From Mycobacteroides salmoniphilum (lineage in GTDB: Bacteria > Actinomycetota > Actinomycetes > Mycobacteriales > Mycobacteriaceae), in NCBI RefSeq assembly GCF_004924335.1, contig NZ_CP024633.1, positions 3,844,001-3,908,000 on the forward strand: a stretch of 64,000 nucleotides of DNA. The letters are read 5' to 3'. Below, piece after piece: positions 1 through 64,000 of the stretch. The position numbers and the translations under genes were made by a program. The first letter of the stretch is position 1, and each line of letters starts with the position of its first letter. Below the pieces are notes generated by a model that was not told the origin of the DNA, did not search any database, and saw only the letters and a list, made by a program, of their open reading frames with translations.

Positions 1-252
1 GTCCATGAACCCCAGCCAGTGATGTTCAACGCCAAGGGTTTTCGCTGCCATCGCCATCTCCGCACGGCGCACGTTCGACAGGTTCTCGTGGGTACCCGGC
101 AGATTCATCGCCGGGTTGAGAATGTCACCACGCTCGCCGCCGGTGGCCGTGACGACGAGAACCTCATGCCCCTCGGCCGCGTACTTGGCCAGGGTCGCCG
201 CACCGCGGCTCGACTCGTCGTCGGGGTGGGCGTGCACCGCCATCAACCGCAT
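1..252 (-). CDS. mca: Mycothiol S-conjugate amidase Mca, 5' part only
   Basis: The reading frame begins at the ATG at 252 and leaves the window at position 1, so only 84 residues are visible. Residues 5-12 give the zinc-binding AHPDDE motif of the GlcNAc-PI deacetylase/LmbE family, followed by [15 protein letters not shown] and an RRAEM helix, which fit Mca better than MshB. Mca cleaves mycothiol S-conjugates to a mercapturic acid and GlcN-Ins, a detoxification step. An in-frame TTG at 270 is an alternative start. It shares its strand with the SRPBCC gene upstream. The Mca versus MshB choice rests on remembered family sequence. Confidence 0.82.
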
Positions 253-299
253 GGTGTCAGTGGAACACAACGCGCCCGCCGCGCACTTCCCGGCCGGGG

Positions 300-845
300 T
301 CAGCCGGTGCGGTGCGGGCCGCGGGCCGGCAGCTCGCGTGCGAGACCGCCCAGACCGAACCAGAAGACGGGCTTGAGAATGGCGGCGACCGGGCTGATCA
401 CATACTGCGATCCCGGAATGTTTGTCAGGTACCGCGGCGCGCAGGCCAGCGTCCAGTCCACCGTGGCCTTGCCGGGATCGGCCTCCGGCACGACCCGGTA
501 CTCCTCGCACCACGACCCGAACACCGGCAGAGTGGCATCCAGCGCCGTGTACCGCATGACGCGGGGGGCATCGAAGTGAATGATCTGCTCGTGCTGGGCG
601 AACACCATCCAGGAGTGGATGTACATCTGGAAGTCCCGCACGGTGCCGGCGGTTGGCGTGATGTCCTGCGGATACCGGCAGCCCCATACCGAGGGCAGCC
701 ACGACCACATTCGATCGCCGGACACCACCTGCCACACCTCCTCGGGCGGCGCATCGAAAGTACGCCGGACTCGAGTCACGAACGGCGCGGTGGCGAAGAA
801 GTCCTCGACCCCGTCGAGCGCGATGGGGACTGCGTCAAATCGCAT
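300..845 (-). CDS. SRPBCC (START/polyketide cyclase-like) protein
   Basis: A 181-residue protein whose frame begins 11 bases inside the end of the monooxygenase gene, so the two are probably translationally coupled. The sequence contains a [12 protein letters not shown] segment and a later PRYL motif that recur in the second SRPBCC gene of this window at 23756-24292, which also sits directly behind a flavin monooxygenase. SRPBCC folds form hydrophobic cavities for lipids, sterols or polyketides, so a role in holding or presenting the substrate or product of the partner monooxygenase is a reasonable inference. No catalytic residues can be assigned. There is no signal peptide. Confidence 0.8.
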
Positions 846-2415
846 GTTCGATCTCCTTCACCGGGCTGTTAACGGACCTGAAATCGTAGGCACCCGAAGG
901 GAATGTGACACTGCGCCGATACGACTGCAACACCGTCCAGGGCCGCACATAGGGCGTGTCGCCCTGCGAGTTGATGAAGTAACTGTTCGACCCGGCGCAG
1001 TTCACCGTGAAGTACCGATTCAGGTTGGCACCGCTGCGGGCGATATTCGTCTGAAAGTCGTCCAGCGCCTCCTGCGTGACCTCGACCCAGGTGGCTCGTT
1101 TGGCACGGGCCAGCTTGATGACGGCCTCGATGTGACGCATCGAGTTCTCCAGGATGTAGTGGAAGCTGGTGCCGGTCCACGAGTACGGACCGACGAGCAT
1201 GAACCTGTTGGGAAGGCCCGGGACCGAAGTACTTTGGTACGCCTGCAGCCCGTTGTCGCGGTAAAACTCCGCCAGGTCGAATCCCTTGGTGCCCAGCACA
1301 GTTCCCAGCCGATAGGTTTCCGGGTCGGAGAACATCTCGTACCCGGTGGCCAGCACCAGAACATCGACGGGGCGTTCGGCACCCGTCGTGTCCACGATGC
1401 CCGTCGGGGTGATCCGCTCGATGCCGTTCGACACCAGCGTCACGTTCGGCCGGTTAAAGGTCGGCAGGTAGTCCGCACCCAGCGTGCCGCGCGTGCAGCC
1501 CGCCCCGAACCGCGGCCGCAGCTGCTCTCGCACCTGCGGGTCATCCACCTTGTGCCGGAGCCAGCCCAGATACGCCCACAGTGCCACCCTGTCGAAGACC
1601 GCCGCGCCCACCCGGAACAATGGCTTGGGGGTATAAATCAGGACGCGCAAGCCAAGTTCAATGCCCGCCAAGGCAATACCGTTGACCGCATTGGCGAACC
1701 TGCGCCTTGCCAGTAACCGCTGCAGCGGCCGAGGCATCCGGAAGTCCGGCTTCGGGAAGTACCACTGCGGTGTCCGCTGATACACATCGAGATGTTCCAC
1801 CTCCGCGGCAATGGCCGGAGCGATCTGCACGGTGGAACTTCCCACACCGATGATTCCGACACGCTTGCCGCGCATGTCCACGTCGTGTTGCCACCGGGAC
1901 GGCACCTGGATCGGGCCGGTAAAGGTGTCCAGCCCCGGGATGTCCGGGGCCGTTCGCGGGTTGATGTACGCGCCGATGGCGCTGATCAGGAAGCGTGACG
2001 AGATGATCCCACCATCGGCGGTGTGCACCTGCCACAGATGATTGCCTTCATCGAACACCTCACGCTCAACACGCGTTCCGAATCTCGCGTACGCGCGCAG
2101 TCCGTGCTCGGCAACCAAATCCAACGCGTACTGCTGTATTTCGGCGCCGGTGGCGAAGAATCGTTGCCAGTCACCCTTCGGAGCGAAGGTGAACTGGTAG
2201 GCGACGGTCGGGATGTCGGCACCGACCCCGGGGTAAGTGTTGCGCAACCACGTGCCGCCGAAGTCCTCATCCCGATCGATGATGACGAAGTTCTCGATGC
2301 CGATCTCAAGCAACTTGATGGCCGCGCAGATGCCACCCAGCCCGGCACCGATGATCGCGACCTCGTAATCGGGTTCGTCATACAGACCCATGGTGGGTTC
2401 CATGGTTCGTTTCAC
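835..2415 (-). CDS. Flavin-containing monooxygenase, Baeyer-Villiger type
   Basis: A 526-residue class B flavoprotein monooxygenase. The chosen start is the GTG at 2415, eight bases after a GGGAAGGAA ribosome site; an ATG at 2403 is the alternative. The N-terminal FAD fold is GAGLGG at residues 23-28, followed by GGTW and the YPG...D.P segment typical of BVMO/FMO enzymes; the second Rossmann motif is GVGSSTVQ. The fingerprint FxGxxxHxxxW is present as FTGPIQVPSRW at about 165-175, with Val replacing His. It should use NADPH and O2 to oxygenate a ketone, aldehyde or heteroatom. It is cotranscribed with the SRPBCC gene, and an operator-like box lies about 105 bases upstream. Confidence 0.9.
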   Translation of the reverse strand: MKRTMEPTMGLYDEPDYEVAIIGAGLGGICAAIKLLEIGIENFVIIDRDEDFGGTWLRNTYPGVGADIPTVAYQFTFAPKGDWQRFFATGAEIQQYALDLVAEHGLRAYARFGTRVEREVFDEGNHLWQVHTADGGIISSRFLISAIGAYINPRTAPDIPGLDTFTGPIQVPSRWQHDVDMRGKRVGIIGVGSSTVQIAPAIAAEVEHLDVYQRTPQWYFPKPDFRMPRPLQRLLARRRFANAVNGIALAGIELGLRVLIYTPKPLFRVGAAVFDRVALWAYLGWLRHKVDDPQVREQLRPRFGAGCTRGTLGADYLPTFNRPNVTLVSNGIERITPTGIVDTTGAERPVDVLVLATGYEMFSDPETYRLGTVLGTKGFDLAEFYRDNGLQAYQSTSVPGLPNRFMLVGPYSWTGTSFHYILENSMRHIEAVIKLARAKRATWVEVTQEALDDFQTNIARSGANLNRYFTVNCAGSNSYFINSQGDTPYVRPWTVLQSYRRSVTFPSGAYDFRSVNSPVKEIEHAI

Positions 2416-2518
2416 GGCATGTTCCTTCCCTTTGCCTGCAGCATGTCCGGCCGAGCGGTCGCGATGGGATACGCCGCCGCACACGAGACGCCCCACCCAC
2501 CCGACTCAGATATTTAAT

Positions 2519-2535
2519 AGACTGACATGCCATTC
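2519..2535. promoter_or_regulatory. 17-base operator-like box, copy 1
   Basis: The sequence AGACTGACATGCCATTC lies in the 251-base gap between the monooxygenase (minus) and the methyltransferase (plus). An identical 17 bases occur at 29576-29592 in front of the alpha/beta hydrolase operon. The core is a near-palindrome, TGRCATGYCA. Flanks are also alike in both places: a TTAA tract on one side and an A/T-rich stretch ending in ACAAG on the other. This fits a regulator binding site or promoter shared by two operons. The regulator is unknown. Confidence 0.6.
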
Positions 2536-2666
2536 GCTAAATAACAAGCGGGGCCCACGCCCCCATACTGCGTAAACTCACACATTGCGGGTCTATGCGT
2601 GACATTAGGTATCCAGTACTATCCGTTTCACTAATCTGGAATCAACCGATGTGCACTGGAGGGACC

Positions 2667-3443
2667 GTGGGCAACCTGCCGGATCCGAAGCTCGCCGATA
2701 CGTTCGTCGATCCCACCCGGATCGCGCACCCGCCCGAGCGCAAACACGGCTATCTCGATGTCCTCGGCCCCGAAAGCGACGAGCCGGTTTCCCTGGCCAA
2801 CCGGTTCATGCAGAGCCCCCTGTTGGCGGCGATCTACGAGCGCGCCTGGCGGCCGATGTTCACCCGGGGGTTCAGCTATGGCGGTCGAAGCACCCTCAAG
2901 GCCCACACCGCTTTGATGGGCGAGATCGCCGGTCGCGGGGATCTCAAGATCCTTGACGTCGCATGCGGTCCCGGCCTCTATACCCGTGAACTCGCCGCGC
3001 AGCTCGGGCACGACGGCGCGTGTATCGGCCTGGACCTATCCGGCCCCATGCTGCGGCGGGCAGTGCGCGACAACTCGGCCGAACATGTGGATTACATACG
3101 CGGCAGCGCGCACGCACTGCCCTTCGCCGACGCAGCATTCGACACGGTGGTGTGCCTCGCTGCGCTGTACCTCATCCCCAATCCGGAACAGGCCGTGCGG
3201 GAACTGTGCCGAGTGGCGGGGCCGAGCGGACAGATCGTGATCTTCACGTCGCTGCGGACCCCGGCGGCCTCGTTCCCGGGTGTCACCGGGGCAATGCGTA
3301 TCGGCGGCTTCCGCGCCTTCGGGCGCGAGGAAGTCACCGGCTGGCTGCGTGCCCAGGGATGGACCAACATCGACCAAACACTCACCGGGCAAGGGCAATT
3401 CATCCGTGCCCGCCGCGAGGCCGCCCTCCGGATCGCGACCTAG
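2667..3443 (+). CDS. Class I SAM-dependent methyltransferase
   Basis: A 258-residue protein. The GTG at 2667 follows a GGAGG site by four bases and is preferred; an ATG at 2649 and more distant starts at 2595 are in frame. SAM-binding motif I is DVACGPG at residues 97-103, the acidic motif is GLDLSGPML, and motif II is near FDTVVCLAALY, as in the UbiE/Methyltransf_11 group. Substrate is not predictable, but the N-terminal extension of some 90 residues with RWRPMFTRGFSYGG-like character resembles mycobacterial methyltransferases of lipid metabolism. It diverges from the monooxygenase/SRPBCC pair and converges on ephD with 15 bases between stops. Confidence 0.82.
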   Translation: MGNLPDPKLADTFVDPTRIAHPPERKHGYLDVLGPESDEPVSLANRFMQSPLLAAIYERAWRPMFTRGFSYGGRSTLKAHTALMGEIAGRGDLKILDVACGPGLYTRELAAQLGHDGACIGLDLSGPMLRRAVRDNSAEHVDYIRGSAHALPFADAAFDTVVCLAALYLIPNPEQAVRELCRVAGPSGQIVIFTSLRTPAASFPGVTGAMRIGGFRAFGREEVTGWLRAQGWTNIDQTLTGQGQFIRARREAALRIAT

Positions 3444-3458
3444 CGGCGGACCGGCCCC

Positions 3459-5282
3459 CTACTTCTTGCTGGGCACCAGCTTGATGAGATCGGTCATACC
3501 CGCCTTGGATGCGAAGTAGCGCGTGAGTCCCGGCGCCAAACGGTTGTTGAGGTACTGCAGCCGCGCCTCGGGTGTCACGGGTACGACCTGCTTGTTCTTG
3601 CGTACCGCGGTGACGATCTGGCGCGCCACCTTGTCGGGGCCGTAGCGACGCATGGCATAGGCTTTGTCGCCGGCCTGTTGCATCCGCGCCTCTTCCGCGG
3701 CATCCACACCCGAAATCTTGGTATTGGCCACAATATTGGTGTGCACCACGCCAGGGCAGATGGTGGTGACACCGATGTTGTGCGCCGCAAGGTCGGCGCG
3801 CAGGCAATCGGAGAACATGAACACCGCGGACTTGCTGGTCGAGTACGCGGTGAAAGCCTTCTGCGGGCTGTATGCAGCCATGCTGGAGAGGTTGACAATA
3901 TGACCGCCAAGCCCGCGCTCGGCCATCTTCGCGCCAAATGCCCTGCTGCCGTTGACCACTCCGAACAGGTTAATCTCGATGACGCGGCGGAATTCTTCGG
4001 AAGGTGTGTCCAGGAATCCACCCGCGGCACCGACTCCGGCGTTGTTCACCAGCACGTCAGGCACGCCATGGAGCGTGACAACTTCCTCGGCATGCGCGTT
4101 GACGGCATCCTCGTCCGCGACATTGAGCCGGTATGCGTGCGCCACACCGCCTGCCTGCTCGATAAGCGCGACAGTCTCATTGGCACCGTCGAGATTCACA
4201 TCCGAGAGCACCACCTCGGCGCCCTGCCGGGCGAACTCGAGGGCGGTCTCCCTGCCGATACCGCTACCCCCTCCGGTGATGACGACCAGCTGATCCTCAA
4301 ACGGCTTGCGGTTCTTGCCCATTTCTGCCCTCCGCAGTGCACGGTCAGGCTCCTTGCCCGATACCGCGTCGATGAGTTCGGTAGCTGCTGCAGCGAGCAC
4401 GTGTGGGTGGGAGAAGGGCAACCAGTGGCCACCATCGAGCACCCGCCGCCATGTCTGCTGGTTCCATTTGAGCTCGTCGTCGTAGTTCGATTGGCGCACC
4501 GCAGGATCGCGGGTACCGACGATGACCTGCACGGGCACGCCGGTGTGCCGGTCCTGTGGATGCAGCATCGCCGGCAACGCGTTGGCGCGGTACACCCGCA
4601 ATGTCTTGGTGATGTCGCTCATGAATGTCGGCCCGAGGTGAATCTGCTCGACGGGAGCGCCTTCTGCAAGGGACAGTCCAGCACGCCAACGGTTTTCATT
4701 CATCGCGAGCTTGAGCAGAATGTTGGGGACGACGGGAGTCATGGATCCGAACATGTACAGCAAGGAGCCGATCTGCCCAAGCGCGAGCGCCACGTTCTTC
4801 GGCGTTGGATTACCGAGCCGTGACCGCACCCACCGGCTCATGTGATGCGCCGAGGGCCCGGACACCGACGTGAAGGAGGAAAATCGGTGTTCCAGGCCGG
4901 GATCGCAGATCGCCTCCCACATCGCGACACTGCCCCAGTCGTGACCGAGGACGTGTACGGGCTTGTCCGGACTCACCGCGTCGGCCACGGCGACGTAGTC
5001 GCTCGCCATCTCGCTGAGCCGGAAGCCGCGGAAGCTCTTGGGGTTGGAGCTCTTTCCCGCGCCACGATTGTCAATCGCGACCAACCGGAAGCGGTCTCTG
5101 AGCAACGGCGCGACGCCGTCCCAGAGATGATGCGAATCCGGCCACCCGTGCACCAGCAGAATGGTTTCCCCGTCGGGGTTGCCCTGAACGAAGTACGCGA
5201 CGTCGATATCGCCGTTGCGCACCACATGCTCGGTGACACCGTCGTTCGTCACTCCGTCTTCACGCTCTGTCGTGAGAGTCAT
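3459..5282 (-). CDS. ephD: EphD-like two-domain epoxide hydrolase / SDR
   Basis: 607 residues with two enzymes in one chain. The N-terminal part (about 20-310) is an alpha/beta hydrolase: oxyanion HGWP at 45-48, nucleophile elbow GHDWG at 113-117 (Asp115) and a late GGHWLPFSHP histidine near 286. The C-terminal part (about 330-580) is a classical SDR with TGGGSGIG at 336-343, NNAG and an AYSTSKSA active site. This architecture and length match mycobacterial EphD (Rv2214c, 592 residues), which has been linked to oxygenated mycolic acid metabolism. The ATG at 5282 follows a GGAG site. It is the last gene of the 3459-11644 operon, 15 bases after the reductase. Confidence 0.88.
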   Translation of the reverse strand: MTLTTEREDGVTNDGVTEHVVRNGDIDVAYFVQGNPDGETILLVHGWPDSHHLWDGVAPLLRDRFRLVAIDNRGAGKSSNPKSFRGFRLSEMASDYVAVADAVSPDKPVHVLGHDWGSVAMWEAICDPGLEHRFSSFTSVSGPSAHHMSRWVRSRLGNPTPKNVALALGQIGSLLYMFGSMTPVVPNILLKLAMNENRWRAGLSLAEGAPVEQIHLGPTFMSDITKTLRVYRANALPAMLHPQDRHTGVPVQVIVGTRDPAVRQSNYDDELKWNQQTWRRVLDGGHWLPFSHPHVLAAAATELIDAVSGKEPDRALRRAEMGKNRKPFEDQLVVITGGGSGIGRETALEFARQGAEVVLSDVNLDGANETVALIEQAGGVAHAYRLNVADEDAVNAHAEEVVTLHGVPDVLVNNAGVGAAGGFLDTPSEEFRRVIEINLFGVVNGSRAFGAKMAERGLGGHIVNLSSMAAYSPQKAFTAYSTSKSAVFMFSDCLRADLAAHNIGVTTICPGVVHTNIVANTKISGVDAAEEARMQQAGDKAYAMRRYGPDKVARQIVTAVRKNKQVVPVTPEARLQYLNNRLAPGLTRYFASKAGMTDLIKLVPSKK

Positions 5283-5297
5283 CTCATATCTCCATTC

Positions 5298-6425
5298 TCA
5301 GATGTCCAGTACCAAGCGCCCGCCGTCGGCACGAGATACGCATAGGAGCATCTGGCCGTCGGCGCGCTGTGATTCGGTCAAGAGGGTGTCGCGGTGATCG
5401 GGGTTACCCGAGAGCACCGTGACTTTGCAGGTGCCACAGAAGCCCTGGCGGCACGAGTGCTGCGTACCAGGTCTGGCCGCGAGAACCGCGTCCAGCGCAC
5501 TGTTCTCGGGCCCCACATCCAGCACCGGGCCGCCCGTGCCCAGCTGCACCTGGAAAGGCACCCCATTCTCGATCGGCGGTGCCGAGAACCGCTCGAAATG
5601 CAGCTCGATGCCAGGGTATTCGGCGACGGCGTCGCGAATCACCCTCAACATCGGCCCCGGTCCACAGCAGTACACCGCCAGATCAGGGTGCAACGACGGC
5701 AGTAGATCGGCCGACGTAGGCAACCCGTCCTCATCGTCGGTACGGATGGTGATCCGATCGCCATAGCGGGCCAGCTCATCGCGGAAGGGAATGGACTCCT
5801 TACTGCGCCCTGTGTACGTCATCGTCCATGGCAGCCCCAGGTCGGTAGCGACCGCCAGCATGGGCAGGATCGGCGTGATACCTATGCCCCCGGCTACGAA
5901 ATGGAACTGGCGGGTGCCGGCGTTCAGATGTCCGGTGGTTGCCAGCGGGAAGGCGTTCCGCGGACCCTTGACCCCAAGCGTGTCACCGATACGCACGCCG
6001 TCGTGCAGTTCGATCGATCCCCCATTGCCACCGGGTATGCGTCGCACCGCGATCCGGTATCGATACCGGTCACGCGGGTCACCACACAGCGAGTACTGGC
6101 GCACCGCCCCCGAAGGCAATGTGACATCCAGATGTGCACCCGGCCGCCACCTCGGCAGCTCGCCTCCGCCCACCGCACCGAGTGTGAAGGCCACGACATC
6201 CTGGTCGGCAGCGACCACAGAACGCTCTCGCACAACCAGATTCAGCGACCGGTCCACCCATCTGGGTTGGCGGACCGGACCCAGCAGCGGGCTCAGTCGC
6301 AGCACGGCGGGCAATGTCCTGCCCAAGGCCGCGACGGCCGTCGGACCCACGACGTCAAGTACCTTCATGCCCCAGCCGAGAGGGTGGCGGCCCGTCGGGG
6401 CCGCCACCGGAACTGCCCGCGTCAT
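5298..6425 (-). CDS. Flavin/NAD(P)H reductase with C-terminal 2Fe-2S domain (PDR/VanB type)
   Basis: 375 residues. The true start is the ATG at 6425, which overlaps the previous stop in an ATGA; the longer open frame upstream is only a shadow of that gene. Domains in order: flavin-binding barrel with RQYSLCGDP, a nucleotide-binding domain with GGIGITPILPM and YCCGPGPM, and a plant-type ferredoxin domain with the cluster ligands in CRQGFCGTC plus a later Cys near LLCVS. Proteins of this kind pass electrons from NAD(P)H through flavin and 2Fe-2S to an oxygenase. Its close coupling to a PF10118 protein suggests that this is its electron acceptor. Confidence 0.9.
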   Translation of the reverse strand: MTRAVPVAAPTGRHPLGWGMKVLDVVGPTAVAALGRTLPAVLRLSPLLGPVRQPRWVDRSLNLVVRERSVVAADQDVVAFTLGAVGGGELPRWRPGAHLDVTLPSGAVRQYSLCGDPRDRYRYRIAVRRIPGGNGGSIELHDGVRIGDTLGVKGPRNAFPLATTGHLNAGTRQFHFVAGGIGITPILPMLAVATDLGLPWTMTYTGRSKESIPFRDELARYGDRITIRTDDEDGLPTSADLLPSLHPDLAVYCCGPGPMLRVIRDAVAEYPGIELHFERFSAPPIENGVPFQVQLGTGGPVLDVGPENSALDAVLAARPGTQHSCRQGFCGTCKVTVLSGNPDHRDTLLTESQRADGQMLLCVSRADGGRLVLDI

Positions 6426-7306
6426 GCCGCGGCCGCGGCTTTGGCGGCCGGAGACTTGGCCAGATAGGCAATCGCCTGCGCGGTGTCCCCGATGGATTCC
6501 GGACTGAATCCGGGCCGCAGGAAGCTCCTGAACCCCTCCCCCAGAACGCTCCATCTCAGGGTGGCGCCGCGCTTCATCGCCCTGTTGGTCTCGCGGAGCC
6601 ATTGCGCCAGGCTCACCTTCGGCAGGTCCGGGTCGGCGCGTGCGAGCAGCCAGCTGAGGAAGACCAGACCCACAGGGATTGTCGCGCAGGAGCCGATGAA
6701 GTACGCCATCATGCGGGGGCGCCCGACCCCGAGGTGCCGAGCAAGATCCCAAGCGACGCTGCGGTGTTCGACTTCCTCCGCACCGTGCCAGCGGAACATG
6801 TCGGTGATCACGGGGTCAGCACCGTACTTCTCGAAGTCGTGGTTGAGCAGCCAGTCTCCCGCGGTGGCAGTCAGGTGCTCGATACCCGCGATGATGGCGA
6901 TGCCTTCGACCATCACCCGATACCGCACCTTGGGCGGGAGCCGGTCCGTCTGCTGCTTGAAGGTCGCAAGCGCACGGTCGGTCAGGTCGTGCAGCGGCTG
7001 TGCATCGATGCCATGCTGGCCGAAGTACTCCAGCAGCGCTTTGTCATGTGTATCAGAATGCAACTGCTCCTGGCCGATAAAGCCGATGACCGCCTCGCGC
7101 AGCTTCTCATCCTTGATGTGCGGCAGCGCCCGGCCGAACACGTCGACGAAGAATAACTCGCCAGCGGGCAGCATGAAGTTCAGCGCCGATAGCGCGTGCG
7201 AGGCCACCGGCTCATCCGGTATCCATTGCAATGGCGAGTCCGAGAAGTCGAACGTGACGTTACGTGCATGCAGCGCTACGTCCCCGATGTCTGCCGTGTC
7301 ATTCAT
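6422..7306 (-). CDS. PF10118 family protein (annotated 'metal-dependent hydrolase', probable diiron oxygenase)
   Basis: 294 residues of the COG3687/PF10118 family. Potential metal ligands are visible in GQEQLHSDTH in the first half and WHGAEEVEHR in the second, the E..H / EE..H spacing of ferritin-like diiron proteins. A GGAGG site lies seven bases before the ATG at 7306. The gene is joined by an ATGA overlap to the ferredoxin-type reductase, which argues for an oxygenase rather than the 'hydrolase' named for the family. A paralogue stands at the head of the same operon (10790-11644). The function is inference; family membership is fairly secure. Confidence 0.8.
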   Translation of the reverse strand: MNDTADIGDVALHARNVTFDFSDSPLQWIPDEPVASHALSALNFMLPAGELFFVDVFGRALPHIKDEKLREAVIGFIGQEQLHSDTHDKALLEYFGQHGIDAQPLHDLTDRALATFKQQTDRLPPKVRYRVMVEGIAIIAGIEHLTATAGDWLLNHDFEKYGADPVITDMFRWHGAEEVEHRSVAWDLARHLGVGRPRMMAYFIGSCATIPVGLVFLSWLLARADPDLPKVSLAQWLRETNRAMKRGATLRWSVLGEGFRSFLRPGFSPESIGDTAQAIAYLAKSPAAKAAAAA

Positions 7307-7310
7307 CTGT

Positions 7311-8261
7311 CTACCTCCGTGCTGCCGTGGGCTTTCGAGCCGCCTCGACGCCGCCCTGGCGTGGAAGCAGATTCAGATCATCCAATTTGCCGAGGGCCCA
7401 GGCACCCCACCGCTCGGCCCGCTCGATCGAGAACGCCTGTGTGGTACGCCGGTTGATTCCCGGAGCGACTCGGCCCAATACATATCCAAGCCATGCCTCG
7501 GCGCGCACCGGCACCACCGCAAGGTCGTACTTCACCGCGCGCATCACAGCGCGCGCCACCAAGTCCGGGCTCATCGGGGAGAAGGGCAGACCGGCCGCGA
7601 GCTCCTGCATCCTGAGCATGATCTCCTTACCCCGATCGACCATGTCCTGATCCACGCCCACGGTTATTCCGTTAAGCCCAATGTTGGTGTTGATGAAGCC
7701 AGGGCAAATGGCACTGACTCCAACACCTTTCGGCCCCAACTCCAGCCGCAGACATTCGGTCAGCATCTTCACACCCGCCTTGGACACCGAGTAGGGCGCC
7801 ATCACCGGAGTCGGTGTGAAGGCTGCGGCCGAGGCGATGTTGACGATATGCCCGCTGCCCCGTTCAACCATCTGCTCACCGAAGACCCGGCACCCATGCA
7901 CCACCCCCATGAGGTTCACCGAGAGCAACTTGTCCCAGTCGGCCGGACTGAGCTTCAGAAACGCCCCGCCCAAGGCGATTCCCGCGTTGTTGACCAACAC
8001 ATCGGCCACGCCGTGATCGGCGAGCACGTCCCGCGCGAAGGTTTCCCACTGGTCCGGATCGGTGACATCCAGCTGCACCGCCGATGCCGTGTTGCCGTCG
8101 GCGCGGATCATTGCCGTCGTGGCCCGCGCGGAGTCAAGATCCATATCGGAAACGACCACGTGAGCACCGTGTTTGGCGAATCGAATGGCGGTGGCCCGGC
8201 CGATGCCGCTGCCGGCACCGGTCACCACCACCAGCTGGGGCTCGAGTTTGTTGAGTTTCAT
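7311..8261 (-). CDS. Short-chain dehydrogenase/reductase, copy 2 of a tandem pair
   Basis: 316 residues starting at the ATG at 8261, with GGGAG a few bases upstream; a longer frame to 8291 has no good ribosome site. Classical SDR motifs: TGAGSGIG near residue 15, NNAG, and PYSVSKAG with the catalytic Tyr/Lys, then PGFINTNIG. It is close to identical in its core with the upstream neighbour at 8272-9192, so the two arose by tandem duplication. The C-terminal end is longer and rich in Arg/Ala. It lies four bases before the PF10118 gene. It probably interconverts a hydroxyl and a keto group in the pathway of this operon. Confidence 0.88.
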   Translation of the reverse strand: MKLNKLEPQLVVVTGAGSGIGRATAIRFAKHGAHVVVSDMDLDSARATTAMIRADGNTASAVQLDVTDPDQWETFARDVLADHGVADVLVNNAGIALGGAFLKLSPADWDKLLSVNLMGVVHGCRVFGEQMVERGSGHIVNIASAAAFTPTPVMAPYSVSKAGVKMLTECLRLELGPKGVGVSAICPGFINTNIGLNGITVGVDQDMVDRGKEIMLRMQELAAGLPFSPMSPDLVARAVMRAVKYDLAVVPVRAEAWLGYVLGRVAPGINRRTTQAFSIERAERWGAWALGKLDDLNLLPRQGGVEAARKPTAARR

Positions 8262-8271
8262 TGTGGTCTCC

Positions 8272-9192
8272 CTACCGCACGCTATCGACAAGAACCGGAG
8301 CCTGATGCTCGCTGCGTTTGGCCGCCGCCCGCTCGCCCAAACGCTCGAATTTGTCGACGCTGAACGGAGCCATGAGTCGCCTGTTCACGGCCGGAAATGC
8401 CCGCGACAGGACATAGCCCAGCCATGACTCGAGCTTCACCGGAACCACCACAAGATCCAGACGAACCGCGCGGGTGACTGCCCGTGCGACCAGATTGGGG
8501 CTCATCGGCGCCCAGGGCAGCTTCTCCGTGATCTCACGTACCCGCTGCATGCTCCGCCGGCTTGCATCGACGATTTCCTGGTCGATACCCACCATGGTGC
8601 CGTGGATACCGATGTTGGTATTGATGAATCCGGGGCATATCGCACTTACCCCAACGCCCTTGGGCCCCAATTCAAGCCGCAGACACTCGGTCAACATCTT
8701 CACACCGGCCTTGGATACCGAGTACGGCGCCATCACCGCGGTCGGCGTATACGCGGCTGCCGAGGCAATGTTGACGATATGCCCGCCGCCGCGTGCGACC
8801 ATCTGTTCACCGAACACCCGGCACCCGTGCACCACACCCATCAGATTCACCGACAGCTGTTTGTCCCAGTCCGCGGCGCTCAGCTTGAAGAATGGACCGC
8901 TGACCACAATCCCGGCGTTGTTCACCAACACATCCGGAACTCCGTATTCGATGGACACGTAGCGGGCGACGTCTGCCCAATGGTCGGGATCGGTGACATC
9001 AAGCTGCACCGCCGACGCATTGCGCCCCTCCGCGTGGATTAGGTCCACCGTTTCATTGGCGGTGTCCAGATCCAGGTCGGTAACCACCACGTAGGCACCG
9101 CGTTTGGCGAATCGGATCGCGGTCGCCCGGCCAATGCCGCTGCCCGCACCGGTCACCACGACCAGTCGAGGCTCCAGCGCGTTGTTTCTCAC
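8272..9192 (-). CDS. Short-chain dehydrogenase/reductase, copy 1 of a tandem pair
   Basis: 306 residues, overlapping the stop of the monooxygenase by an ATGA. TGAGSGIGRATAIRFAK lies near the N-terminus, NNAGIV in the middle and PYSVSKAGVKMLTECLRLE at the active site. The same stretches recur in the gene immediately downstream. Differences concentrate in the stretch after NNAG and in the C-terminal 60 residues, which suggests that the two copies have diverged in substrate range. An NAD(P)-dependent alcohol/ketone role next to a Baeyer-Villiger monooxygenase would supply its ketone. Confidence 0.88.
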   Translation of the reverse strand: MRNNALEPRLVVVTGAGSGIGRATAIRFAKRGAYVVVTDLDLDTANETVDLIHAEGRNASAVQLDVTDPDHWADVARYVSIEYGVPDVLVNNAGIVVSGPFFKLSAADWDKQLSVNLMGVVHGCRVFGEQMVARGGGHIVNIASAAAYTPTAVMAPYSVSKAGVKMLTECLRLELGPKGVGVSAICPGFINTNIGIHGTMVGIDQEIVDASRRSMQRVREITEKLPWAPMSPNLVARAVTRAVRLDLVVVPVKLESWLGYVLSRAFPAVNRRLMAPFSVDKFERLGERAAAKRSEHQAPVLVDSVR

Positions 9193-10760
9193 GCACTCTC
9201 CCCGGAGATCGATGCCACGGTCTCGGGAACTACCGAACCCGTTGAGTAGCGGTATACATCAAGGTTGTAATGACGGTTTTGCCAATACATCTCGCCGTGT
9301 GTCGTCGGCCGGAACGGCGAGTCACCGTTCTGATCCAGGTAGTACGTGTTTGACCCGGCACACACATCGGTGAACAGGAAGTTCTTCTCCTGCCGCTTCA
9401 AGCACTTCTGGAAGTACTCATCGTGGACCTCCTGCCGTATTTCACAGACGGTGGCCCTACGACGTTTGGTCTCGGCGATGGCTCGCGCCAGGTGCGCCGA
9501 TGTCGCCTCGATCATCCAGAGATAGGACCCCAGCACGAATCCGTACGGCCCGGTGATGGAGAACATGTTGGGATAACCGGGCACCGAAACCCCTTGGTAG
9601 GACTGGAAACGGTGCTTGTCCCAGAACTCGCCGAGGTCCTGCCCGCCGCGACCGAGTACAGGAAACGGTGGCACCGAACCCTTGTCCCACAGCTTGAATC
9701 CCGTCGCACAGATCAGCACATCAACCTCGTGCTCGACGCCGTCAACGGTGCGTACTCCGTGGGGTGTCACGCATTCGATCGATTCGGTGACCAGGCTGAC
9801 GTCGTCCCGGTTGAACGTCTTGAGATACTCGTTCGACATCGATGGACGCTTGCAGCCCAATCCGTACTGGGGGATCAGCTTCTCCCGAATCACCGGATCA
9901 TCGACCTGTTTACGCATCCACCGGCGCATCGGTGCCTCGCCGGCGCGGCGCGCCGCGTTGATCAGCCACGCCGGACCTGCCACCTGTCCGCTCATGGCAA
10001 GCTCGATCCCGACCGTCGCGACCGATCGGATGGCGGAGCGAATCTGCCTATTTCCCAGAATTACCCGGCCTAGTGGGCCGATTTCGAGGTCCAATTTCGG
10101 ACCAACCCAGATGGGCGTGCGCTGGAACACCGTGAGATGGCGCGTGTCGTCGACGATGGCGGGAACCAGCTGCAGTGAAGTCGCCCCGGTTCCAATCACC
10201 GCGACGCGCCTACCCGCAAGCGCCACATCGTGATCCCACAGCGCGGTATGCAGAAGCGTCCCACCGAAATCGTCGACTCCCGGAATATCGGGCATCTTCG
10301 GACGTTCCAGGCCGCCGACCGCCATCACGCAGTATCTGGCGGTAATCTCCCTGCCTCCATCGGTGATTAACCGCCACAGACTGTTTCGTTCGTCGAATTC
10401 CGCACGAACAACGCTGGTCCCCAACCGCAGCTTCTCACGCAGCCCGTACTTGTCCACCATGAAATCGGCGTAATGCTGCAACTCATCGCCCGGTGCGAAC
10501 AGACGCGACCAATCGCCGCGCTGCTCGTAGGAGAAGCTGTACACCACCGACGGGATGTCGACCGCCACCCCCGGGTAAGTATTCGCGTGCCAGGTGCCAC
10601 CCACCTGGTCCCATTTGTCGATGATGATGAAATCGTGGATACCTTTGCGTTGCAAAGAAATACCTGTTCCGATTCCACCGAAGCCGGCCCCGATCACCGC
10701 CACCTCGTGGTCGGGTTGCTCCAGCTCAGCCGTCGTTGAATGCCATGCGGCAGTGCTCAC
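9189..10760 (-). CDS. Baeyer-Villiger monooxygenase with canonical fingerprint
   Basis: 523 residues beginning at the GTG at 10760, eight bases after AAAGGAGA. FAD motif GAGFGG near 24-29, GGTW at about 54, and NADPH motif GTGATSLQ. The fingerprint FGGTLLHTALWD at about 165-176 fits FxGxxxHxxxW(P/D) exactly; it is the only monooxygenase of the window that keeps the histidine. It should convert a ketone to an ester or lactone with NADPH and O2. It stands between a PF10118 gene (29 bases upstream) and the tandem SDR genes (4-base overlap downstream) in one operon. Confidence 0.92.
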   Translation of the reverse strand: MSTAAWHSTTAELEQPDHEVAVIGAGFGGIGTGISLQRKGIHDFIIIDKWDQVGGTWHANTYPGVAVDIPSVVYSFSYEQRGDWSRLFAPGDELQHYADFMVDKYGLREKLRLGTSVVRAEFDERNSLWRLITDGGREITARYCVMAVGGLERPKMPDIPGVDDFGGTLLHTALWDHDVALAGRRVAVIGTGATSLQLVPAIVDDTRHLTVFQRTPIWVGPKLDLEIGPLGRVILGNRQIRSAIRSVATVGIELAMSGQVAGPAWLINAARRAGEAPMRRWMRKQVDDPVIREKLIPQYGLGCKRPSMSNEYLKTFNRDDVSLVTESIECVTPHGVRTVDGVEHEVDVLICATGFKLWDKGSVPPFPVLGRGGQDLGEFWDKHRFQSYQGVSVPGYPNMFSITGPYGFVLGSYLWMIEATSAHLARAIAETKRRRATVCEIRQEVHDEYFQKCLKRQEKNFLFTDVCAGSNTYYLDQNGDSPFRPTTHGEMYWQNRHYNLDVYRYSTGSVVPETVASISGESA

Positions 10761-10789
10761 GGTTCGCGTCTCCTTTGACGTGTCGCGGG

Positions 10790-11644
10790 CTATTTGAGGT
10801 GATCGACCAGAATTCCCTTGCTACCGAAAAGCTCTTGCTGCCAACGATCCAGCAGCCCCTCGGTATCGATGTCATCCGGGTGGAAGCCGGGCCGCAGGTA
10901 CTTGCGGACATCACCCACGATCCCCTTGAACAACGGTCCGCCGAAGAGCCCCCGCGCTTCGCGCAGCAGCCGAAGTGGCTGGCGGCGCGCGACCGGGTCG
11001 GACAGCAGCGAGCCGGCGAGAACGCCGAGCGTCAGCGGAGGGACGATGGTCATCGCGACGAGCATCAGACCGATCCGCATGGTCTCGGTACCGCCGACGG
11101 CGCGATACACGTCGAATGCCACCGACTTGTGCTCGAGCTCCTCCAGGGCGTGCCAGTTGAGCAGATGCCACACTTCCGGATCACCCGGAATGGCCTGCAC
11201 TTCCTCGCTACCCAGAGTCCGCTCGGCAAGGATCGCGGTCATGTGCTCGGCCATCGCCGTGAAGGCCAGGTGTGCACGGGCGGGGAGCATGTTCTCGAAC
11301 CGGATCAACCGGTCGACCTGCTTCGGCGCATCCCACCACGCGATGGGGTAACCCAGATCGATCAGCTTCTCGTTGACCCGGCGATGCTCTTGTCCGTGCA
11401 CCGACTCCTGCCCGATGAATCCTGCGACGCGTTTTTTGAGCACGGGATCGGTGATCTGGTCGGAGAACCTACGCACCGAACGGATGAACCCCTCTTCGCC
11501 GGGTGGGAAGCCGCCGGACAGTCCGGCGACGAAATGGCTGTAGACGATGTCGTTTTCCACGAAGTACTTGTGGGCGTTGCCGTCGTCGCCGAAACGGAAT
11601 CGGATCCGCCGGGTCTTGGGGTACGCCGCAGCTGGACTTGCCAT
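10790..11644 (-). CDS. PF10118 family protein, second paralogue (probable diiron protein)
   Basis: 284 residues from the ATG at 11644, preceded by GGGAG; an in-frame extension to 11758 lacks a ribosome site. Metal-ligand candidates are IGQESVHGQEHRR and NWHALEELEHKS, matching the paralogue at 6422-7306. The region about 170-200 is hydrophobic and could dip into a membrane. It is the first gene of the operon running to 3459, downstream of an operator-like repeat at 11676-11688. Possible function: O2-dependent hydroxylation using the reductase at 5298-6425, by inference from context. Confidence 0.78.
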   Translation of the reverse strand: MASPAAAYPKTRRIRFRFGDDGNAHKYFVENDIVYSHFVAGLSGGFPPGEEGFIRSVRRFSDQITDPVLKKRVAGFIGQESVHGQEHRRVNEKLIDLGYPIAWWDAPKQVDRLIRFENMLPARAHLAFTAMAEHMTAILAERTLGSEEVQAIPGDPEVWHLLNWHALEELEHKSVAFDVYRAVGGTETMRIGLMLVAMTIVPPLTLGVLAGSLLSDPVARRQPLRLLREARGLFGGPLFKGIVGDVRKYLRPGFHPDDIDTEGLLDRWQQELFGSKGILVDHLK

Positions 11645-11675
11645 TTCACCACTCCCTTGTGACGCAAAGTTACTG

Positions 11676-11688
11676 GTACTTGCAGTAC
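11676..11688. promoter_or_regulatory. Inverted repeat GTACT-3-AGTAC, operator candidate
   Basis: GTACTTGCAGTAC is a perfect 5-3-5 inverted repeat 32 bases before the operon start at 11644, and a further AGTAC half-site lies at 11696-11700. It is placed where a repressor of the operon would act. The adjacent TetR gene (11831-12526) is the obvious candidate, which is inference. Confidence 0.45.
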
Positions 11689-11830
11689 TACCTTCAGTAC
11701 ACCATAGGACGACGGCACCGCGGGGCGCAATACACCGCCGCGGGTGACATGGATTCAAGTGATTACGGGTCGCCGACGAGCGACCTAGGGCGACAACGAC
11801 AGAAGGCGCCCCGCCGGGCAGGGCCAGAAG

Positions 11831-12526
11831 CTAGTCGACAGGCAGGACGATGGGGTCGTCCGGATGCAGCTCGACACCACGAGCCTTGGCAGACGCCGCC
11901 AGCCCGCCCCAGACATAGACCACCAGCTCATCGACGAGCGTTTCCTTGCTGATGACCGGCTCGTCGAACCAGCGCAGGACGGCGATACCAGTGGAGGCCA
12001 GCATCGCATCGATCACATACTCGATGTGATCGGCGTTACCACCGCGAGAACTGAATATCGAGCCCACCAGCTGGGCAATGGCGTCGGACAGCGGCCGCCC
12101 GCTCTCGATGAGCGACGTCGCGTTCGCGTACTGGACACTCAGCAGAAAGCGCACCAGGTTGGGCTGCTCATCGACCATGTCGACGTAACCGGCCATTCCC
12201 GAGCGGAAAAGCTCAAGCAGGCTCAGGGACAGGTCGATGTTCGACACCACCCGTTCGACAACCAGCTCCTGAACACGCATCGCCACCGCGGTAAAGAGAG
12301 CTTCCTTGTCGGCGAAGAAGCGGTACAGCTTGGGCCGGGAGATACCTGCGGACTTGAGGACATCGTCGATCGAGAGATCCGGACCGAGCTCGTCTATCGC
12401 ATGCAGAGTGGCTTCGACCAGTTCCGCGCGCACTTTCGCACGATGCTCACGCCACCGGTCGACGCGCGCATCACCGGTCAGCTCAGGAAGGCCGCGATCG
12501 GGATACACCTGCGTTGACACGCCCAC
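11831..12526 (-). CDS. TetR family transcriptional regulator
   Basis: 231 residues from a GTG at 12526; the start is uncertain because no clear ribosome site is seen. The N-terminal helix-turn-helix lies around 45-75 (LSIDDVLKSAGISRPKLYRFFADKEALF), followed by a helical ligand domain. It lies on the same strand as, and 186 bases ahead of, the oxidative operon 11644-3459, so it may regulate that operon and itself. It points away from the second TetR gene at 12818. Ligand unknown; a hydrophobic or steroid-like inducer is plausible from the neighbours. Confidence 0.85.
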   Translation of the reverse strand: MGVSTQVYPDRGLPELTGDARVDRWREHRAKVRAELVEATLHAIDELGPDLSIDDVLKSAGISRPKLYRFFADKEALFTAVAMRVQELVVERVVSNIDLSLSLLELFRSGMAGYVDMVDEQPNLVRFLLSVQYANATSLIESGRPLSDAIAQLVGSIFSSRGGNADHIEYVIDAMLASTGIAVLRWFDEPVISKETLVDELVVYVWGGLAASAKARGVELHPDDPIVLPVD

Positions 12527-12817
12527 ATCGTAGACCGACTACCTGGGCCTCCGGTGCGCATAGCTCGACGTAGAAGAACCGAGAATCAACCAGGGCACCC
12601 ACGATGAGCACCCCCCACGAGACGTACAGCAAACAATGCCGTCACGCCGACGATATCGGCCACTCTAGAGACAGGTATCGACCACCACCGCCCCACCACG
12701 GCATATTTCTCCGGCCCGCAGTTCAGCTAATGAAATGGTTGTGACTGCGCCCGAATGATGCGACGGCAAGTTAGTGCATTTACCAACATATTTGCCAGGA
12801 GTGGTTACTGTGTTCGC

Positions 12818-13477
12818 GTGGCCAGCACCAACGGAGGCCGGCGAGGGCCGGGCCGCCCGCCGAATCCGACGCGCGCACGCGAGCGGCAGCGCACCCTGAC
12901 CGAGGCGGCTGCCCTGGAATTCGCCGAGAAGGGCTACCACAAGGCGAGCATCACCGACATCACCCAGCGCGCGGGCGTGGGGCGAGGCACGTTCTATCTG
13001 TACTTTGACACCAAACGGGACGCACTGGACGCGGTGATCGACAGTTACTTCCAGAGAACGCTCGCGGCAGTGAACGACACCAGCGACCTGTTGGGCAATG
13101 AGGGTGACTTCGACCAACATCTGCGCACGGTATTCACCCGACTGTTCGACATGCTGGACAACAGTCCGGAGATCATGCAGGTCATTCTGCGTGAGGGCCT
13201 GCTCGACTCGGCAATGACCAAGCGGATGTTCGGCATCCTGAACCTCATCGAGTCCATCAACGTCACCATCATCGAGCAGGCCCGCGCCGACGGCGCCATC
13301 ACCTCGGCCGTCGACACCGAATTCCTGGCACACGCCATCACCGGGTTGTCGATGGCCGCCACCCTGAAGGCCATCCGAGGCGAGCTCGCCGGCGATGCAC
13401 GCGAGGCATACATCGGCGCATTCATCGAGCTGGTGCGGTCGGTGACGACCGCTCCTCCCACGCTCGCAAATTCTTGA
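12818..13477 (+). CDS. TetR family transcriptional regulator upstream of mce operon
   Basis: 219 residues if translation begins at the GTG at 12818. A TANNNT hexamer (TACTGT, 12806-12811) ends six bases before it, as expected for a leaderless mRNA; an ATG at 12755 is the alternative start. GRRGPGRPPNPTRARERQ precedes a TetR helix-turn-helix (ITDITQRAGVGRGTFYLYFDTKRDAL). The gene stands 337 bases ahead of yrbEA in the same direction, making it the likely regulator of the mce operon, in the way that TetR-type Mce3R serves mce3 in M. tuberculosis. The effector cannot be predicted. Confidence 0.83.
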   Translation: MASTNGGRRGPGRPPNPTRARERQRTLTEAAALEFAEKGYHKASITDITQRAGVGRGTFYLYFDTKRDALDAVIDSYFQRTLAAVNDTSDLLGNEGDFDQHLRTVFTRLFDMLDNSPEIMQVILREGLLDSAMTKRMFGILNLIESINVTIIEQARADGAITSAVDTEFLAHAITGLSMAATLKAIRGELAGDAREAYIGAFIELVRSVTTAPPTLANS

Positions 13478-13814
13478 CAATTCCCGTCCCAAGATCGTGA
13501 ACCTCCGCTAGCCTCTGCCCTAGCCAATAAACTGAACACTGAACCAGTGAATTGCTAGAAGGCCGGGTCGGGGGACCTCCGACAGCCTCGCCATGACAGC
13601 GTCCCGACCAGGACGCGTCACATATCTACCTGCGTAGGCACATGCTGCAACCTGATCAACGTGGTAACCCCGCGCTTGACAGGGACCATGACCTACACCA
13701 CACTAAGCCACCAACTGTGATGTCGGGTACTAGATACCCACTGTTACACAGCTGTCCATTAGACGGTCTGTCCATCGAGGTCAGCTCTGAAATGCAAAGC
13801 CAAAGGAGCCGTTG
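13478..13814. promoter_or_regulatory. mce operon upstream region with palindromes and promoter
   Basis: This 337-base stretch has no gene. It holds CACTGAACCAGTG at 13537-13549 (perfect 5-3-5 palindrome) inside a larger CTAGC...GCTAG arrangement at 13520-13558, and GGGTACTAGATACCC at 13725-13739 (perfect 5-5-5). A TTGACA at 13676-13681 with CACACT 17 bases on (13699-13704) is a possible -35/-10 pair; the second palindrome would then lie just downstream of the start site, a position suited to repression. AAAGGAG at 13802-13808 is the yrbEA ribosome site. Confidence 0.5.
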
Positions 13815-14789
13815 TTGAACTCAGCCATGAGTCAAATAGCGGCCGAGGCGCACCCAGAGTCCGTCGCGGACGACTGGGGCCAATCCCCCGATATTGAATA
13901 CGGCAGCAAATCCACTGTCGACAGCCCGGCCTCCTCGGGATCGGGCGGCGGCTTTCAGCTACTCGATCGGGCCCCTCGACTTATCCGGCGCCCCGTCGAA
14001 TATGTGGTCTCCCAAACCGATTCGATGCTGAAAACGTTGGGCCGCTATGTCGATCTGGTGGCGCAGTCCTTTGCGTTTCTGGTGAGCGACATCGTCCGCC
14101 TACGGCACCCGTGGCAAGACACCGTCATTCAGTCCTGGTTCATCCTGACGGTCACGGTCGTTCCCGCGATCCTGGTGTCGATCCCCTTCGGTGTGATCGT
14201 CGCTGTGCAGGCGGGCAGCATCATCTCGCAGGTCGGAGCATCGTCCATCTCCGGTGCTGCCGGTGGTCTGGGCGTCATCCAGCAGGGCGCGCCCATTGTC
14301 GCGGCCCTACTCCTCGGCGGCGCGGCGGGTTCAGCGGTCGCCACCGACCTTGGCGCCCGCAGCATCCGCGAGGAAGTGGATGCCATGCGCGTGATGGGCG
14401 TCAATCCCATCCAGCGGCTGGTAACGCCCCGACTGGCAGCGATCCTGTTCGTCTCACCGCTGTTGTGCATCTTCATCATCTTCGTCGGAATCTTCGCCGG
14501 TTACCTGGTCAACGTCGGTTTTCAGGGCGGTACCCCCGGCAGCTACCTATCCTCGTTCGCCGCGTTCGCGAACGTCAATGACGTCACCGTCGCGGTTCTC
14601 AAGACCTGGCTGTTCGGCGTGGTGGTCATCCTCGTGGCCTGTCAGCGCGGCTTGGAGGCCAAGGGTGGCGCACGGGGAGTCGCCGATGCGGTGAACGCCA
14701 CCGTAGTGATCGGTGTGGTCACGGTCATGGTGCTCAATACCGTGATCACCCAAATCGTCGCGATGTTCATGCCGTCGAAGGTGGGCTGA
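13815..14789 (+). CDS. yrbEA: YrbEA, MlaE-type permease of the mce transporter
   Basis: 324 residues from a TTG at 13815, six bases after AAAGGAG; an ATG at 13827 is the alternative. A hydrophilic N-terminus of about 90 residues is followed by the MlaE domain with five or six membrane segments and the conserved IREEVDAMRVMGVNP loop, which in MlaE proteins contacts the ATPase. With YrbEB it forms the inner membrane permease for lipid import through Mce proteins; the Mkl/MceG ATPase is encoded elsewhere. It is the first gene of a tightly packed operon running to 23740. Confidence 0.92.
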   Translation: MNSAMSQIAAEAHPESVADDWGQSPDIEYGSKSTVDSPASSGSGGGFQLLDRAPRLIRRPVEYVVSQTDSMLKTLGRYVDLVAQSFAFLVSDIVRLRHPWQDTVIQSWFILTVTVVPAILVSIPFGVIVAVQAGSIISQVGASSISGAAGGLGVIQQGAPIVAALLLGGAAGSAVATDLGARSIREEVDAMRVMGVNPIQRLVTPRLAAILFVSPLLCIFIIFVGIFAGYLVNVGFQGGTPGSYLSSFAAFANVNDVTVAVLKTWLFGVVVILVACQRGLEAKGGARGVADAVNATVVIGVVTVMVLNTVITQIVAMFMPSKVG

Positions 14790-14791
14790 CA

Positions 14792-15670
14792 GTGTCCACC
14801 TCCCGTCCATCCCGGTACTTCCCCGACGAACTGCCACCCGTCGCGCGCTCCATCTGGAACTTCACCAAGGGCGCGGGTGGCTCCGCCGAATATCTCGGCC
14901 ACCAGATCACCTTCGTCGGCCTGGTGCTGGCCGCCATACCGCAGACCATCAAGCGTTACCGACGCCAAACCGGCATCTTGCTTGTCGACATGACCTGGGG
15001 CAACGGCTCGATCATCGTCGGCGGTGGGGTAATCGGCGTCCTGGTCTTCATGGGGATCGCGGTCGGCGCGTCGGTCGGCATCGTGGGCTTCTCGACCCTG
15101 GACATGGTGGGAATGGGGTCGCTCACCGGGTTCATCTCCGCCTATGTGAACACCCGGGAAATGGCCCCGATGATCGCCGCGATCGGGTTCGCCGCACAGG
15201 CAGGATGCCGCATGACGGCCGAGATCGGGGCCATGCGTATCTCCGAGGAGATCGACGCACTCGAGGCCCAGGGCATCCGATCCATCCCGTTCGTGGTCAC
15301 CACCCGCGTGATCGCCGGAATCGTCATCATCGTTCCGCTGTACGTACTGACGCTGCTGCTGGCCTATGGTTCCTGCGCGTTCATGGTCTTCTTCGTCCAC
15401 AACCAATCGCAGGGTGTCTACAAGCACTACTTCGACTCATTCGTGCACCCGATCGACGTGCTCTATTCGGTGATCAAGGCCGTGGTATTCGTCGTCATCA
15501 TCATCGCGATCCAGTGCTATCAGGGCTACTACGCGGGCGGTGGCCCCGAGGGCGTGGGTATGGCCTCGGGCCGCGCCATCCGGGCCTCGCTGGTCGCGAT
15601 CGTTCTCTTCGACATGCTTCTCACGTTGCTCTTCTGGGGCAACAATCCTGGAATTCAGATATCGGGGTAA
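14792..15670 (+). CDS. yrbEB: YrbEB, second permease of the mce transporter
   Basis: 292 residues from the GTG at 14792, two bases after the yrbEA stop. It is an MlaE-family membrane protein; the coupling loop reads ISEEIDALEAQGI, with the conserved Glu residues. Several long hydrophobic stretches follow (VFMGIAVGASVGIVGF, VIAGIVIIVPLYVLTLLLAYG). It pairs with YrbEA as the heterodimeric permease. Three bases separate it from mceA. Confidence 0.92.
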   Translation: MSTSRPSRYFPDELPPVARSIWNFTKGAGGSAEYLGHQITFVGLVLAAIPQTIKRYRRQTGILLVDMTWGNGSIIVGGGVIGVLVFMGIAVGASVGIVGFSTLDMVGMGSLTGFISAYVNTREMAPMIAAIGFAAQAGCRMTAEIGAMRISEEIDALEAQGIRSIPFVVTTRVIAGIVIIVPLYVLTLLLAYGSCAFMVFFVHNQSQGVYKHYFDSFVHPIDVLYSVIKAVVFVVIIIAIQCYQGYYAGGGPEGVGMASGRAIRASLVAIVLFDMLLTLLFWGNNPGIQISG

Positions 15671-15673
15671 TGG

Positions 15674-16756
15674 GTGGCCATCTATAAAGATCCGAGCGGG
15701 CGGTCCGCAGGTCCCGTCGCTCTCAAGGTGCGCGGGCTGGCCCTGGCACTGGTGATCGCCGCCGGCGGCTATTCGCTCTACCAGTCCGGCATCGGCAGCT
15801 ATGGCGAGCCCTTCGAACTCACCCTGGTCACCAACACCATTGGTGAGGGCATGGGCCCCGGTGGCGAGGTGAAATACCGCGGCTACAACATCGGCAAGGT
15901 CAAATCCCTGCAGACCACCGGGTACAACAAGCAGCGCATGACGGTGACCCTCGATGGCCGGCAAGCCAAGGCACTCGCGGCCGATACCACGGCGCGATTC
16001 ACCTCGTCGAACATCTTCGGCACCGCCGCCGTTGAGCTCGTCAGTAACGGCGTCGGCGAACCGCTGAAACCCGGCGGGGTGCTGGAGATCAGCAGCGACG
16101 TCCAGGCCGCATCCATCACCGGATTCCTCCGAATGGGTCAGCGGCTGGGCTCGATCCTGGACAGCCGCGAATTCAACGCGATCATCGCAACGTTCGAGCG
16201 GCACGCCGACCTGACCGGCCCGGTCGTGAAATCCTTCTGGGACTTGTTCGCGATGATCGCCGATTCTCAGACAGTGCCCTTCTCAAAAACGCTCGGGGTC
16301 ATGGCCTCATTGATCGAGGGCACCAACGAATTTGTCCCCGTCATCGGGTCCACCAACAAGCTGCTCGACAGCCTTACCTTCATGGTTGCTCCGAGTGACA
16401 CCGAGCGTGCTACCGCCGCGATCGATTCGTTGACGACCCTACTCAAGGGAGTTGGCGACGGCCTTCACAACAACAACGATTGGATCGTTCCCCTGGTTCG
16501 GTCGCTCTTGGATCTGGCCATCCCATCCACCTACTTCCTGGGCAGCCTCGCCCCGGCGTACGACAGGCTCAATGGCCTGCTCGACCGAACAACCGCCGCA
16601 TTCCCCGTCGACGACGGCAAGGTGCGCCTCAACGTCCAACTGATCATGGACACCGCGCCAGGGCTCGCCGCGGCATTGCCGACGGCGCCCGATGGCCGGG
16701 CCGCTTCCGCGGCTGCCGGACCCATGCCCGGACCAACCTCTGGAGGACCGCGATGA
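15674..16756 (+). CDS. mceA: MceA family protein
   Basis: 360 residues from the GTG at 15674. One N-terminal transmembrane anchor (LALALVIAAGGYSLY) precedes the MlaD/MCE domain (about 35-120, with GGEVKYRGYNIGKVKSL and AAVELVS) and a helical Mce tail domain. Mce subunits assemble into a tube that carries lipids across the periplasm to the YrbE permease. The C-terminus is Pro/Gly/Ala-rich. It overlaps mceB by an ATGA. Confidence 0.92.
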   Translation: MAIYKDPSGRSAGPVALKVRGLALALVIAAGGYSLYQSGIGSYGEPFELTLVTNTIGEGMGPGGEVKYRGYNIGKVKSLQTTGYNKQRMTVTLDGRQAKALAADTTARFTSSNIFGTAAVELVSNGVGEPLKPGGVLEISSDVQAASITGFLRMGQRLGSILDSREFNAIIATFERHADLTGPVVKSFWDLFAMIADSQTVPFSKTLGVMASLIEGTNEFVPVIGSTNKLLDSLTFMVAPSDTERATAAIDSLTTLLKGVGDGLHNNNDWIVPLVRSLLDLAIPSTYFLGSLAPAYDRLNGLLDRTTAAFPVDDGKVRLNVQLIMDTAPGLAAALPTAPDGRAASAAAGPMPGPTSGGPR

Positions 16757-17766
16757 AGCGGATCGCACTTCTGATTGCCGGCCTCACCGCGACAGTCGCG
16801 GTGGCAGTAGTGCTGACCCTGATCATCGTGAACGCCCTGCGCACACCCGTCAACGGTCCGGTTCGACGCTTCGACGCGCTGTTCACCGATGCCTCGGGGC
16901 TGATCATCGGCAACGACGTACGCATCTCGGGAGTGCAGGTCGGCAAGGTCGAACGAATTCATCTGGACGGCAAGAACGCCCGGGTGACGTTCAATGTGCT
17001 GACGGATCATCCGCTGTACCAGAACACCACCGTCGCCATCCGGTATCAGTCGCTGGTCGGTCAGCGGTACGTCGAGATCGCCCAGGCACCAGCACCCAGT
17101 GCGCCCCTGGCGGCCGGCTCGACGATACCGCTCGGGCAGACCATCCCGTCATTCGATATCGCCAAGTTGTTCAACGGTTTCCGGCCCATATTCCAAACAT
17201 TGGACCCCGCCCAGTTCAACAGGTTGACCGAGAACATTCTGCAGCTCATCCAGGGTGACGAGCGCGGAATAGGGCCGATCCTGCGCGATATCGACGCCGT
17301 CCTCAAACTCACGGTGGACCGCCAGGCTGCCCTCCAGGCCATCATCACCAATCTCGGTGATATCTCAAGGGATCTCGGTGGCACCTCCGACCAATTGTTC
17401 TATCTGGTCAACGATCTCAACGATGTACTGGCCCCGTTCGAGAAACAGGCCGATGAATTCAACCGGGCCGGCAAGGATGCACTGCCCATATTGCGCAGAG
17501 CCATCAGCATGCTGCGGTACATCGAGAACACCGTCGACGGCGCCCAACTGCCCCTGTATGACGTGGCGAGCCGCACCACCCCGGGGACGCCGACCATCAT
17601 GGCGGGTCTGTCGTTGATCCCCGACCTGGTGCAGGGCATGCGCGACGCACTGATCGAGGAGAAGACGGCACCCCCCACCGCCTTCGAGTGCAAGAACGGT
17701 GTGGTGAAGATGCCCGGAATCGGCGAGGTGTCCTTCGCCAATCAGGATCTGGTGGTGTGTAAGTGA
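16753..17766 (+). CDS. mceB: MceB family protein
   Basis: 337 residues from the ATG at 16753 inside an ATGA overlap; the longer frame starting at 16480 is a shadow of mceA. It has an N-terminal membrane anchor (IALLIAGLTATVAVAVVLTLIIV), an MCE domain with DVRISGVQVGKVERI, then a helical region. Near the end are FECKNG and LVVCK, the paired cysteines typical of MceB proteins. It overlaps mceC by four bases. Confidence 0.92.
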   Translation: MKRIALLIAGLTATVAVAVVLTLIIVNALRTPVNGPVRRFDALFTDASGLIIGNDVRISGVQVGKVERIHLDGKNARVTFNVLTDHPLYQNTTVAIRYQSLVGQRYVEIAQAPAPSAPLAAGSTIPLGQTIPSFDIAKLFNGFRPIFQTLDPAQFNRLTENILQLIQGDERGIGPILRDIDAVLKLTVDRQAALQAIITNLGDISRDLGGTSDQLFYLVNDLNDVLAPFEKQADEFNRAGKDALPILRRAISMLRYIENTVDGAQLPLYDVASRTTPGTPTIMAGLSLIPDLVQGMRDALIEEKTAPPTAFECKNGVVKMPGIGEVSFANQDLVVCK

Positions 17767-18785
17767 ACGCCCTCACGCGAATCTTCGCGAGAAATAGTCC
17801 TATCCTCGACGAGCAGGCGGCCGCTAAACGCAATCGCCGCAACGGACTCATCGGAGTCCTTGTCATCGTCGCGATCCTGGCAGCCACCGGAGTGGCATTC
17901 GTCAATACGAGTGGTATGAAAACCTACGCGCTGCACCTTCGGGCCTCGGGTGGGCTGCGCGCCGGCGACGACGTCCGGATCGCCGGCATCTCGGTCGGCA
18001 AGGTGTCGAGCGTACGCATCGATAGATCGTTGGTAGAAGCCACCTTTACGGTGGATCAGTCGGTGCCGGTCGGATCCGATTCGCGGGTCGATATCCGGAT
18101 GCTCACCCCGCTGGGTGGGCACTATGTGGCCCTCTACCCCGAAGGCTCGACCCCCCTGGGAAAGACCCCCATTCCGCCCGAGCGCACCAGCATCCCTTTC
18201 GAGATCAATGAGCTGTTCCAGAAGTTCACGCCCGTGGTCAAGAAGGTGGACGCCAAGGTCATCCACGACAGCCTGATGGAAGTTGCAAACGCCGTTGACA
18301 AGTATCCCAACGGTTTACGTGACTTCTTCAACTCGTCTCAATCGCTCATCAGCGCACTTGAGCCGACCACCGAGGACTTCCACGCCACCCTGAACTACGC
18401 GAACGAGTACCTCCGAGCCTTCAAGACGGGCAAGGAACAGCTCGCCAAGATCGTCACCATGATGTCCAAACTCGGCGCCAAATACAGCAGCAGCACGACC
18501 GATCTGATCGAGGTCTTCGTCCTGTTGCGTGAGCTCTTCCGGCTTGTCAACCGATTCACCACCGCGTACGCACGTGATTACGAGCCCATGCTCAATGGAC
18601 TGGACGACATCGTCGACACCCTCACCAAATATCCCGAGAAGCTCGGTAAGGCCGCCGAACAGTGGGGCCAACTCGTCGGGGTTGTGCTGCCCATGCTCAG
18701 CGGCAACGGCATCACTGTCAACGAGAACGACCGGGTAATCCCCGGACAAGACGTCTGTCTACCCCACTTCTTCAGGTTCTGTTGA
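17763..18785 (+). CDS. mceC: MceC family protein
   Basis: 340 residues from a GTG at 17763 that overlaps the mceB stop. A membrane anchor lies at about 25-48 (NGLIGVLVIVAILAATGVAFV). The MCE domain contains GDDVRIAGISVGKVSSV and GGHYVALYPEGSTPL. The helical tail has heptad-like stretches and the end carries QDVCLPHFFRFC, giving two cysteines. Eight bases separate it from mceD. Confidence 0.92.
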   Translation: MNALTRIFARNSPILDEQAAAKRNRRNGLIGVLVIVAILAATGVAFVNTSGMKTYALHLRASGGLRAGDDVRIAGISVGKVSSVRIDRSLVEATFTVDQSVPVGSDSRVDIRMLTPLGGHYVALYPEGSTPLGKTPIPPERTSIPFEINELFQKFTPVVKKVDAKVIHDSLMEVANAVDKYPNGLRDFFNSSQSLISALEPTTEDFHATLNYANEYLRAFKTGKEQLAKIVTMMSKLGAKYSSSTTDLIEVFVLLRELFRLVNRFTTAYARDYEPMLNGLDDIVDTLTKYPEKLGKAAEQWGQLVGVVLPMLSGNGITVNENDRVIPGQDVCLPHFFRFC

Positions 18786-18793
18786 GGCCCTTG

Positions 18794-20041
18794 ATGACAC
18801 AGCCAGCATTTATCCAGAACATCCTGACTCGCCTCGCCGGCATGCGCCCTGGTGCGCGGGCGGGCCTGGTGACCGCCATCGGTGTGGTGCTTGTTGCGGC
18901 GGTGGCAGTTGCCGGAATCTTCGGCGCTCGCACCGTCTTTCCCGCGGTCAAGAATATGGTGATGCCGTACCTGGGAAATGCCCATATCCCGTTGTTGGAC
19001 AACACCAAATCGCTCTGCGCGGACTTCCGCGACGGATCCGGGCTGTACAAGGGCAACAAGGTCCTGCTCCTCGGTGTCGAGATCGGGACGGTAACGGCGG
19101 TCACCAACACGCCCGACCACGTAGAGGTCGACTTCGAAATCCCCGACGACATGGACCTGCCTGCCGACGTGGGCGCGGCAAGCTATTCACAATCGGTGAT
19201 CACCAATCGCAGTATCGAACTCACCCGGTCGTGGAGCGAGGGACCCAAATTTGTTGGAAATCAATGCATCTCACTGGAAAACACCAGAACACCGGTGACC
19301 GTCACCGAATCGTTCTCCGCTATAGGCGAACTTGCCGACACCCTGATGCAGGCAGCGCCCGGCCAAGATCCGGCGAATTCGCCGGGCGTGCAGGCGCTCA
19401 ACAAGACCCTCAAGGGAGCCGCCCGATCACTCGACGGCGTAGGCCCCGGATTCAAAGAAATGCTCAACAACCTCACCACCATGGTGGGAGATCCGTATAA
19501 GGCCGACGCCGACTACCGTCAGCTTTTCGAGAACAGCGCCATCGTCACCTCGAACTGGCTGCAGTACTGGAACGAGTTCGCGGGCGTGGTCAAGGTGCTC
19601 CCCGATGTCGCCCGGTTGATCGCGGGCATATCGGACAACTTCGCCGTCGGCCTTGACTACCTCACCACCGTTCTTCCCACGGTGAACGGCATGGTGCAGC
19701 GTGCCGCCGGCCGGATATACAAGAACCTCTTCGACAAGATCGTGCCCTGGGTGCGCGACATCCTCAACGCCTACACCCCGCATATCCTCACGTTCTTCAG
19801 CACCTTGCCGCCAGTGATCAATTGGCTGGCCGATGACATCTACCTGCCCAACACGAAGACCCACAACGTCACCTATGTTCCTCCGCGCGTTGCCATCTCG
19901 CCGGATCAGGCCAGCGCCATCTGCCAAAATCTGCGGGACCGGAACACCCCCGGATCCCAGGCGGCGTGTGCACCCGGGACCGCGTCGGACCCGGTGACCC
20001 TCGGTTTGACGAACCTGATCATGGGAGCGGCACTGTCATGA
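18794..20041 (+). CDS. mceD: MceD family protein
   Basis: 415 residues from the ATG at 18794, six bases after a GAGG ribosome site; a TTG at 18791 is also in frame. The membrane segment at about 22-43 is followed by the MCE domain with GSGLYKGNKVLLLGVEIGTVTAV, then a long helical domain (about 170-340). A Cys near CADF and two cysteines near the C-terminus (ICQNL, AACAPG) are present. It overlaps mceE by an ATGA. Confidence 0.92.
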   Translation: MTQPAFIQNILTRLAGMRPGARAGLVTAIGVVLVAAVAVAGIFGARTVFPAVKNMVMPYLGNAHIPLLDNTKSLCADFRDGSGLYKGNKVLLLGVEIGTVTAVTNTPDHVEVDFEIPDDMDLPADVGAASYSQSVITNRSIELTRSWSEGPKFVGNQCISLENTRTPVTVTESFSAIGELADTLMQAAPGQDPANSPGVQALNKTLKGAARSLDGVGPGFKEMLNNLTTMVGDPYKADADYRQLFENSAIVTSNWLQYWNEFAGVVKVLPDVARLIAGISDNFAVGLDYLTTVLPTVNGMVQRAAGRIYKNLFDKIVPWVRDILNAYTPHILTFFSTLPPVINWLADDIYLPNTKTHNVTYVPPRVAISPDQASAICQNLRDRNTPGSQAACAPGTASDPVTLGLTNLIMGAALS

Positions 20042-21072
20042 TTCGACGCCTACTGATCATCCTTTTCGCCACGGCATTCACCGTGGTCCCGGCGTGTTCA
20101 ACCGAGGCTCTGGACCCCACCAAGATGCCCATGCCCGGTGCCTACATCCCCAAGGACACCTACCGCCTCAAGATCGAGTTCTCCAGCGTGCTGAACCTGC
20201 CCGGAAGGGCAAAGGTCGACTCCGGCGGCGTACAAGTGGGCCTGCTGGACCGAGTGGAACTCAGGGGCACCACTCCGGTCGCGTATGTCGATGTCGATGG
20301 CAGCGCCACATTCCCGCAGAACGTCAAGGCCGAGCTCCGACAGGCCACCGTGCTCGGCGATATCTACATCGCCATGATCTCGCCCACCGATCCCGCCCCC
20401 GCCCACCTCAAGGACGGCGACACCATCGCGCTGGCCAATACGGTGCCGGCCGCGAATGTGGAGGACCTCATGAGGTCCATGTCGAACCTGGTCGGCGGAG
20501 GCAGCCTCAACACCATGCAGACCACAGTGGCCAATATGAACAGCTCCTTTCCCCCACCGGAGGAGCTCGACCGCATCCATCGTTCGCTGGCCGGAATGGT
20601 CAATGATCTGTCCAACAACCAGGACACCCTCAACAAGATCCTGACCAACATGCAGACCATCAGCGAGTCGTTCCGGGCCAACAAGGGAACATATCGGCGG
20701 CTGCTTGCCGAGGGCCCCACCAAGCTGCCCTCACTGGCCAAAGTGGTACTGAGTCTTAGCGATCTGATCATCAACGGTGCACAACTGGGGCGGGAGGTCG
20801 GAGAGATCCTGGACTACCCCAACCTCATGCAGATCCTCTCGTACCTCACCCCGTTCATCCACACCACCTCGACCACCGACACCACCGTCCCGGTGCTGGG
20901 CGACAAGATGGTCCGCACCATCCGCGACAGAATCATCCCCTTCTTCAAGGATGGTGGCCCCAAGTACACCGTCACCGATATTCAAACCCCCGATGGCACA
21001 TTGGGTGTCAGCCCCGGGGAACGTGCCGATTCGGTCATTCGCAACATGCAGACGATGGGGCTGGTGCGATGA
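20038..21072 (+). CDS. mceE: MceE family lipoprotein (Lpr-type)
   Basis: 344 residues from the ATG at 20038. The N-terminus is a lipoprotein signal, MIRRLLIILFATAFTV followed by the lipobox VPAC, so the mature protein starts at Cys20 and is lipid-anchored, as in the MceE/Lpr subunits of all mce operons. The MCE domain follows (VDSGGVQVGLLDRVEL), then a helical tail. It overlaps mceF by four bases. Confidence 0.93.
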   Translation: MIRRLLIILFATAFTVVPACSTEALDPTKMPMPGAYIPKDTYRLKIEFSSVLNLPGRAKVDSGGVQVGLLDRVELRGTTPVAYVDVDGSATFPQNVKAELRQATVLGDIYIAMISPTDPAPAHLKDGDTIALANTVPAANVEDLMRSMSNLVGGGSLNTMQTTVANMNSSFPPPEELDRIHRSLAGMVNDLSNNQDTLNKILTNMQTISESFRANKGTYRRLLAEGPTKLPSLAKVVLSLSDLIINGAQLGREVGEILDYPNLMQILSYLTPFIHTTSTTDTTVPVLGDKMVRTIRDRIIPFFKDGGPKYTVTDIQTPDGTLGVSPGERADSVIRNMQTMGLVR

Positions 21073-22142
21073 GGCTCAACGTGCTGGTCACGCTCGCGGT
21101 GCTCTCGATCATCTCGCTTGTCGGCGCCGTCTACATGGCGTTTGGGGTACTCGACATCGCCTCCACCAACAAGACCCATCGCATGACGCTCATGCTGGAC
21201 AGTTCGGGTGGATTGATGTCCACCTCTCAGGTCACCCTGCGGGGAATCAAGGTGGGTCGGGTCACCGATATTCAAGCCACCCCCACAGGTTTGGCAGTCT
21301 CGATGGCCCTCGACAGCGGCTATCCCATCCCCGTCGACAGCCAGGTGAGCGTCCAGAACCTCTCGGCCGCGGGCGAACAGTACGTGGAGTTCAAACCCGT
21401 TCGTATCGAACCCCCGTACTACAGCGACGGCGCCGTGATCCCCGCCTCGAAGGCAGCGCCCGTATACACCGTGAGCGATCTCCTGCAGAAGGGCAACGCG
21501 CTCATCCAGGCCATGAACGCCGACGACCTGGAGATCACGCTCAACAACGTGGCGGCGGGAATCATGGACAACACCAAGACCATCGACCAGTTGGCCACCA
21601 CCGCAGGTCTATTCGCGCAGATGGTGAAGGATGACAAGCACTACCTGGCACAGCTGATCGGCAATACGTCGACCCTGACTAACGGTCTCGGGGATATCCG
21701 TGCCGGCGAGATCCTGAAGCAATCCGCCAAAACCGTCCCGGCCAGCATGGACGGCCTGGTGGCCCTGGTGAAGGTGATCGAGAAGCTCGAACCGCTCGTC
21801 GAAGCCGGCATGGGCGACGGGAAGCCGCTGACCGACCTCGTGGACAAGCTCTTCGACTACGTCAATGCCCTGTCCGAACCGCTCTCGGAATTCGTGACGG
21901 TCCTCGAGCCGATCGTCGCTCCGCTACGCGATATCAAGTTGGACGCCGGGCACTGGCTGGACTTTTGGGATTCGACATTCAACAACCAGGGCGGAGTGCG
22001 AGTCCACCTCGGCGTACCCGAGTGGCCACAGCCCGAATCACCCCCGGCAGCAGCCAAACCCGCCCCACCAGGATCACAGCCAGCCGCACCCAAGACAACC
22101 GCGGCGCCACAAACAGCGACAGCAGGAAGGCCCGGATCATGA
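21069..22142 (+). CDS. mceF: MceF family protein
   Basis: 357 residues from the ATG at 21069. An N-terminal membrane anchor (VLVTLAVLSIISLVGAVYMAFGV) precedes an MCE domain with SQVTLRGIKVGRVTDI and SAAGEQYVEFKP. The C-terminal 45 residues are rich in Pro and Ala (PPAAAKPAPPGSQPAAPKTT), probably a flexible tail near the outer part of the tube. Last of the six mce genes; overlaps the Mce-associated gene by an ATGA. Confidence 0.93.
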   Translation: MRLNVLVTLAVLSIISLVGAVYMAFGVLDIASTNKTHRMTLMLDSSGGLMSTSQVTLRGIKVGRVTDIQATPTGLAVSMALDSGYPIPVDSQVSVQNLSAAGEQYVEFKPVRIEPPYYSDGAVIPASKAAPVYTVSDLLQKGNALIQAMNADDLEITLNNVAAGIMDNTKTIDQLATTAGLFAQMVKDDKHYLAQLIGNTSTLTNGLGDIRAGEILKQSAKTVPASMDGLVALVKVIEKLEPLVEAGMGDGKPLTDLVDKLFDYVNALSEPLSEFVTVLEPIVAPLRDIKLDAGHWLDFWDSTFNNQGGVRVHLGVPEWPQPESPPAAAKPAPPGSQPAAPKTTAAPQTATAGRPGS

Positions 22143-22927
22143 CCGACATCGACGAGCGCAAGCTCACCCTGGATGACGCAGATCCCGAGGAACTCTCGGA
22201 GACCACCGACTCGGCAACCGAGGGCCCCGCGAAGGCCAAAGAGAAACCCACAAAGCGTTCGAAAGTCGTTGAAGACGAACCCGATACGGACACGCCGGAC
22301 AGCGGCGCCAATATCTGGAAGTGGTTTGCCATCGGCCTGCTCGCCGTGGGAATCCTCGGAGCTGTTCTCGGGGTCTGGCAATACCAGAAGTTGTCCGACA
22401 CTCTCGCCGCTACCCGCGCGGGCGATACCGAACGCACCGCGGCCACCGATGCGGCATCCGCATACGCGATGAAGTCGCTCACCTACAGCTACGAAGATCC
22501 TGAGAAGTTCTTCAAGAACGTCAAAGAAGGTGCCGCCGAGCCACTTCAGAGCAAGTACAGCGATGCCGAGAAGCTCCTCAAGGCCATCATGCTGCAGGCG
22601 CAGGTGACGTCCAAGGGCGAGATCATCGCCTCGGATGCGGTGGCGCAGCAGAACGGCATCTACCAGGTTGTGGTCACCACCCGGCAGACCACCCGAAACG
22701 TGCAGAATCCGGAACCACGGGCCACCACGCTGGTCTTGCAGATCACCGTCAAAAAAGACGGCGACGGATGGCAGGTGACCGATATCGGCCCCAAGAATGC
22801 CAGCTCCACCGGCACCATCATGCATCCCGGCGACCAGAAGCTGCTTCCCGAGGAGCTGGCCCCGGCGCCCGGTAAGGTGCCCGCCCCTAGCCTTCCGCCG
22901 CTGCCGACGCTTCCCGGTCAGAAGTAG
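22139..22927 (+). CDS. Mce-associated membrane protein (Mam-like)
   Basis: 262 residues from the ATG at 22139. A long acidic/charged cytoplasmic N-terminus (about 1-58) is followed by one membrane helix (WFAIGLLAVGILGAVLGVW) and a periplasmic domain with AYAMKSLTYSYEDPEKFFKNV, the usual layout of Mce-associated proteins that stabilise Mce complexes. The C-terminus ends in a Pro/Leu-rich tail. Coupled to mceF by a four-base overlap. Confidence 0.87.
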   Translation: MTDIDERKLTLDDADPEELSETTDSATEGPAKAKEKPTKRSKVVEDEPDTDTPDSGANIWKWFAIGLLAVGILGAVLGVWQYQKLSDTLAATRAGDTERTAATDAASAYAMKSLTYSYEDPEKFFKNVKEGAAEPLQSKYSDAEKLLKAIMLQAQVTSKGEIIASDAVAQQNGIYQVVVTTRQTTRNVQNPEPRATTLVLQITVKKDGDGWQVTDIGPKNASSTGTIMHPGDQKLLPEELAPAPGKVPAPSLPPLPTLPGQK

Positions 22928-22930
22928 GCA

Positions 22931-23740
22931 ATGCCCCGGCGTATGCACGGTCTGGGCGCTGGCATCGCCGTGGCGGCCCTGCTCGCTTCGGCGCAGGCGA
23001 TCCACCCGGTTGCCGTGGCACGGGCGGCATTGCCGCCCTGCCCCAGCCGAACCACGATGATCGTCCCGGAACGCTCTATGGCACACACGGATTGCCGCCT
23101 GTTGGCTGCCGACGGCACGGGAATCACTTTTGATGTGGAGTACTGGCGGCCGCTCCCCGATAACAACGACGCCCCCGACTATCCGCCGCTGTCGGTCAAG
23201 GTCACCATCAAGGACGCCTCCGGCAAAAAGTTGCAAGAGGCCAACGAGCTGCTGGAGCCGTCCAGCCCCGCGCCGGTTGGCTTGCAGGACATCGACGGGG
23301 ACGGCCGCGACGAAATGATCATTCCGATCGCTACCCGTGTCATGAACGGCGCTGTGAACAGCCGGTTTTCGGTGTGGCGCGCCGAGAAGCAGACAACCCA
23401 CTTCGAGCGGGTCCAGATGTTCGGACAAGCCATCTACCCCAGCGGCGACGGCTATGTCGTGGTCAACAGCGGTGCGTTCTCCAGCCGCGACCTCGACTTC
23501 TACCTACCGACCGCGGCCGGGTACACCCACATCATCACCCTGACGATGACCACCGAGGAAGTTGACCCGGACGGCCGCAAGGTGCTCACCGCAAGCTGCA
23601 TGGTGCACAAGCAGGCCGGACTGGGGGCCATAGACATGGACTGGGAGGATTCCCCCGTCTTCTGCGATTCGCCTGCGGCCAAGTCGATTTGGCCGGACGC
23701 CACGCGGGTCGAGACCAACCGGCGCGTACAAGGTCGCTAG
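22931..23740 (+). CDS. Exported protein with DxDGDG calcium-type loop, mce operon member
   Basis: 269 residues from the ATG at 22931, three bases after the preceding stop. A signal peptide is evident (GAGIAVAALLASAQAIHPVAVARA). The mature part carries DIDGDGRDEMIIP, an FG-GAP/VCBS-type or EF-hand-like calcium loop, and four cysteines that could form two disulphides. It is the last gene of the mce operon, so it may be a periplasmic accessory of this transporter. I do not recognise a characterised homologue. Confidence 0.8.
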   Translation: MPRRMHGLGAGIAVAALLASAQAIHPVAVARAALPPCPSRTTMIVPERSMAHTDCRLLAADGTGITFDVEYWRPLPDNNDAPDYPPLSVKVTIKDASGKKLQEANELLEPSSPAPVGLQDIDGDGRDEMIIPIATRVMNGAVNSRFSVWRAEKQTTHFERVQMFGQAIYPSGDGYVVVNSGAFSSRDLDFYLPTAAGYTHIITLTMTTEEVDPDGRKVLTASCMVHKQAGLGAIDMDWEDSPVFCDSPAAKSIWPDATRVETNRRVQGR

Positions 23741-23755
23741 GTCAGACACCGCGCT

Positions 23756-24292
23756 CTAGGACGAGCCCGGACTGTCCAGGAGCGCAACGAGCGACCGCAT
23801 ACCCGGCCGAAAGCCCCACGCGAACACCACCCGCAGGAGCGGCTGGAGCCAGCGTAGGGGCAACCCGGATACGAATCGCGGGGTTATCGCGACGGTCCAG
23901 TGAACGGTACAGCCACCGGGAGCAGAGGTGAGCACATAGTCCTCAGCCCACAACTTCAGCAGTGGCCACGTGCCCGCCACCGCGGAGTAGGTGATGCGAT
24001 GCGGTGGCTCGTACCGCCAGAATCTCTCACGCTGGATCCACAGAAACCGCCAGGGCACCGACACCGTGCCCATCTCTCGCTCCATGCCGACCGCGCGGCG
24101 CGGTTCGTCATACCGCACGCCACACCCAAACGGCAGCCAAGACCAGGCGCGGTCGCTGTCCAACGCCGTCCACACCTGGCCAACGGGCACGTTGAAGGTG
24201 TGAGCGGTGCGCAGCACGATGGCCGCCGACTCGAACGCGGAATCATCCGACATCGGGATTCGGCACTTGGGGGCGAGTATCGGCCACCCCAT
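23756..24292 (-). CDS. SRPBCC protein, second monooxygenase partner
   Basis: 178 residues; the ATG at 24292 begins two bases after the monooxygenase stop, and an ATG at 24253 is an alternative. It shares AWSWLPFGCGVRY, PRFV and a similar length with the SRPBCC protein at 300-845, which has the same kind of neighbour. A hydrophobic-ligand binding fold is predicted; chemistry unknown. The gene converges on the mce operon, with only 15 bases between the stop codons and no clear hairpin terminator. Confidence 0.78.
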   Translation of the reverse strand: MGWPILAPKCRIPMSDDSAFESAAIVLRTAHTFNVPVGQVWTALDSDRAWSWLPFGCGVRYDEPRRAVGMEREMGTVSVPWRFLWIQRERFWRYEPPHRITYSAVAGTWPLLKLWAEDYVLTSAPGGCTVHWTVAITPRFVSGLPLRWLQPLLRVVFAWGFRPGMRSLVALLDSPGSS

Positions 24293-24294
24293 CG

Positions 24295-25866
24295 TCAGAC
24301 CACTACCTGCGAATCATTTAGGACCGCAGTCGCATCGATGGACCGAGCCTGTTGTGCATATTGATAATCGCCGGCCGGGAAGTGCCTCGCTGCGCGACGC
24401 GCCTGCAGAGTCGTGGTGGGCCGCAGCAGCGGCACATCATCGTCGGCGTTCTTCCAGTACGACCGCACTCCCCGATTGAGTTCGGTGAAGTAGTACTTCA
24501 GGTTGCGGCCGTTGCGCAACATGCTCTGGTGGAACTTGTCCAGCGCCTCCTGCCGCACTTCCATGCGGGTAGCGCCACGTTCACCCGCCAACGAGATGGC
24601 CCGGACAATGTGGGTGACCGCTGTGTCGGCGAGCCCATGCCATCCGCCATTGCCGGTCCAGGAGTACGGCCCGACGATGATCCAGCGGTTGGGGAATCCG
24701 GTGATCGAGACGCTTTCGTACGCCTGCATCCCGCGGGTATTGAAGAAATCGCCGAGGTCACGCCCACCAGCTCCGGTCACTCGGCCCCGTTTATAGGAGG
24801 CCGGCTCCGAGAACAGGTCGAATCCCGTTGCCGTGATGAGGAAATCTGCCTCGTGCACAGTTCCGTCCGTGGTCCTGACGCCCTCGGGAACCACCTCGGC
24901 GATCGGCGTGGTGACCAGCGAGCAATGCGGCTTGTTGAAGACCCGAGGGAAGGCGGAATTGAGGGTTGGCCTGTTCCCCAGCGGCCCGAAAAACGGCAGA
25001 AGATCTCGCGCGACCTGCGGATCCTTCACCACCGCACGTAGATACGCCCCGTACAGTGCCCGTCCGGAGGCATCGAACCATCGCATCAACGGTCGCATGA
25101 CGGCGCCCGGCGTGTTGATCAGGAACCACAGACCCAGGCTTCCCCCTAACAGGGCCCCCCACTCGATCACCGAGAACAGCCCCGGGATGCGAAGTGCCCA
25201 TTGCGCAACGACGGGGATCCGGAAGTCGGGTTTCGGAATGCAATAGACAGGCGTCCGCTGAAACACCACGAGCGATTCGGTCTCGTCCGCTATGGCGCCG
25301 CACAACTGGACGCCGGTCGCCCCGGTGCCGATCACGGCCACGCGCTTACCCCGCACATCATGTTCCGGCAGCCACTGCACCGGGGTTACTCGGGTGCCGG
25401 TAAAGCTCTCGAGCCCCTTGATGCCGGACTGCTTGGGATCGAAGAAGGGTCCGATCGCCGAGATCACGAATCGCGCGGTGATCACCGAGCCATTGGCAAG
25501 ATTCACACGCCAGCAGTGGTTCTCCTCGTCCCACTCTTCGTTGCGTACATCGACTCCGAAACGGAAGTGCGGCCGCAGGTTGAATCTTTCGGCGACCTGC
25601 TGGTGGTAGGCCTGCACCTCAGCTCCGGGTGCGAAAACGCGAGACCACTGCGGATTACGGAAGAACGGGAACTGGTAGATCACCGATGGGATATCGACGG
25701 CGATTCCCGGATACACGTTGTCGCGCCACGTCCCACCCAGGTCCGCGGCCCGGTCCAGGATCACAAAGTCCTCCACACCCGCTTGCTGCAAACGCACGCC
25801 GGCACACAGGCCCCCGATGCCCGCACCGATGACGACGACGTGATGATCGGGAATTGATGTGGTCAT
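24295..25866 (-). CDS. Flavin-containing monooxygenase, Baeyer-Villiger type
   Basis: 523 residues from the ATG at 25866, with TGAGGAG six bases upstream. FAD motif GAGIGG at 14-19, GGTW at 44-47 followed by YPG...D.P, and a second motif GTGATGVQ. The fingerprint is FTGTRVTPVQW at about 155-165, with Thr where His is usual. It closely resembles the monooxygenase at 835-2415 in being followed by an SRPBCC gene. Substrate unknown; lipid or steroid ketones are plausible from context. Confidence 0.9.
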   Translation of the reverse strand: MTTSIPDHHVVVIGAGIGGLCAGVRLQQAGVEDFVILDRAADLGGTWRDNVYPGIAVDIPSVIYQFPFFRNPQWSRVFAPGAEVQAYHQQVAERFNLRPHFRFGVDVRNEEWDEENHCWRVNLANGSVITARFVISAIGPFFDPKQSGIKGLESFTGTRVTPVQWLPEHDVRGKRVAVIGTGATGVQLCGAIADETESLVVFQRTPVYCIPKPDFRIPVVAQWALRIPGLFSVIEWGALLGGSLGLWFLINTPGAVMRPLMRWFDASGRALYGAYLRAVVKDPQVARDLLPFFGPLGNRPTLNSAFPRVFNKPHCSLVTTPIAEVVPEGVRTTDGTVHEADFLITATGFDLFSEPASYKRGRVTGAGGRDLGDFFNTRGMQAYESVSITGFPNRWIIVGPYSWTGNGGWHGLADTAVTHIVRAISLAGERGATRMEVRQEALDKFHQSMLRNGRNLKYYFTELNRGVRSYWKNADDDVPLLRPTTTLQARRAARHFPAGDYQYAQQARSIDATAVLNDSQVVV

Positions 25867-26061
25867 GGGGACTCCTCACTCGATGTCCGGGATGGACAGC
25901 TCATTGATACTTTCGTTGTTGATAGCGACAGGCCTTGTGTCATAACGTCTTTCCTGCCCAGAGGGGCTCCCATGGAGCATGGCCCGGGTCGGACTGGGCT
26001 CATCGCGCCAGTCCGGCCCGGACCCCCTCCGACGCCGCCGTGGCACGACGCTGGTATCCCC

Positions 26062-26118
26062 TCAACGGATCGCCGCACCGAGCACCGCGGCGACCCCGAT
26101 CATGAGCGGCATAGACAC
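26062..26118 (-). CDS. Possible 18-residue hydrophobic small ORF
   Basis: A GTG at 26118 with AGGAG four bases upstream opens a frame of 18 codons ending at 26062, eleven bases after the monooxygenase stop at 26130. The product, MSMPLMIGVAAVLGAAIR, would be a single hydrophobic helix. It could be a small membrane peptide, a remnant of a longer gene, or chance. The rest of the 25867-26129 gap shows no convincing gene. Confidence 0.2.
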   Translation of the reverse strand: MSMPLMIGVAAVLGAAIR

Positions 26119-26129
26119 GTGTCTCCTGG

Positions 26130-27680
26130 CTAGTTCGCCGGTACGGCGGCGGCTTTCGCCATCGCGGTGCGATCGCCCGGAACCGTCAGCTTCTCAAATC
26201 GGAAGTCGTCGAGCGGGAAGCGTTTACTGGCACGCGTCGACTGGTACGCCGTGGTGGGGCGTAAGAATGAGAAGTCGCCATGACGGTCGATGTAATAGGA
26301 GTTGGCGTTGACACACGCACGCCCATGCATGAGCGTCGACTCCGCTTTGGGTGCAATGAAATCAAAGAACCGATCGTTGGCTTCTTCGGTCACCGCGAAG
26401 GCCGTCGCGCCGCGCTTGCGTGCCTCGGTGATCACCCGCACGGCGATACGCGTGGCGTTCTCCACCATCACGTGCCACGAGCTGCCGCTCCACGCGAACG
26501 GCCCGAAAACCATGAAGGTGTTGGGCAGCTGGGGCATCGTCACACCTTCGTATGCCCTGGCACGATTGTTCTCGTAGTAGTCGGCCAGATCAAAGCCATC
26601 ACGCCCCTTGACAGGGCGTGCGCGGTAGACCTCGGGGCTTTGGGACATCTCGAACCCGGTGGCGAGCACCAGGACATCGATATCGCGATGCACACCATCC
26701 TTGGTGACGACCCCGGTCGGGGTGATCTTGGCGATCGGATCGGTCACCAGATCCACGTGGGGCTGGGTGAAGGTGCGGTAGTAAATATTCGAGACGCTCG
26801 GGCGTTTGCACCCGAATCCGTACTCGGGAGTGAGCTTCTTGCGCAGCTCTTTGTCGCGAACCTGGCTGAAAAGGAACGCGCGGCAAGCCCATTTCGGGAT
26901 CAACGTGATAGGCGCGATCTGCTTGCCGTACACCGTGATCGCCACCAGGCCGACCTCTACCGCGGCCGCGGCGATCCCCCGGATCAGCGACTGCAGGCCG
27001 GGGACGTACTTCAGGGCCAGCCGGGCGATACGCGGTATCGGAAAGTCCGGTTTTGCAAACACCCAGATGGCCCGGCGCTGATACACATCCACATGCGAAG
27101 CCACCCGGGCCATCTGTGGAATCAGCTGAACCGAGGTGGCCCCGGTGCCGATCACCGCTACCCGCTTGCCCTTGAGGTCGAAATCATGGTCCCAGTTCTG
27201 GGTCTGGATCACCTTGCCGCCGAATGAATCCAGGCCCGGGATAGCCGGCACCTTCGGCTCGACGAAGGCACCGACCGCGGTGATGACGTATCTCGACGTC
27301 ATCACCCGGTCGTCGGCGAGAGTGAGGCGCCATAGGTGGTTGTCCTCGTCCCACTCCCGCTTCATGACCTCGTGCCCCAACCGGAGGTGGTCGTTCAGGC
27401 GGTACTGGTCGACCAGGCTCGCGATGTACTGCTGCACCTCTCGCCCCTTGGGAAAGGTGCGGGACCAGTCGGGATTTTTCGCGAAGGAGAACTGGTACAC
27501 GATCCCCGGGACATCCACCGCCACATCAGGATAGTGGTTGTTGTACCAGGTGCCACCTATCCCGGCTGACCTCTCCAGGATCACGAAATCGGTCAGTCCT
27601 GCGCGCTTCAGCCCGATGGCGGCACCGAGCCCACCTATCCCGGCACCGATGACGACGGTCTCATGCTCAGGGGTACTCAT
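26130..27680 (-). CDS. Flavin-containing monooxygenase, Baeyer-Villiger type
   Basis: 516 residues, joined to the upstream SDR by an ATGA overlap. FAD motif GAGIGG at 12-17, GGTW at 42-45, NADPH motif GTGATSVQ. The fingerprint reads FGGKVIQTQNWD at about 153-164, with Gln replacing His. It is the third gene of a hydrolase - SDR - monooxygenase operon, a layout matching oxidation of an alcohol to a ketone, insertion of oxygen and ester hydrolysis, and similar to the first genes of the M. tuberculosis mymA operon (monooxygenase, LipR, SDR). Confidence 0.9.
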   Translation of the reverse strand: MSTPEHETVVIGAGIGGLGAAIGLKRAGLTDFVILERSAGIGGTWYNNHYPDVAVDVPGIVYQFSFAKNPDWSRTFPKGREVQQYIASLVDQYRLNDHLRLGHEVMKREWDEDNHLWRLTLADDRVMTSRYVITAVGAFVEPKVPAIPGLDSFGGKVIQTQNWDHDFDLKGKRVAVIGTGATSVQLIPQMARVASHVDVYQRRAIWVFAKPDFPIPRIARLALKYVPGLQSLIRGIAAAAVEVGLVAITVYGKQIAPITLIPKWACRAFLFSQVRDKELRKKLTPEYGFGCKRPSVSNIYYRTFTQPHVDLVTDPIAKITPTGVVTKDGVHRDIDVLVLATGFEMSQSPEVYRARPVKGRDGFDLADYYENNRARAYEGVTMPQLPNTFMVFGPFAWSGSSWHVMVENATRIAVRVITEARKRGATAFAVTEEANDRFFDFIAPKAESTLMHGRACVNANSYYIDRHGDFSFLRPTTAYQSTRASKRFPLDDFRFEKLTVPGDRTAMAKAAAVPAN

Positions 27681-28534
27681 AAGGTCGCCTCGACCTGCTG
27701 TTCGATACGGCCGTCATATTCACTGCGTGCTCGCCGGTCCACGGGCCCCACAGTCCTGTCGGCATTCACGACTCGCCTACCCAACAGCCACAACCACTCC
27801 GGAATCAGATGCTGAAGACGCAGCGCGAGCACTGTGCCCCTCGGGGAACCGACCACCGCGGGCCTGTTGCGCACGGTCCTCACCGCATCGCGTGCCACCC
27901 ACTCGGGAGGAATGATCCCCAGTTTCTCCCACCATTTGAACGGAATTCCGTCCACAAGCTGCGTGCGGACGGCCGCCGGCATGACCGTCGAGATCGTCAC
28001 GCCGGTACCGACCAGCTCCTCGCGGGCACTGCGTGCGAATCCGGTGGCAGCATGCTTCGATGCGACATAGCTGGCAAGGCCCGGTGAGTGAATGGCGCCG
28101 GCCGCCGATGTCACGTTGATGAAATGTCCTCTCCCCCGGGCGATCATCCGCGGAGCGAGCACCTGGTAGGAGATGTAGTGACTCCAGAAGTTGACGCGCA
28201 TCGTCGCCTCGGCCACCCCGCGCAGCTCTCCCAGCAGCGGGCCCACGGGCATGATCCCCGCGTTGTTCACCACGATGTCAATGGGTCCGATGGTCTCTTC
28301 GACCTCGGTCACCACACGTAGATACTCGTCAAATTCGGCCACATCTAGCGCAAATCCTTGTGCACCCGAGCCGATTTCGCGTGCCGCTCGGGCCGCGGCC
28401 TCGCCGTCGAGATCGGCGATGACCACTCGTACACCCTCGCGCGCCAACCGTTGCGCGATGGACAGCCCGATACCGCGGGCGCCACCCGTGACCAACGCGA
28501 TGGCGCTTTCCATCTGAATCTCTGTGAACTTCAT
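27677..28534 (-). CDS. Short-chain dehydrogenase/reductase
   Basis: 285 residues from the ATG at 28534, overlapping the hydrolase stop; the longer frame to 28648 reads through that gene and is not real. Motifs: TGGARGIGLSIAQ for the cofactor, NNAGIM, and SYVASKHAATGFAR with the catalytic Tyr/Lys. It probably oxidises an alcohol for the coupled monooxygenase downstream. The C-terminal segment after residue 240 is basic and hydrophobic and may touch the membrane. Confidence 0.88.
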   Translation of the reverse strand: MKFTEIQMESAIALVTGGARGIGLSIAQRLAREGVRVVIADLDGEAAARAAREIGSGAQGFALDVAEFDEYLRVVTEVEETIGPIDIVVNNAGIMPVGPLLGELRGVAEATMRVNFWSHYISYQVLAPRMIARGRGHFINVTSAAGAIHSPGLASYVASKHAATGFARSAREELVGTGVTISTVMPAAVRTQLVDGIPFKWWEKLGIIPPEWVARDAVRTVRNRPAVVGSPRGTVLALRLQHLIPEWLWLLGRRVVNADRTVGPVDRRARSEYDGRIEQQVEATL

Positions 28535-29532
28535 GCGGCCGGCCGGCCCACGTGAGCCCTGACGAACGCCGAGATCTCGCCCACGGCGGCCCTCGCATCG
28601 CCAAGCACATCCGCGGCTATCTGGAAGTCGTGCACCTGATTTCTCCATATCTGCAGTTCGACCGGCACCCCGGCCTCGGCTAGCCGAGCAGCCGCGAATT
28701 CGGCATCGGGGCGCAGGATTTCGTCACTACCCACCTGAATAAGCGTCGGCGGCAGGCAGGCCAGCACGGCGGGGCCACCCTCGACAAAACTGTCCAGGGC
28801 CGCAAGTCCCGCCGTGGACCTTTCCGCGGACAGCATGAGGCGCTCCATGGCGATCAGCGCCGCCGGCGGGAACAACGAGTCGTTGGATTGGCTGGCCAAC
28901 ACCAGCTTGCCCGCGGGGTCGCGCTGCACCAGGGGGGACATGCACACCAGAGCACCCGGCGCGCCGAGACCGCGACGCTGCGTGATCAGGCTGGTGACCA
29001 AACCCAGAAAGCCACCCGCGGAATCCCCCGCGATGACGATCTCCTCGGACCGATAGCCGAGGTCGATGAGGTACCGGTATCCGTCGAGCGCGTCCTCGAC
29101 CGCTGCCGACACAGCGTGCCCCGGCAGCTTGCGGTAATTGACGGCAAGGGACGTGACACCCGCGCCCACGACGATGCGCGAGACCAGCCTGCGGTGCGTG
29201 TTCAGCCCGCCGACGACGAACGCCCCGCCGTGCAGATAAAGCACCGCGCCACTGGGCGACTCGCCCGTGGGCGCCATCAGCTCGGCGTCACAGTGTGCGA
29301 GCCGCACACGCGAACGACGCACACCTCGCACGGGCCGCAGCACCACGGCCGCCAGGTCTACGACCCGGTACGGCCATGGCAAAAGCGGGAATCGTGCCCA
29401 CAGCGCAATCACCGGATACGCGAACAGCCGGATGCCCAGCCGCCCCAATCGCAGCAGAAACGTCAGCGAGCCTCGCTCAACGCGTGTGAACTGCACACGC
29501 TCCGCATGCAGCGGCACCACATCGGCCGTCAT
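28531..29532 (-). CDS. Alpha/beta hydrolase of the hormone-sensitive lipase family (LipR/NlhH-like)
   Basis: 333 residues from the ATG at 29532, which follows GAGGGAG; a frame to 29604 runs into the promoter box and is unlikely. LYLHGGAFVVGG is the oxyanion HGG motif, GDSAGG the nucleophile elbow, with SDEIL and NQVHDF giving the acid and His. Such enzymes hydrolyse short or medium acyl esters. It is first in the operon with SDR and monooxygenase, positioned to cleave the ester made by the monooxygenase. A 17-base operator-like box lies 44-60 bases upstream. Confidence 0.87.
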   Translation of the reverse strand: MTADVVPLHAERVQFTRVERGSLTFLLRLGRLGIRLFAYPVIALWARFPLLPWPYRVVDLAAVVLRPVRGVRRSRVRLAHCDAELMAPTGESPSGAVLYLHGGAFVVGGLNTHRRLVSRIVVGAGVTSLAVNYRKLPGHAVSAAVEDALDGYRYLIDLGYRSEEIVIAGDSAGGFLGLVTSLITQRRGLGAPGALVCMSPLVQRDPAGKLVLASQSNDSLFPPAALIAMERLMLSAERSTAGLAALDSFVEGGPAVLACLPPTLIQVGSDEILRPDAEFAAARLAEAGVPVELQIWRNQVHDFQIAADVLGDARAAVGEISAFVRAHVGRPAA

Positions 29533-29575
29533 CGGCACTCCCTCGGTGATCTTCGTACACAGGCAACTGTTTAAC

Positions 29576-29592
29576 AGACTGACATGCCATTC
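29576..29592. promoter_or_regulatory. 17-base operator-like box, copy 2
   Basis: Identical in all 17 bases to the box at 2519-2535, with a matching TTAA tract and a downstream A/T-rich ACAAG flank. It lies 44-60 bases before the hydrolase start at 29532 and 104-120 bases before the monooxygenase start in the other copy. It may be the site of a shared activator (an AraC/VirS-like regulator serves the analogous mymA operon) or part of a shared promoter. No such regulator gene is in the window. Confidence 0.6.
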
Positions 29593-29594
29593 AT

Positions 29595-29625
29595 AAAAAT
29601 ACAAGAGCGAGTTCCCGCACTCGCT
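29595..29625 (-). terminator. Hairpin terminator after the ABC1 kinase gene
   Basis: AGCGAGT (29606-29612) and ACTCGCT (29619-29625) form a perfect 7-bp stem with a six-base loop. In the minus direction it is followed by CTTGTATTTTTA. It lies just beyond the kinase stop at 29636 and just ahead of the promoter of the next operon, as expected for an intrinsic terminator. Confidence 0.55.
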
Positions 29626-29635
29626 AGATTGGCCG

Positions 29636-30985
29636 TCAGCGCTGGTGAGACCAGCTTTCTATGGCTTCACCCAGCGGGGTGGCGATACCGGCAAGGCCGA
29701 GATACTCGCGGGCGATCGCCGACCAGGGCGCCTCGGCGCCGAGCTTGCCGAGTAATGCCGCCACACACATCTCGGTACGCCGCGCCATCGTGTGCGTCTC
29801 CACCAAACGCTGGTTGCGGATGCCGTCGTAGAACTTGGAGGAGGGCAGCACGGCATCGGCGACCGAGCGCCGACCGATATCCGGCGTCATCCGCAGGCTC
29901 CCGTCGCCCAGATGCCAGCTACTGACCGCACGGATGTACTCGGTAGCCGCACTTCGCTCCATGGCCTGCGGGTCTGCCAGGAATCCCGCCGCCACGGCGA
30001 TATCGAACGCCTCGTCGTCATTCCCGGTGAGCAACGCCCGGAACACCTTGCGCTGCACTTCGGCGTCCTCGGGCTCCATGTCCATGCACAGCCCGAAGTC
30101 CAGAAAGCCGACCCGACCATCGGGAAGCAGCATGATGTTGCCCGGATGAGGGTCGGCGCAGAAGAATCCGGTGCGGTACATCTCGCCGCAGTAGAAGCGA
30201 TAGATCGCCTCCCCCACTCGGTCCCGAACCGGCTGATCCTCACCGATGAGGCCGTCGAAGGGCACGCCGTCGAGGTACTCGGTCACCAGGACGTGTTCGG
30301 TACACAGTTCCGTAATCGGCTCGGGGATACGCCACCCGGGATGTTCGCGGAAGGCGTCGAAGATCCGCCGGTGATGAGCCAGCTCGGTGCGGTAGTCGAC
30401 TTCCTTGATCATCTGTCGCTGCACCTCCGCAACGATGGCCTGGCTATTGCTCGCCGGCATCTTCTTGGACGCCAGCTTCGCCACCAGCTGCAGGTTCTTC
30501 AGGTCCGCTCGGACCTTGGACGCGATATCCGGGTACTGGATCTTGACCGCGACCATTCGCCCGTCGTCGAGGCGGGCGCGGTACACCTGCCCGATGGAGG
30601 CTGAAGCGATGGCCCCGGCCTCGATGCTCACGATCCGGCCACGCAGCCCGCCCAGCTCGCGGTCCAGCGCCCGGTGCATCGTCTCGTCGGGAACCCTTGG
30701 CGCATTGTCGAACAGGGGCGCAAGCCGAGCGGTGAACTCGTCTCTGACCGAGCTAGAGGTGATACCCACATCCACGACGGACAGCAGCTGACCAAGCTTC
30801 TGCGCCGCCCCCTTCATCGAGCCCGCGACAGCCACGAGATCGTCGGCGAACCGCAGAATATCGGCGTCCCGACGGGCGGCAACGTCCGCGGCGACCGGCT
30901 TTATCGCCGTCGTGATCGCCGACCGCACGGCGTGACCGGCAACAACCTTTCCCAGCGCCGCGGCCCTCTTCGCACGCAGCGGCAC
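29636..30985 (-). CDS. ABC1/UbiB-family atypical kinase
   Basis: 449 residues when started at the GTG at 30985. Family motifs are in order: KLGQ near 65 (the KxGQ motif that replaces the normal P-loop), ASIGQVYRA, VAVKIQ with the ATP lysine, DPHPGN and DFG. Mycobacterial members include Rv3197; UbiB/COQ8 proteins support isoprenoid-lipid metabolism, but the role here is unknown. The only strong ribosome site (AAGGAG, complement of 31038-31043) stands seven bases ahead of an in-frame ATC at 31030, which would add 15 residues. Confidence 0.87.
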   Translation of the reverse strand: MPLRAKRAAALGKVVAGHAVRSAITTAIKPVAADVAARRDADILRFADDLVAVAGSMKGAAQKLGQLLSVVDVGITSSSVRDEFTARLAPLFDNAPRVPDETMHRALDRELGGLRGRIVSIEAGAIASASIGQVYRARLDDGRMVAVKIQYPDIASKVRADLKNLQLVAKLASKKMPASNSQAIVAEVQRQMIKEVDYRTELAHHRRIFDAFREHPGWRIPEPITELCTEHVLVTEYLDGVPFDGLIGEDQPVRDRVGEAIYRFYCGEMYRTGFFCADPHPGNIMLLPDGRVGFLDFGLCMDMEPEDAEVQRKVFRALLTGNDDEAFDIAVAAGFLADPQAMERSAATEYIRAVSSWHLGDGSLRMTPDIGRRSVADAVLPSSKFYDGIRNQRLVETHTMARRTEMCVAALLGKLGAEAPWSAIAREYLGLAGIATPLGEAIESWSHQR

Positions 30986-31059
30986 GCCGGCCCGAGTTGC
31001 GTTGACCTCGTTGTCAACTGGTTCGCCGATGGGAGTGCTCCTTCGTTTCCCACGCCGGT

Positions 31060-32388
31060 CTACGGCGCTGGGTTCAGACCATAGAGCAAAAACTGCGTGA
31101 TGGCTCGCGCGTACTCGTCAATATGGTCCGTCCGCCCGTCGTCGTCAACGATCAGGGTCACGGCACCAATCAGCAACGACACAAAGGCCTGGCCGAGGAA
31201 CTCGGTGTCGATCGACGGGTTGATCCGGTCGGCGCCGATCATCGAGTACACGGACTGCTCGCTACGCACCGACGCAAAGCGGAAGAACTGAATAATGGAC
31301 TGAAGCGCCTCCGGATCCACTCCGGCAGCCTCCGTGCACACGAAGATCAGCGCGGGTAACCGACCAGCCACCGCCTCGAGCGCGTTGCTAAATCCTTGTG
31401 CCAGAGCACGTTCAATGTCCTGACGCGCATCGAGACGGCCAACCGGTCGCGACAGGACAGGTTCCATCGCCGAAAACTCACGGACCATCAGCGCATCGAG
31501 CAAGTCGCGTTTGTTCTGGTAGTAGTTGTAGAACGTGCCGTGGCTGACCCCGAGCCGCTCGACGATCTCGTTCACTCCGACGCCGTGGTAACCGTCGGAC
31601 AGGAAGCAACCAAGCGCGGCATCGAGGAGTTCATTCCGGCGATCAGCGGCAACAGGCACCGGAATATGCACGGAATCAACGGTTTCCGCAGCCGTATGCC
31701 CGGCGCCGGGCTCTAGAACCGCACCGTCACGCAAAATGCCCGTCTCCGCGATCTGCGAAGCGGTAGTCACAAATCGCTCTCGGGTACTGGGGTTATCGTG
31801 CCGGCTTTGGGCGAGGAGAAACCCGGGGAGAACCAGTGCCGGCAACAGGCGCGCAAGCACGGCGTGGTTGTGGTCATCCTCCGGAACCCACCCAGCGCGG
31901 CGGCCGCTATCCAAACCCCGCTGGACGTACGAATCGAGCATCCCCTGAATACCCAGCACGCGCTGTTTGAGTTCCTTATCGGCGGCGGCCGACTGGACGG
32001 TCAGGAGTTTGAGCAGAGCCGGCTCCTGGTCCACCAGTGCATAGAGGCGGCGGCCGCCTTCCATGATGATGTCGTTTCGTTCTTCGATACCGGCCGTTCC
32101 GCCGACCACGTCGAGAAAGTCATCGAGCGCCAGGGTGTCGACAAGGCGCTCCACGCCATAGTCGAAGACCAGGTCCAGAACCTCGCGCTTGCTATCGACA
32201 TACCGGTAGACGGTGCCCTGCCCCATGCCGGCCCGGGTGGCGATATCGGACATGCTGGTCTGCTCGTAGCCGTTTTCGGTGAATGCCGCGAAGGCCGCGT
32301 CCACGATCTGTTGACGACGCCTGTCGGCAAGTCCGGACACCGGGGGCCGTCCTCGGCGAGGCGGATCCTGCGCCACTAGCTGCTCCAT
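31060..32388 (-). CDS. Double TetR-domain regulator, Mce3R-like
   Basis: 442 residues from the ATG at 32388, containing two complete TetR units: the first helix-turn-helix near 25-70 (MSDIATRAGMGQGTVYRYVDSKREVL) and a second near 255-300 (VNEIVERLGVSHGTFYNYYQNKRDLL), each followed by its own helical domain. M. tuberculosis Mce3R (406 residues) has the same rare architecture, represses mce3 and lipid-oxidation genes, and binds asymmetric DNA. This protein is therefore probably a regulator of lipid uptake or oxidation genes. A TAGACT -10-like hexamer lies upstream near 32445. It lies 104 bases from regX3. Confidence 0.86.
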   Translation of the reverse strand: MEQLVAQDPPRRGRPPVSGLADRRRQQIVDAAFAAFTENGYEQTSMSDIATRAGMGQGTVYRYVDSKREVLDLVFDYGVERLVDTLALDDFLDVVGGTAGIEERNDIIMEGGRRLYALVDQEPALLKLLTVQSAAADKELKQRVLGIQGMLDSYVQRGLDSGRRAGWVPEDDHNHAVLARLLPALVLPGFLLAQSRHDNPSTRERFVTTASQIAETGILRDGAVLEPGAGHTAAETVDSVHIPVPVAADRRNELLDAALGCFLSDGYHGVGVNEIVERLGVSHGTFYNYYQNKRDLLDALMVREFSAMEPVLSRPVGRLDARQDIERALAQGFSNALEAVAGRLPALIFVCTEAAGVDPEALQSIIQFFRFASVRSEQSVYSMIGADRINPSIDTEFLGQAFVSLLIGAVTLIVDDDGRTDHIDEYARAITQFLLYGLNPAP

Positions 32389-32484
32389 CGACGTGTCTGA
32401 CCGATCCGGGGCGCGCGCGGATACGCACGCTTCATTGCCGTCAGAGTCTAAACACGTACGCGCCGGACCATGCGCGGTGAGAGG

Positions 32485-33171
32485 TCAACCCTCCAGCTTG
32501 TAGCCCAGACCACGCACCGTCACCAGGTGCACCGGATTGGCGGGATCCGACTCGATCTTGGAACGCAGCCGCTTGACGTGCACGTCCAGGGTCTTGGTGT
32601 CACCCACGTAGTCGGCGCCCCACACCCGGTCGATCAGCTGTCCGCGGGTGAGCACCCGGCCGCTGTTGCGGATCAGATACTCGAGGAGGTCGAACTCCTT
32701 GAGCGGCAAGGTGATCGCTTCCCCGTTCACCGACACCGTGTGCCGATCGACGTCCATGCGAACCGGGCCCGCCTCCAACACGCCGTCACCCGCCGCGGTC
32801 TCTTCGGAATCCGACCCGCGGCGCAGCACCGCCCGAATGCGGGCGATGAGTTCGCGCGCCGAGTAGGGCTTGGTCACGTAATCGTCGGCACCCAGTTCCA
32901 GTCCGACAACCTTGTCGATCTCGCTGTCGCGTGCGGTCACCATGATGACCGGCACACTGGACTTGGCGCGCAGCTGCTTGCACACGTCGGTGCCGCTCAT
33001 TCCGGGCAGCATGAGGTCCAGCAGCACGATATCGGCACCGGCGCGCTCGAATTCGGCGAGCGCCGAGGGACCGTCGTTGACGATGGTCGCCTCGAAGCCC
33101 TCCTTACGCAGCAGGAAGGCCAGTGGATCGGCCAGCGAGTCCTCGTCCTCAACAATCAAGACACTGGTCAT
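32485..33171 (-). CDS. regX3: Phosphate-responsive response regulator RegX3
   Basis: 228 residues from the ATG at 33171, very close to the 227 of M. tuberculosis RegX3; a longer frame to 33381 is a shadow of senX3. The receiver domain shows VEDEDSL, phospho-acceptor Asp in LLDLMLPG (about residue 52), and the [12 protein letters not shown] lysine. The C-terminal OmpR-type winged helix ends with [18 protein letters not shown] and [10 protein letters not shown]. Partner of SenX3 in phosphate starvation control. It overlaps senX3 by an ATGA, without the intergenic repeats known from M. tuberculosis. Confidence 0.96.
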
Positions 33172-34472
33172 CGACGTACATGTTCCTCTCGTGTAGTCGC
33201 TTGGCGATCCTCGCGTAAGCGGCTGGTTGATGCGTGCGGCGGGGCGTGGTTGATCGCTTCTTTGCGAGGCATGGATTGGTCTGATTGCGGGTGATCTGCG
33301 GTTTCCTCGACCGCGTCGTCCTCGTCTTCGTAGACCGGGAGGGACAGGGTGAAGGTCGACCCGGTGCCCGGCTGGCTCCACAGCTTGATGGCGCCATTGT
33401 GGTTGGCGGCCACGTGCTTGACGATTGCCAGCCCCAGGCCGGTGCCCCCGGTGTCACGCGAACGCGCTTTGTCCACCCGAAAGAAGCGTTCGAAGACGCG
33501 CTCCTGATGTTCCTTGGCGATCCCGATGCCACGGTCGGTGACGGCGATCTCGATCTTGTCGCCACGGCGCCGACGGCTGATCGATACCGGCGATCCATGC
33601 GACGAGTAGGCAATGGCGTTCGCCACCAGATTGCTGAGGGCCGTGATGAGCAGCGTGGGGTCACCGCGCACCTCGAAACCGCTGGGTGCGTCTGTGGTGA
33701 CCGCGATATCGGCGTTCTCGGCGGCCACCTTGGACCGGCTCAGTGCCTCGGAAACCACGAAGTCGACGTCGACGACCTCCAGGTCGGGCAGCTTTTCGGC
33801 CCCCTGGAGCCGGGAGAGCGCGATGAGTTCGGTGACCATGTTGCCCAGGCGGCGGGACTCCGCGAGCACCTGCTCGCCGAAATGCTGCACGGTCTCGGGT
33901 TCGTCGGAGGATTCCAGCAGAGCCTCGGCAAGCACACCCATGGCACCGACAGGCGTCTTGAGCTCGTGGCTGACGTTGGCCACGAAATCGCGGCGAGTGG
34001 CCTCCATGCGGACATGCTCGGAGTCGTCGTCGACGTAGATAACCGCCCAGCGCGGATCGGCATCGGACAGCCTGCGCACATGCCCGCGCAGGGAGAACCC
34101 CACGCGACCCGGCGCCTTCGGTTTGGTGGTCAGATCCACTTCGACGGCCTCACCGGTGGCCAACGTCCGTTGGGCGGCGTTCCATGCCTGCTCGTCGAGC
34201 TGGCGGTCGCGTACCAAGCCCAGCTCCCGGGCGCGGGCATTGACCAAGACCACGTCCTGATGCTTGTCGACGACGACAATTCCGGTCGGCGAGATGGCGA
34301 CAATGCGCTCGAGCATCTGCGAGACGGTCAGCCCGGTCTGGGCAATGTCGGAGGTCTTGCGGTGCGTCGAGGAGCGACGCGAATACCACGCGCCCAGCGC
34401 CGCACCGGCAGCAAGCGCCGCGAGGGCTGCGATCGTCACGATCACAACCAGAGAGCCCGATGCGGCGGTCAC
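33168..34472 (-). CDS. senX3: Sensor histidine kinase SenX3
   Basis: 434 residues from a GTG at 34472 (M. tuberculosis protein 410). One N-terminal membrane segment ([22 protein letters not shown]), a PAS-like region (about 55-155), the dimerisation/phospho-acceptor box [14 protein letters not shown] with His near 170, N-box [10 protein letters not shown], and G-boxes DRGIGI and GTGLGL. The C-terminal tail of about 45 residues is longer and charged ([11 protein letters not shown]). It phosphorylates RegX3 when phosphate is limiting. Two PHO-box-like motifs lie upstream, consistent with autoregulation. Confidence 0.96.
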
Positions 34473-34487
34473 GCGAAAAGCGTACGC

Positions 34488-34587
34488 ATTCGGTGAACGT
34501 CACCCCAGCAGCGTGCGGCTAAATGCCGAGCAAGTCACACATTCCAGCACAGGTGTTAGGCGTGAGTTCACCGAATATTCGCCGATT
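34488..34587. promoter_or_regulatory. senX3 promoter with PHO-box-like repeats
   Basis: ATTCGGTGAAC at 34488-34498 and GTTCACCGAAT at 34566-34576 are a perfect 11-base inverted repeat 67 bases apart. The second copy is followed directly by ATTCGCCGATT (34577-34587), giving two 11-base direct repeats in the style of the actinobacterial PHO box (GTTCACC core). They lie upstream of senX3, fitting RegX3 autoregulation by inference. Confidence 0.5.
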
Positions 34588-34622
34588 GGCGAACTTCTGG
34601 TGGGTCCGGACTTGCGGTGAGG

Positions 34623-35393
34623 TTATTTGGCGCCCTGGTTGGCTACCGCCGCGGCTCCGGCGGCCGCGGCCTCCGGGTCCAGGTAGACGCCACCTGGGGT
34701 GACCGGTTTGAGGTTCTCGTCGAGGTCGTACCGCAACGGAATACCGGTCGGGATGTTGAGCCCGACGATCTCCTCGTCGGAGATCCCGTCGAGGTACTTC
34801 ACCAAGGCCCGCAGCGAATTACCGTGGGCGGCAATCAGAACCGTCTTGCCCGCACGAAGCTCCGGCACGATGGCCTCTTCGTAATACGGCACGAACCGCG
34901 CCACCACGTCGGCCAGGCATTCGGTGAGCGGTCCACCGCCGATATCGGCGTAGCGAGGATCCTGGTCCTGGCTGTAGTGGCTGCCCCGCTCGATGGGCGG
35001 CGGCGGGGTGTCGTAGCTGCGGCGCCAGGCCATGAACTGATCCTCGCCGTACTTGGCCTTGGTTTCGGCCTTGTCCAGACCCTGCAGGGCGCCGTAGTGG
35101 CGCTCGTTGAGGCGCCAGTCCCGCACCACCGGAATCCACAGCCGGTCGGCCGTATCGAGGGCCAGGTGCGCAGTGTTGATCGCGCGGCGCAGCAGCGAGG
35201 TGAACAGAATGTCGGGCAGCAGCCCCTGCTGAGCGAGCAGCTCACCACCGCGCTGGGCCTCTGACCGGCCCTTTTCGGTCAGATCGACGTCGACCCAGCC
35301 GGTGAACAGGTTCTTCGCGTTCCACTGGCTCTCGCCGTGGCGCAGCAGGATCAGGGTGGCTCCGTTTGCCTGACTGGAGGTCTCGCCGCTCAT
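34623..35393 (-). CDS. gpmA: 2,3-bisphosphoglycerate-dependent phosphoglycerate mutase
   Basis: 256 residues from the ATG at 35393. The catalytic RHGESQWN motif lies near residue 19, followed by [16 protein letters not shown] and the second His in AHGNSLRAL. It interconverts 3- and 2-phosphoglycerate in glycolysis/gluconeogenesis. The gene sits directly upstream of senX3-regX3, as in M. tuberculosis (Rv0489-Rv0491). The Ala-rich C-terminus ([13 protein letters not shown]) is an extension. A GTG at 35420 is an alternative start. Confidence 0.96.
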
Positions 35394-35436
35394 GAGCGCC
35401 AGTCTCTCATGTGGCTGCACGGCTGCTCCAGACGTA

Positions 35437-35976
35437 TCAGCGCAGTTCCCTGTTCAGCTCGGCGCTGCGCATATCCCGGACGACGATGGACGCATTCGTC
35501 ACAAGTTCGGTGACGGAGTACCGGCATGCGACCGGGTCGCGCACCACGCCCACGTTGATGCGGAGCACGTTGAGCGCATTGGCGATATGCAGCGCCACCA
35601 CCGCGCCCGACCATCGGGTTGTCGGCGGCGCCGGGACCTTCATCACCGCAGACAACATGTTCACCGTCCGTGCGTCGGGGTCGTCAACAAGCCCGGGCTG
35701 CCCCCCGCCGACCACCGATAGCTCCTGGACAACCATGTCCAGGAGGACCCCTTCGGCAATCGCCGCCTCAAAGACCTGGACGTGCTGGATGTAGACGGGG
35801 TCGCCGCCGGCCGCGACGGCACCGGACGCGAAGAACACGGCGGTGACCGCGCGGGGCGACAGACCCGCCGACGCCGCGAAGCCAACTGCCGCCGCCGCGG
35901 CATCGAAAACTCCGGTGTCGTCGGTGAATCCGATCTGTTCTCGGCCCCAGCCAGATGAGTCAAAAAGCGACTTCAC
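35437..35976 (-). CDS. Unknown protein coupled to PapA-like acyltransferase
   Basis: 179 residues from the GTG at 35976, seven bases after an AGGAGG site; an in-frame upstream start at 36006 is less likely. The protein is Ala/Val-rich, with [29 protein letters not shown] in the first half and [21 protein letters not shown] in the middle. No family is recognised. It has no signal peptide and no clear membrane helix. It follows the acyltransferase gene by 55 bases on the same strand, so the two are probably cotranscribed. Confidence 0.7.
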
Positions 35977-36031
35977 TTCGGCACCTCCTGCGATCATAGC
36001 GACCATCGGCCACTGGATGCTTACTGCCGAT

Positions 36032-37360
36032 TCATTCGAAAACCATTGCAGGAATTAACTTCTCGATCTCGGTGTGCAGTATCTGCTCAACCCGCCTGGC
36101 GTCGTTCTTTCTGGTGTCCAGTGTGGTGAAGTCGATACTCAGGCGTCCGTTATAGCTGGTGACGAAGTAGATCCGACCCTCCACCATCGCGACACCCCGT
36201 GTCGCGATGGCAGCGCTCAGGGGATGAAGTTCGACGCCACAACGAAAATCATGGATATCCACGCCGTCCGGCGTTGCGAACGCCGACACCCGCCCCCAGT
36301 TGGTGATCTGGATGGCAGTGAAGGTGGGCACCAAACCTGCCATCGGTACGAGAAGGAAATACTGTCTCACCAGCGACAGCGCCCTCCGGAAGTCACCGCG
36401 GACGAACGCGCTCTGGTGGATGCGGGTAGTCCGCAACCCATCGCGAATGTCCGCGACAACGCGGCGGGCGAGGTCGAGCGCTGCACTGCCTCGATTCACG
36501 TCAAGGATCATCTCGGCTATGCCCAGCACGTTGGTGCCCTCGGTCGGAGCGACCGGCGGATCGATCCGGGAGCGCAAGTTCACAAATGAGGAAATCGCCA
36601 CGGATAGTTCACTTTTCCCGGAGAGCTCGCGCTCGGCGAGCACCAGCGCCGCACTGACGAGCCCATTGAGCGTGACGCCATGTGCACGCCCCGCCTCCAC
36701 GAGCCGATCGGTCTGCTCCACCGACAGCTGAATGCGTGCGCGTTCCGCGCGACGTGGTCGCAGGGCGGTCCAGATCGATTCGGGGCCGCGGTATGCCGGA
36801 CGGAGGTCCATCATCTGCCGGGACGCCGGTTCGATATACCCACGCGCACGCAACAGCGTCTCGGCGCTGGCCGGAATGGGATGCGGCGCTGGTGTACTGA
36901 TCAGCCCCACGACGCCGTTCACCCGTCGTGTTCGCTCCGCGTAGAGCTGCCACACGTCATGCAGATATGCCATGGCGGCGTCGGCATCGGCGATCGCGTG
37001 GTGCAGAAGCAGCGTCACACGAAACTTCGCGCCGGACCGGCACACCCGCAGCGCACACACCTGCCCAAAGGGCAAGGCCGCCTTCCCGGCCACGACATAG
37101 TCCCCGACATCGGCATCACCGACATCCTGGAACACGACCTCCGGGCGCTCGCGAGGGTCGAATCGCAGTTCAAACCCTCTGCGCGACACATGGATCCGAC
37201 CGCCCAACAGCGGGTACAGGTCCACCATGCCGGCGAGGGCATCCTTCAGCGCAGCATCGTCCAGCGGTCCCGTGCCATAGCAATGTTGCGCCACCGTGGC
37301 ACCCGAGATGACGAACACAGACTCCGAAGGCGACAGAACGCGCGGCGGCAGCTCAGGCAT
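36032..37360 (-). CDS. PapA/condensation-type acyltransferase
   Basis: 442 residues from the ATG at 37360. The active-site motif is HHAIADADA at about 140-148 (HHxxxDA/G of the condensation/WS-DGAT/PapA superfamily). NWGRVSAF in the last third resembles the structural motif near the catalytic channel. PapA-like proteins esterify hydroxyl groups of mycobacterial lipids with acyl chains; the acceptor here is unknown. The LSPSE opening fits PapA5-like proteins. A triplet of CGATAC repeats lies upstream. Confidence 0.82.
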   Translation of the reverse strand: MPELPPRVLSPSESVFVISGATVAQHCYGTGPLDDAALKDALAGMVDLYPLLGGRIHVSRRGFELRFDPRERPEVVFQDVGDADVGDYVVAGKAALPFGQVCALRVCRSGAKFRVTLLLHHAIADADAAMAYLHDVWQLYAERTRRVNGVVGLISTPAPHPIPASAETLLRARGYIEPASRQMMDLRPAYRGPESIWTALRPRRAERARIQLSVEQTDRLVEAGRAHGVTLNGLVSAALVLAERELSGKSELSVAISSFVNLRSRIDPPVAPTEGTNVLGIAEMILDVNRGSAALDLARRVVADIRDGLRTTRIHQSAFVRGDFRRALSLVRQYFLLVPMAGLVPTFTAIQITNWGRVSAFATPDGVDIHDFRCGVELHPLSAAIATRGVAMVEGRIYFVTSYNGRLSIDFTTLDTRKNDARRVEQILHTEIEKLIPAMVFE

Positions 37361-37386
37361 GAAGCTCCTTAGACAAGCCAGGTATT

Positions 37387-37424
37387 CGATACACAGAGTT
37401 ATCGATACTGAAAGTACCCGATAC
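37387..37424. promoter_or_regulatory. Three CGATAC repeats at exact 16-base spacing
   Basis: CGATAC occurs at 37387-37392, 37403-37408 and 37419-37424, each 16 bases from the next, in the 169-base gap before the PapA-like gene. The first is part of GTATTCGATAC, a palindrome, and the second of TATCGATA. Even spacing on one strand suggests a multimeric regulator or direct-repeat operator. Confidence 0.5.
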
Positions 37425-37529
37425 TTGTCATATTGCCACGCATTACGCCATCGGCGCAGGCAGCGGGCTTAGCCGATACGCAGCGGCGAACCTGATCACG
37501 TCACCACACAGCGGGTAGTGCGGTGACTC

Positions 37530-39071
37530 CTATTCGGCGACCGCCGCCACCGCGACCGGCCGGACCGGCTGTTCGCAACCTTCGAAGGCGTAGTCATGGA
37601 GTGGGAAGGTGCGCGACGAGCGGCGCGCCGCCTGCGTCGACAGCGGCCGGATATACGCGGACTCGCCGTTGTGGTCGAAGTAGTAGCTGTTGGCCGTGAC
37701 ACAGTTGCCGGTCTGAAACAGCGAGTAGGTGTAGCGCGACCGCGCGTCCTGGGTCCAGGCATCGGCCGCGTCGACCCGCACCTCGACGTCGGTGGCCCCG
37801 AGTCGTTGCGCCTCGCCGATGACCCGCCCAATGTGAATTGCCGCGGTATCAACCACACTGTGGTAGGTGCCACCGGTCCACCCGTATTGGCCAAAGACGT
37901 TGAAGGTGTTGGGCAGTCCCGGTGTCGAGAAACCGTGATAGCTCTGGGGCACGTGACTCTGATAGAAGTCGGCCAGATCGAAGCCGTCCCGGCCGGTCAC
38001 CGGCCGGTCCCGGTACACCTGTGGATCGAAGAACAACCGGAAACCGGTGGCCAGGATCAAGATGTCGATCTCTCGTTCCACACCCGCCGCGGTTCGGACG
38101 CCCTTCTCGGTGATGGTCTCGATCGGGTCGGTCACCAGCTCCACATTGGACCGGTTGAAGGTCCGCAGGTAGGTGTTGGACGTGGCAGGGCGCTTGCACC
38201 CGAAGTCGTAATCGGGGGTGAGCCGGGCCCGCAGCTCCTTATCGGGTACTTGCAACCGATACGAGACATTGCCGAGCAGCCAACGCAGTGCCCCCGGGGT
38301 ATTGCCGAGACGCCCGGCGTAGAGCACCCCGTAGACGAGAGCGCCACCCACGATGAACTCCAGGCCCTCTTGAAGTAGCCGTTGCGTTGTGGGCACCCGG
38401 CGGAACAACGCCCGCAATGGTCCCGGCATGCTCGGGTCGATCTTGGGGAAGACCCAGATCGGGGTGCGTTGGTAGACGTCGAGATGGCCCACTTCACCTG
38501 CGATTTCGGGAATGATCTGCACGGCGCTGGCCCCGGTACCGACGACGGCGACGCGCTTACCCTGCAGATCGACGCTGTGGTCCCAGGCGGCCGAACGCAG
38601 GACGGTGCCGCGGAAGTCCTCCAGCCCCTTCAGTTCAGCCGGTTTGGGTTCGGGGAATGGTCCGGCCGCGACGACGACGAACCTCGCCGTCACCTCCTGC
38701 CCATTGACCTGAAGCCGCCACAACTTCGCGTCCTCGTCCCAGGTGCGAGCACCGACATCGCTGCCGAATCTGACGAAACGCTGTACATCGTTTTCTCGGT
38801 ACAGCCGCTCGATATAGCTGAGCACCTCCCCGCCCTTGGCGTAAAACCTGGTCCACTCCGGGTTCAGGGCATGACGAAACTGGTAGGCCTGCGCCGGAAT
38901 GTCCACACCAATACCGGGATAGACGTTCTGCCGCCAGGTACCACCAACGCCGTCCATGCGCTCGTAGATGACGAAGTCTTCGATACCTCGGCGGCGCAGC
39001 TCCAATCCGATACCGAATCCGGCCAGCCCGGCACCGATGACGGCGACATAGTGATCAGGTTGGCCGGTCAT
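37530..39071 (-). CDS. Flavin-containing monooxygenase, Baeyer-Villiger type
   Basis: 513 residues, overlapping the ferritin-like gene by an ATGA. FAD motif GAGLAG at 13-18, GGTW at 43-46, NADPH motif GTGASAVQ. The fingerprint is FRGTVLRSAAWD at about 153-164, with Arg in place of His. Last gene of the 42981-37530 operon. It probably oxidises a ketone or hydrophobic substrate using NADPH and O2; the Arg substitution may alter this chemistry. Confidence 0.9.
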   Translation of the reverse strand: MTGQPDHYVAVIGAGLAGFGIGLELRRRGIEDFVIYERMDGVGGTWRQNVYPGIGVDIPAQAYQFRHALNPEWTRFYAKGGEVLSYIERLYRENDVQRFVRFGSDVGARTWDEDAKLWRLQVNGQEVTARFVVVAAGPFPEPKPAELKGLEDFRGTVLRSAAWDHSVDLQGKRVAVVGTGASAVQIIPEIAGEVGHLDVYQRTPIWVFPKIDPSMPGPLRALFRRVPTTQRLLQEGLEFIVGGALVYGVLYAGRLGNTPGALRWLLGNVSYRLQVPDKELRARLTPDYDFGCKRPATSNTYLRTFNRSNVELVTDPIETITEKGVRTAAGVEREIDILILATGFRLFFDPQVYRDRPVTGRDGFDLADFYQSHVPQSYHGFSTPGLPNTFNVFGQYGWTGGTYHSVVDTAAIHIGRVIGEAQRLGATDVEVRVDAADAWTQDARSRYTYSLFQTGNCVTANSYYFDHNGESAYIRPLSTQAARRSSRTFPLHDYAFEGCEQPVRPVAVAAVAE

Positions 39072-40009
39072 GCAATGGCCTCATAGGTGAGTTCCTTGGA
39101 CCAGCTCGGCTGTTCGGCAAGCCAGCGCTTCGGGTAGTAGTCGGACAGCTTGACCATGGTGTTGGCCACCGCGTGATACGGGCCGTGAAGTGGGTTCTGC
39201 GCGTTGGTGATCATCGCCGCGCCGAGCCGCAGTACCTGGTACACCAGCAATCGAGTGCCCTTGCCGCGGCTGCCGACATTGACGAACCGTTCCATGGCGT
39301 CATACAAACGCTGTTCGCTCAGGCCCATGCCGATCAGATTGCCCTTGATTCTGTTGATGAGGGGGATCCCAGTGCCGAGCCCTAACAACAACCCCATCAG
39401 CAACGAGGGGCTGAGCACAGTGGCGACATTCTCGATGACGACACGGCGTAGATTGCCCTGCCCCATCATGTCCAGTACGTGGAAATCCACTGCCAGATGG
39501 CGTGATTCGTCGGAGTTGATATGCCGGAAGGCCTGGTGACAGATGGGGTCATTGACCTCCTCCAGCAGGAACTTCAGCAGCGCACCGTCCAGGGCCACTT
39601 CCAGCAACGGGATGATGGTGCCCAACACGGTGAGCGACAGCCCGTCCGAATACCTGTCCAGCCATTCAATAGCCAAGCGCACATTCACATTCGGAACAGG
39701 AACTTCATCCTTCTCGAGCATGCCCCAGCGCCGCATCAGTGCCAGCTCGGCATTGGCGTGCTTCTGTTCCTCGGCGTGGAAGTACCGATAGATCTCCGCG
39801 AGCGTCTCATTGGGGGCCTTTTTGGCCAACGCCGAAAACCCACGCGCGCCGATATTTTCGATCCACACCAGATCGGCCATGAAGGCCTTCAGCTTGGGCC
39901 GCTGCTCATCGGTGATCTGCTCGGCGCCAGGAGCATCCCAGTCCACATCAGCCAGGGCCCACTGCTTGTCCTTGATGGTCTGCAGCATGTCTTCCAGAAC
40001 AATGGCCAT
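39068..40009 (-). CDS. Ferritin-like diiron protein
   Basis: 313 residues from the ATG at 40009 with AGGAAGG upstream. Ferritin-like metal ligand pattern: an early Glu (WIENIGARG), FHAEEQKHANAE, a Glu near LLEVALDG, and NSDESRHLAVDFH. This is the four-helix E / E..H / E / E..H arrangement of diiron carboxylate proteins, without other domains. Located between two monooxygenase genes, it may be another O2-activating enzyme whose reductase is encoded elsewhere. Function inferred, not recognised. Confidence 0.75.
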   Translation of the reverse strand: MAIVLEDMLQTIKDKQWALADVDWDAPGAEQITDEQRPKLKAFMADLVWIENIGARGFSALAKKAPNETLAEIYRYFHAEEQKHANAELALMRRWGMLEKDEVPVPNVNVRLAIEWLDRYSDGLSLTVLGTIIPLLEVALDGALLKFLLEEVNDPICHQAFRHINSDESRHLAVDFHVLDMMGQGNLRRVVIENVATVLSPSLLMGLLLGLGTGIPLINRIKGNLIGMGLSEQRLYDAMERFVNVGSRGKGTRLLVYQVLRLGAAMITNAQNPLHGPYHAVANTMVKLSDYYPKRWLAEQPSWSKELTYEAIA

Positions 40010-40021
40010 CTCTTCGCCTTC

Positions 40022-42061
40022 CTATGCGGTCCGGGCCGTACGCAGGGGCTGTTGGGCCAGCACCCCGGTGATGAATCTGGCGGCCTCGCCCAGCGCCGCG
40101 TTGGCCTCCGGAATCAACCGGGGCAGGGCCTGGAACACGTGGATCTGCTCGGGCCAAATCTGCAGGTCGCATTGCCCACCGGCGCTTTCGATCATTCGTG
40201 CCAGCTCCTGCGCGTCGGCGGCCAGGAACTCGGCCCCGCCAGCCTGAATCAGAGTGGGCGGCAGGGAGATTCCGGCGGGGAAGCTCAGACGCAGGCGCGG
40301 CGAGTCGGCAGGCTCAAAGCGGGTGTACTTGTCCACCAGATGTTTGGCGGCGGCCGCGGTGATGGCGGGGTCAGGCCGCACCTTCTCACGTTCGGCGGCC
40401 AAACCGAGCGTCATGTCCAGCAATGGCGAGAACAACGCCACCGCACCGGGCTGCGGCACGCTCAGCCGATGGTTCTCGATGAGCAGGTCAACCGCGAGAT
40501 GCCCGCCCGCAGAATCACCGGCAACCACAATGTTCTGGGCGGCATGACCACGCTCCAGCAGCCAGTCGTAGGCGGCCCGGACGTCGTCGGCGGCCGCTGG
40601 AAAGACATGTTCGGGTGCCAACCGGTAGTCGACGGTGAAGGCTGGCAGTCCGGTCGCCTCCGACAGACGGGCGACCATCGAACGGTGGGTTTTTGCCGAG
40701 CAGATGACGTAGCCGCTGCCGTGGATGTACAGAATGGCAGGGCCCGGGTCGTCGGCGCTGAGCGCTGCCCCCGCCCGAACCCATTCTCCCCGTATCGGAT
40801 CCCTTAATCGCACCACCTCGGCGCCGCGGGGCATCGATCCACCGACCGCCATGATGGTCGCGACAATACGTCGCGCCAGCAGCACACCTGGCTTGCCCGT
40901 CTTGTCCAGACGAGCTCGAGACAGCACGGGCCGCAACCCCATGGCGGTGAGCGCTGTGGTGGCCTTGGTGCGCATCGAGGCATCAGAGACCGCTGCTGCG
41001 GCCATGTCCGCGGTGCGCAATGCCAACGACACTCCACCGACTACGGCGTTAATTCGCGCCTGCGTCTTGCGAGCACTGTCGCGACTCGGTTCGGTAGCCG
41101 GCAGATCGGCGAGGAACAAGTTCGGGAAGCCCGCCACTGTGGCCGAAACGCGGCCTGTCGGCTTCAACTGACGACGCTGGGCCCCCACCACCGGCACCAC
41201 TGCGATGCTCGATCCCGCATCCGGGCTGGACGCGAAGACCACGACATCGCACTGGTGGTCGATACCTTCGGCGGTGCGGATGCCTCCACTGCTGAATCGG
41301 GCAATGGGCCAGGTAACCAGCTTGCAGTTGGGAGCCTGCAGTGCGGTAAGGAACTCATCGGTCACCACGACGTTGGGGCGACCGGTGAGCCTCAGCGGCG
41401 TCAGTTGACGCCGAATCCAGGGGTCCGGCACACGCCGGCGCAGGTTGCGCTGAGCCACCACTTCAAGCAACCCGCGTGTTTTGGGACTCCTACCCGAGAA
41501 CCAGGCCTGGCGTGTCTCACGGCGCAGCGTGCGATCGACCAGCTGCCCCAGGCGGCCACTTGTCCGCGGCAGTACCCAATCGGGTGAACTTTGGAAAAGC
41601 TTGACACTGGCGGCATTTCGCACCACTACGGGTAGCACTGATGCGGCAGCGGCACTGTTGCCGACAACGGCGACGCGCAGCCCGGCAAGCTCTGTACCGT
41701 CACCGATCCGGGCGGCGTCGAGGATCTTTCCTGCGTACCCCTCGATGCCCCGGATGTCGGGACTACCGTCCACCGATCCAGTCGCCAGCACCACCGCGCG
41801 GGCGGTAAAGCGCTGTCCGGCTTCCGTGTCCACGATCCACACGTCATCGTCGAGCGCGACCCGGGTGACATCATTGCCAAACTTCACGTACGGATCGAGC
41901 GTGAACAGGGCAATGGTGTCGTCACGCCAGCTTCCCGGTGCCGGGCGGGCGCGGTCGAGCACGGTGAAGTCGGTGATCCCGGCCTCTTGCAAACCCACCG
42001 CGATGCCCAATCCGGTGTATCCGGCGCCGACGACGACGACCGGCAGCGCAGAGCCCGTCAT
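40022..42061 (-). CDS. Fusion of a shortened flavin monooxygenase and an alpha/beta hydrolase
   Basis: 679 residues from the ATG at 42061, whose A is shared with the stop of the SDR gene (TGATG). The N-terminal part (1-about 380) keeps GAGYTG at 12-17 but has PGSWRDD instead of GGTW, and lacks about 60 residues that normally carry YPG...D.P and the following helices; the second nucleotide motif is VVGNSAAAAS, not GxGxxG. The C-terminal part (about 420-670) is an HSL-type hydrolase with HGSG at 447-450, GDSAG at 515-519 and EQIHVF. The monooxygenase half may be inactive or a scaffold; the hydrolase half looks intact. Confidence 0.85.
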   Translation of the reverse strand: MTGSALPVVVVGAGYTGLGIAVGLQEAGITDFTVLDRARPAPGSWRDDTIALFTLDPYVKFGNDVTRVALDDDVWIVDTEAGQRFTARAVVLATGSVDGSPDIRGIEGYAGKILDAARIGDGTELAGLRVAVVGNSAAAASVLPVVVRNAASVKLFQSSPDWVLPRTSGRLGQLVDRTLRRETRQAWFSGRSPKTRGLLEVVAQRNLRRRVPDPWIRRQLTPLRLTGRPNVVVTDEFLTALQAPNCKLVTWPIARFSSGGIRTAEGIDHQCDVVVFASSPDAGSSIAVVPVVGAQRRQLKPTGRVSATVAGFPNLFLADLPATEPSRDSARKTQARINAVVGGVSLALRTADMAAAAVSDASMRTKATTALTAMGLRPVLSRARLDKTGKPGVLLARRIVATIMAVGGSMPRGAEVVRLRDPIRGEWVRAGAALSADDPGPAILYIHGSGYVICSAKTHRSMVARLSEATGLPAFTVDYRLAPEHVFPAAADDVRAAYDWLLERGHAAQNIVVAGDSAGGHLAVDLLIENHRLSVPQPGAVALFSPLLDMTLGLAAEREKVRPDPAITAAAAKHLVDKYTRFEPADSPRLRLSFPAGISLPPTLIQAGGAEFLAADAQELARMIESAGGQCDLQIWPEQIHVFQALPRLIPEANAALGEAARFITGVLAQQPLRTARTA

Positions 42062-42981
42062 CAGCGCACCACCGTGACCGGGGATTGCTGTTCGTAGGCG
42101 GAATCCCACAACTTATGCGGATCGGTGTCCTCGGGCAGCAGCCTGCCCAACCGCGAGATGATTCCGGTGCCCCACGAATAAGGCACGGGCGCATGGCGTT
42201 TCATCGCCCAGATGAGTTTGGCGTCGGGCTGCGGAACCACATACAGCCGCCCCCGATCGTGCGCGTTGAGAGTCGTCTTCGCGATCCACTCCGGCGACAC
42301 GCCAACCCATTTGAACGCGGTGCTCGCGAGGTTGGTGAGTGGCCCGGGGATGCGCGCGCCGTCGAGGATGTTGGTCTTGACGGCCGTGGGACACAGCACC
42401 GTTACCCGCACCCCGCTGCCCGCCAGCTCCGCACGCAACGTCTCCGACAGCGCGAGCACGGCCGCCTTGCTGACGTTGTACGGACCCATCAGTGGCGCGG
42501 CCGCGAAACTGGCGGCCGACGATACATTGATGATGCCGCCGAATCCCAGCTCACGCAGCCGGGGGGTGAAAACCTGGCAACCGTAGATCATTCCCCACAT
42601 GTTGATACCGATGGTGGCGTTCCAGTCGTCCATCGACACCTCGCCGATGGGTTTGCCGCCGGTACCGATACCCGCGTTGTTGATGACCAGATCAGGGGCA
42701 TGCCCCAGCCAGGCGGTCGCGGTATCGGCGAGCGTGACTATCTCGTCGTACGAACTGACATCACACACGACGGGGTGCGCGTTGTCAGATCCGAGCTTGT
42801 CGGCGGTCTCCCGCGCGCTGGCCAGGTTGATATCGGCACACACCACTCGGCCGCCGCGGGCCACGATGGCCTCTGCGAAGGCGCGTCCAATACCGCTGCC
42901 CGCGCCGGTCACCACCGCGCTCGCCCCGTAGCTGACCTTTGGACGTCGGCGCGGGTAGGCTCCCGCGTCGGGTGCCGTCAT
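42061..42981 (-). CDS. Short-chain dehydrogenase/reductase
   Basis: 306 residues from the ATG at 42981, eight bases after AAGGG; ATG 42987 and GTG 42990 are also in frame. TGAGSGIGRAFAEA, NNAGIG and PYNVSKAAVLALSE mark a classical NAD(P)-dependent SDR with catalytic Tyr/Lys. First gene of the operon SDR - fusion - ferritin-like - monooxygenase. An inverted repeat suited to an operator lies 24-40 bases upstream. Confidence 0.88.
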   Translation of the reverse strand: MTAPDAGAYPRRRPKVSYGASAVVTGAGSGIGRAFAEAIVARGGRVVCADINLASARETADKLGSDNAHPVVCDVSSYDEIVTLADTATAWLGHAPDLVINNAGIGTGGKPIGEVSMDDWNATIGINMWGMIYGCQVFTPRLRELGFGGIINVSSAASFAAAPLMGPYNVSKAAVLALSETLRAELAGSGVRVTVLCPTAVKTNILDGARIPGPLTNLASTAFKWVGVSPEWIAKTTLNAHDRGRLYVVPQPDAKLIWAMKRHAPVPYSWGTGIISRLGRLLPEDTDPHKLWDSAYEQQSPVTVVR

Positions 42982-43004
42982 TGGCATCACCCTTCGCTTG
43001 TCGC

Positions 43005-43027
43005 TTACGCATCACTCGTAAACGTAA
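43005..43027. promoter_or_regulatory. TTACG-7-CGTAA operator candidate with extra half-site
   Basis: TTACGCATCACTCGTAA at 43005-43021 is a perfect 5-7-5 inverted repeat, followed by another CGTAA at 43023-43027. It lies immediately upstream of the operon starting at 42981 and would suit a TetR- or MarR-type repressor. No regulator gene is adjacent. Confidence 0.45.
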
Positions 43028-43104
43028 ACCAAGCGTGTGTCACGCCCGCCCGCTTGTCAAGGGTCCGGCGAGATTAATGTCGGGTTAGTCGTACCGCGCG
43101 AAGA

Positions 43105-43659
43105 TTACTGCAACGCGGGCAGGCCATCAATCGAGCTGCCGTTCTTCTCCAGCGCGCTCTCCAGGGTCATCTTCTCCGCGGGCACCTTCTCGATATGCTT
43201 CTCATACACGTCTCGATGACCCACGAAATCCATCAGCGGAACCGAGTAGCCGCAGGAGTCGGACACCCGGGTGACGTCAACCAAAATGATTGAGCGCGTA
43301 CCTTTTTCGAGCTTCTTGTCGAAGTGGCTACGGAGCTTCGGATAGTCGGATTCGTTGAACTGCACCACACGGGCGCGGCCGTGCAACCGGATGATGCGGC
43401 AGCGCTTGTCGAACGAGCAGAACATGAGCACGATGCGCCCGTTATCGCGCACGTGCGCGATGGTCTCCGCACCGCTGCCGAAGTAGTCCAGGTAGCCCAC
43501 GTGGCGTGGCCCGAACACCGCGAAGGTCCCGGCCATCCCCTTGGGAGACACGTTGACGTGCCCTTCGGGACCGCTCGGTGCGGTGCCCACGAAGAACACC
43601 GGCTGCTCGGTCAGCCATCGAGCGAGCGTGTCGTCGATCTCCTCGTACACCTGACCCAT
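43105..43659 (-). CDS. Pyridoxamine 5'-phosphate oxidase family (PPOX) protein
   Basis: 184 residues from the ATG at 43659; a TTG at 43689 would add ten residues. The start MGQVYEEIDDTLARWL, the FFVGTAP...GHVNVSPKG stretch and DYFGSGAETIAHVRDNGR are typical of the flavin/F420-binding split-barrel PPOX proteins common in mycobacteria. Probably binds FMN or F420 and acts on an unknown small molecule. It lies 51 bases downstream of the ligase gene on the same strand. Confidence 0.82.
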   Translation of the reverse strand: MGQVYEEIDDTLARWLTEQPVFFVGTAPSGPEGHVNVSPKGMAGTFAVFGPRHVGYLDYFGSGAETIAHVRDNGRIVLMFCSFDKRCRIIRLHGRARVVQFNESDYPKLRSHFDKKLEKGTRSIILVDVTRVSDSCGYSVPLMDFVGHRDVYEKHIEKVPAEKMTLESALEKNGSSIDGLPALQ

Positions 43660-43710
43660 ACGGTCCAGGATGCCACTCGGGTCTGACAACCCGCCACTGG
43701 ATTTCGCAGG

Positions 43711-45285
43711 TCAGGTGCGTGCGCGCAGGTCCTTGCGCAGGATCTTGCCCGCAGCGCTCTTGGGGATGGCGTCGATGAACTCCACCTGTCGAATCCGCTT
43801 GTGCGGAGCCACGTTCTGTTGGACGAAGGTCATGACCTCCTCATCGGTGAGGTCCTGATCGGTGCGGACCACGAACGCCTTGGGAATCTCACCGCTGGAC
43901 GGGTCGGGAACGCCGATGACGGCAGCGTCGCCAATACCCGGGTGAGTCAGCAGCAACGCCTCCAACTCGGCGGGCGGCACCTGGTAGCCCTTGTACTTGA
44001 TGAGCTCCTTGAGCCGGTCGACGATCGTCACCACTCCGTCGGCGCGCACGACCGCGATATCTCCGGTGTGCAGGAACCCGTCGGGTTCGATCGTCGCTGC
44101 GGTGGCCTCCTCGTTGCCGAGGTAACCGGCCATCACATTGGGGCCGCGCACCAGCAGCTCGCCGGGCGCGCTCTCGCCCTCGGCAGGAATCTCGATCTCC
44201 GCGCCGGTCTCGGTGTCGATGAGCTTGTTCTCAGAATTCGGCACCGGGATACCCACCGAGTTCAGCGGGATATCGGGCCGACCCGGTGGAATGAGGTGGC
44301 TGACGGGGCTGAGCTCGGTCATCCCGTAGCCCTGGCTGACGCGGCAATTCAGACGCGCGGCAACGGCATTGCCCAGCTGCTCGTCCAACGGGGCAGCGCC
44401 CGAGAACACCGAGCGCAGGCAGGAGACGTCGTACTTGTCGACGTCCGGGTGCTTGGCCAGCACCACCGCCACCGGCGGGGCGACAAAGACGTGGTCCACG
44501 CGGTAGTTGGCGATGGAGCCCAGGAAGGTGTCGAGCTCGAACCGGGGCAGGATCACCAGCTCGGCGCCCAGCTTGAGTTGCACGTTGAGCAGGACGACCA
44601 GACCGTAGATGTGGAAGAACGGAAGGACGGCCAGCACCCGGTCGCCTCGTTCCACCCCGTAGAGGTGCTTGGCCTGAGCGATATTGGCGACCAGGTTGTA
44701 GTGGGTGAGCATGACACCCTTGGCCTTACCGGTGGTTCCCGAGGAGTACGGCAGCACCGCCAAATGCGTTGCCGGGTCAAAGGAAATCTCCGGCGGCGCC
44801 AGATCGGGCCGCACGATATCGGCGAGCGAGAGGCGCCCCTCGACGGGGTCGACGGTGATCACGTCGACGGCATCAATACCCGCGATCTCCGCGGCCTCCA
44901 GCGCGCGCGACAGCAGCGGCGACACCGTGAAGACGAGCTGCGCCTTGGAGTCAATGAGTTGCTTGGCCAGTTCCTCGGCGGTGTACAACACGTTGACGGT
45001 GCTCGCGGTGCCGCCCGCGCGCAGGATGCCGTGCAAGACCACGGCGAAGGCCGAGCAGTTCGGCAGGAAGACCGCCGCGACGTCGCCGAGACCAAATCCG
45101 CGGGCGGCCAGACCCGCCGCCGCCGCGTCAATCTGCGCACGCAGCTCGCCAAAGGTGGTCTGCGCCCCGGAAAGCCCGTCGATGAGCGCGACACGGTCGT
45201 CGTCTCCGCTCGTGTCGCCGAACACGTACTCGTAGACAGAGCAGTCGGGAATGGAAACGTCGGGCAGAGGGCTACGGAACGTCAC
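43711..45285 (-). CDS. 4-coumarate-CoA ligase-like AMP-dependent synthetase
   Basis: 524 residues from the GTG at 45285. Adenylate-forming motifs: YSSGTTGKAKGV (P-loop) at about 174-185, YGMTE (A5), TGD (A7), and the C-terminal GKILRKDL with the catalytic Lys (A10). The size and VPPAELEALLLTHP segment fit plant-type 4CL/FadD ligases that activate aryl or fatty acids to acyl-CoA. It follows ybjN by 24 bases, in a region that has been inserted relative to M. tuberculosis. Confidence 0.9.
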   Translation of the reverse strand: MTFRSPLPDVSIPDCSVYEYVFGDTSGDDDRVALIDGLSGAQTTFGELRAQIDAAAAGLAARGFGLGDVAAVFLPNCSAFAVVLHGILRAGGTASTVNVLYTAEELAKQLIDSKAQLVFTVSPLLSRALEAAEIAGIDAVDVITVDPVEGRLSLADIVRPDLAPPEISFDPATHLAVLPYSSGTTGKAKGVMLTHYNLVANIAQAKHLYGVERGDRVLAVLPFFHIYGLVVLLNVQLKLGAELVILPRFELDTFLGSIANYRVDHVFVAPPVAVVLAKHPDVDKYDVSCLRSVFSGAAPLDEQLGNAVAARLNCRVSQGYGMTELSPVSHLIPPGRPDIPLNSVGIPVPNSENKLIDTETGAEIEIPAEGESAPGELLVRGPNVMAGYLGNEEATAATIEPDGFLHTGDIAVVRADGVVTIVDRLKELIKYKGYQVPPAELEALLLTHPGIGDAAVIGVPDPSSGEIPKAFVVRTDQDLTDEEVMTFVQQNVAPHKRIRQVEFIDAIPKSAAGKILRKDLRART

Positions 45286-45309
45286 GCCGGACAGTCTTGC
45301 ACGCCGCGT

Positions 45310-45867
45310 CTAGTCCGTGCCGATAGTCCTTGCCTCTTCTGGGCCTCGACTGGTCGACGGGGGTCCATCCTCGATGAGGTGCTCGAAGGCCTCAAGGTTT
45401 TTCAGCGACTCGCCCCGCGAGGTACGCCACGCCCACTCCTTCTGGATGGAGGTCTTGAACCCCAACTCCAGCAAGATGTTGAAGTCGTTGTCCACGGCCT
45501 CGAGCACCTGTCCGAGCAACCTGTCGATCTCATCGGGGGTGATCGCGGGCAGCGGCAGGCGACCCACCAGGTAGATGTCGCCCGTGTTGTCGATCGTGTA
45601 CGCGACGGCATACAGCCGGCGGTTGCGTTTGAGCAGGTATCGATAGACACCCTCGATGTTCTCGTCGGGGCGGCGACAGACGAACACCTCGACGCGCACG
45701 GCGTGCTCGCCCGGGCTGAGCATCGTGGTGATCTTTTGCTTGCGCTCACCCGGCAGCTCCACGATCAGCGCGGGCTTGCCGTCCGGTCCGTGATGCTCGG
45801 TGAAGACGATCTCCCGCTCCACGAGCGTCCGCACGATGGTGGCGTAGGCGTCCCCGGCCGTGGTCAT
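45310..45867 (-). CDS. YbjN domain protein (Rv0487-like)
   Basis: 185 residues, coupled to mshA by an ATGA overlap. YbjN/type III secretion chaperone-like fold: [26 protein letters not shown] and a later [23 protein letters not shown] region. In M. tuberculosis the orthologue Rv0487 also follows mshA (Rv0486). The biochemical role is unknown; conservation next to mshA hints at a link with mycothiol synthesis or stress. Confidence 0.88.
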
Positions 45868-47195
45868 CGCCGTAGCCCCGACAGCCGACGCGACCGAAAC
45901 CGCGAACGCGGCGGACGCTGCGTCAAAGGTCTTTGTGGCGCACGGTAATCAGAGATCGCATGACTGTAACTGGCCAGCAGGGCATCGGCGGTGCTGGACC
46001 AGGAGAAGCCGGCGGCATGCGCGACGGTCGCACCGCTGAGTTCAGCCCCGGTGCGCATCAACAACTGCCCGATGGCGTCCGCCCAGTCCTCGGTGCGGTG
46101 GGTCGGAACCAGCAGGCCGGTGCGTTGGTCGGCGACCGCGACCGGAAGACCCCCCACCTCGGCAGCCACCACCGGGGTCCCGCAGGCCTGGGCTTCGATG
46201 GCGACCAGCCCGAAGGACTCTGAATAGCTGGGCACCGCAACAATATCGGCCGCCCGATACACCTGGGCGAGCCGTTCTCGCGACTGCGGCGGCAGGAAGG
46301 TGACCCGGTCTGCGATCCCGAGGTCCGCAGCGAGATCCTGCAGCGCCGTCGGCTCGTCGAGACCGCTGCCGGACGGCCCACCAACGATGAGAACACGAAC
46401 CCCGGGCAGCTTCGCGGCTGCACGTACCAGCAGGTCGGGGGCCTTCAGGGGCTGGATGCGTCCAACGAAGGCGACGATCCGCTCGTCGGCCCGCAGGCCC
46501 AACTCGACGCGGGCGGCCGTCTTGTCTCCAGGCGTGAACACGTCCAGGTCGACGCCGGGGTGAACGATATCGATGCGACCGGGGTCCGCACGATGTATCG
46601 AAATCAGTTGCTCGGATTCGTCTTTGGTGTTGACGATGAGCCTGTCCGCCTCGTCCACCACCTGTTGCTCCCCCACCGCGCGCAGCGCGGGCTCCGGGCG
46701 GTCCCCCTCGGCGAGCGTCTGATTCTTCACCGCGGCGAGCGTGTGCGCGGTGTGGACCAGCGGGACGCCCCAGCGGTCGCGAGCCAGCCAGCCCGCCTGA
46801 CCCGAGAGCCAGTAGTGCGAGTGAACCAGGTTGTAGTAGCCGGGCTCGTGGATCGCCTCGGCGCGCAGCACCCCGGCGGTGAATGCACAGAGTTGGGTGG
46901 GCAGGTCGTACTTGTCCAGGCCTTCGAACGGGCCGGCGACAATGTTGCGCACGGTCACCCCGTCCGCAACGGCCACCACCGGCTCATCGGAGGACGCGGT
47001 GGCACGCGTGAAGATGTCGACGGCAACGCCCCGGCGGGCCAGCTGAAGGGCTGTCTGCAGCACGTAGACGTTCATGCCGCCGGCATCGCCGGTACCCGGC
47101 TGGGCCAGTGGCGAGGTGTGTACGGATAGGACGGCGATGCGGCGCGGCTTCAGCGCCGAAACCGCCCGGCGCGCGAACTCATCGCCACTAAGCAC
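45864..47195 (-). CDS. mshA: D-inositol-3-phosphate glycosyltransferase MshA
   Basis: 443 residues from the GTG at 47195. GT4/GT-B retaining glycosyltransferase: [10 protein letters not shown] in the N-terminal domain, HSHYWLSG, and [22 protein letters not shown] with the EX7E motif in the C-terminal domain. It transfers GlcNAc from UDP-GlcNAc to 1L-myo-inositol-1-phosphate, the first step of mycothiol synthesis. The basic Arg-rich C-terminus is an extension. The mca gene at the left window edge uses the same thiol. Order ROK - (SRPBCC) - mshA - ybjN follows Rv0485-Rv0487. Confidence 0.96.
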
Positions 47196-47259
47196 ACAGC
47201 CATCTTGTCACTTACGCACAAGCTGTCGACGCGCAGTACTCCTACCAGCGGTTTGCACC

Positions 47260-47721
47260 TCAGCGCGACGTGATCTTCTGGCGATATCCCTCTTCCAGGA
47301 TTTTGCGCAGCTTTTCGTCCGAATGCGTGATGGCCAGCGAGATGAACGGCGAGATGACCTTGCCCAGGGCGCGTCCGGCGAGCCCGCCGGGCAGCCGGTA
47401 GTCGATGTTGATCTCCAGCTCGGTCTCGTCGTCCGAAATGGGCCGGAACCGACATTCGACCTGGTTGTCGATTCCCGAGCGCGATGCGGTGGTGAACAGG
47501 GTGTCGGGATCCCACTCCGTCACCTCGATCGTCGACCGGAGTGTGGCGCCGAGGTTGATGGCGATGTCGTACTTCGCCCCCAGCCCCCGTGGCACGTCGT
47601 TGACAAATCGAACGTGCTCGATCCCGAACATCCACTCCGCCAGATGGTGCGCATCGCCGATGTAGTCGAAGGCGTATGCCATCGGCACCTTCGCGGAGGA
47701 CACGTGGTGGATATGCGTCAT
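47260..47721 (-). CDS. SRPBCC family protein
   Basis: 153 residues from the ATG at 47721; the longer frame to 47781 has no support. Segments such as AYAFDYIGDAHHLAEWMFGIEHV and LEINIDYRLPGG fit the polyketide cyclase/dehydrase SRPBCC family with a hydrophobic cavity. It is not part of a monooxygenase pair. Located between the ROK regulator and mshA, it is an insertion compared with the order Rv0485-Rv0486. Ligand unknown. Confidence 0.8.
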   Translation of the reverse strand: MTHIHHVSSAKVPMAYAFDYIGDAHHLAEWMFGIEHVRFVNDVPRGLGAKYDIAINLGATLRSTIEVTEWDPDTLFTTASRSGIDNQVECRFRPISDDETELEINIDYRLPGGLAGRALGKVISPFISLAITHSDEKLRKILEEGYRQKITSR

Positions 47722-47792
47722 ATGCACATACCTATCACTTTTTGGCCCCGCGTCGCAGATTCGCGGCCAAAACGCCAGCAACCACCTCGCTC

Positions 47793-47844
47793 AGTGTGAA
47801 GCTACGGCGGAAATTCACGGGAAATCCCGCCATAGCGTCACACT
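47793..47844. terminator. Long symmetrical hairpin between ROK and SRPBCC genes
   Basis: AGTGTGA-A-GCTA-C-GGCGG (47793-47810) pairs with CCGCC-A-TAGC-G-TCACACT (47827-47844): 16 pairs with two single mismatches and a 16-base loop. No T-run follows, so it would be an L- or I-shaped mycobacterial terminator or a dispersed palindromic repeat. It lies 17 bases beyond the ROK stop. Confidence 0.5.
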
Positions 47845-47860
47845 CGGCGTGCCGAGAGCC

Positions 47861-49099
47861 CTAGGCCAGCGCCGAGGTCTCCGAGCGGCGGGCCGATGCC
47901 CGCCGCATGGCGCCCAGCGGATCGGCGAACAAGCCACCGAGGGACACCACACCGGCGCCGGCCTCCTGCACGCGGTTGCCGAACGCTGTCACACGAATAT
48001 CACGCTTGGACAACGTCGATCGATCCAGGAACGCGGTCTCGACGTCGTTCATCACCTCGGGGTATTCCGTAAAGGCCTGCCCACCTACGATCACCTCGTC
48101 GGGGTTGAGGATATCGCGCAGCAGCGCCACCGACTGGCCCAATACCCGGCCACGTTCGGAAAGCAGTTGGCGCGCAGACTCATTGCCGCCGCGCGCGGCC
48201 TTGTACACCGCGCTCACCGAGACACCATCACCTGCAGGCACGATGCGTAGTCTCCGCGCGGCGGCCAGCACTGCCTCGTCACTCACGGTGGTTTCCAGCT
48301 TGCCGGTACCGCCCAGCAATTCGGAATCAACCGGCAGCGCCGCGATGGTGCCCGGGCCGCTGGACGGGCTGTGCACCCGTCCGTCGATCGCCAGCGCGAA
48401 ACCGACTGTCTCACGGGTGTATACGTACAGGCTCGTCAGCGAGCGGGCCGCGAAGCGCCGCAGGCCCAGTAGCAGCTCGGCTCCGGCCATCGCGTCCACG
48501 TGCGAGGCCACCGATACCGGCAGACCCAGTGTGTCGGCGAAGACGCGGCCAACGGGGGCCTCGGTCCAGCCCAAACGCGGGTGATCCACCGTCCCGGCCG
48601 GTCCGTCGACCACACCACCAGTGGCCACCCCGATCCACAGCGGCCGACGCCGGTGCCAGCGGGCCAGGTACCGCTGCGCGCTCCCGGCCAGCGAGGCCAG
48701 TGCGGCACCCTGCGGGCCGTTTGGCGTGGGGGTTTCCACCACATCAAGGGTTCGGCCGAACAAGTCGGTCGCCACAATGCTGGTGGCCCGGGCGCCGATG
48801 TGGATGCCCAGGGTCAGGAATGGCTCATGGTTGAGCTCCACCGGCACCCGCGGACGACCGATGGCGCCGGAAACCGCCAGATCAGCACGTTCACGAAGCA
48901 GCCCGGCGTCCAGCAGCGCGGTGACCTGCCGGTTGACAGTGGCGATGGAAAGGCCTGTGACCTGGGCAATCGCATCGCGGGCCACGGGTCCGCGCACACG
49001 GGCCGCGCGGAACACCGAGGACGCGGCGCTATCGCCGATGTACAGGGCGGGGGGATGAATCTGGTGACGGGAAACAGGTCGGCGAATCGGAGAAGTCAT
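47861..49099 (-). CDS. ROK family transcriptional regulator (Rv0485-like)
   Basis: 412 residues from the ATG at 49099, with AAAGGACC upstream. The N-terminal winged helix (about 30-80; VTGLSIATVNRQVTALLDAGLL) is followed by a ROK sugar-kinase-like domain with GIHIGARATSIVATD and a GG.VDGPAGT region; the metal-site region is degenerate, typical of ROK repressors rather than kinases. Position beside mshA and divergent from an SDR matches Rv0485/Rv0484c of M. tuberculosis. A 13-base palindrome lies in the divergent promoter region. Confidence 0.9.
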   Translation of the reverse strand: MTSPIRRPVSRHQIHPPALYIGDSAASSVFRAARVRGPVARDAIAQVTGLSIATVNRQVTALLDAGLLRERADLAVSGAIGRPRVPVELNHEPFLTLGIHIGARATSIVATDLFGRTLDVVETPTPNGPQGAALASLAGSAQRYLARWHRRRPLWIGVATGGVVDGPAGTVDHPRLGWTEAPVGRVFADTLGLPVSVASHVDAMAGAELLLGLRRFAARSLTSLYVYTRETVGFALAIDGRVHSPSSGPGTIAALPVDSELLGGTGKLETTVSDEAVLAAARRLRIVPAGDGVSVSAVYKAARGGNESARQLLSERGRVLGQSVALLRDILNPDEVIVGGQAFTEYPEVMNDVETAFLDRSTLSKRDIRVTAFGNRVQEAGAGVVSLGGLFADPLGAMRRASARRSETSALA

Positions 49100-49399
49100 G
49101 AGAGGGGTCCTTTGGCGGAAGGCCGGATTCAGACGAAGGCTGAAGCGCGGGCTACAGATGGCTATTGGTGTTGTGAACTGGGGCGATACCGCACCCGAGA
49201 CGTCAGGAAAGACGTGCAGAAACTAGGCGCAGCGACAGACGCAGCGACAACACAGCTCGCGAGCCAGCGGCAGCCGAGAACCAATACCCGCGATCACGAA
49301 AGTGACCCGGGGTTCGGCGGCACGCTTGATGGACACAGGCGCAATTTAGCATCCCTACGAGCCGATGTCCTAGTAGGACTTCTGACTACAGTGGCGTCC
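49100..49399. promoter_or_regulatory. Divergent promoter region with 13-base palindrome
   Basis: This 300-base gap separates the divergent ROK and SDR genes and holds no gene. GTCCTAGTAGGAC at 49367-49379 is a perfect 6-1-6 palindrome. TACAGT at 49387-49392 ends seven bases before the SDR ATG at 49400, a -10 element for a leaderless transcript. The palindrome overlaps the spacer region of that promoter, suiting repression by the ROK protein (inference). Confidence 0.5.
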
Positions 49400-50149
49400 A
49401 TGACCAATCCCACGTTCGACGACCGGGTCGCGGTCGTTACCGGCGCCAGCTCAGGAATCGGTGCGGCAACCGCTAAATCCCTTGCCGCCCTTGGATTTCA
49501 TGTTGTGGTTGCGGCTCGGCGCGAGGACCGCGTCAACGCTCTGGCCGAAGAGATCGGGGGCACCGCGGTTGTGCTCGACGTCACCGACGCCGATTCGGTT
49601 GCCGCCCTTGCGCAGAGCCTGGATCGGGTGGACGTGCTGGTGAACAACGCCGGCGGCGCGTGGGGCCTGGAAACGGTGCTCGAGGCGGACCTGGAGCACT
49701 GGCGCTGGATGTGGGAGACCAACGTGGTGGGCACCCTGCAGGTGACCCGCGCCCTGCTGCCCGCACTGATTGCCTCCGGCGACGGACTCATCGTCACCAT
49801 CACCTCCATCGCCGCGCTCGATGTGTACGACGGCGGCAGTGGATACACGTCAGCCAAGCATGCACAGGCGGCGTTACACCGCACGCTGCGCGGCGAGCTT
49901 CTCGGAAAGCCCGTGCGGCTCACCGAGGTCGCACCGGGCGCGGTGGAAACCGAGTTCTCGGTGGTGCGCTTCGACGGTGACCAGGACCGGGCGGACGCGG
50001 TCTACCGGGGCATCACCCCGTTGGTCGCCGAGGACGTCGCCGAGATCATCGCGTTCGTCGCGTCGCGGCCCCCGCACGTCAATCTGGACCAGATCGTCGT
50101 CAAACCGCGAGATCAGGCCTCATCCACCCGCCGCGCGACACGCGACTGA
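49400..50149 (+). CDS. Short-chain dehydrogenase/reductase (Rv0484c-like)
   Basis: 249 residues from the ATG at 49400; an in-frame GTG at 49391 is the alternative, and the longer frame to 48500 runs antisense through the ROK gene. TGASSGIGAATAKSLA, NNAGGAW and GYTSAKHAQAAL give the SDR cofactor and Tyr/Lys sites; APGAVETEF is typical of YdfG-like serine/3-hydroxy acid dehydrogenases. The stop codon touches the 3' end of the tRNA array on the other strand. Confidence 0.93.
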   Translation: MTNPTFDDRVAVVTGASSGIGAATAKSLAALGFHVVVAARREDRVNALAEEIGGTAVVLDVTDADSVAALAQSLDRVDVLVNNAGGAWGLETVLEADLEHWRWMWETNVVGTLQVTRALLPALIASGDGLIVTITSIAALDVYDGGSGYTSAKHAQAALHRTLRGELLGKPVRLTEVAPGAVETEFSVVRFDGDQDRADAVYRGITPLVAEDVAEIIAFVASRPPHVNLDQIVVKPRDQASSTRRATRD

Positions 50150-50220
50150 GCCTCCGGCAGGACTCGAACCCGCTCCACCTGTTTACAAGGCAGGCGCTCT
50201 TCCCGTTGAGCTAATTCGGC
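50149..50220 (-). tRNA. Degenerate tRNA-Thr(TGT)-like gene
   Basis: D stem GCTC/GAGC, anticodon loop CTTGTAA and T arm GCGGG-TTCGAGT-CCTGC are well formed and give anticodon TGT. The acceptor, however, is GCCGAAT against CGGAGGC, which pairs only at the first three positions. It may be a hybrid or decaying gene. It is the last of the array, abutting the SDR stop. Confidence 0.5.
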
Positions 50221-50224
50221 ATTG

Positions 50225-50299
50225 TGGTCCCCCCGGGAAGAATCGAACTTCCATCCTCAGCTTCGTAGGCTGTCACTCTGTCCGTTGAGCTACGGGGGT
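50225..50299 (-). tRNA. tRNA-Arg(ACG)
   Basis: Acceptor ACCCCCG/CGGGGGG (one A-G mismatch at the end), D arm GCTC/GAG, anticodon loop CTACGAA and T loop TTCGATT. The 3' CCA is encoded (50225-50227). It reads CGT, and with inosine also CGC and CGA. Confidence 0.85.
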
Positions 50300-50316
50300 G
50301 GGGCACCGCTGTTCGG

Positions 50317-50389
50317 CACCCCCGGCGGGGTTCGAACCCGCAACCTCCGGTTCCGGAAACCGGTGCGCTATCCATTGCGCTACGGGGGT
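50317..50389 (-). tRNA. tRNA-Arg(CCG)
   Basis: Perfect acceptor ACCCCCG/CGGGGGT, anticodon stem CCGGT/ACCGG with loop TTCCGGA (anticodon CCG), T loop TTCGAAC. CCA is not encoded. It reads CGG. Confidence 0.88.
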
Positions 50390-50391
50390 AT

Positions 50392-50466
50392 TGGGGCGAC
50401 CGAAGGGAGTTGAACCCTCGACTGCGGAGTCACAGACCGCTGTGTTTCCGTTACACCACTGCCGCC
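50392..50466 (-). tRNA. tRNA-His(GTG)
   Basis: Anticodon loop CTGTGAC (GTG). An extra G at -1 stands opposite a discriminator C, the hallmark of histidine tRNA. The acceptor GCGGCAG/CGGTCGC has one mismatch, and CCA is encoded. The D stem is GTGT/ACAC. Confidence 0.88.
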
Positions 50467-50498
50467 ATGCCGATGGGATGATCCTGTTGATCGGGCCG

Positions 50499-50570
50499 CT
50501 GCCTCACCAGGACTCGAACCTGAACTCCCGGATTCAAAGTCCGGTGGGCTACCGATTACCCCACGAGGCA
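50499..50570 (-). tRNA. tRNA-Gln(TTG)
   Basis: Acceptor TGCCTCG/TGAGGCA, anticodon stem CCGGA/TCCGG with loop CTTTGAA (TTG), T loop TTCGAGT. No encoded CCA. The U1-A72 start pair is typical of glutamine tRNAs. Confidence 0.9.
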
Positions 50571-50574
50571 CTGT

Positions 50575-50610
50575 TGGTGCATGCGGAGGGATGCGAACCC
50601 TGCACCCACG
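50575..50610 (-). pseudogene. 3' half of a tRNA
   Basis: The stretch contains a T arm (AGGG-TTCGCAT-CCCT) and an acceptor 3' strand CGCATGC-A-CCA, but the anticodon and D arms are missing; tRNA-Asn begins directly upstream. It is a truncated tRNA with encoded CCA, probably the product of recombination within the array. Confidence 0.65.
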
Positions 50611-50682
50611 CTCCCCGAGCAGGATTCGAACCTGCAGTCGCGGATTAACAATCCGCTGGTTTACCGGTTAACCAACCGGGGA
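50611..50682 (-). tRNA. tRNA-Asn(GTT)
   Basis: Acceptor TCCCCGG/TCGGGGA, anticodon stem GCGGA/TCCGC with loop TTGTTAA (GTT), T loop TTCGAAT. No CCA. Its first 15 bases are also the last codons and TAA stop of the HNH gene. Confidence 0.9.
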
Positions 50683-51183
50683 AAGCGCCTGTGGGACAAC
50701 ACCGGAAGCCGACGCATAGGTGAACCTGTCTCGTTCCTTCGGCTCGAAAGGCTCACGCGCCAGCGTCATCCCGGCTTCCTGCGGAGTGCGGTCTCCCTTG
50801 AATCCGTTGCAGGACCGACAGGCCGCAACCGTGTTGAGCCAGGAGTCCACTCCCCCGCGGCAGCGCGGCAGCACGTGATCCCACGTATCGGCCCTGGACC
50901 CGCAGTACACGCAGGTGTAGCCGTCGCGACGCAGCACTCCCGCGCGGGTCACGCGGTGACCCGACCGGTAAGGGATGTACACATACTCGCGCAGCACGAT
51001 AGAAGTCGGGAGTTCGACAATCAGCGACGCACTGCGTACATGCACTGCGGGGTCGTGGGTGTCGATGGCGTACACGACTCCCTTGAGCATGAGCTTGACC
51101 GCGCGCTGCCACGGGATCAGGTGCAGTACACGGTAGTCTGCGTTGCAGAACTGCACGGTGTGATTGGGCATGAAAGTTGACAT
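50668..51183 (-). CDS. HNH endonuclease embedded in tRNA array
   Basis: 171 residues from the ATG at 51183, nine bases after GGAGG. The C-terminal part has zinc-finger pair CVYCG and CRSCN around the HNH active site: DHVLPRCRGGVDSWLNTVAACRSCNGFKGDR. The N-terminal part carries RSASLIVELPTSIVLREYVYIP, found with phage-like and free-standing HNH enzymes. The gene splits the array between tRNA-Met and tRNA-Asn and ends within the latter. Mobile HNH enzymes are frequent in tRNA arrays of actinobacteria and their phages, so it may have helped spread the array. Confidence 0.9.
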   Translation of the reverse strand: MSTFMPNHTVQFCNADYRVLHLIPWQRAVKLMLKGVVYAIDTHDPAVHVRSASLIVELPTSIVLREYVYIPYRSGHRVTRAGVLRRDGYTCVYCGSRADTWDHVLPRCRGGVDSWLNTVAACRSCNGFKGDRTPQEAGMTLAREPFEPKERDRFTYASASGVVPQALSPVG

Positions 51184-51224
51184 TGCCGCGTACCTCCTTT
51201 CTTTGTTGAACGGTCGTCGGCAGA

Positions 51225-51301
51225 TGGTCGCGCGGGCAGGATTCGAACCTGCGACTTTCGGGTCATGAGCCCGCTGGACTACCGGACTGTCCTACCGCGC
51301 A
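51225..51301 (-). tRNA. tRNA-Met(CAT)
   Basis: Acceptor TGCGCGG/CCGCGCG (T-G at the end), D stem GGAC/GTCC, anticodon loop CTCATGA, T arm GCAGG-TTCGAAT-CCTGC, encoded CCA at 51225-51227. Could be elongator Met or, if C34 is modified to lysidine, an Ile tRNA. Confidence 0.87.
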
Positions 51302-51314
51302 TCGTTTTTCGTCG

Positions 51315-51386
51315 TACGCCGTGGAGGTTTCGATCCCCCGTCCCCGGATTAAGAATCCGGTGCTATCCCTACTCAGCTAACGGCGC
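51315..51386 (-). tRNA. tRNA-Lys(CTT)
   Basis: Acceptor GCGCCGT/ACGGCGT, anticodon stem CCGGA/TCCGG with loop TTCTTAA (CTT). The T loop is ATCGAAA, lacking the usual T54. No encoded CCA. Confidence 0.82.
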
Positions 51387-51390
51387 GTAG

Positions 51391-51464
51391 TACCCCTCCC
51401 TGGATTCGAACCAGGAACCTTCCCGCCCTGAACGGGACGCCTCTTCCAGTTGGGCCAGAGGGGC
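51391..51464 (-). tRNA. tRNA with Leu anticodon CAG but short variable loop
   Basis: Acceptor GCCCCTC/GAGGGGT, anticodon stem TCCCG/CGGGA with loop TTCAGGG (CAG, G37), T arm CCTGG-TTCGAAT-CCAGG. The variable region is only about five bases, whereas bacterial leucine tRNAs are class II with a long arm. First tRNA of the array. Confidence 0.72.
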
Positions 51465-51474
51465 GCATGCCACC

Positions 51475-51480
51475 ACTATA
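51475..51480 (-). promoter_or_regulatory. Putative -10 element of the tRNA array promoter
   Basis: TATAGT in the minus direction ends ten bases before the first tRNA and is preceded by an A/T-rich stretch with TTGTGC about 20 bases further up. It probably drives the array and the HNH gene together. Confidence 0.45.
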
Positions 51481-51899
51481 AAGTTTTCAAATAACTTGCA
51501 GCACAATGCCTTTCATATCTACCACGCTACACATCGGACCTCCCGGCCCCGTACCGCAAACAATGATGCATCGGCCATGAGCCAATGTAAACCCTATTTA
51601 TCTGGGTTAATATGTTGCGCTTCAGTAGTTTTGAGCGCACTAAACTCTAGGAATGTCTAGCGACATTCCTAGCAGCGCAAACCACAAGACTAAGATGCTT
51701 ATGAGAATTTCTCGCCGGCAATCGCCTGTCGCCGGATCGTTCACCCATTGCCTGGGTGCTAAGTCGCAGCGACCACGACGAAACCGCCGGCGACGCTATG
51801 CGCATCCCGGCAATCTGCTCGTCATGGAACTGTGCGGACATGGACGCGACGGTACCAGCCTCCCTCGGCTGGTACGGCATGGTTTTTCTGCGCGCGGAA
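51481..51899. other. A/T-rich gap without a convincing gene
   Basis: About 420 bases between the tRNA array promoter and the LprQ stop. The part 51481-51660 is clearly more A/T-rich than the surroundings, as if acquired with the array. Open frames here are short, have atypical composition and lack ribosome sites. I see no hairpin or RNA gene I can name. Confidence 0.5.
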
Positions 51900-53264
51900 C
51901 TATCGGGGCGTGGTTGTCGGGGTACCCGACAGCGAGGGCGCGCCCGACGGGGTCAACGGCGCTGACGTCGGCGTCCCCGACAGCGTCGGTGCACCCGACG
52001 GGGTGAGCGGGACTGAAGTCGGGATGGACGAGGTCGACGGCGTCGACGTGATCGTCCGTTCCTTCGGATTCGGGGGGAGCGCCGACATCGATTGCCAGGT
52101 CGGCCAACTCACCACCCAATCCCACAGGTCGCCGTCGGCGTACGACAACTCGATCGTGGTGCCGGTCACCTCGACGGGATCACCGTAGATGGCGGTGCGG
52201 AAATATGACTCGGCATCACCCAACGACAAGTTGATGCAACCGTTCGTGACATTGTTACTGCCTTGCTGACCAACGGTGTTGGGATTGGCGTGGATGAACT
52301 CGCCGTTGTTCGAGATCCGGACGGCGAAACGTTCGTGAACGTTGGTGTACCCGGCCGCCGGGTTGGACATCCAGAAATCCTCGTACTTCTCGGTGACGAC
52401 GTGAATTCCGCTGCGAGTCACGTTGCGCGGCAGGTCCGCCTCGCCGTAGCTGCACGGCAGGTCCAGGATGGTGCCCTCGTCGGTGGTCACCCGGATGCGG
52501 TGACTCTGCGCATCGGCATAGACAATCTGACGGCGCCCCACGCTGAAATCCAAGGACATGTCCTCGTTCCCAAACGCCCCATCCCCCAGGGGAATCCCAT
52601 AGAGGTTGGCCTTCACCCCGACCTTGGTGCCGGCCTTGAAGTACTCGCGTGATCGCCAATGCACTCGGGAACCCTGCTGCTCGTCGGGCAACCAGGCCCA
52701 ACCGCCTTCGGTGGGCGGGTCGCACACGATGCTCAGCGACTTCTCCGCCGCGGCCTTGTCGGCAATATGCGCATCGAACTGGATGATCACGGGAGCCGCG
52801 ATCCCCACCGTCTGCCCATCGGCGAGCTGGAACTGACCGTTGACCGTCGCCGTCGGCACCAGGGTGGTGAAGGTGCCGGACACCGCAACGGCCTTGCCGT
52901 CCAGCCCTACCGCCGCGCCCTTCCAGGTGTACGTCACGTCGAATCCGAGGGGCTCGGTGGTGCGGAACCTCGTTTGGTCGCGACTGAGCGCTCCGGCGAC
53001 GACCTTGCCGTCGGCGTTGACCAGCTTCACGTCCTGGAACCACCCGTTGGCTACGGTCACACTGACCGGCGCGGTCGGGTTGACCTCCTTGGCCTTGTCG
53101 TCGGGCAAGAAGGTCAGGACGGCCCCCGGTGACGGGGCATCTTGCGGCGCATTCGAGCCGACGGTCGTGCAGGCGGCAGCAACAGCGGGCACCGTCAGAC
53201 CCAACATCGTGAGCGCGCGCCGTCGCGTCAGCGCATCACGGAGATCTGGTCTGGGGTACTTCAC
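51900..53264 (-). CDS. lprQ: L,D-transpeptidase lipoprotein LprQ (LdtMt5-like, Rv0483)
   Basis: 454 residues from the GTG at 53264. An N-terminal signal with [19 protein letters not shown] gives a twin-arginine-like start and a lipobox, so it is membrane-anchored outside. Two Ig-like domains (about 50-250) precede the YkuD catalytic domain; the active site reads IHAN...[10 protein letters not shown], that is H-X14-T-N-G-C, with Asn where the usual motif has His (S/T-H-G-C). It forms 3-3 crosslinks in peptidoglycan. The tail carries two 17-residue Pro/Ser/Gly/Thr repeats. Syntenic with Rv0483. Confidence 0.92.
51909..52010. repeat. Two 51-base tandem repeats in the lprQ tail
   Basis: The units encode [17 protein letters not shown] and [17 protein letters not shown], 17 residues each. 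A low-complexity wall-exposed tail of this kind may vary in copy number between strains. Confidence 0.75.
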
Positions 53265-53363
53265 GACACCCCACGATACGGCCCGCCGCGGACAGCTTCG
53301 CCCGGCCCGACCAGGATCACACATCGGATCATCCGGGACCTGCAGTTTTGTCGGCTCTCGCGG

Positions 53364-53807
53364 CTAGTAGACCGGGATATCGAAGATCGCCGCGGGCGCA
53401 CCGTACTGCGTACCCCAGCCTGCCCAGGCGACATCACTCGGTCCCACCCGCTTGTCGACGAGCACCCAGCCCTGCGCGTCCTGATGCAGCAGGGCTACGT
53501 ATTTCTTCGACAGGACGCCGTTGGCGGAGGCTTCGGCAAAGGGCGTACCGGTGTAGTCGACGGGACCGCCGTCGGGCGCCTGCATGGCCGACCAGAGGAA
53601 GACCCAACCCTCGGCCGACTTGAGGCTACGTACATCCAAACGCACCGGCTTGCCGAGCTGGGCCGTCACGTCCGCGAGCGCCGGCGCCAGGATTGCGGCC
53701 GCTTCCGGGGACGCCGGGTCCACCGGCGTCGCACCAGGGTCAGCCGTCGCGAGCGGCGCCGCGAGCAGCCCGACCCAGACCAACAACACCAGGAATCCGA
53801 TCCGCAT
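53364..53807 (-). CDS. Secreted protein of unknown function
   Basis: 147 residues from the ATG at 53807, five bases after AGGAGG. A signal peptide is clear: RIGFLVLLVWVGLLAAPLATA with likely cleavage near ATA-DP. The mature part has RSLKSAEGWVFLWSAMQAPDG, with Trp/Gly-rich stretches reminiscent of small periplasmic domains. No family is recognised and no cysteines form pairs. It lies 85 bases downstream of the HxlR gene on the same strand. Confidence 0.82.
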   Translation of the reverse strand: MRIGFLVLLVWVGLLAAPLATADPGATPVDPASPEAAAILAPALADVTAQLGKPVRLDVRSLKSAEGWVFLWSAMQAPDGGPVDYTGTPFAEASANGVLSKKYVALLHQDAQGWVLVDKRVGPSDVAWAGWGTQYGAPAAIFDIPVY

Positions 53808-53891
53808 GGGCCTCCTTCGTTCCGTGACATTCGAACGGTAGACGACCGCCACGCGCATCTGCGGAAGGCGCGAATTCTGGCTCAACCAGAA

Positions 53892-54326
53892 CTAGACGTC
53901 GATCACGGCCGTATCTTCCGGGGTCAGTGCGCGGCCATCGGCCGCGCGCAGCTCGAAGCGTTGCACCGGACGAGATGTCTCGCGATCGACCAGGGAAACA
54001 CGCGGTTCCCCGGGGGCGAAACAGAACTCGTCGCTCCACTGCCTCAGTGCCACCAAGACAGGGAACAGCCCGCGGCCCTTGTCCGTCAGTTGGTATTCAT
54101 GGCGCGCCCCAGCGGGAACAACCTCGAGGATGCCGTTGTCCACCAATGTCGCCAGACGCGAAGCCAGGATGTTCTTTGCGAGCCCAAGACTCTTCTGAAA
54201 CTCCCCGAACCTGCGTAGTCCGTCAAACGCGTCACGAACGATCAGCAGTGACCAGCCGTCCCCGATCTCACCCAGCGGGCGGGCCAAGGTGCAGCTGGAG
54301 TCCGCGTGACTGGCGCGACCCACCAT
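53892..54326 (-). CDS. HxlR-type winged-helix regulator
   Basis: 144 residues from the ATG at 54326, eight bases after AAAGGAG. The HxlR fold is seen in CTLARPLGEIGDGWSLLIVRDAF, RRFGEFQKSLGLAKNILASRLATLVDNGIL and the wing HEYQLTDKGRGLFPVL. Cys13 stands at the position of the redox cysteine of HxlR regulators. It is divergent from an MFS transporter, and two 17-base palindromes lie between them, so it most likely represses the transporter. Confidence 0.92.
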   Translation of the reverse strand: MVGRASHADSSCTLARPLGEIGDGWSLLIVRDAFDGLRRFGEFQKSLGLAKNILASRLATLVDNGILEVVPAGARHEYQLTDKGRGLFPVLVALRQWSDEFCFAPGEPRVSLVDRETSRPVQRFELRAADGRALTPEDTAVIDV

Positions 54327-54340
54327 GGACAGGCTCCTTT

Positions 54341-54393
54341 GGTTGCAATATGCAACCATTCATGTCAGGGTTAAACGGTTGCGAAGTGAAACC
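54341..54393. promoter_or_regulatory. Two 17-base operators between hxlR-type gene and MFS gene
   Basis: GGTTGCAATATGCAACC at 54341-54357 is a perfect 7-3-7 palindrome. GGTTGCGAAGTGAAACC at 54377-54393 has the same length and ends with an imperfect core. They start 36 bases apart. Likely HxlR dimer sites controlling both genes. Confidence 0.65.
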
Positions 54394-54413
54394 AACTCTA
54401 CCGAGGGGTGTCC

Positions 54414-55652
54414 GTGTTGACCAGACCCGTCATCGTGTTGTTCTCGATTGCCTGCGGGCTCGCGGTGGCGACCATCTACTTCTCACAACCGCTACTGGAC
54501 ACCATCGGCGCGCAATTCTCCATGCCCACAGCACAAGTCGGCATCGTGCTAACCCTCACTCAGGTGGGGTACGCCATCGGCCTACTGCTGATCGTGCCGC
54601 TCGGAGATACCGTCAACCAACGCCGGCTCATCGTCGGGCAGACCGTTCTGCTGGGTGTTTCCCTCCTTGCCACGGCGATATCGCCCAATGCGTGGACATT
54701 CCTGCTCAGCGTCACCGCGGTCGGTGCGCTCGCGGTGGTGACGCAGGTGATGGTCGCCTACACGGCGGTACATGCCGCGCCAGAGCGACAGGGATGGGCC
54801 GTCGGCGTGGTCACCGGCGGCATCATCAGCGGTATTCTCTTGGCACGCACGGTATCCGGCGCCCTGTCCGATATGTTCGGCTGGCGAGCGGTGTATGTGG
54901 TGGCCGCCATCGCCGCAGTCGCGACCGCGGCGATGTTGGCGCGCGCACTGCCGCACTCCACGCGCCCGCCTCAGGGGCTGCCCTACCGGCGACTGATCGC
55001 CTCCACGCTGCGACTCCTGCGTGACGTGCCGGTGTTGCGCTCGCGGGCCATCATCGCGATGCTCATCTTCGCCGCCATCACCGTGATGTTGACGCCCATG
55101 GTGTTACCGCTGACGTCCGCCCCATATCACTTGTCGCATACCCAAGTCGGGTTGTTCGGGCTGGCCGGGGCAGCGGGTGCACTGGGCGCGTTCAAGGCCG
55201 GATCATGGTGCGACAGGGGGTGGGCCAATCGGGTTACCGGCGTGGGCCTGTCGCTGATGCTGGCCGCATGGGCATTCGCGGCGACCCTGCGCTGGACCCT
55301 GCTCGGACTGACCATCGCAGTCGTGATCATCGACTTCGGGCTGCAGTCGGTACACGTGGCGAATCAGAGCCTCATCTACCGGCTGGATACCGAACTCCGC
55401 GGCCGACTCACCGCCGCCTATATGACGTTCTATTCGATCGGCAGCGCTGTCGGCGCCATTATGTCGACCTGGGTGTACGCGGCCCACGGATGGGGCGGAG
55501 TTTGCCTGCTGGGCGCCGCGATAAGCCTGGGCGCACTGTGCTATTGGATCGGGAGCAGCACCAGCTCTGGCGTGGTGGCCGCCGCGGACACCGACAACCG
55601 CTGCCGGGAAAGTGCCGGCCATGCCTGCACGGCACAGAACGGCGCGCACTGA
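54414..55652 (+). CDS. MFS transporter
   Basis: 412 residues from the GTG at 54414, seven bases after GAGG; a GTG at 54408 is in frame too. About twelve hydrophobic segments are visible, with the MFS loop motif GDTVNQRRLIVGQ between helices 2 and 3. It resembles drug/sugar exporters of the YfhI/YgaY type. Control by the divergent HxlR regulator suggests a stress-induced exporter. The last 112 bases overlap the convergent radical SAM gene. Confidence 0.9.
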   Translation: MLTRPVIVLFSIACGLAVATIYFSQPLLDTIGAQFSMPTAQVGIVLTLTQVGYAIGLLLIVPLGDTVNQRRLIVGQTVLLGVSLLATAISPNAWTFLLSVTAVGALAVVTQVMVAYTAVHAAPERQGWAVGVVTGGIISGILLARTVSGALSDMFGWRAVYVVAAIAAVATAAMLARALPHSTRPPQGLPYRRLIASTLRLLRDVPVLRSRAIIAMLIFAAITVMLTPMVLPLTSAPYHLSHTQVGLFGLAGAAGALGAFKAGSWCDRGWANRVTGVGLSLMLAAWAFAATLRWTLLGLTIAVVIIDFGLQSVHVANQSLIYRLDTELRGRLTAAYMTFYSIGSAVGAIMSTWVYAAHGWGGVCLLGAAISLGALCYWIGSSTSSGVVAAADTDNRCRESAGHACTAQNGAH

Positions 55653-57103
55653 TCCTGTGCGGCGTGCGTCGCGACATGCACACAGCACTGGGTGAGCCGC
55701 TCCTCGATCATCGTCGACATATCCATGAACGGCTTGACGGTGATCCGCACTATGCGCTCTCCGAGCATGCGCCGCAGCTTCTCCCGGCGTCCCGGTAACG
55801 CCGAGGCGGCGAGCGTCATCAACGTGGAGATTCCCAAATCACAGCTGTCACAGATGGTCTTCCACACATCGCCGATCGTCGGATGCGACAGGGAGGATTG
55901 CTCGGAAAGCAGGCCCAACAGCGACTCCTTGACCGCCAGCCGCAGCTGCTGCGGAACCTCCTGATCGGCAATACGATTGGATACCAATCCGAGGTTCTCC
56001 TTGAGACGATCGTGTCCGATAAGGGAGGTCAACGACCGCCACACTCCCGCATCATCGCGCAGCAGGTATCCCACCGAGCAGCAGTGGGGATGCGAACACG
56101 GCAGGGCCGTCAAGTCGCGCCAGGTGACAACGTCACCCGTCTGCGGGCCAAGACGTTTCAGCACACCGGTATGGGTGAGCCGTTGCATGGGGTCGATCGC
56201 GCCTGCTCGGCCCGACCCGAACTGTGGCTGTATCGAGACACCTCCCACGTAGGGCGTGTCGAGGGCCAGCCGGATGACCGCGCCGATGTCCGCGTCGTTG
56301 ACACCGAGCGCCGCGGTCATGACCAATGTCGTGAAGATCTCGCTGTCCGAGAGACGTTGCACCGCCTCGGCTTTGATTCTGGTCAGATCGCCACCTCGGT
56401 GATGGCGCGAAGCGTCGGCCGACGGGCCGTCGTACTGGAGATAGACCTCCACGCGCTCACGGTGACGAGCCAGCAGCTCCAGCAGGGCATCGTCGCGGGC
56501 AATGAGAACCCCGTTGGTATTGATCAAGATTCGGGTGATCGGGCGAGCCATCAGCTCGTCGAGCAGCTGGGCAAGATTCGGGTACACGGTGGGTTCGCCG
56601 CCGCTGAGCATCAGGACGTCTAGCCGGCCGTTCTCCCGCGCAAGCCGCTGGTCGACGTTGGCGAGCACCCGTTGCACCGGTACCACACCGTGCAGGTCCG
56701 GTGAGGAATCGGCGAAGCAGGTTGGGCAGCGTAGATTGCACGCCTCGGTGATGTCGGCCAGCAGGATGCAGGTGTGCTGGGTCTGCATCTCAGGCAACCC
56801 GCGCAGATACGCCATCGGGATGGGATCGAAATTGCCTGGCGCATCCGGAACATGGGTCTTGGTGGGAGCCGTCCACTCCTCCAGGTACTCAAGGATCTCT
56901 GCGTCCTCGTCATACAGCGTGCGCACCAACCCGTGTGTGCGGCAGGCTCGTTCGAGCCACACCCGATCGTCACGGTGTGCGAGCCAGCCCGAGAGCCGTT
57001 CCACCTGCGCAAGCGAGCGCTCCGGGTTCGACTCGTGACACTGAGGACAGAAGGCGTTGACGTACCGCAGGATGCGATCCCCGCGCAGACCCATACCCGC
57101 CAC
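55541..57103 (-). CDS. Radical SAM protein of the tetraether synthase (Tes/MJ0619-like) family
   Basis: 520 residues from the GTG at 57103, five bases after GGAG (an ATG at 57094 is next). Region 1: FCPQCH at about 17-22 and CRTHG, a cysteine-rich N-terminal cluster site. Region 2: radical SAM core CNLRCPTCF with CX3CX2C and LSGGEPT. Region 3: CSHPHCCSVGYLL and, near the end, CCVHVA...PFC. This order matches the archaeal MJ0619/Tes family, which joins lipid chains C-C via radicals, and its bacterial relatives. With an Lgt-like protein in the operon, a lipid substrate is likely; that is inference. Confidence 0.82.
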   Translation of the reverse strand: MAGMGLRGDRILRYVNAFCPQCHESNPERSLAQVERLSGWLAHRDDRVWLERACRTHGLVRTLYDEDAEILEYLEEWTAPTKTHVPDAPGNFDPIPMAYLRGLPEMQTQHTCILLADITEACNLRCPTCFADSSPDLHGVVPVQRVLANVDQRLARENGRLDVLMLSGGEPTVYPNLAQLLDELMARPITRILINTNGVLIARDDALLELLARHRERVEVYLQYDGPSADASRHHRGGDLTRIKAEAVQRLSDSEIFTTLVMTAALGVNDADIGAVIRLALDTPYVGGVSIQPQFGSGRAGAIDPMQRLTHTGVLKRLGPQTGDVVTWRDLTALPCSHPHCCSVGYLLRDDAGVWRSLTSLIGHDRLKENLGLVSNRIADQEVPQQLRLAVKESLLGLLSEQSSLSHPTIGDVWKTICDSCDLGISTLMTLAASALPGRREKLRRMLGERIVRITVKPFMDMSTMIEERLTQCCVHVATHAAQDQCAPFCAVQAWPALSRQRLSVSAAATTPELVLLPIQ

Positions 57104-57105
57104 GT

Positions 57106-57561
57106 CTACTCCAATCCGTCCAACATCGAAAGGCAGCCCACGATGAACCCCGTCATGATCGCCACCGTCGCCCACCCGATCATGAAGCCGATTCCCAGCC
57201 CACGGACCCAATCTCGGCCCCACACTGTCAACGCGAGCCCGCCACCCAGGCCAATGACGGACATCACGATGGCCACCACGGTCGCCCGGGTGTCAGGTGA
57301 AAACCCACCACTCATCGCGTTCTCCAGGACCAGAAAGGTCCCGAATGTCATCATCCAGAACACGAAGATGCCGACGAAGGTCATCCCCACCACCGTGCCA
57401 TTGCTCGACTTCGGCGGCGGCCGCCGATAGGGGTAGTAACCCGGCGGATACTGCGGATAGCCCGGCGGTGGTGGGTATCCGGCGGGGCCGTACGGATGCG
57501 GGCCATATGGGTACGGCTGAGGTTGCTCACCTTCGGGCGGCGGCAGCGGCGGGGTGCTCAT
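57106..57561 (-). CDS. Small membrane protein with Pro/Tyr-rich N-terminus
   Basis: 151 residues, starting within the ATGA overlap with the previous gene. Residues 1-50 are Pro/Tyr/Gly-rich (PYGPHPYGPAGYPPPP). Three membrane segments follow, the last being GLGIGFMIGWATVAIMTGFIVG. The last segment is clearly related to that of the neighbour at 57558-57893, so the two genes are paralogues. The function is unknown; probably an accessory of the lipid-modifying operon. Confidence 0.82.
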   Translation of the reverse strand: MSTPPLPPPEGEQPQPYPYGPHPYGPAGYPPPPGYPQYPPGYYPYRRPPPKSSNGTVVGMTFVGIFVFWMMTFGTFLVLENAMSGGFSPDTRATVVAIVMSVIGLGGGLALTVWGRDWVRGLGIGFMIGWATVAIMTGFIVGCLSMLDGLE

Positions 57562-57893
57562 TGGTACAGCACCGGATTAAGCCCCGTGCAGATTCCGACC
57601 GTGAGCATGGATACCAACGCCCAGCCGACCATCAGGCCCACCCCCCAACCGCGCTTGTCGCGATCCCCCGTTCTGATGAGCACCGTGCCCACGCCAAAAG
57701 CAACCGCAATCCCCATCACCGCAACAAATCCGGGTACCGCCTCGAAGCCGGTGCCATACCTGTCGGCCAACGATCCACCGACCATCAGGGCGAGAAATCC
57801 AAACACCGCGTTACCGAAAATGAAGGAGAGTGCACCGGCGACCATTGTCGCCCCGCTCGTCCCGGGTTTGGGCTGTTCGGGTGGATAGCTCAT
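57558..57893 (-). CDS. Small membrane protein, paralogue of the next gene
   Basis: 111 residues from the ATG at 57893, overlapping the Lgt-like stop by an ATGA; the longer frame is a shadow. A short Pro-rich start (SYPPEQPKPG) is followed by three membrane helices; GWGVGLMVGWALVSMLTVGICTG mirrors the partner gene. Function unknown. Confidence 0.82.
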   Translation of the reverse strand: MSYPPEQPKPGTSGATMVAGALSFIFGNAVFGFLALMVGGSLADRYGTGFEAVPGFVAVMGIAVAFGVGTVLIRTGDRDKRGWGVGLMVGWALVSMLTVGICTGLNPVLYQ

Positions 57894-58666
57894 GCCGTCG
57901 CCACCTCGGCAAGGCGCCTGCGGAACATGCCGTCGTAATACCCCGCACGGTGACCACGCCACAACCGCCACGCGGCAAGTGTCATGCCCATCAGCAGAAC
58001 CCATTGCGGGCGAGTGAGATTCAGCCAAACCGTTTCGTTGGCGCGGGTGAACTCGACGAAGAACCGGAATACCGCGTACGCGGACACGTAGAGCACGAAG
58101 AGCTCACCGGGATGTGTCACACGCGGACGCAGCCACCACCACAGCACGGCGAAAGCCACCAACTGGAAGGCGATCTCGTACAGGAAGGACGGATGCATGG
58201 CCACCCCGGTCAGGCATCCCGGACAGTTCGGCCGCGTGGCCGGAGCGTGCACACCCCACGGCAGCGAGGTGGGTCGGCCCGGAGCCTCGGTGAGGTGACA
58301 TCCGATCCGGCCCACGGCCATACCCAATGCCACCGCGGGGGCGAACAGATCGCCCGTCTTGGCCTGGTAACCGATAAGCCGCTTGGCCACCAAGACGCCG
58401 ACGTACGCCCCCAACAGCCCGCCGATGATGCTGCGCGACCCGAACATCCACGCCTCGACAAGGCTGGGATTGTGCGCCGGGTTGAGATGTTCGATCCAGC
58501 CCGATAGCCGCATACCGATCGCGCCGCCGACCAGCGCACCCGCCACCGCGATCAGCGACTGTTCCGCGGGAGCACCCCTGCGCCGCGCTTCGCCGGCGAA
58601 GACCAGGGCGGCAACCAGCACTCCGAGCCCTACAAAGAGCCCGTGCACGCCAATTCCCAGCCCCAT
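57890..58666 (-). CDS. Lgt-like protein (prolipoprotein diacylglyceryl transferase family)
   Basis: 258 residues from the ATG at 58666. Lgt signatures: GRIGCHLTEAPGRPT (the GRxGNFIN-type loop, here GRIGCHLTE), HPSFLYEI and LYVSAYAVFRFFVEFTR. About seven membrane helices. Lgt moves diacylglycerol from phosphatidylglycerol to lipoprotein Cys; the altered loop and operon context (two small membrane proteins, radical SAM enzyme) suggest a specialised paralogue working on another lipid. A TACAGT -10 ends six bases before the ATG, so translation may be leaderless. Confidence 0.87.
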   Translation of the reverse strand: MGLGIGVHGLFVGLGVLVAALVFAGEARRRGAPAEQSLIAVAGALVGGAIGMRLSGWIEHLNPAHNPSLVEAWMFGSRSIIGGLLGAYVGVLVAKRLIGYQAKTGDLFAPAVALGMAVGRIGCHLTEAPGRPTSLPWGVHAPATRPNCPGCLTGVAMHPSFLYEIAFQLVAFAVLWWWLRPRVTHPGELFVLYVSAYAVFRFFVEFTRANETVWLNLTRPQWVLLMGMTLAAWRLWRGHRAGYYDGMFRRRLAEVATA

Positions 58667-58672
58667 CGGCTC

Positions 58673-58678
58673 ACTGTA
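58673..58678 (-). promoter_or_regulatory. -10 element of the Lgt-like operon
   Basis: TACAGT in the minus direction; six bases then the ATG at 58666, which would place the transcription start on the A of the start codon. No ribosome site precedes the ATG. Confidence 0.5.
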
Positions 58679-58726
58679 CGAGCCAGCACCGCAGATACGC
58701 AGGGCAAACGCGCGGATTACCGGAAG

Positions 58727-59884
58727 TTACAGCGCGCAGCCCACCAGCACCGGCTCGGGGACCAGACGGACGCCAAAGGCATCCAAGACCCCGTCGCGAA
58801 CGGTACGTGCGAGCTCCAGCAAGTCGCCGGTGCTCCCTCCCCCGCGATGAGTCAGTGCCAGTGCATGTTTCGTGGACACCCGCACCGAAGACTGCGCGTT
58901 CGGATAACCCTTGACGAACCCGGCTCGCTCCACAAGCCAGCCAGCCGAGAGTTTCACCCCATCCGGGGCCGGATACTGCGGAATGGCGACATCGGGCCCT
59001 AGTCGTTCGCGGACGTGTGCCCGAACGGCGTCCAGATCATCCTCGGCAACTACAGGATTCGTAAAGAAGGAACCGACACTCCAGGTGTCGTGATCGGACT
59101 CGTCGAGCACCATGCCCTTGCGCCGGCGCAGGCCGAGCACCGCCTCGCGCACCGCCAGCGCATCGGTGCGTTCCCCGGGCTCCACCCCGAGTTCCTTGGC
59201 AAGCTCCGGGTAGCGGATCGGAGAGCTCAGACCGTCGGTGGACAAACCGAACTCGACCCCGAGCACCACGCGTGCATCGGTGCCCTTGAGAATGCTGGTG
59301 CGATAGCCGAACCCCAGCTCGCCGGGCTCATACCAACGCGCCTGTCCGGTCGTCCGGTCCAGCACCCGTACGCGCCGCAGCAGCGCGGCCACCTCGACGC
59401 CATAGGCACCCACGTTCTGCACCGGCGTGGCCCCGGCGGTGCCCGGGATTCCCGACAGGCATTCCAGTCCCCCCAGACCGGCCCGCAGCGAGAGCGCCAC
59501 CACCTCGTCCCAATTGGTTCCCGCGTCCGCCCGCAACAGCGGCCCATCCACCGTCACACCGGCCGAGGCGATGTGCACCACCGTGAGGTCCGGAAGGTGG
59601 TCGGCCAACACCAGATTCGAACCGCCCGCGAGGAGCAGGGCGGGTTGGCCGTCAAGCGCGGCCAGCACGCCGGTCACCTGCGCGCTGCTCTCGCACCGAA
59701 TGAGCGTGGCTGCCACCGGACCCAGCCGCAAGGTCGTCAACGCGGCAAGCGGAGCATCATCGGTCACCAGGGCGCCGAGATCCTCGATCTTCGCGCGCGT
59801 TGTTGGTGCCAGCCTTTTCGGTCTTCGCGCAAGCGGCTCATCCGCGCCCAATGGTCTTCGCGCAAGCGGCTCATCCAAGCTCAC
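58727..59884 (-). CDS. murB: UDP-N-acetylenolpyruvoylglucosamine reductase MurB
   Basis: 385 residues from the GTG at 59884, whose position is supported by a TACCGT -10 eight bases upstream (leaderless). FAD-binding [11 protein letters not shown], the [24 protein letters not shown] motif, GYRTS, and the late [11 protein letters not shown] and [18 protein letters not shown] are diagnostic. It reduces UDP-GlcNAc-enolpyruvate to UDP-MurNAc. The first 40 residues contain DEPLARRP twice, from a duplicated DNA element, and lack a counterpart in M. tuberculosis MurB (369 residues). Syntenic with Rv0482. Confidence 0.95.
59820..59876. repeat. Duplicated 24-base element in the murB start region
   Basis: The same 24 bases occur at 59820-59843 and 59853-59876, 33 bases apart; both encode DEPLARRP in the murB frame. 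The other strand reading ATGAGCCGCTTGCGCGAAGA gives an SRLRED-like peptide, and a related sequence ends senX3 near 33200-33225. It may be a dispersed repeat family. Confidence 0.7.
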
Positions 59885-59910
59885 GGGCGCTAACGGTAGC
59901 CTTGCCACCC

Positions 59911-60414
59911 ATGGCACGCTCATTTGACCTGTCAGTGGAGTATTCGGCCAGCGTCGAACAGGTCCATGCGGCCTTCGCCGATGAGGGCTACTGGAATGAA
60001 CGTCTGGCCGGCTCCGGCGCCGACACCGCCACACTGGATTCCCTGAAATCCGATGGCGGCGCCCTTGAAATCGTCACCACTCAGGTGCTGCGCAGCGATC
60101 GGCTGCCGGGCATCGTGTCGCAGTTTCACCGAGGCGACCTGCGGATCGTCCGCACCGAGAAGTGGAGCGCCATCTCCGACGGTGCGTCCGAGGGAACCGT
60201 GGTGGGCTCGATACCGGGTGCACCCGTCACCCTCGCCGGTACCGCACGGCTGCACACCGGCGCCAAGGGCTCACGTCAGGACCTGAAGGTCAGCGTCGAG
60301 GTGAAGATCCCCCTGGTCGGCGGCAAGATCGAGGGCTTCGTCGGCGGAAAACTCATGGACCTGTTATCTGCCGAACAGCGATTCACCTCGGGGTGGATCG
60401 GCACCCACGGCTAA
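59911..60414 (+). CDS. DUF2505 protein (Rv0481c-like)
   Basis: 167 residues from the ATG at 59911, divergent from murB by 26 bases. A TAGCCT hexamer at 59897-59902 suggests a leaderless start. The START-like DUF2505 fold is seen in [24 protein letters not shown] and [20 protein letters not shown]. Rv0481c occupies the same position next to murB. Ligand unknown. Confidence 0.88.
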
Positions 60415-60424
60415 CCTGGGTCCG

Positions 60425-60940
60425 ATGTCCAGGCGTTCGGTGTTCACGGTGAATTTTCCGGCTCCGGCCGAGAAGATCTACCAGGACTTTGCGAGCCGGG
60501 ACTACTGGGAAACCCTGATGTCGGCGTATGGGTGGCTCACACCGGTCTCGGAGATTCACACCCTGACGGTGACCGACCGCGGTATCGATGTGGTCATCAA
60601 ACAGAATCTGCCCCGCATGTATCTGCCGCCGATCGCGCAGAAGGTGATGCTCACCGACATGATCATCACCCGGACGCAGCATTTCGACCCGTTTGATCAG
60701 GGCAAGGGGTCCGCGATGGGCAGCTACGGTGCCTCCGTGCTCGCCGGACCGGGCGCCTTCACGGGGGTCTGCACGCTGTCCGATACCGATCAGGGTTCTC
60801 AGCTGAGGCTCTCCAGCACCTGCAAGGTGTACATCCCGTTCATCGGGGGCAAGCTCGAAGACCTGATCCTGTACCACGTCAGCGACCTGTTCCGCGTGGA
60901 GGAAGGCTTCATCGCCGACTGGATCTCGAAGCACCACTAG
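60425..60940 (+). CDS. DUF2505 protein, tandem paralogue
   Basis: 171 residues from the ATG at 60425, ten bases after the preceding stop. FTVNFPAPAEKIYQDFASRDYWETL and YIPFIGGKLEDLILYHV align with the upstream copy, so the pair arose by duplication. Membrane helices and a signal peptide are absent. It probably binds a hydrophobic ligand; function unknown. Confidence 0.86.
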   Translation: MSRRSVFTVNFPAPAEKIYQDFASRDYWETLMSAYGWLTPVSEIHTLTVTDRGIDVVIKQNLPRMYLPPIAQKVMLTDMIITRTQHFDPFDQGKGSAMGSYGASVLAGPGAFTGVCTLSDTDQGSQLRLSSTCKVYIPFIGGKLEDLILYHVSDLFRVEEGFIADWISKHH

Positions 60941-60967
60941 CGGTGTTGTCTCGTGAGGTTGCCCGCA

Positions 60968-62419
60968 CTATTTCGGAGCCTCGAAGCCGCCGATTTTCTG
61001 CTCGAGCAGTTCGGCCATCCGCAGCGGGGTGCGGTCCTCGAACATCGGACCGATGAGCTGCACCCCTACCGGCAGCCCTGCCGAGGATCGGCCCGCTGGT
61101 ATTGCGGTGGCGGGCAGGCCGGGCATGGTCGCCAGGCCGGCCCAGACCAGCTGATTGACGAACGGGTGCTCGATGCCGTCGATGGTGATATGCCGTTCTT
61201 GCAGATCCAGCTCGTGATCGTGCGGGAAGGCAGGAGTCGGCGTGATCGGACACACCACCACATCGAATTCGGCGAAGAGCTGCCGCCAGCCGTGGCGATG
61301 AAGTTCGCGACGGCTGTTCGCCTCGATCCAGTCGCGGTGGCTGAACACCGGGCCGCGCAACCATGCTGTGTCGAAACCCCGGTCATCTGTATTCAGCGTG
61401 GCGGCCAGGATCCGTAGTTGGTCGTACCTCTCCACGGGATAACCTGCCGCGAGATTCGACGTGAGTAGCTCGGCATAAAGCCCTGCGGCGTCGGCCAGAT
61501 CGGGCAGCAGCGGACTGTACCGTTCGACGCGGGCGCCGCCGTCGACGAGCGCGTCAAAGACGCGGTTAACGGCGGCCCGCACGGCGGATCCGGTGGGGAT
61601 GAGTGGATGCTCGTCCAGGACCAAGACACGAAAGTCGCAGAGACGTTCGTGGCGGGCGGGTGGTAGAGCCACGTCGAATCCGACGCCCAAGGTGAGCGGG
61701 TCCGGCCCTGCCATCACCTCCAAAAGCAGTGCGAGGTCGCGGGCAGTGCGTGCCATGGGGCCGACCACGCTCAGATCGCGGTCGGTGGGCAACGGCGGAT
61801 TGGGCGGCGGAAGATGACCGCGATTCGCCACAAGTCCGAGTGTCGGCTTGTGCGCGTAGACACCGCAGAAATGAGCGGGTGTGCGCAGTGAACCCGCGAT
61901 GTCGGAGCCGATGGACAGCGCGCCGAATCCGGACGCCAGTGCGGCCGCTGATCCGCCCGAGGACCCGCCCGGCGTTCGACCGTGATCCCATGGGTTGTTG
62001 GTGGTGCCGTAGATCTCATTGAAGCTCTGCAGATCTTGGAGCATTAAGGGCACGTTGGTCTTTCCGAGCACGACGGCGCCGGCGGTCTTGATCCGCGATA
62101 CCTGCACCGCGTCGTCCGTCGGCAGGTAGTTCCGGTACTGGGGCATACCCCAGGTCGTGGCCAGCCCTGCCACGTTGTAGGACTCTTTGACTGTCATCGG
62201 GATACCGAGCAGCGGCCGGTCCTCGCCGCGAGCACGCGCCTGATCGGCATCGCGCGCAGCGGCTCGCGCCCGATCGAAGTCCGGCACACAGATAGCGTTG
62301 ATCACCACGTCGTCCTGCTCGATACGGGCGATTGCCTCGTCAGTCAGTGCTACTGAGGTGACCTCACCGGCACGCAACGCGATCGCGAGTCCCTCGGCCG
62401 ACTCAAAACTCCATTCCAT
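60968..62419 (-). CDS. Amidase signature family enzyme
   Basis: 483 residues from the ATG at 62419. The Ser-cisSer-Lys triad is visible: PMTVKES (Lys near 76), GGSSGGSAAALASG (about 151-164) and SDIAGSLRTPA with the nucleophile Ser. It hydrolyses amides, releasing ammonia or an amine; the substrate cannot be inferred. It converges with the DUF2505 pair. The C-terminus has the usual GLPVGVQLIGP. Confidence 0.93.
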   Translation of the reverse strand: MEWSFESAEGLAIALRAGEVTSVALTDEAIARIEQDDVVINAICVPDFDRARAAARDADQARARGEDRPLLGIPMTVKESYNVAGLATTWGMPQYRNYLPTDDAVQVSRIKTAGAVVLGKTNVPLMLQDLQSFNEIYGTTNNPWDHGRTPGGSSGGSAAALASGFGALSIGSDIAGSLRTPAHFCGVYAHKPTLGLVANRGHLPPPNPPLPTDRDLSVVGPMARTARDLALLLEVMAGPDPLTLGVGFDVALPPARHERLCDFRVLVLDEHPLIPTGSAVRAAVNRVFDALVDGGARVERYSPLLPDLADAAGLYAELLTSNLAAGYPVERYDQLRILAATLNTDDRGFDTAWLRGPVFSHRDWIEANSRRELHRHGWRQLFAEFDVVVCPITPTPAFPHDHELDLQERHITIDGIEHPFVNQLVWAGLATMPGLPATAIPAGRSSAGLPVGVQLIGPMFEDRTPLRMAELLEQKIGGFEAPK

Positions 62420-62515
62420 GAATCTGACGCTATCCGCCTGCCGCGGAGGACATAAAATACCGCTGAGCGCAACAGGATCGGTGTTTTCTCGCCACGATGG
62501 CCCACGACGCCAACG

Positions 62516-63595
62516 TCAGTAGTCCGATTCGGCGGCCAGTAACTCGGCGAGGAACGCGTCACCGGCAGGCGTGGCCAGTCGGGCGCGCGCGAATGCCCGG
62601 ACCCGATCGCGCAACTCGCTCGATTCCGCGGCCTCCCCGACACCCACACTCACCCGTGCCGCCGACCAGTCGGCATTCCAGGCTTGCGCCTCATCGGCAG
62701 GCCGACCGTCGCCATCGAACACCGGCAGCACCGCACCGCCTTCGGCATCCAACGCACCGGCCCCATGAAACGCACCGCAGGACAACGAGACCGGAATACC
62801 CGCGGCCGATTCGGGGCCGGATAGCGCCGCTCGCAGCTGGGCGATTACCGTCGCGCCCTCGGCGAGCACCCTCCAGGCCAGATTGCGTTCGGCCGCGTCG
62901 AAGATCCCCGGTGGCACGTCCGACCAGGCGATGGTCGCGTCCCCCGAGGCGATCACGCCCGAGGGCCTGGACTCATCGTCCAGGCCGGCGGCCAGCGCAT
63001 AGTCCTCGCGTCGCGCGGCCGTGGCGCCGTGGGCACCCCACTGGAGTTCATCATCGTCGGACAGCTCACGACACCGCGCCACCAGCGCGTCCACTCGCGG
63101 GTCGCCATACGAACCGAGCGCCGCACCGTGGGGCGCCAGCAGCTCGGCCACATCGGCGTCCAGGGTGTCGTCGGTGAAATAGTCCTCGGCAGCCGCGGTC
63201 AGCACCGCGAGCTCAGCGTCGAGCACCGGCCGGTCCAGCGCGACAATGCCGTCGCGGCGACTGGCCGGCCACCATCGCCGCAGCCAATGCCCCAACGCCA
63301 GCCGTCGCAAGGAATCTGTCGACCCGGCCAGCACGGTCACCGACTGCAGCTCGATCACCTTGGTGGGATCAGGATCACGCAGCGCCTCGATGACCGCGAC
63401 GTGCCCGGCCTCACCGAGAACCCTCCACATCCAGTCGGCCCGGGCCGCGTCGGTGAAGCTGATCACCGGAGAAAGCGACGGGTCGTCAATCGGCCACGAC
63501 AGCACAGCGCCACTGACCTCGAGAACGGCGACCGCACCCACCGGCGCAGGTGCCGGACCCGTTGCCCAGACACCGGATTCGTTGATCAGCTTCAT
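62516..63595 (-). CDS. Unknown acidic protein coupled to the next gene
   Basis: 359 residues from the ATG at 63595, overlapping the upstream gene by an ATGA. The protein is rich in Ala, Asp and Trp (ADWMWRVLGEAGHVAVIEALRDPDP, LGHWLRRWWPASRRDG). It lacks a signal peptide and membrane segments, and I recognise no family. Two segments, near 70-110 and 210-250, look alike (WRVLGEA / WRVLAEG), hinting at an internal duplication. Its function may lie with the protein encoded upstream and with genes beyond the window. Confidence 0.72.
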   Translation of the reverse strand: MKLINESGVWATGPAPAPVGAVAVLEVSGAVLSWPIDDPSLSPVISFTDAARADWMWRVLGEAGHVAVIEALRDPDPTKVIELQSVTVLAGSTDSLRRLALGHWLRRWWPASRRDGIVALDRPVLDAELAVLTAAAEDYFTDDTLDADVAELLAPHGAALGSYGDPRVDALVARCRELSDDDELQWGAHGATAARREDYALAAGLDDESRPSGVIASGDATIAWSDVPPGIFDAAERNLAWRVLAEGATVIAQLRAALSGPESAAGIPVSLSCGAFHGAGALDAEGGAVLPVFDGDGRPADEAQAWNADWSAARVSVGVGEAAESSELRDRVRAFARARLATPAGDAFLAELLAAESDY

Positions 63596-63984
63596 GCGGT
63601 AACCTGCAATTCCAGCATGGCCTTGATCCGCTGCCGGTGGTCCAGGCTTACCGAGCGCGCCACCCCCTCCAGCAGTGACCGAAGGTCATCGACGTCAGCG
63701 CACGATTCCTGCCAGACATCGCGACCGTGCAACCTGGCCCACAACCTGCTCACGTAGGGCCGCGTGAACGCGGCGAGGTCGTCGACAACCTGTCGCTGCC
63801 GGGGATGGATGGGTTCACCGTCGGCGAGATAGCGCCGGGCATGCATCACGTAGGCCTCTTTCACCAGCCGGGCCTGAACGCGCCCGGAGAGTTCGTAACG
63901 CGTCGTCACCGAATCATCCAGTGGCCGCAGGTCCGTCGCCATCTCAACACCCGCCAGCAGGGCGGCCTGTTTGTCCTCGCTCAT
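63592..63984 (-). CDS. Unknown small helical protein
   Basis: 130 residues from the ATG at 63984. Helical and charged throughout: ATDLRPLDDSVTTRYELSGRVQARLVKEAYVMHARRYL and DDLRSLLEGVARSVSLDHRQRIKAMLEL. It overlaps the next gene by four bases. A TGATG context suggests that it is coupled to another gene beyond the right edge. No family recognised. Confidence 0.7.
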   Translation of the reverse strand: MSEDKQAALLAGVEMATDLRPLDDSVTTRYELSGRVQARLVKEAYVMHARRYLADGEPIHPRQRQVVDDLAAFTRPYVSRLWARLHGRDVWQESCADVDDLRSLLEGVARSVSLDHRQRIKAMLELQVTA

Positions 63985-64000
63985 CAGACCCCATGGGGCG

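Follow-up and report, generated by a model that had tools for sequence, protein, structure and literature searches.

The four-gene locus

The window analyzed here is a 64,000-nucleotide stretch of DNA from Mycobacteroides salmoniphilum (contig NZ_CP024633.1, positions 3,844,001 to 3,908,000). On its minus strand, four open reading frames at 57890-58666, 57558-57893, 57106-57561 and 55541-57103 encode an Lgt-family membrane protein (LgtL), two small membrane proteins (SM111 and SM151) and a radical SAM protein (rSAM). The genes are joined by ATGA, ATGA and a 2-base gap, after which rSAM starts with GTG at 57103; there is also an in-frame ATG at 57094. The tight four-gene operon of the original prediction was thus borne out. 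The leaderless promoter proposed with it is unproven: a scan for sigma-70 promoters and terminators found none, and a TACAGT hexamer noted by eye at 58673-58678 ends 6 nt ahead of the LgtL ATG.

LgtL (57890-58666, 258 residues) passes the Pfam LGT model (127.7 bits, cut-off 24.9) and falls below the TIGR00544 equivalog cut-off (92.1 against 118.9 bits). The best Foldseek match of its predicted structure (pLDDT 80) is E. coli Lgt (5azb, E 4.7e-5). The altered Lgt motifs described earlier are real and extend across the family alignment: the position of E. coli Y26 is occupied by His8 (codon 58643-58645; 110/110) and that of N146 by Cys123 (codon 58298-58300; 113/113). The positions of R143, E151, Y235, R239, E243 and R246 are retained in the alignment with E. 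coli Lgt, the roles of these residues being taken from excerpts of PMC4728403 and PMC8689077. Within the family, five residues of the phosphatidylglycerol (PG) site are found in 113/113 sequences and Y197 in 112/113. The essential set Y26, R143, N146 and R239 is therefore incomplete, with only R143 and R239 kept. Since excerpts of three papers describe Y26 and N146 as essential in E. coli Lgt (PMC4728403, PMC8689077, PMC13251419), LgtL could be without transferase activity. Its assignment as a canonical Lgt was rejected on the equivalog score and these two replacements; a separate canonical Lgt is encoded elsewhere in the genome. A change at the H103 position was dropped as a diagnostic of LgtL, because W and Y are reported there for Actinobacteria and Firmicutes (PMC13251419, in the part available) and the canonical Lgt of this genome aligns W.

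rSAM (55541-57103, 520 residues) passes the Pfam models Radical_SAM (PF04055; 70.6 bits, cut-off 29.5) and HMPTM zinc ribbon (PF23545; 40.4 bits, cut-off 27). Its best solved relative is GDGT-MAS/MJ0619 (7tol/7tom), both by sequence (E 9.1e-29) and by fold (Foldseek 7tom, E 2.4e-21). At pLDDT 68 the rSAM model is of modest confidence, with low values for the radical SAM loop and for sections of the C-terminal region, and it was therefore used for fold assignment only. A PHROGs search yielded only weak hits, to the radical SAM core. Among the 25 of 52 NCBIfam matches listed, the best curated families were TrsS (195.1 bits) and Tes (151.1 bits), both far below cut-off (490 bits for NF045646 and 450 bits for NF045702). 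Peptide-maturase models of the SPASM type, among the same 25 of 52, match the core only, ending by residue 284, and no SPASM domain was found behind it. In the profile comparison by which the original prediction could be judged, the top matches were thus TrsS and Tes and not a SPASM peptide maturase.

The claim that rSAM carries the three cysteine regions of the MJ0619/Tes family needs one correction, concerning the N-terminal cluster. The rubredoxin-type site of Tes, C9x2C12x20C33x2H36 in GDGT-MAS (PMC9433317, in part), is present as C19-x2-C22 ... C54-x2-H57 (56933-57049; 114/114 at each position). The radical SAM motif C122-x3-C126-x2-C129 (56717-56740) is likewise found in 114/114 sequences, as are C473, C474, H476 and C490 of the C-terminal region (55634-55687), with C486 in 113/114. 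The N-terminal [4Fe4S] ligands of MJ0619 (C73, C77, C80) are missing, the aligned stretch YLRGLPEMQ holding no Cys. Membership of Tes or TrsS was rejected because both cut-offs are missed and the Tes N-cluster ligands are absent. The loss of the N-cluster was dropped as a peculiarity of this clade, since P126, the aligned relative closest to TrsS, is also without the motif.

Conservation and the small membrane proteins

The pairing of an Lgt-like gene with a radical SAM gene is strongly conserved in diverse bacteria. Of 80 named loci, a subset kept from at least 572 relatives, 76 have LgtL upstream of rSAM in the same orientation; the other four comprise one divergent LgtL and three loci at contig edges. 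The linkage anticipated by the original prediction is therefore seen in other genomes. Among 198 sampled genomes of the genus (raw counts, kinship ignored), rSAM was found in 52, all with LgtL, and the SM profile was positive in exactly the same 52 (58 matches, all listed ones adjoining the module). Both sets fall inside the 54 genomes with LgtL. Chance adjacency was rejected on the conserved linkage and these identical genome sets. Other neighbours vary between groups of loci, and no further constant partner was found in the survey of loci with crude gene calls. A literature search found no paper describing the module.

The small membrane proteins are the most informative part of the module, although they were minor in the earlier reading. 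In the SM-A type, a Cys, mostly in the form Gly-x-Cys, closes the last helix a few residues before the C-terminus. This tail occurs in 74 of the 80 named loci (71 by filter, L129 and L192 by eye, and L196). SM111 (57558-57893, 111 residues, ending ..TVGICTGLNPVLYQ) matches the SM profile and has the tail motif, with its conserved Cys codon at 57588-57590. SM151 (57106-57561, 151 residues, Pro-rich N-terminus, ending ..GFIVGCLSMLDGLE) is an SM-A paralogue: it is the second SM-profile match in this genome and by BLAST resembles SM-A genes from other loci, and its aligned Cys (codon 57133-57135) lies 2 residues off the family register, with no Gly at -2. The Cys-tail filter was passed by 83/804 ORFs at the module and 2/3,499 in the flanks; when only ORFs that have a hydrophobic helix at the C-terminus are counted, the figures are 83/173 and 2/105. 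Gly stands at -2 in 78 of 81 unique candidates, though the filter does not require it. Most tails belong to one family (57/81 unique tails are CTGLNP-like); Gly at -2 is also found in 21 of the 24 unique candidates without a CTGLNP-type motif. Charged residues just before the helix are mainly basic (K/R 203, D/E 29), a pattern which suggests that the Cys faces outward, the side where Lgt works.

SM-A forms at L112 and L153 are apparently single-helix. No SM-A was found nearby in four named loci (L128, L131, L143 and L151); three of these are three of the four Gemmatimonadota loci. A second, optional protein, SM-B, has two invariant Cys (72/72). It was not found in this genome or in 25 of the 80 named loci, and was present in one of ten chosen genus genomes. 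The bacterial lipobox has A, G or S before its Cys. The residue before the SM-A Cys is A in 9, G in 2, F in 24, I in 14, Y in 11, L in 7, T in 5, V in 5 and W in 4 of the 81 unique tails; 70 of the 81 thus differ from a lipobox.

Possible functions of the module

Lipid chemistry of some kind is the likeliest function. The C-terminal Cys of SM-A points to a protein acceptor, and a hypothesis confined to lipids leaves it unexplained. From the observed linkage, co-occurrence, Cys tail, helix charge pattern and fold assignments, we favour, at somewhat short of even confidence, a self-contained lipid-modification module in which SM-A would be the dedicated substrate. The last helix of SM-A, with a basic and probably cytoplasmic start, would place the Cys at its outer end, as in a lipoprotein signal peptide that is not cleaved. 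LgtL, with its PG-binding arginines retained and its active site changed, may transfer a diacylglyceryl group onto this Cys. rSAM, an MJ0619-class enzyme, would then modify acyl chains, either of the tethered lipid or of a neighbouring one, for instance by C-C coupling or sulfur insertion, with the radical step presumably at its C-terminal cluster. This reading is favoured by the same-strand linkage, the identical rSAM and SM genome sets, the frequency of the SM-A tail at the module and its rarity in the flanks, the basic residues before the helix, the apparently single-helix forms and the retained PG-site positions; the presence of up to two SM-A copies per LgtL/rSAM pair is as expected of a substrate. 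Against it stand the replaced Y26 and N146, the low activity presumed for an M. smegmatis paralogue with these two changes, the predominance of non-lipobox tails, the four loci without SM-A and the descent of most tails from one family. In addition, rSAM is expected on the cytoplasmic side and the SM-A Cys outside. The lipid-remodelling hypothesis of the original prediction is thus kept in part: the conserved linkage and the lack of a SPASM match agree with it, while the Tes identity is not supported and a protein acceptor lies outside its lipid-only form.

It is also conceivable, but doubtful, that rSAM acts on free membrane lipids in the manner of Tes, coupling or altering their acyl chains, with LgtL supplying or presenting the diacyl lipid, SM-A as anchor or scaffold and its Cys structural. 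Lipid cross-linking by rSAM is possible, given that GDGT-MAS is its closest solved relative and that three Cys regions are retained. The Tes score and the missing N-cluster ligands argue against this account, which also gives no reason for the Cys being a fixed feature of SM-A. M439 and Y459 of MJ0619 align with K457 and V477, though GDGT-MAS mutants at both positions are described as robustly active in the available part of PMC9433317.

The placing of a radical SAM gene next to one for a small, variable protein whose C-terminal Cys is fixed recalls the precursor-maturase pairs of RiPPs, and GDGT-MAS chemistry proceeds via a carbon-sulfur bond (PMC9433317, in part). rSAM might accordingly create a linkage, thioether or otherwise, at the SM-A Cys before the protein enters the membrane, with LgtL acting later or only binding lipid. 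This is improbable: the listed peptide-maturase models cover the core only, and the Cys closes a hydrophobic helix that, to judge by its charges, would point its tail outward. Slimmer still is the prospect that the SM-A Cys and the SM-B Cys pair act in a membrane complex as redox or metal ligands, with LgtL as a catalytically dead lipid-binding subunit; the replaced Lgt residues and the invariant SM-B cysteines would fit, but the PG site is conserved and SM-B was not found here or in 25 of the 80 named loci. A redundant second Lgt with unrelated neighbours is hardly credible, being already contradicted by the linkage, which persists while other neighbours change, and by the identical genome sets.

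The favoured lipid-modification module has a bolder form, which we consider unlikely: a new type of lipoprotein in which a dedicated Lgt paralogue lipidates a C-terminal Gly-x-Cys and an MJ0619-class enzyme then cross-links or otherwise alters the attached lipid by radical chemistry, to give a protein-tethered modified or membrane-spanning lipid. If true, some second Lgt copies would have a defined job, the lipobox would be joined by a different signal, the Cys tail, and radical SAM chemistry would enter bacterial protein lipidation.

Comparison with known systems

LgtL shares the fold and PG-site residues of Lgt and differs from it by Y26H, N146C and a TIGR00544 score below cut-off. The same signature is reported for MSMEG_5408, a second Lgt homologue of M. 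smegmatis with "presumed low Lgt activity" (PMC13251419, excerpts); the text available of that paper contains no word beginning "radical". With TrsS (seleno)protein (NF045646), rSAM shares its highest score among the curated matches listed, and P126 (450.6 bits) shares the lack of the N-cluster motif. However, in the two mycobacterial paralogue loci inspected, a methyltransferase-like gene either follows the radical SAM gene or is fused with it, and LgtL is absent. With Tes/GDGT-MAS, rSAM has in common the fold, the rubredoxin site, the radical SAM motif and the C-terminal Cys-rich region; it differs in its identity of about 20 percent, its sub-cut-off score, the absent N-cluster Cys, K457 and V477, and its linkage to LgtL and SM-A. 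Bacterial Tes-like genes thus need not mean tetraethers, as the aligned members of this clade are without the Tes cluster ligands and have a different partner set. The parts of the module are known folds, and the whole fits none of the systems tested. The joint occurrence of an Lgt-type enzyme, a radical enzyme and a small membrane protein with a fixed terminal Cys hints at an undescribed route by which membrane lipids are attached or altered.

Conservation of the operon

The four genes of the operon are in confirmed open frames on the minus strand: LgtL (57890-58666), which encodes an Lgt-family membrane protein; SM111 (57558-57893) and SM151 (57106-57561), which encode small membrane proteins of the type SM-A; and rSAM (55541-57103), which encodes a radical SAM protein. 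Their junctions are, in order, ATGA, ATGA and 2 bases, as expected from the original prediction of overlapping or nearly abutting genes. A convergent MFS gene (54408-55652, plus strand) and the 3' end of rSAM share 112 bases (55541-55652).

The proposed pairing of an Lgt-like gene with a radical SAM gene was upheld by a survey of neighbourhoods. Among 198 genomes of the genus, taken from a larger group, 52 carry a close rSAM copy (split in G074 and ended by the contig end in G008) and 54 carry LgtL. LgtL was found in 52/52 rSAM genomes (Fisher p 7e-46, kinship ignored); the two genomes with LgtL alone have it at a contig edge (G141) or as a fragment with a TAG (G091). An SM profile made from module-linked copies matches the identical set of 52 genomes, and all 58 match places adjoin the module (the LgtL, SM-A and rSAM genes). 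Beyond the genus, LgtL adjoins rSAM in all seven family loci fetched (L101-L107) and in six of seven phylum loci that carry a close rSAM copy (L108-L112, L114), the seventh (L113) being a contig piece. A contig scan gave at least 572 relatives, from which 80 named loci were kept. LgtL lies upstream of rSAM on the same strand in 76 of these 80 and is divergent in L143; the other three (L136, L149, L161) have fewer than 560 bases of sequence upstream. By record title, four of the 80 are from Gemmatimonadota, four from Oscillochloris (Chloroflexota) and the rest from Actinomycetes or relatives. The loci from the first two groups are all MAGs, so the presence of the module in those phyla depends on binning. 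The closest LgtL to that of the window, among the named loci listed, are from Mycobacterium sp. D16R12 (97 percent) and Mycobacteroides sp. LB1 (91 percent). The genes beyond the module vary from one locus group to another. Near more distant rSAM relatives, LgtL was found in 0/10 (L052-L061) and 0/13 loci (L115-L127, some on short contigs). BLAST pieces in two frames, reflecting decay or sequencing error, were seen for rSAM in L064 (G074) and for LgtL in L177 and L202. In L112, a stretch of about 220 bases, apparently inserted with the frame left open, breaks the rSAM match near query residue 351.

A second small membrane protein, SM-B, is encoded after rSAM in 55 of the 80 named loci and, counting repeats and distant relatives, in 72 of the 142 loci that were searched. 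Its gene mostly lies within 300 bases of the rSAM end. Two Cys are invariant (72/72) in the motif DPLRLC ... SKCxLRDTRLVL (for example in L108, L128 and L131). Against Pfam, three members had no match and a fourth only a weak one (E 0.2). SM-B was not found in the M. salmoniphilum genome of the window.

The Lgt-family protein

The only structural match of the LgtL model (pLDDT 80) at E <=0.001 in a fold search was E. coli Lgt (5azb, E 4.7e-5). E. coli residues R143, E151, R239, E243 and R246 correspond to R120, E127, R201, E205 and R208 of LgtL and are kept in 113/113 sequences; Y235 corresponds to Y197 (112/113). Y26 is replaced by His8 (110/110) and N146 by Cys123 (113/113), which agrees with the prediction of an Lgt-family transferase with altered motifs. 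The roles of the E. coli residues are described in the accessible parts of two papers (PMC4728403; PMC8689077). The M. salmoniphilum genome (4.78 Mb, one contig) also encodes a canonical Lgt, which scores 218.2 bits vs 129 for LgtL.

A paralogue of this type has already been noticed. M. smegmatis MSMEG_5408 has both changes and is described as having "presumed low Lgt activity" in a 2026 paper (PMC13251419), whose text has no word that starts with "radical". No paper connecting the MSMEG_5408-type paralogue with the module was found in literature that excluded most subscription papers and all preprints; for Lgt together with radical SAM, nothing was on topic judging by titles. A zinc-homeostasis comparison (PMC7174638, seen in part) gives a -8.97-fold change for the hypothetical gene MSMEG_5406, whose number is near that of MSMEG_5408.

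SM-A and putative Cys lipidation

In most mycobacterial, Nocardia and Nonomuraea loci, SM-A ends in GFCTGLNPxxY or a close variant. Elsewhere (Oscillochloris, one Gemmatimonadota locus, other Actinomycetes), BLAST often finds no similarity between the gap ORF and the usual SM-A, yet the ORF still finishes in a hydrophobic helix with Gly-x-Cys close to the C-terminus, as in L129 (QGTCFLIIAKST), L132 (AGVCFAMLSSMYN), L133 (GGTCLIVIRW) and L207 (GGACVAIIASFGG). Candidates were defined by a Cys no more than 34 residues from the C-terminus, following a 19-residue stretch with a mean hydropathy >1.2 whose last ten positions contain no charged residue and no Q, N, H or P.

This filter gave candidates in 71 of the 80 named loci kept from at least 572 relatives; with L129 and L192 (by eye) and L196, the tail is present in 74. 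Sequence on one side is missing for L149 and L166. No candidate was found in L128, L131, L143 and L151; the last three are from Gemmatimonadota, which leaves SM-A in one of four loci there. The position of the gene varies: ahead of LgtL, between LgtL and rSAM, or following rSAM (L184, L197). The filter passed 2/3,499 flank ORFs (both strands) vs 83/804 module ORFs (sense strand), and 2/105 vs 83/173 of ORFs with a C-terminal hydrophobic helix, the module rows being mutually non-independent in both comparisons. Gly stands at -2 of the Cys in 78 of 81 unique candidates, though the filter did not require it. A CTGLNP-type motif is absent from 24 of the 81, and 21 of these still have the Gly; the other three are two SM151-type tails and the L132 frame, which is probably spurious. 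In the SM alignment, Gly is kept in 37/37 and Cys in 36/37 sequences, the odd one being SM151 of the window, with its Cys two residues later. SM-A in L112 and L153 has a DUF2510 domain and apparently one helix.

In geometry, the SM-A tail would match a lipoprotein signal peptide whose outer end carries the Cys. Charged residues ahead of the helix are mainly basic (K/R 203, D/E 29), which should place the Cys on the outer side. Since an Lgt-family gene is almost always alongside, lipidation of this Cys by LgtL is the simplest joint explanation. Most tails have a bulky residue (F, I, Y or L) immediately ahead of the Cys; by the lipobox rule, this should block cleavage by signal peptidase II. Three points count against lipidation: two residues that are essential in E. 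coli Lgt are changed in LgtL, the radical SAM enzyme would be expected to work from the cytoplasmic side, and SM-A is missing from four loci.

The radical SAM protein and GDGT-MAS

The role of the radical SAM enzyme is the least certain step of the proposed mechanism. Its best curated profile matches are TrsS and the tetraether synthase Tes, in line with the predicted affiliation, but both fall far below cut-off. Another mycobacterial radical SAM protein, with 31-34 percent identity, is encoded in L052-L061 (for example L054:7166-9522); two that were scored gave 328 and 342 bits for TrsS and 311 and 330 for Tes, and both aligned rows keep a CGLCPDH motif. Its gene in L054 is followed by one for a SAM-methyltransferase-like protein (265 aa, read from sequence); in L053 the two are fused.

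By fold, rSAM matches the MJ0619 enzyme GDGT-MAS (7tom, E 2.4e-21, TM 0.62), whose ligand residues are given in the accessible part of PMC9433317. rSAM retains the rubredoxin site and the C-terminal Cys region, along with the radical SAM motif. The N-cluster Cys of MJ0619 are absent from the five rSAM-clade rows aligned. They are present in 7 of 8 other relatives aligned and absent from P126, the relative nearest TrsS. In GDGT-MAS, the first radical is described as being held in a bond with one of the sulfurs of the C-terminal cluster (PMC9433317). Because this region is well kept in rSAM, it is a reasonable guess, and no more, that rSAM may likewise form carbon-carbon or carbon-sulfur bonds on a lipid.
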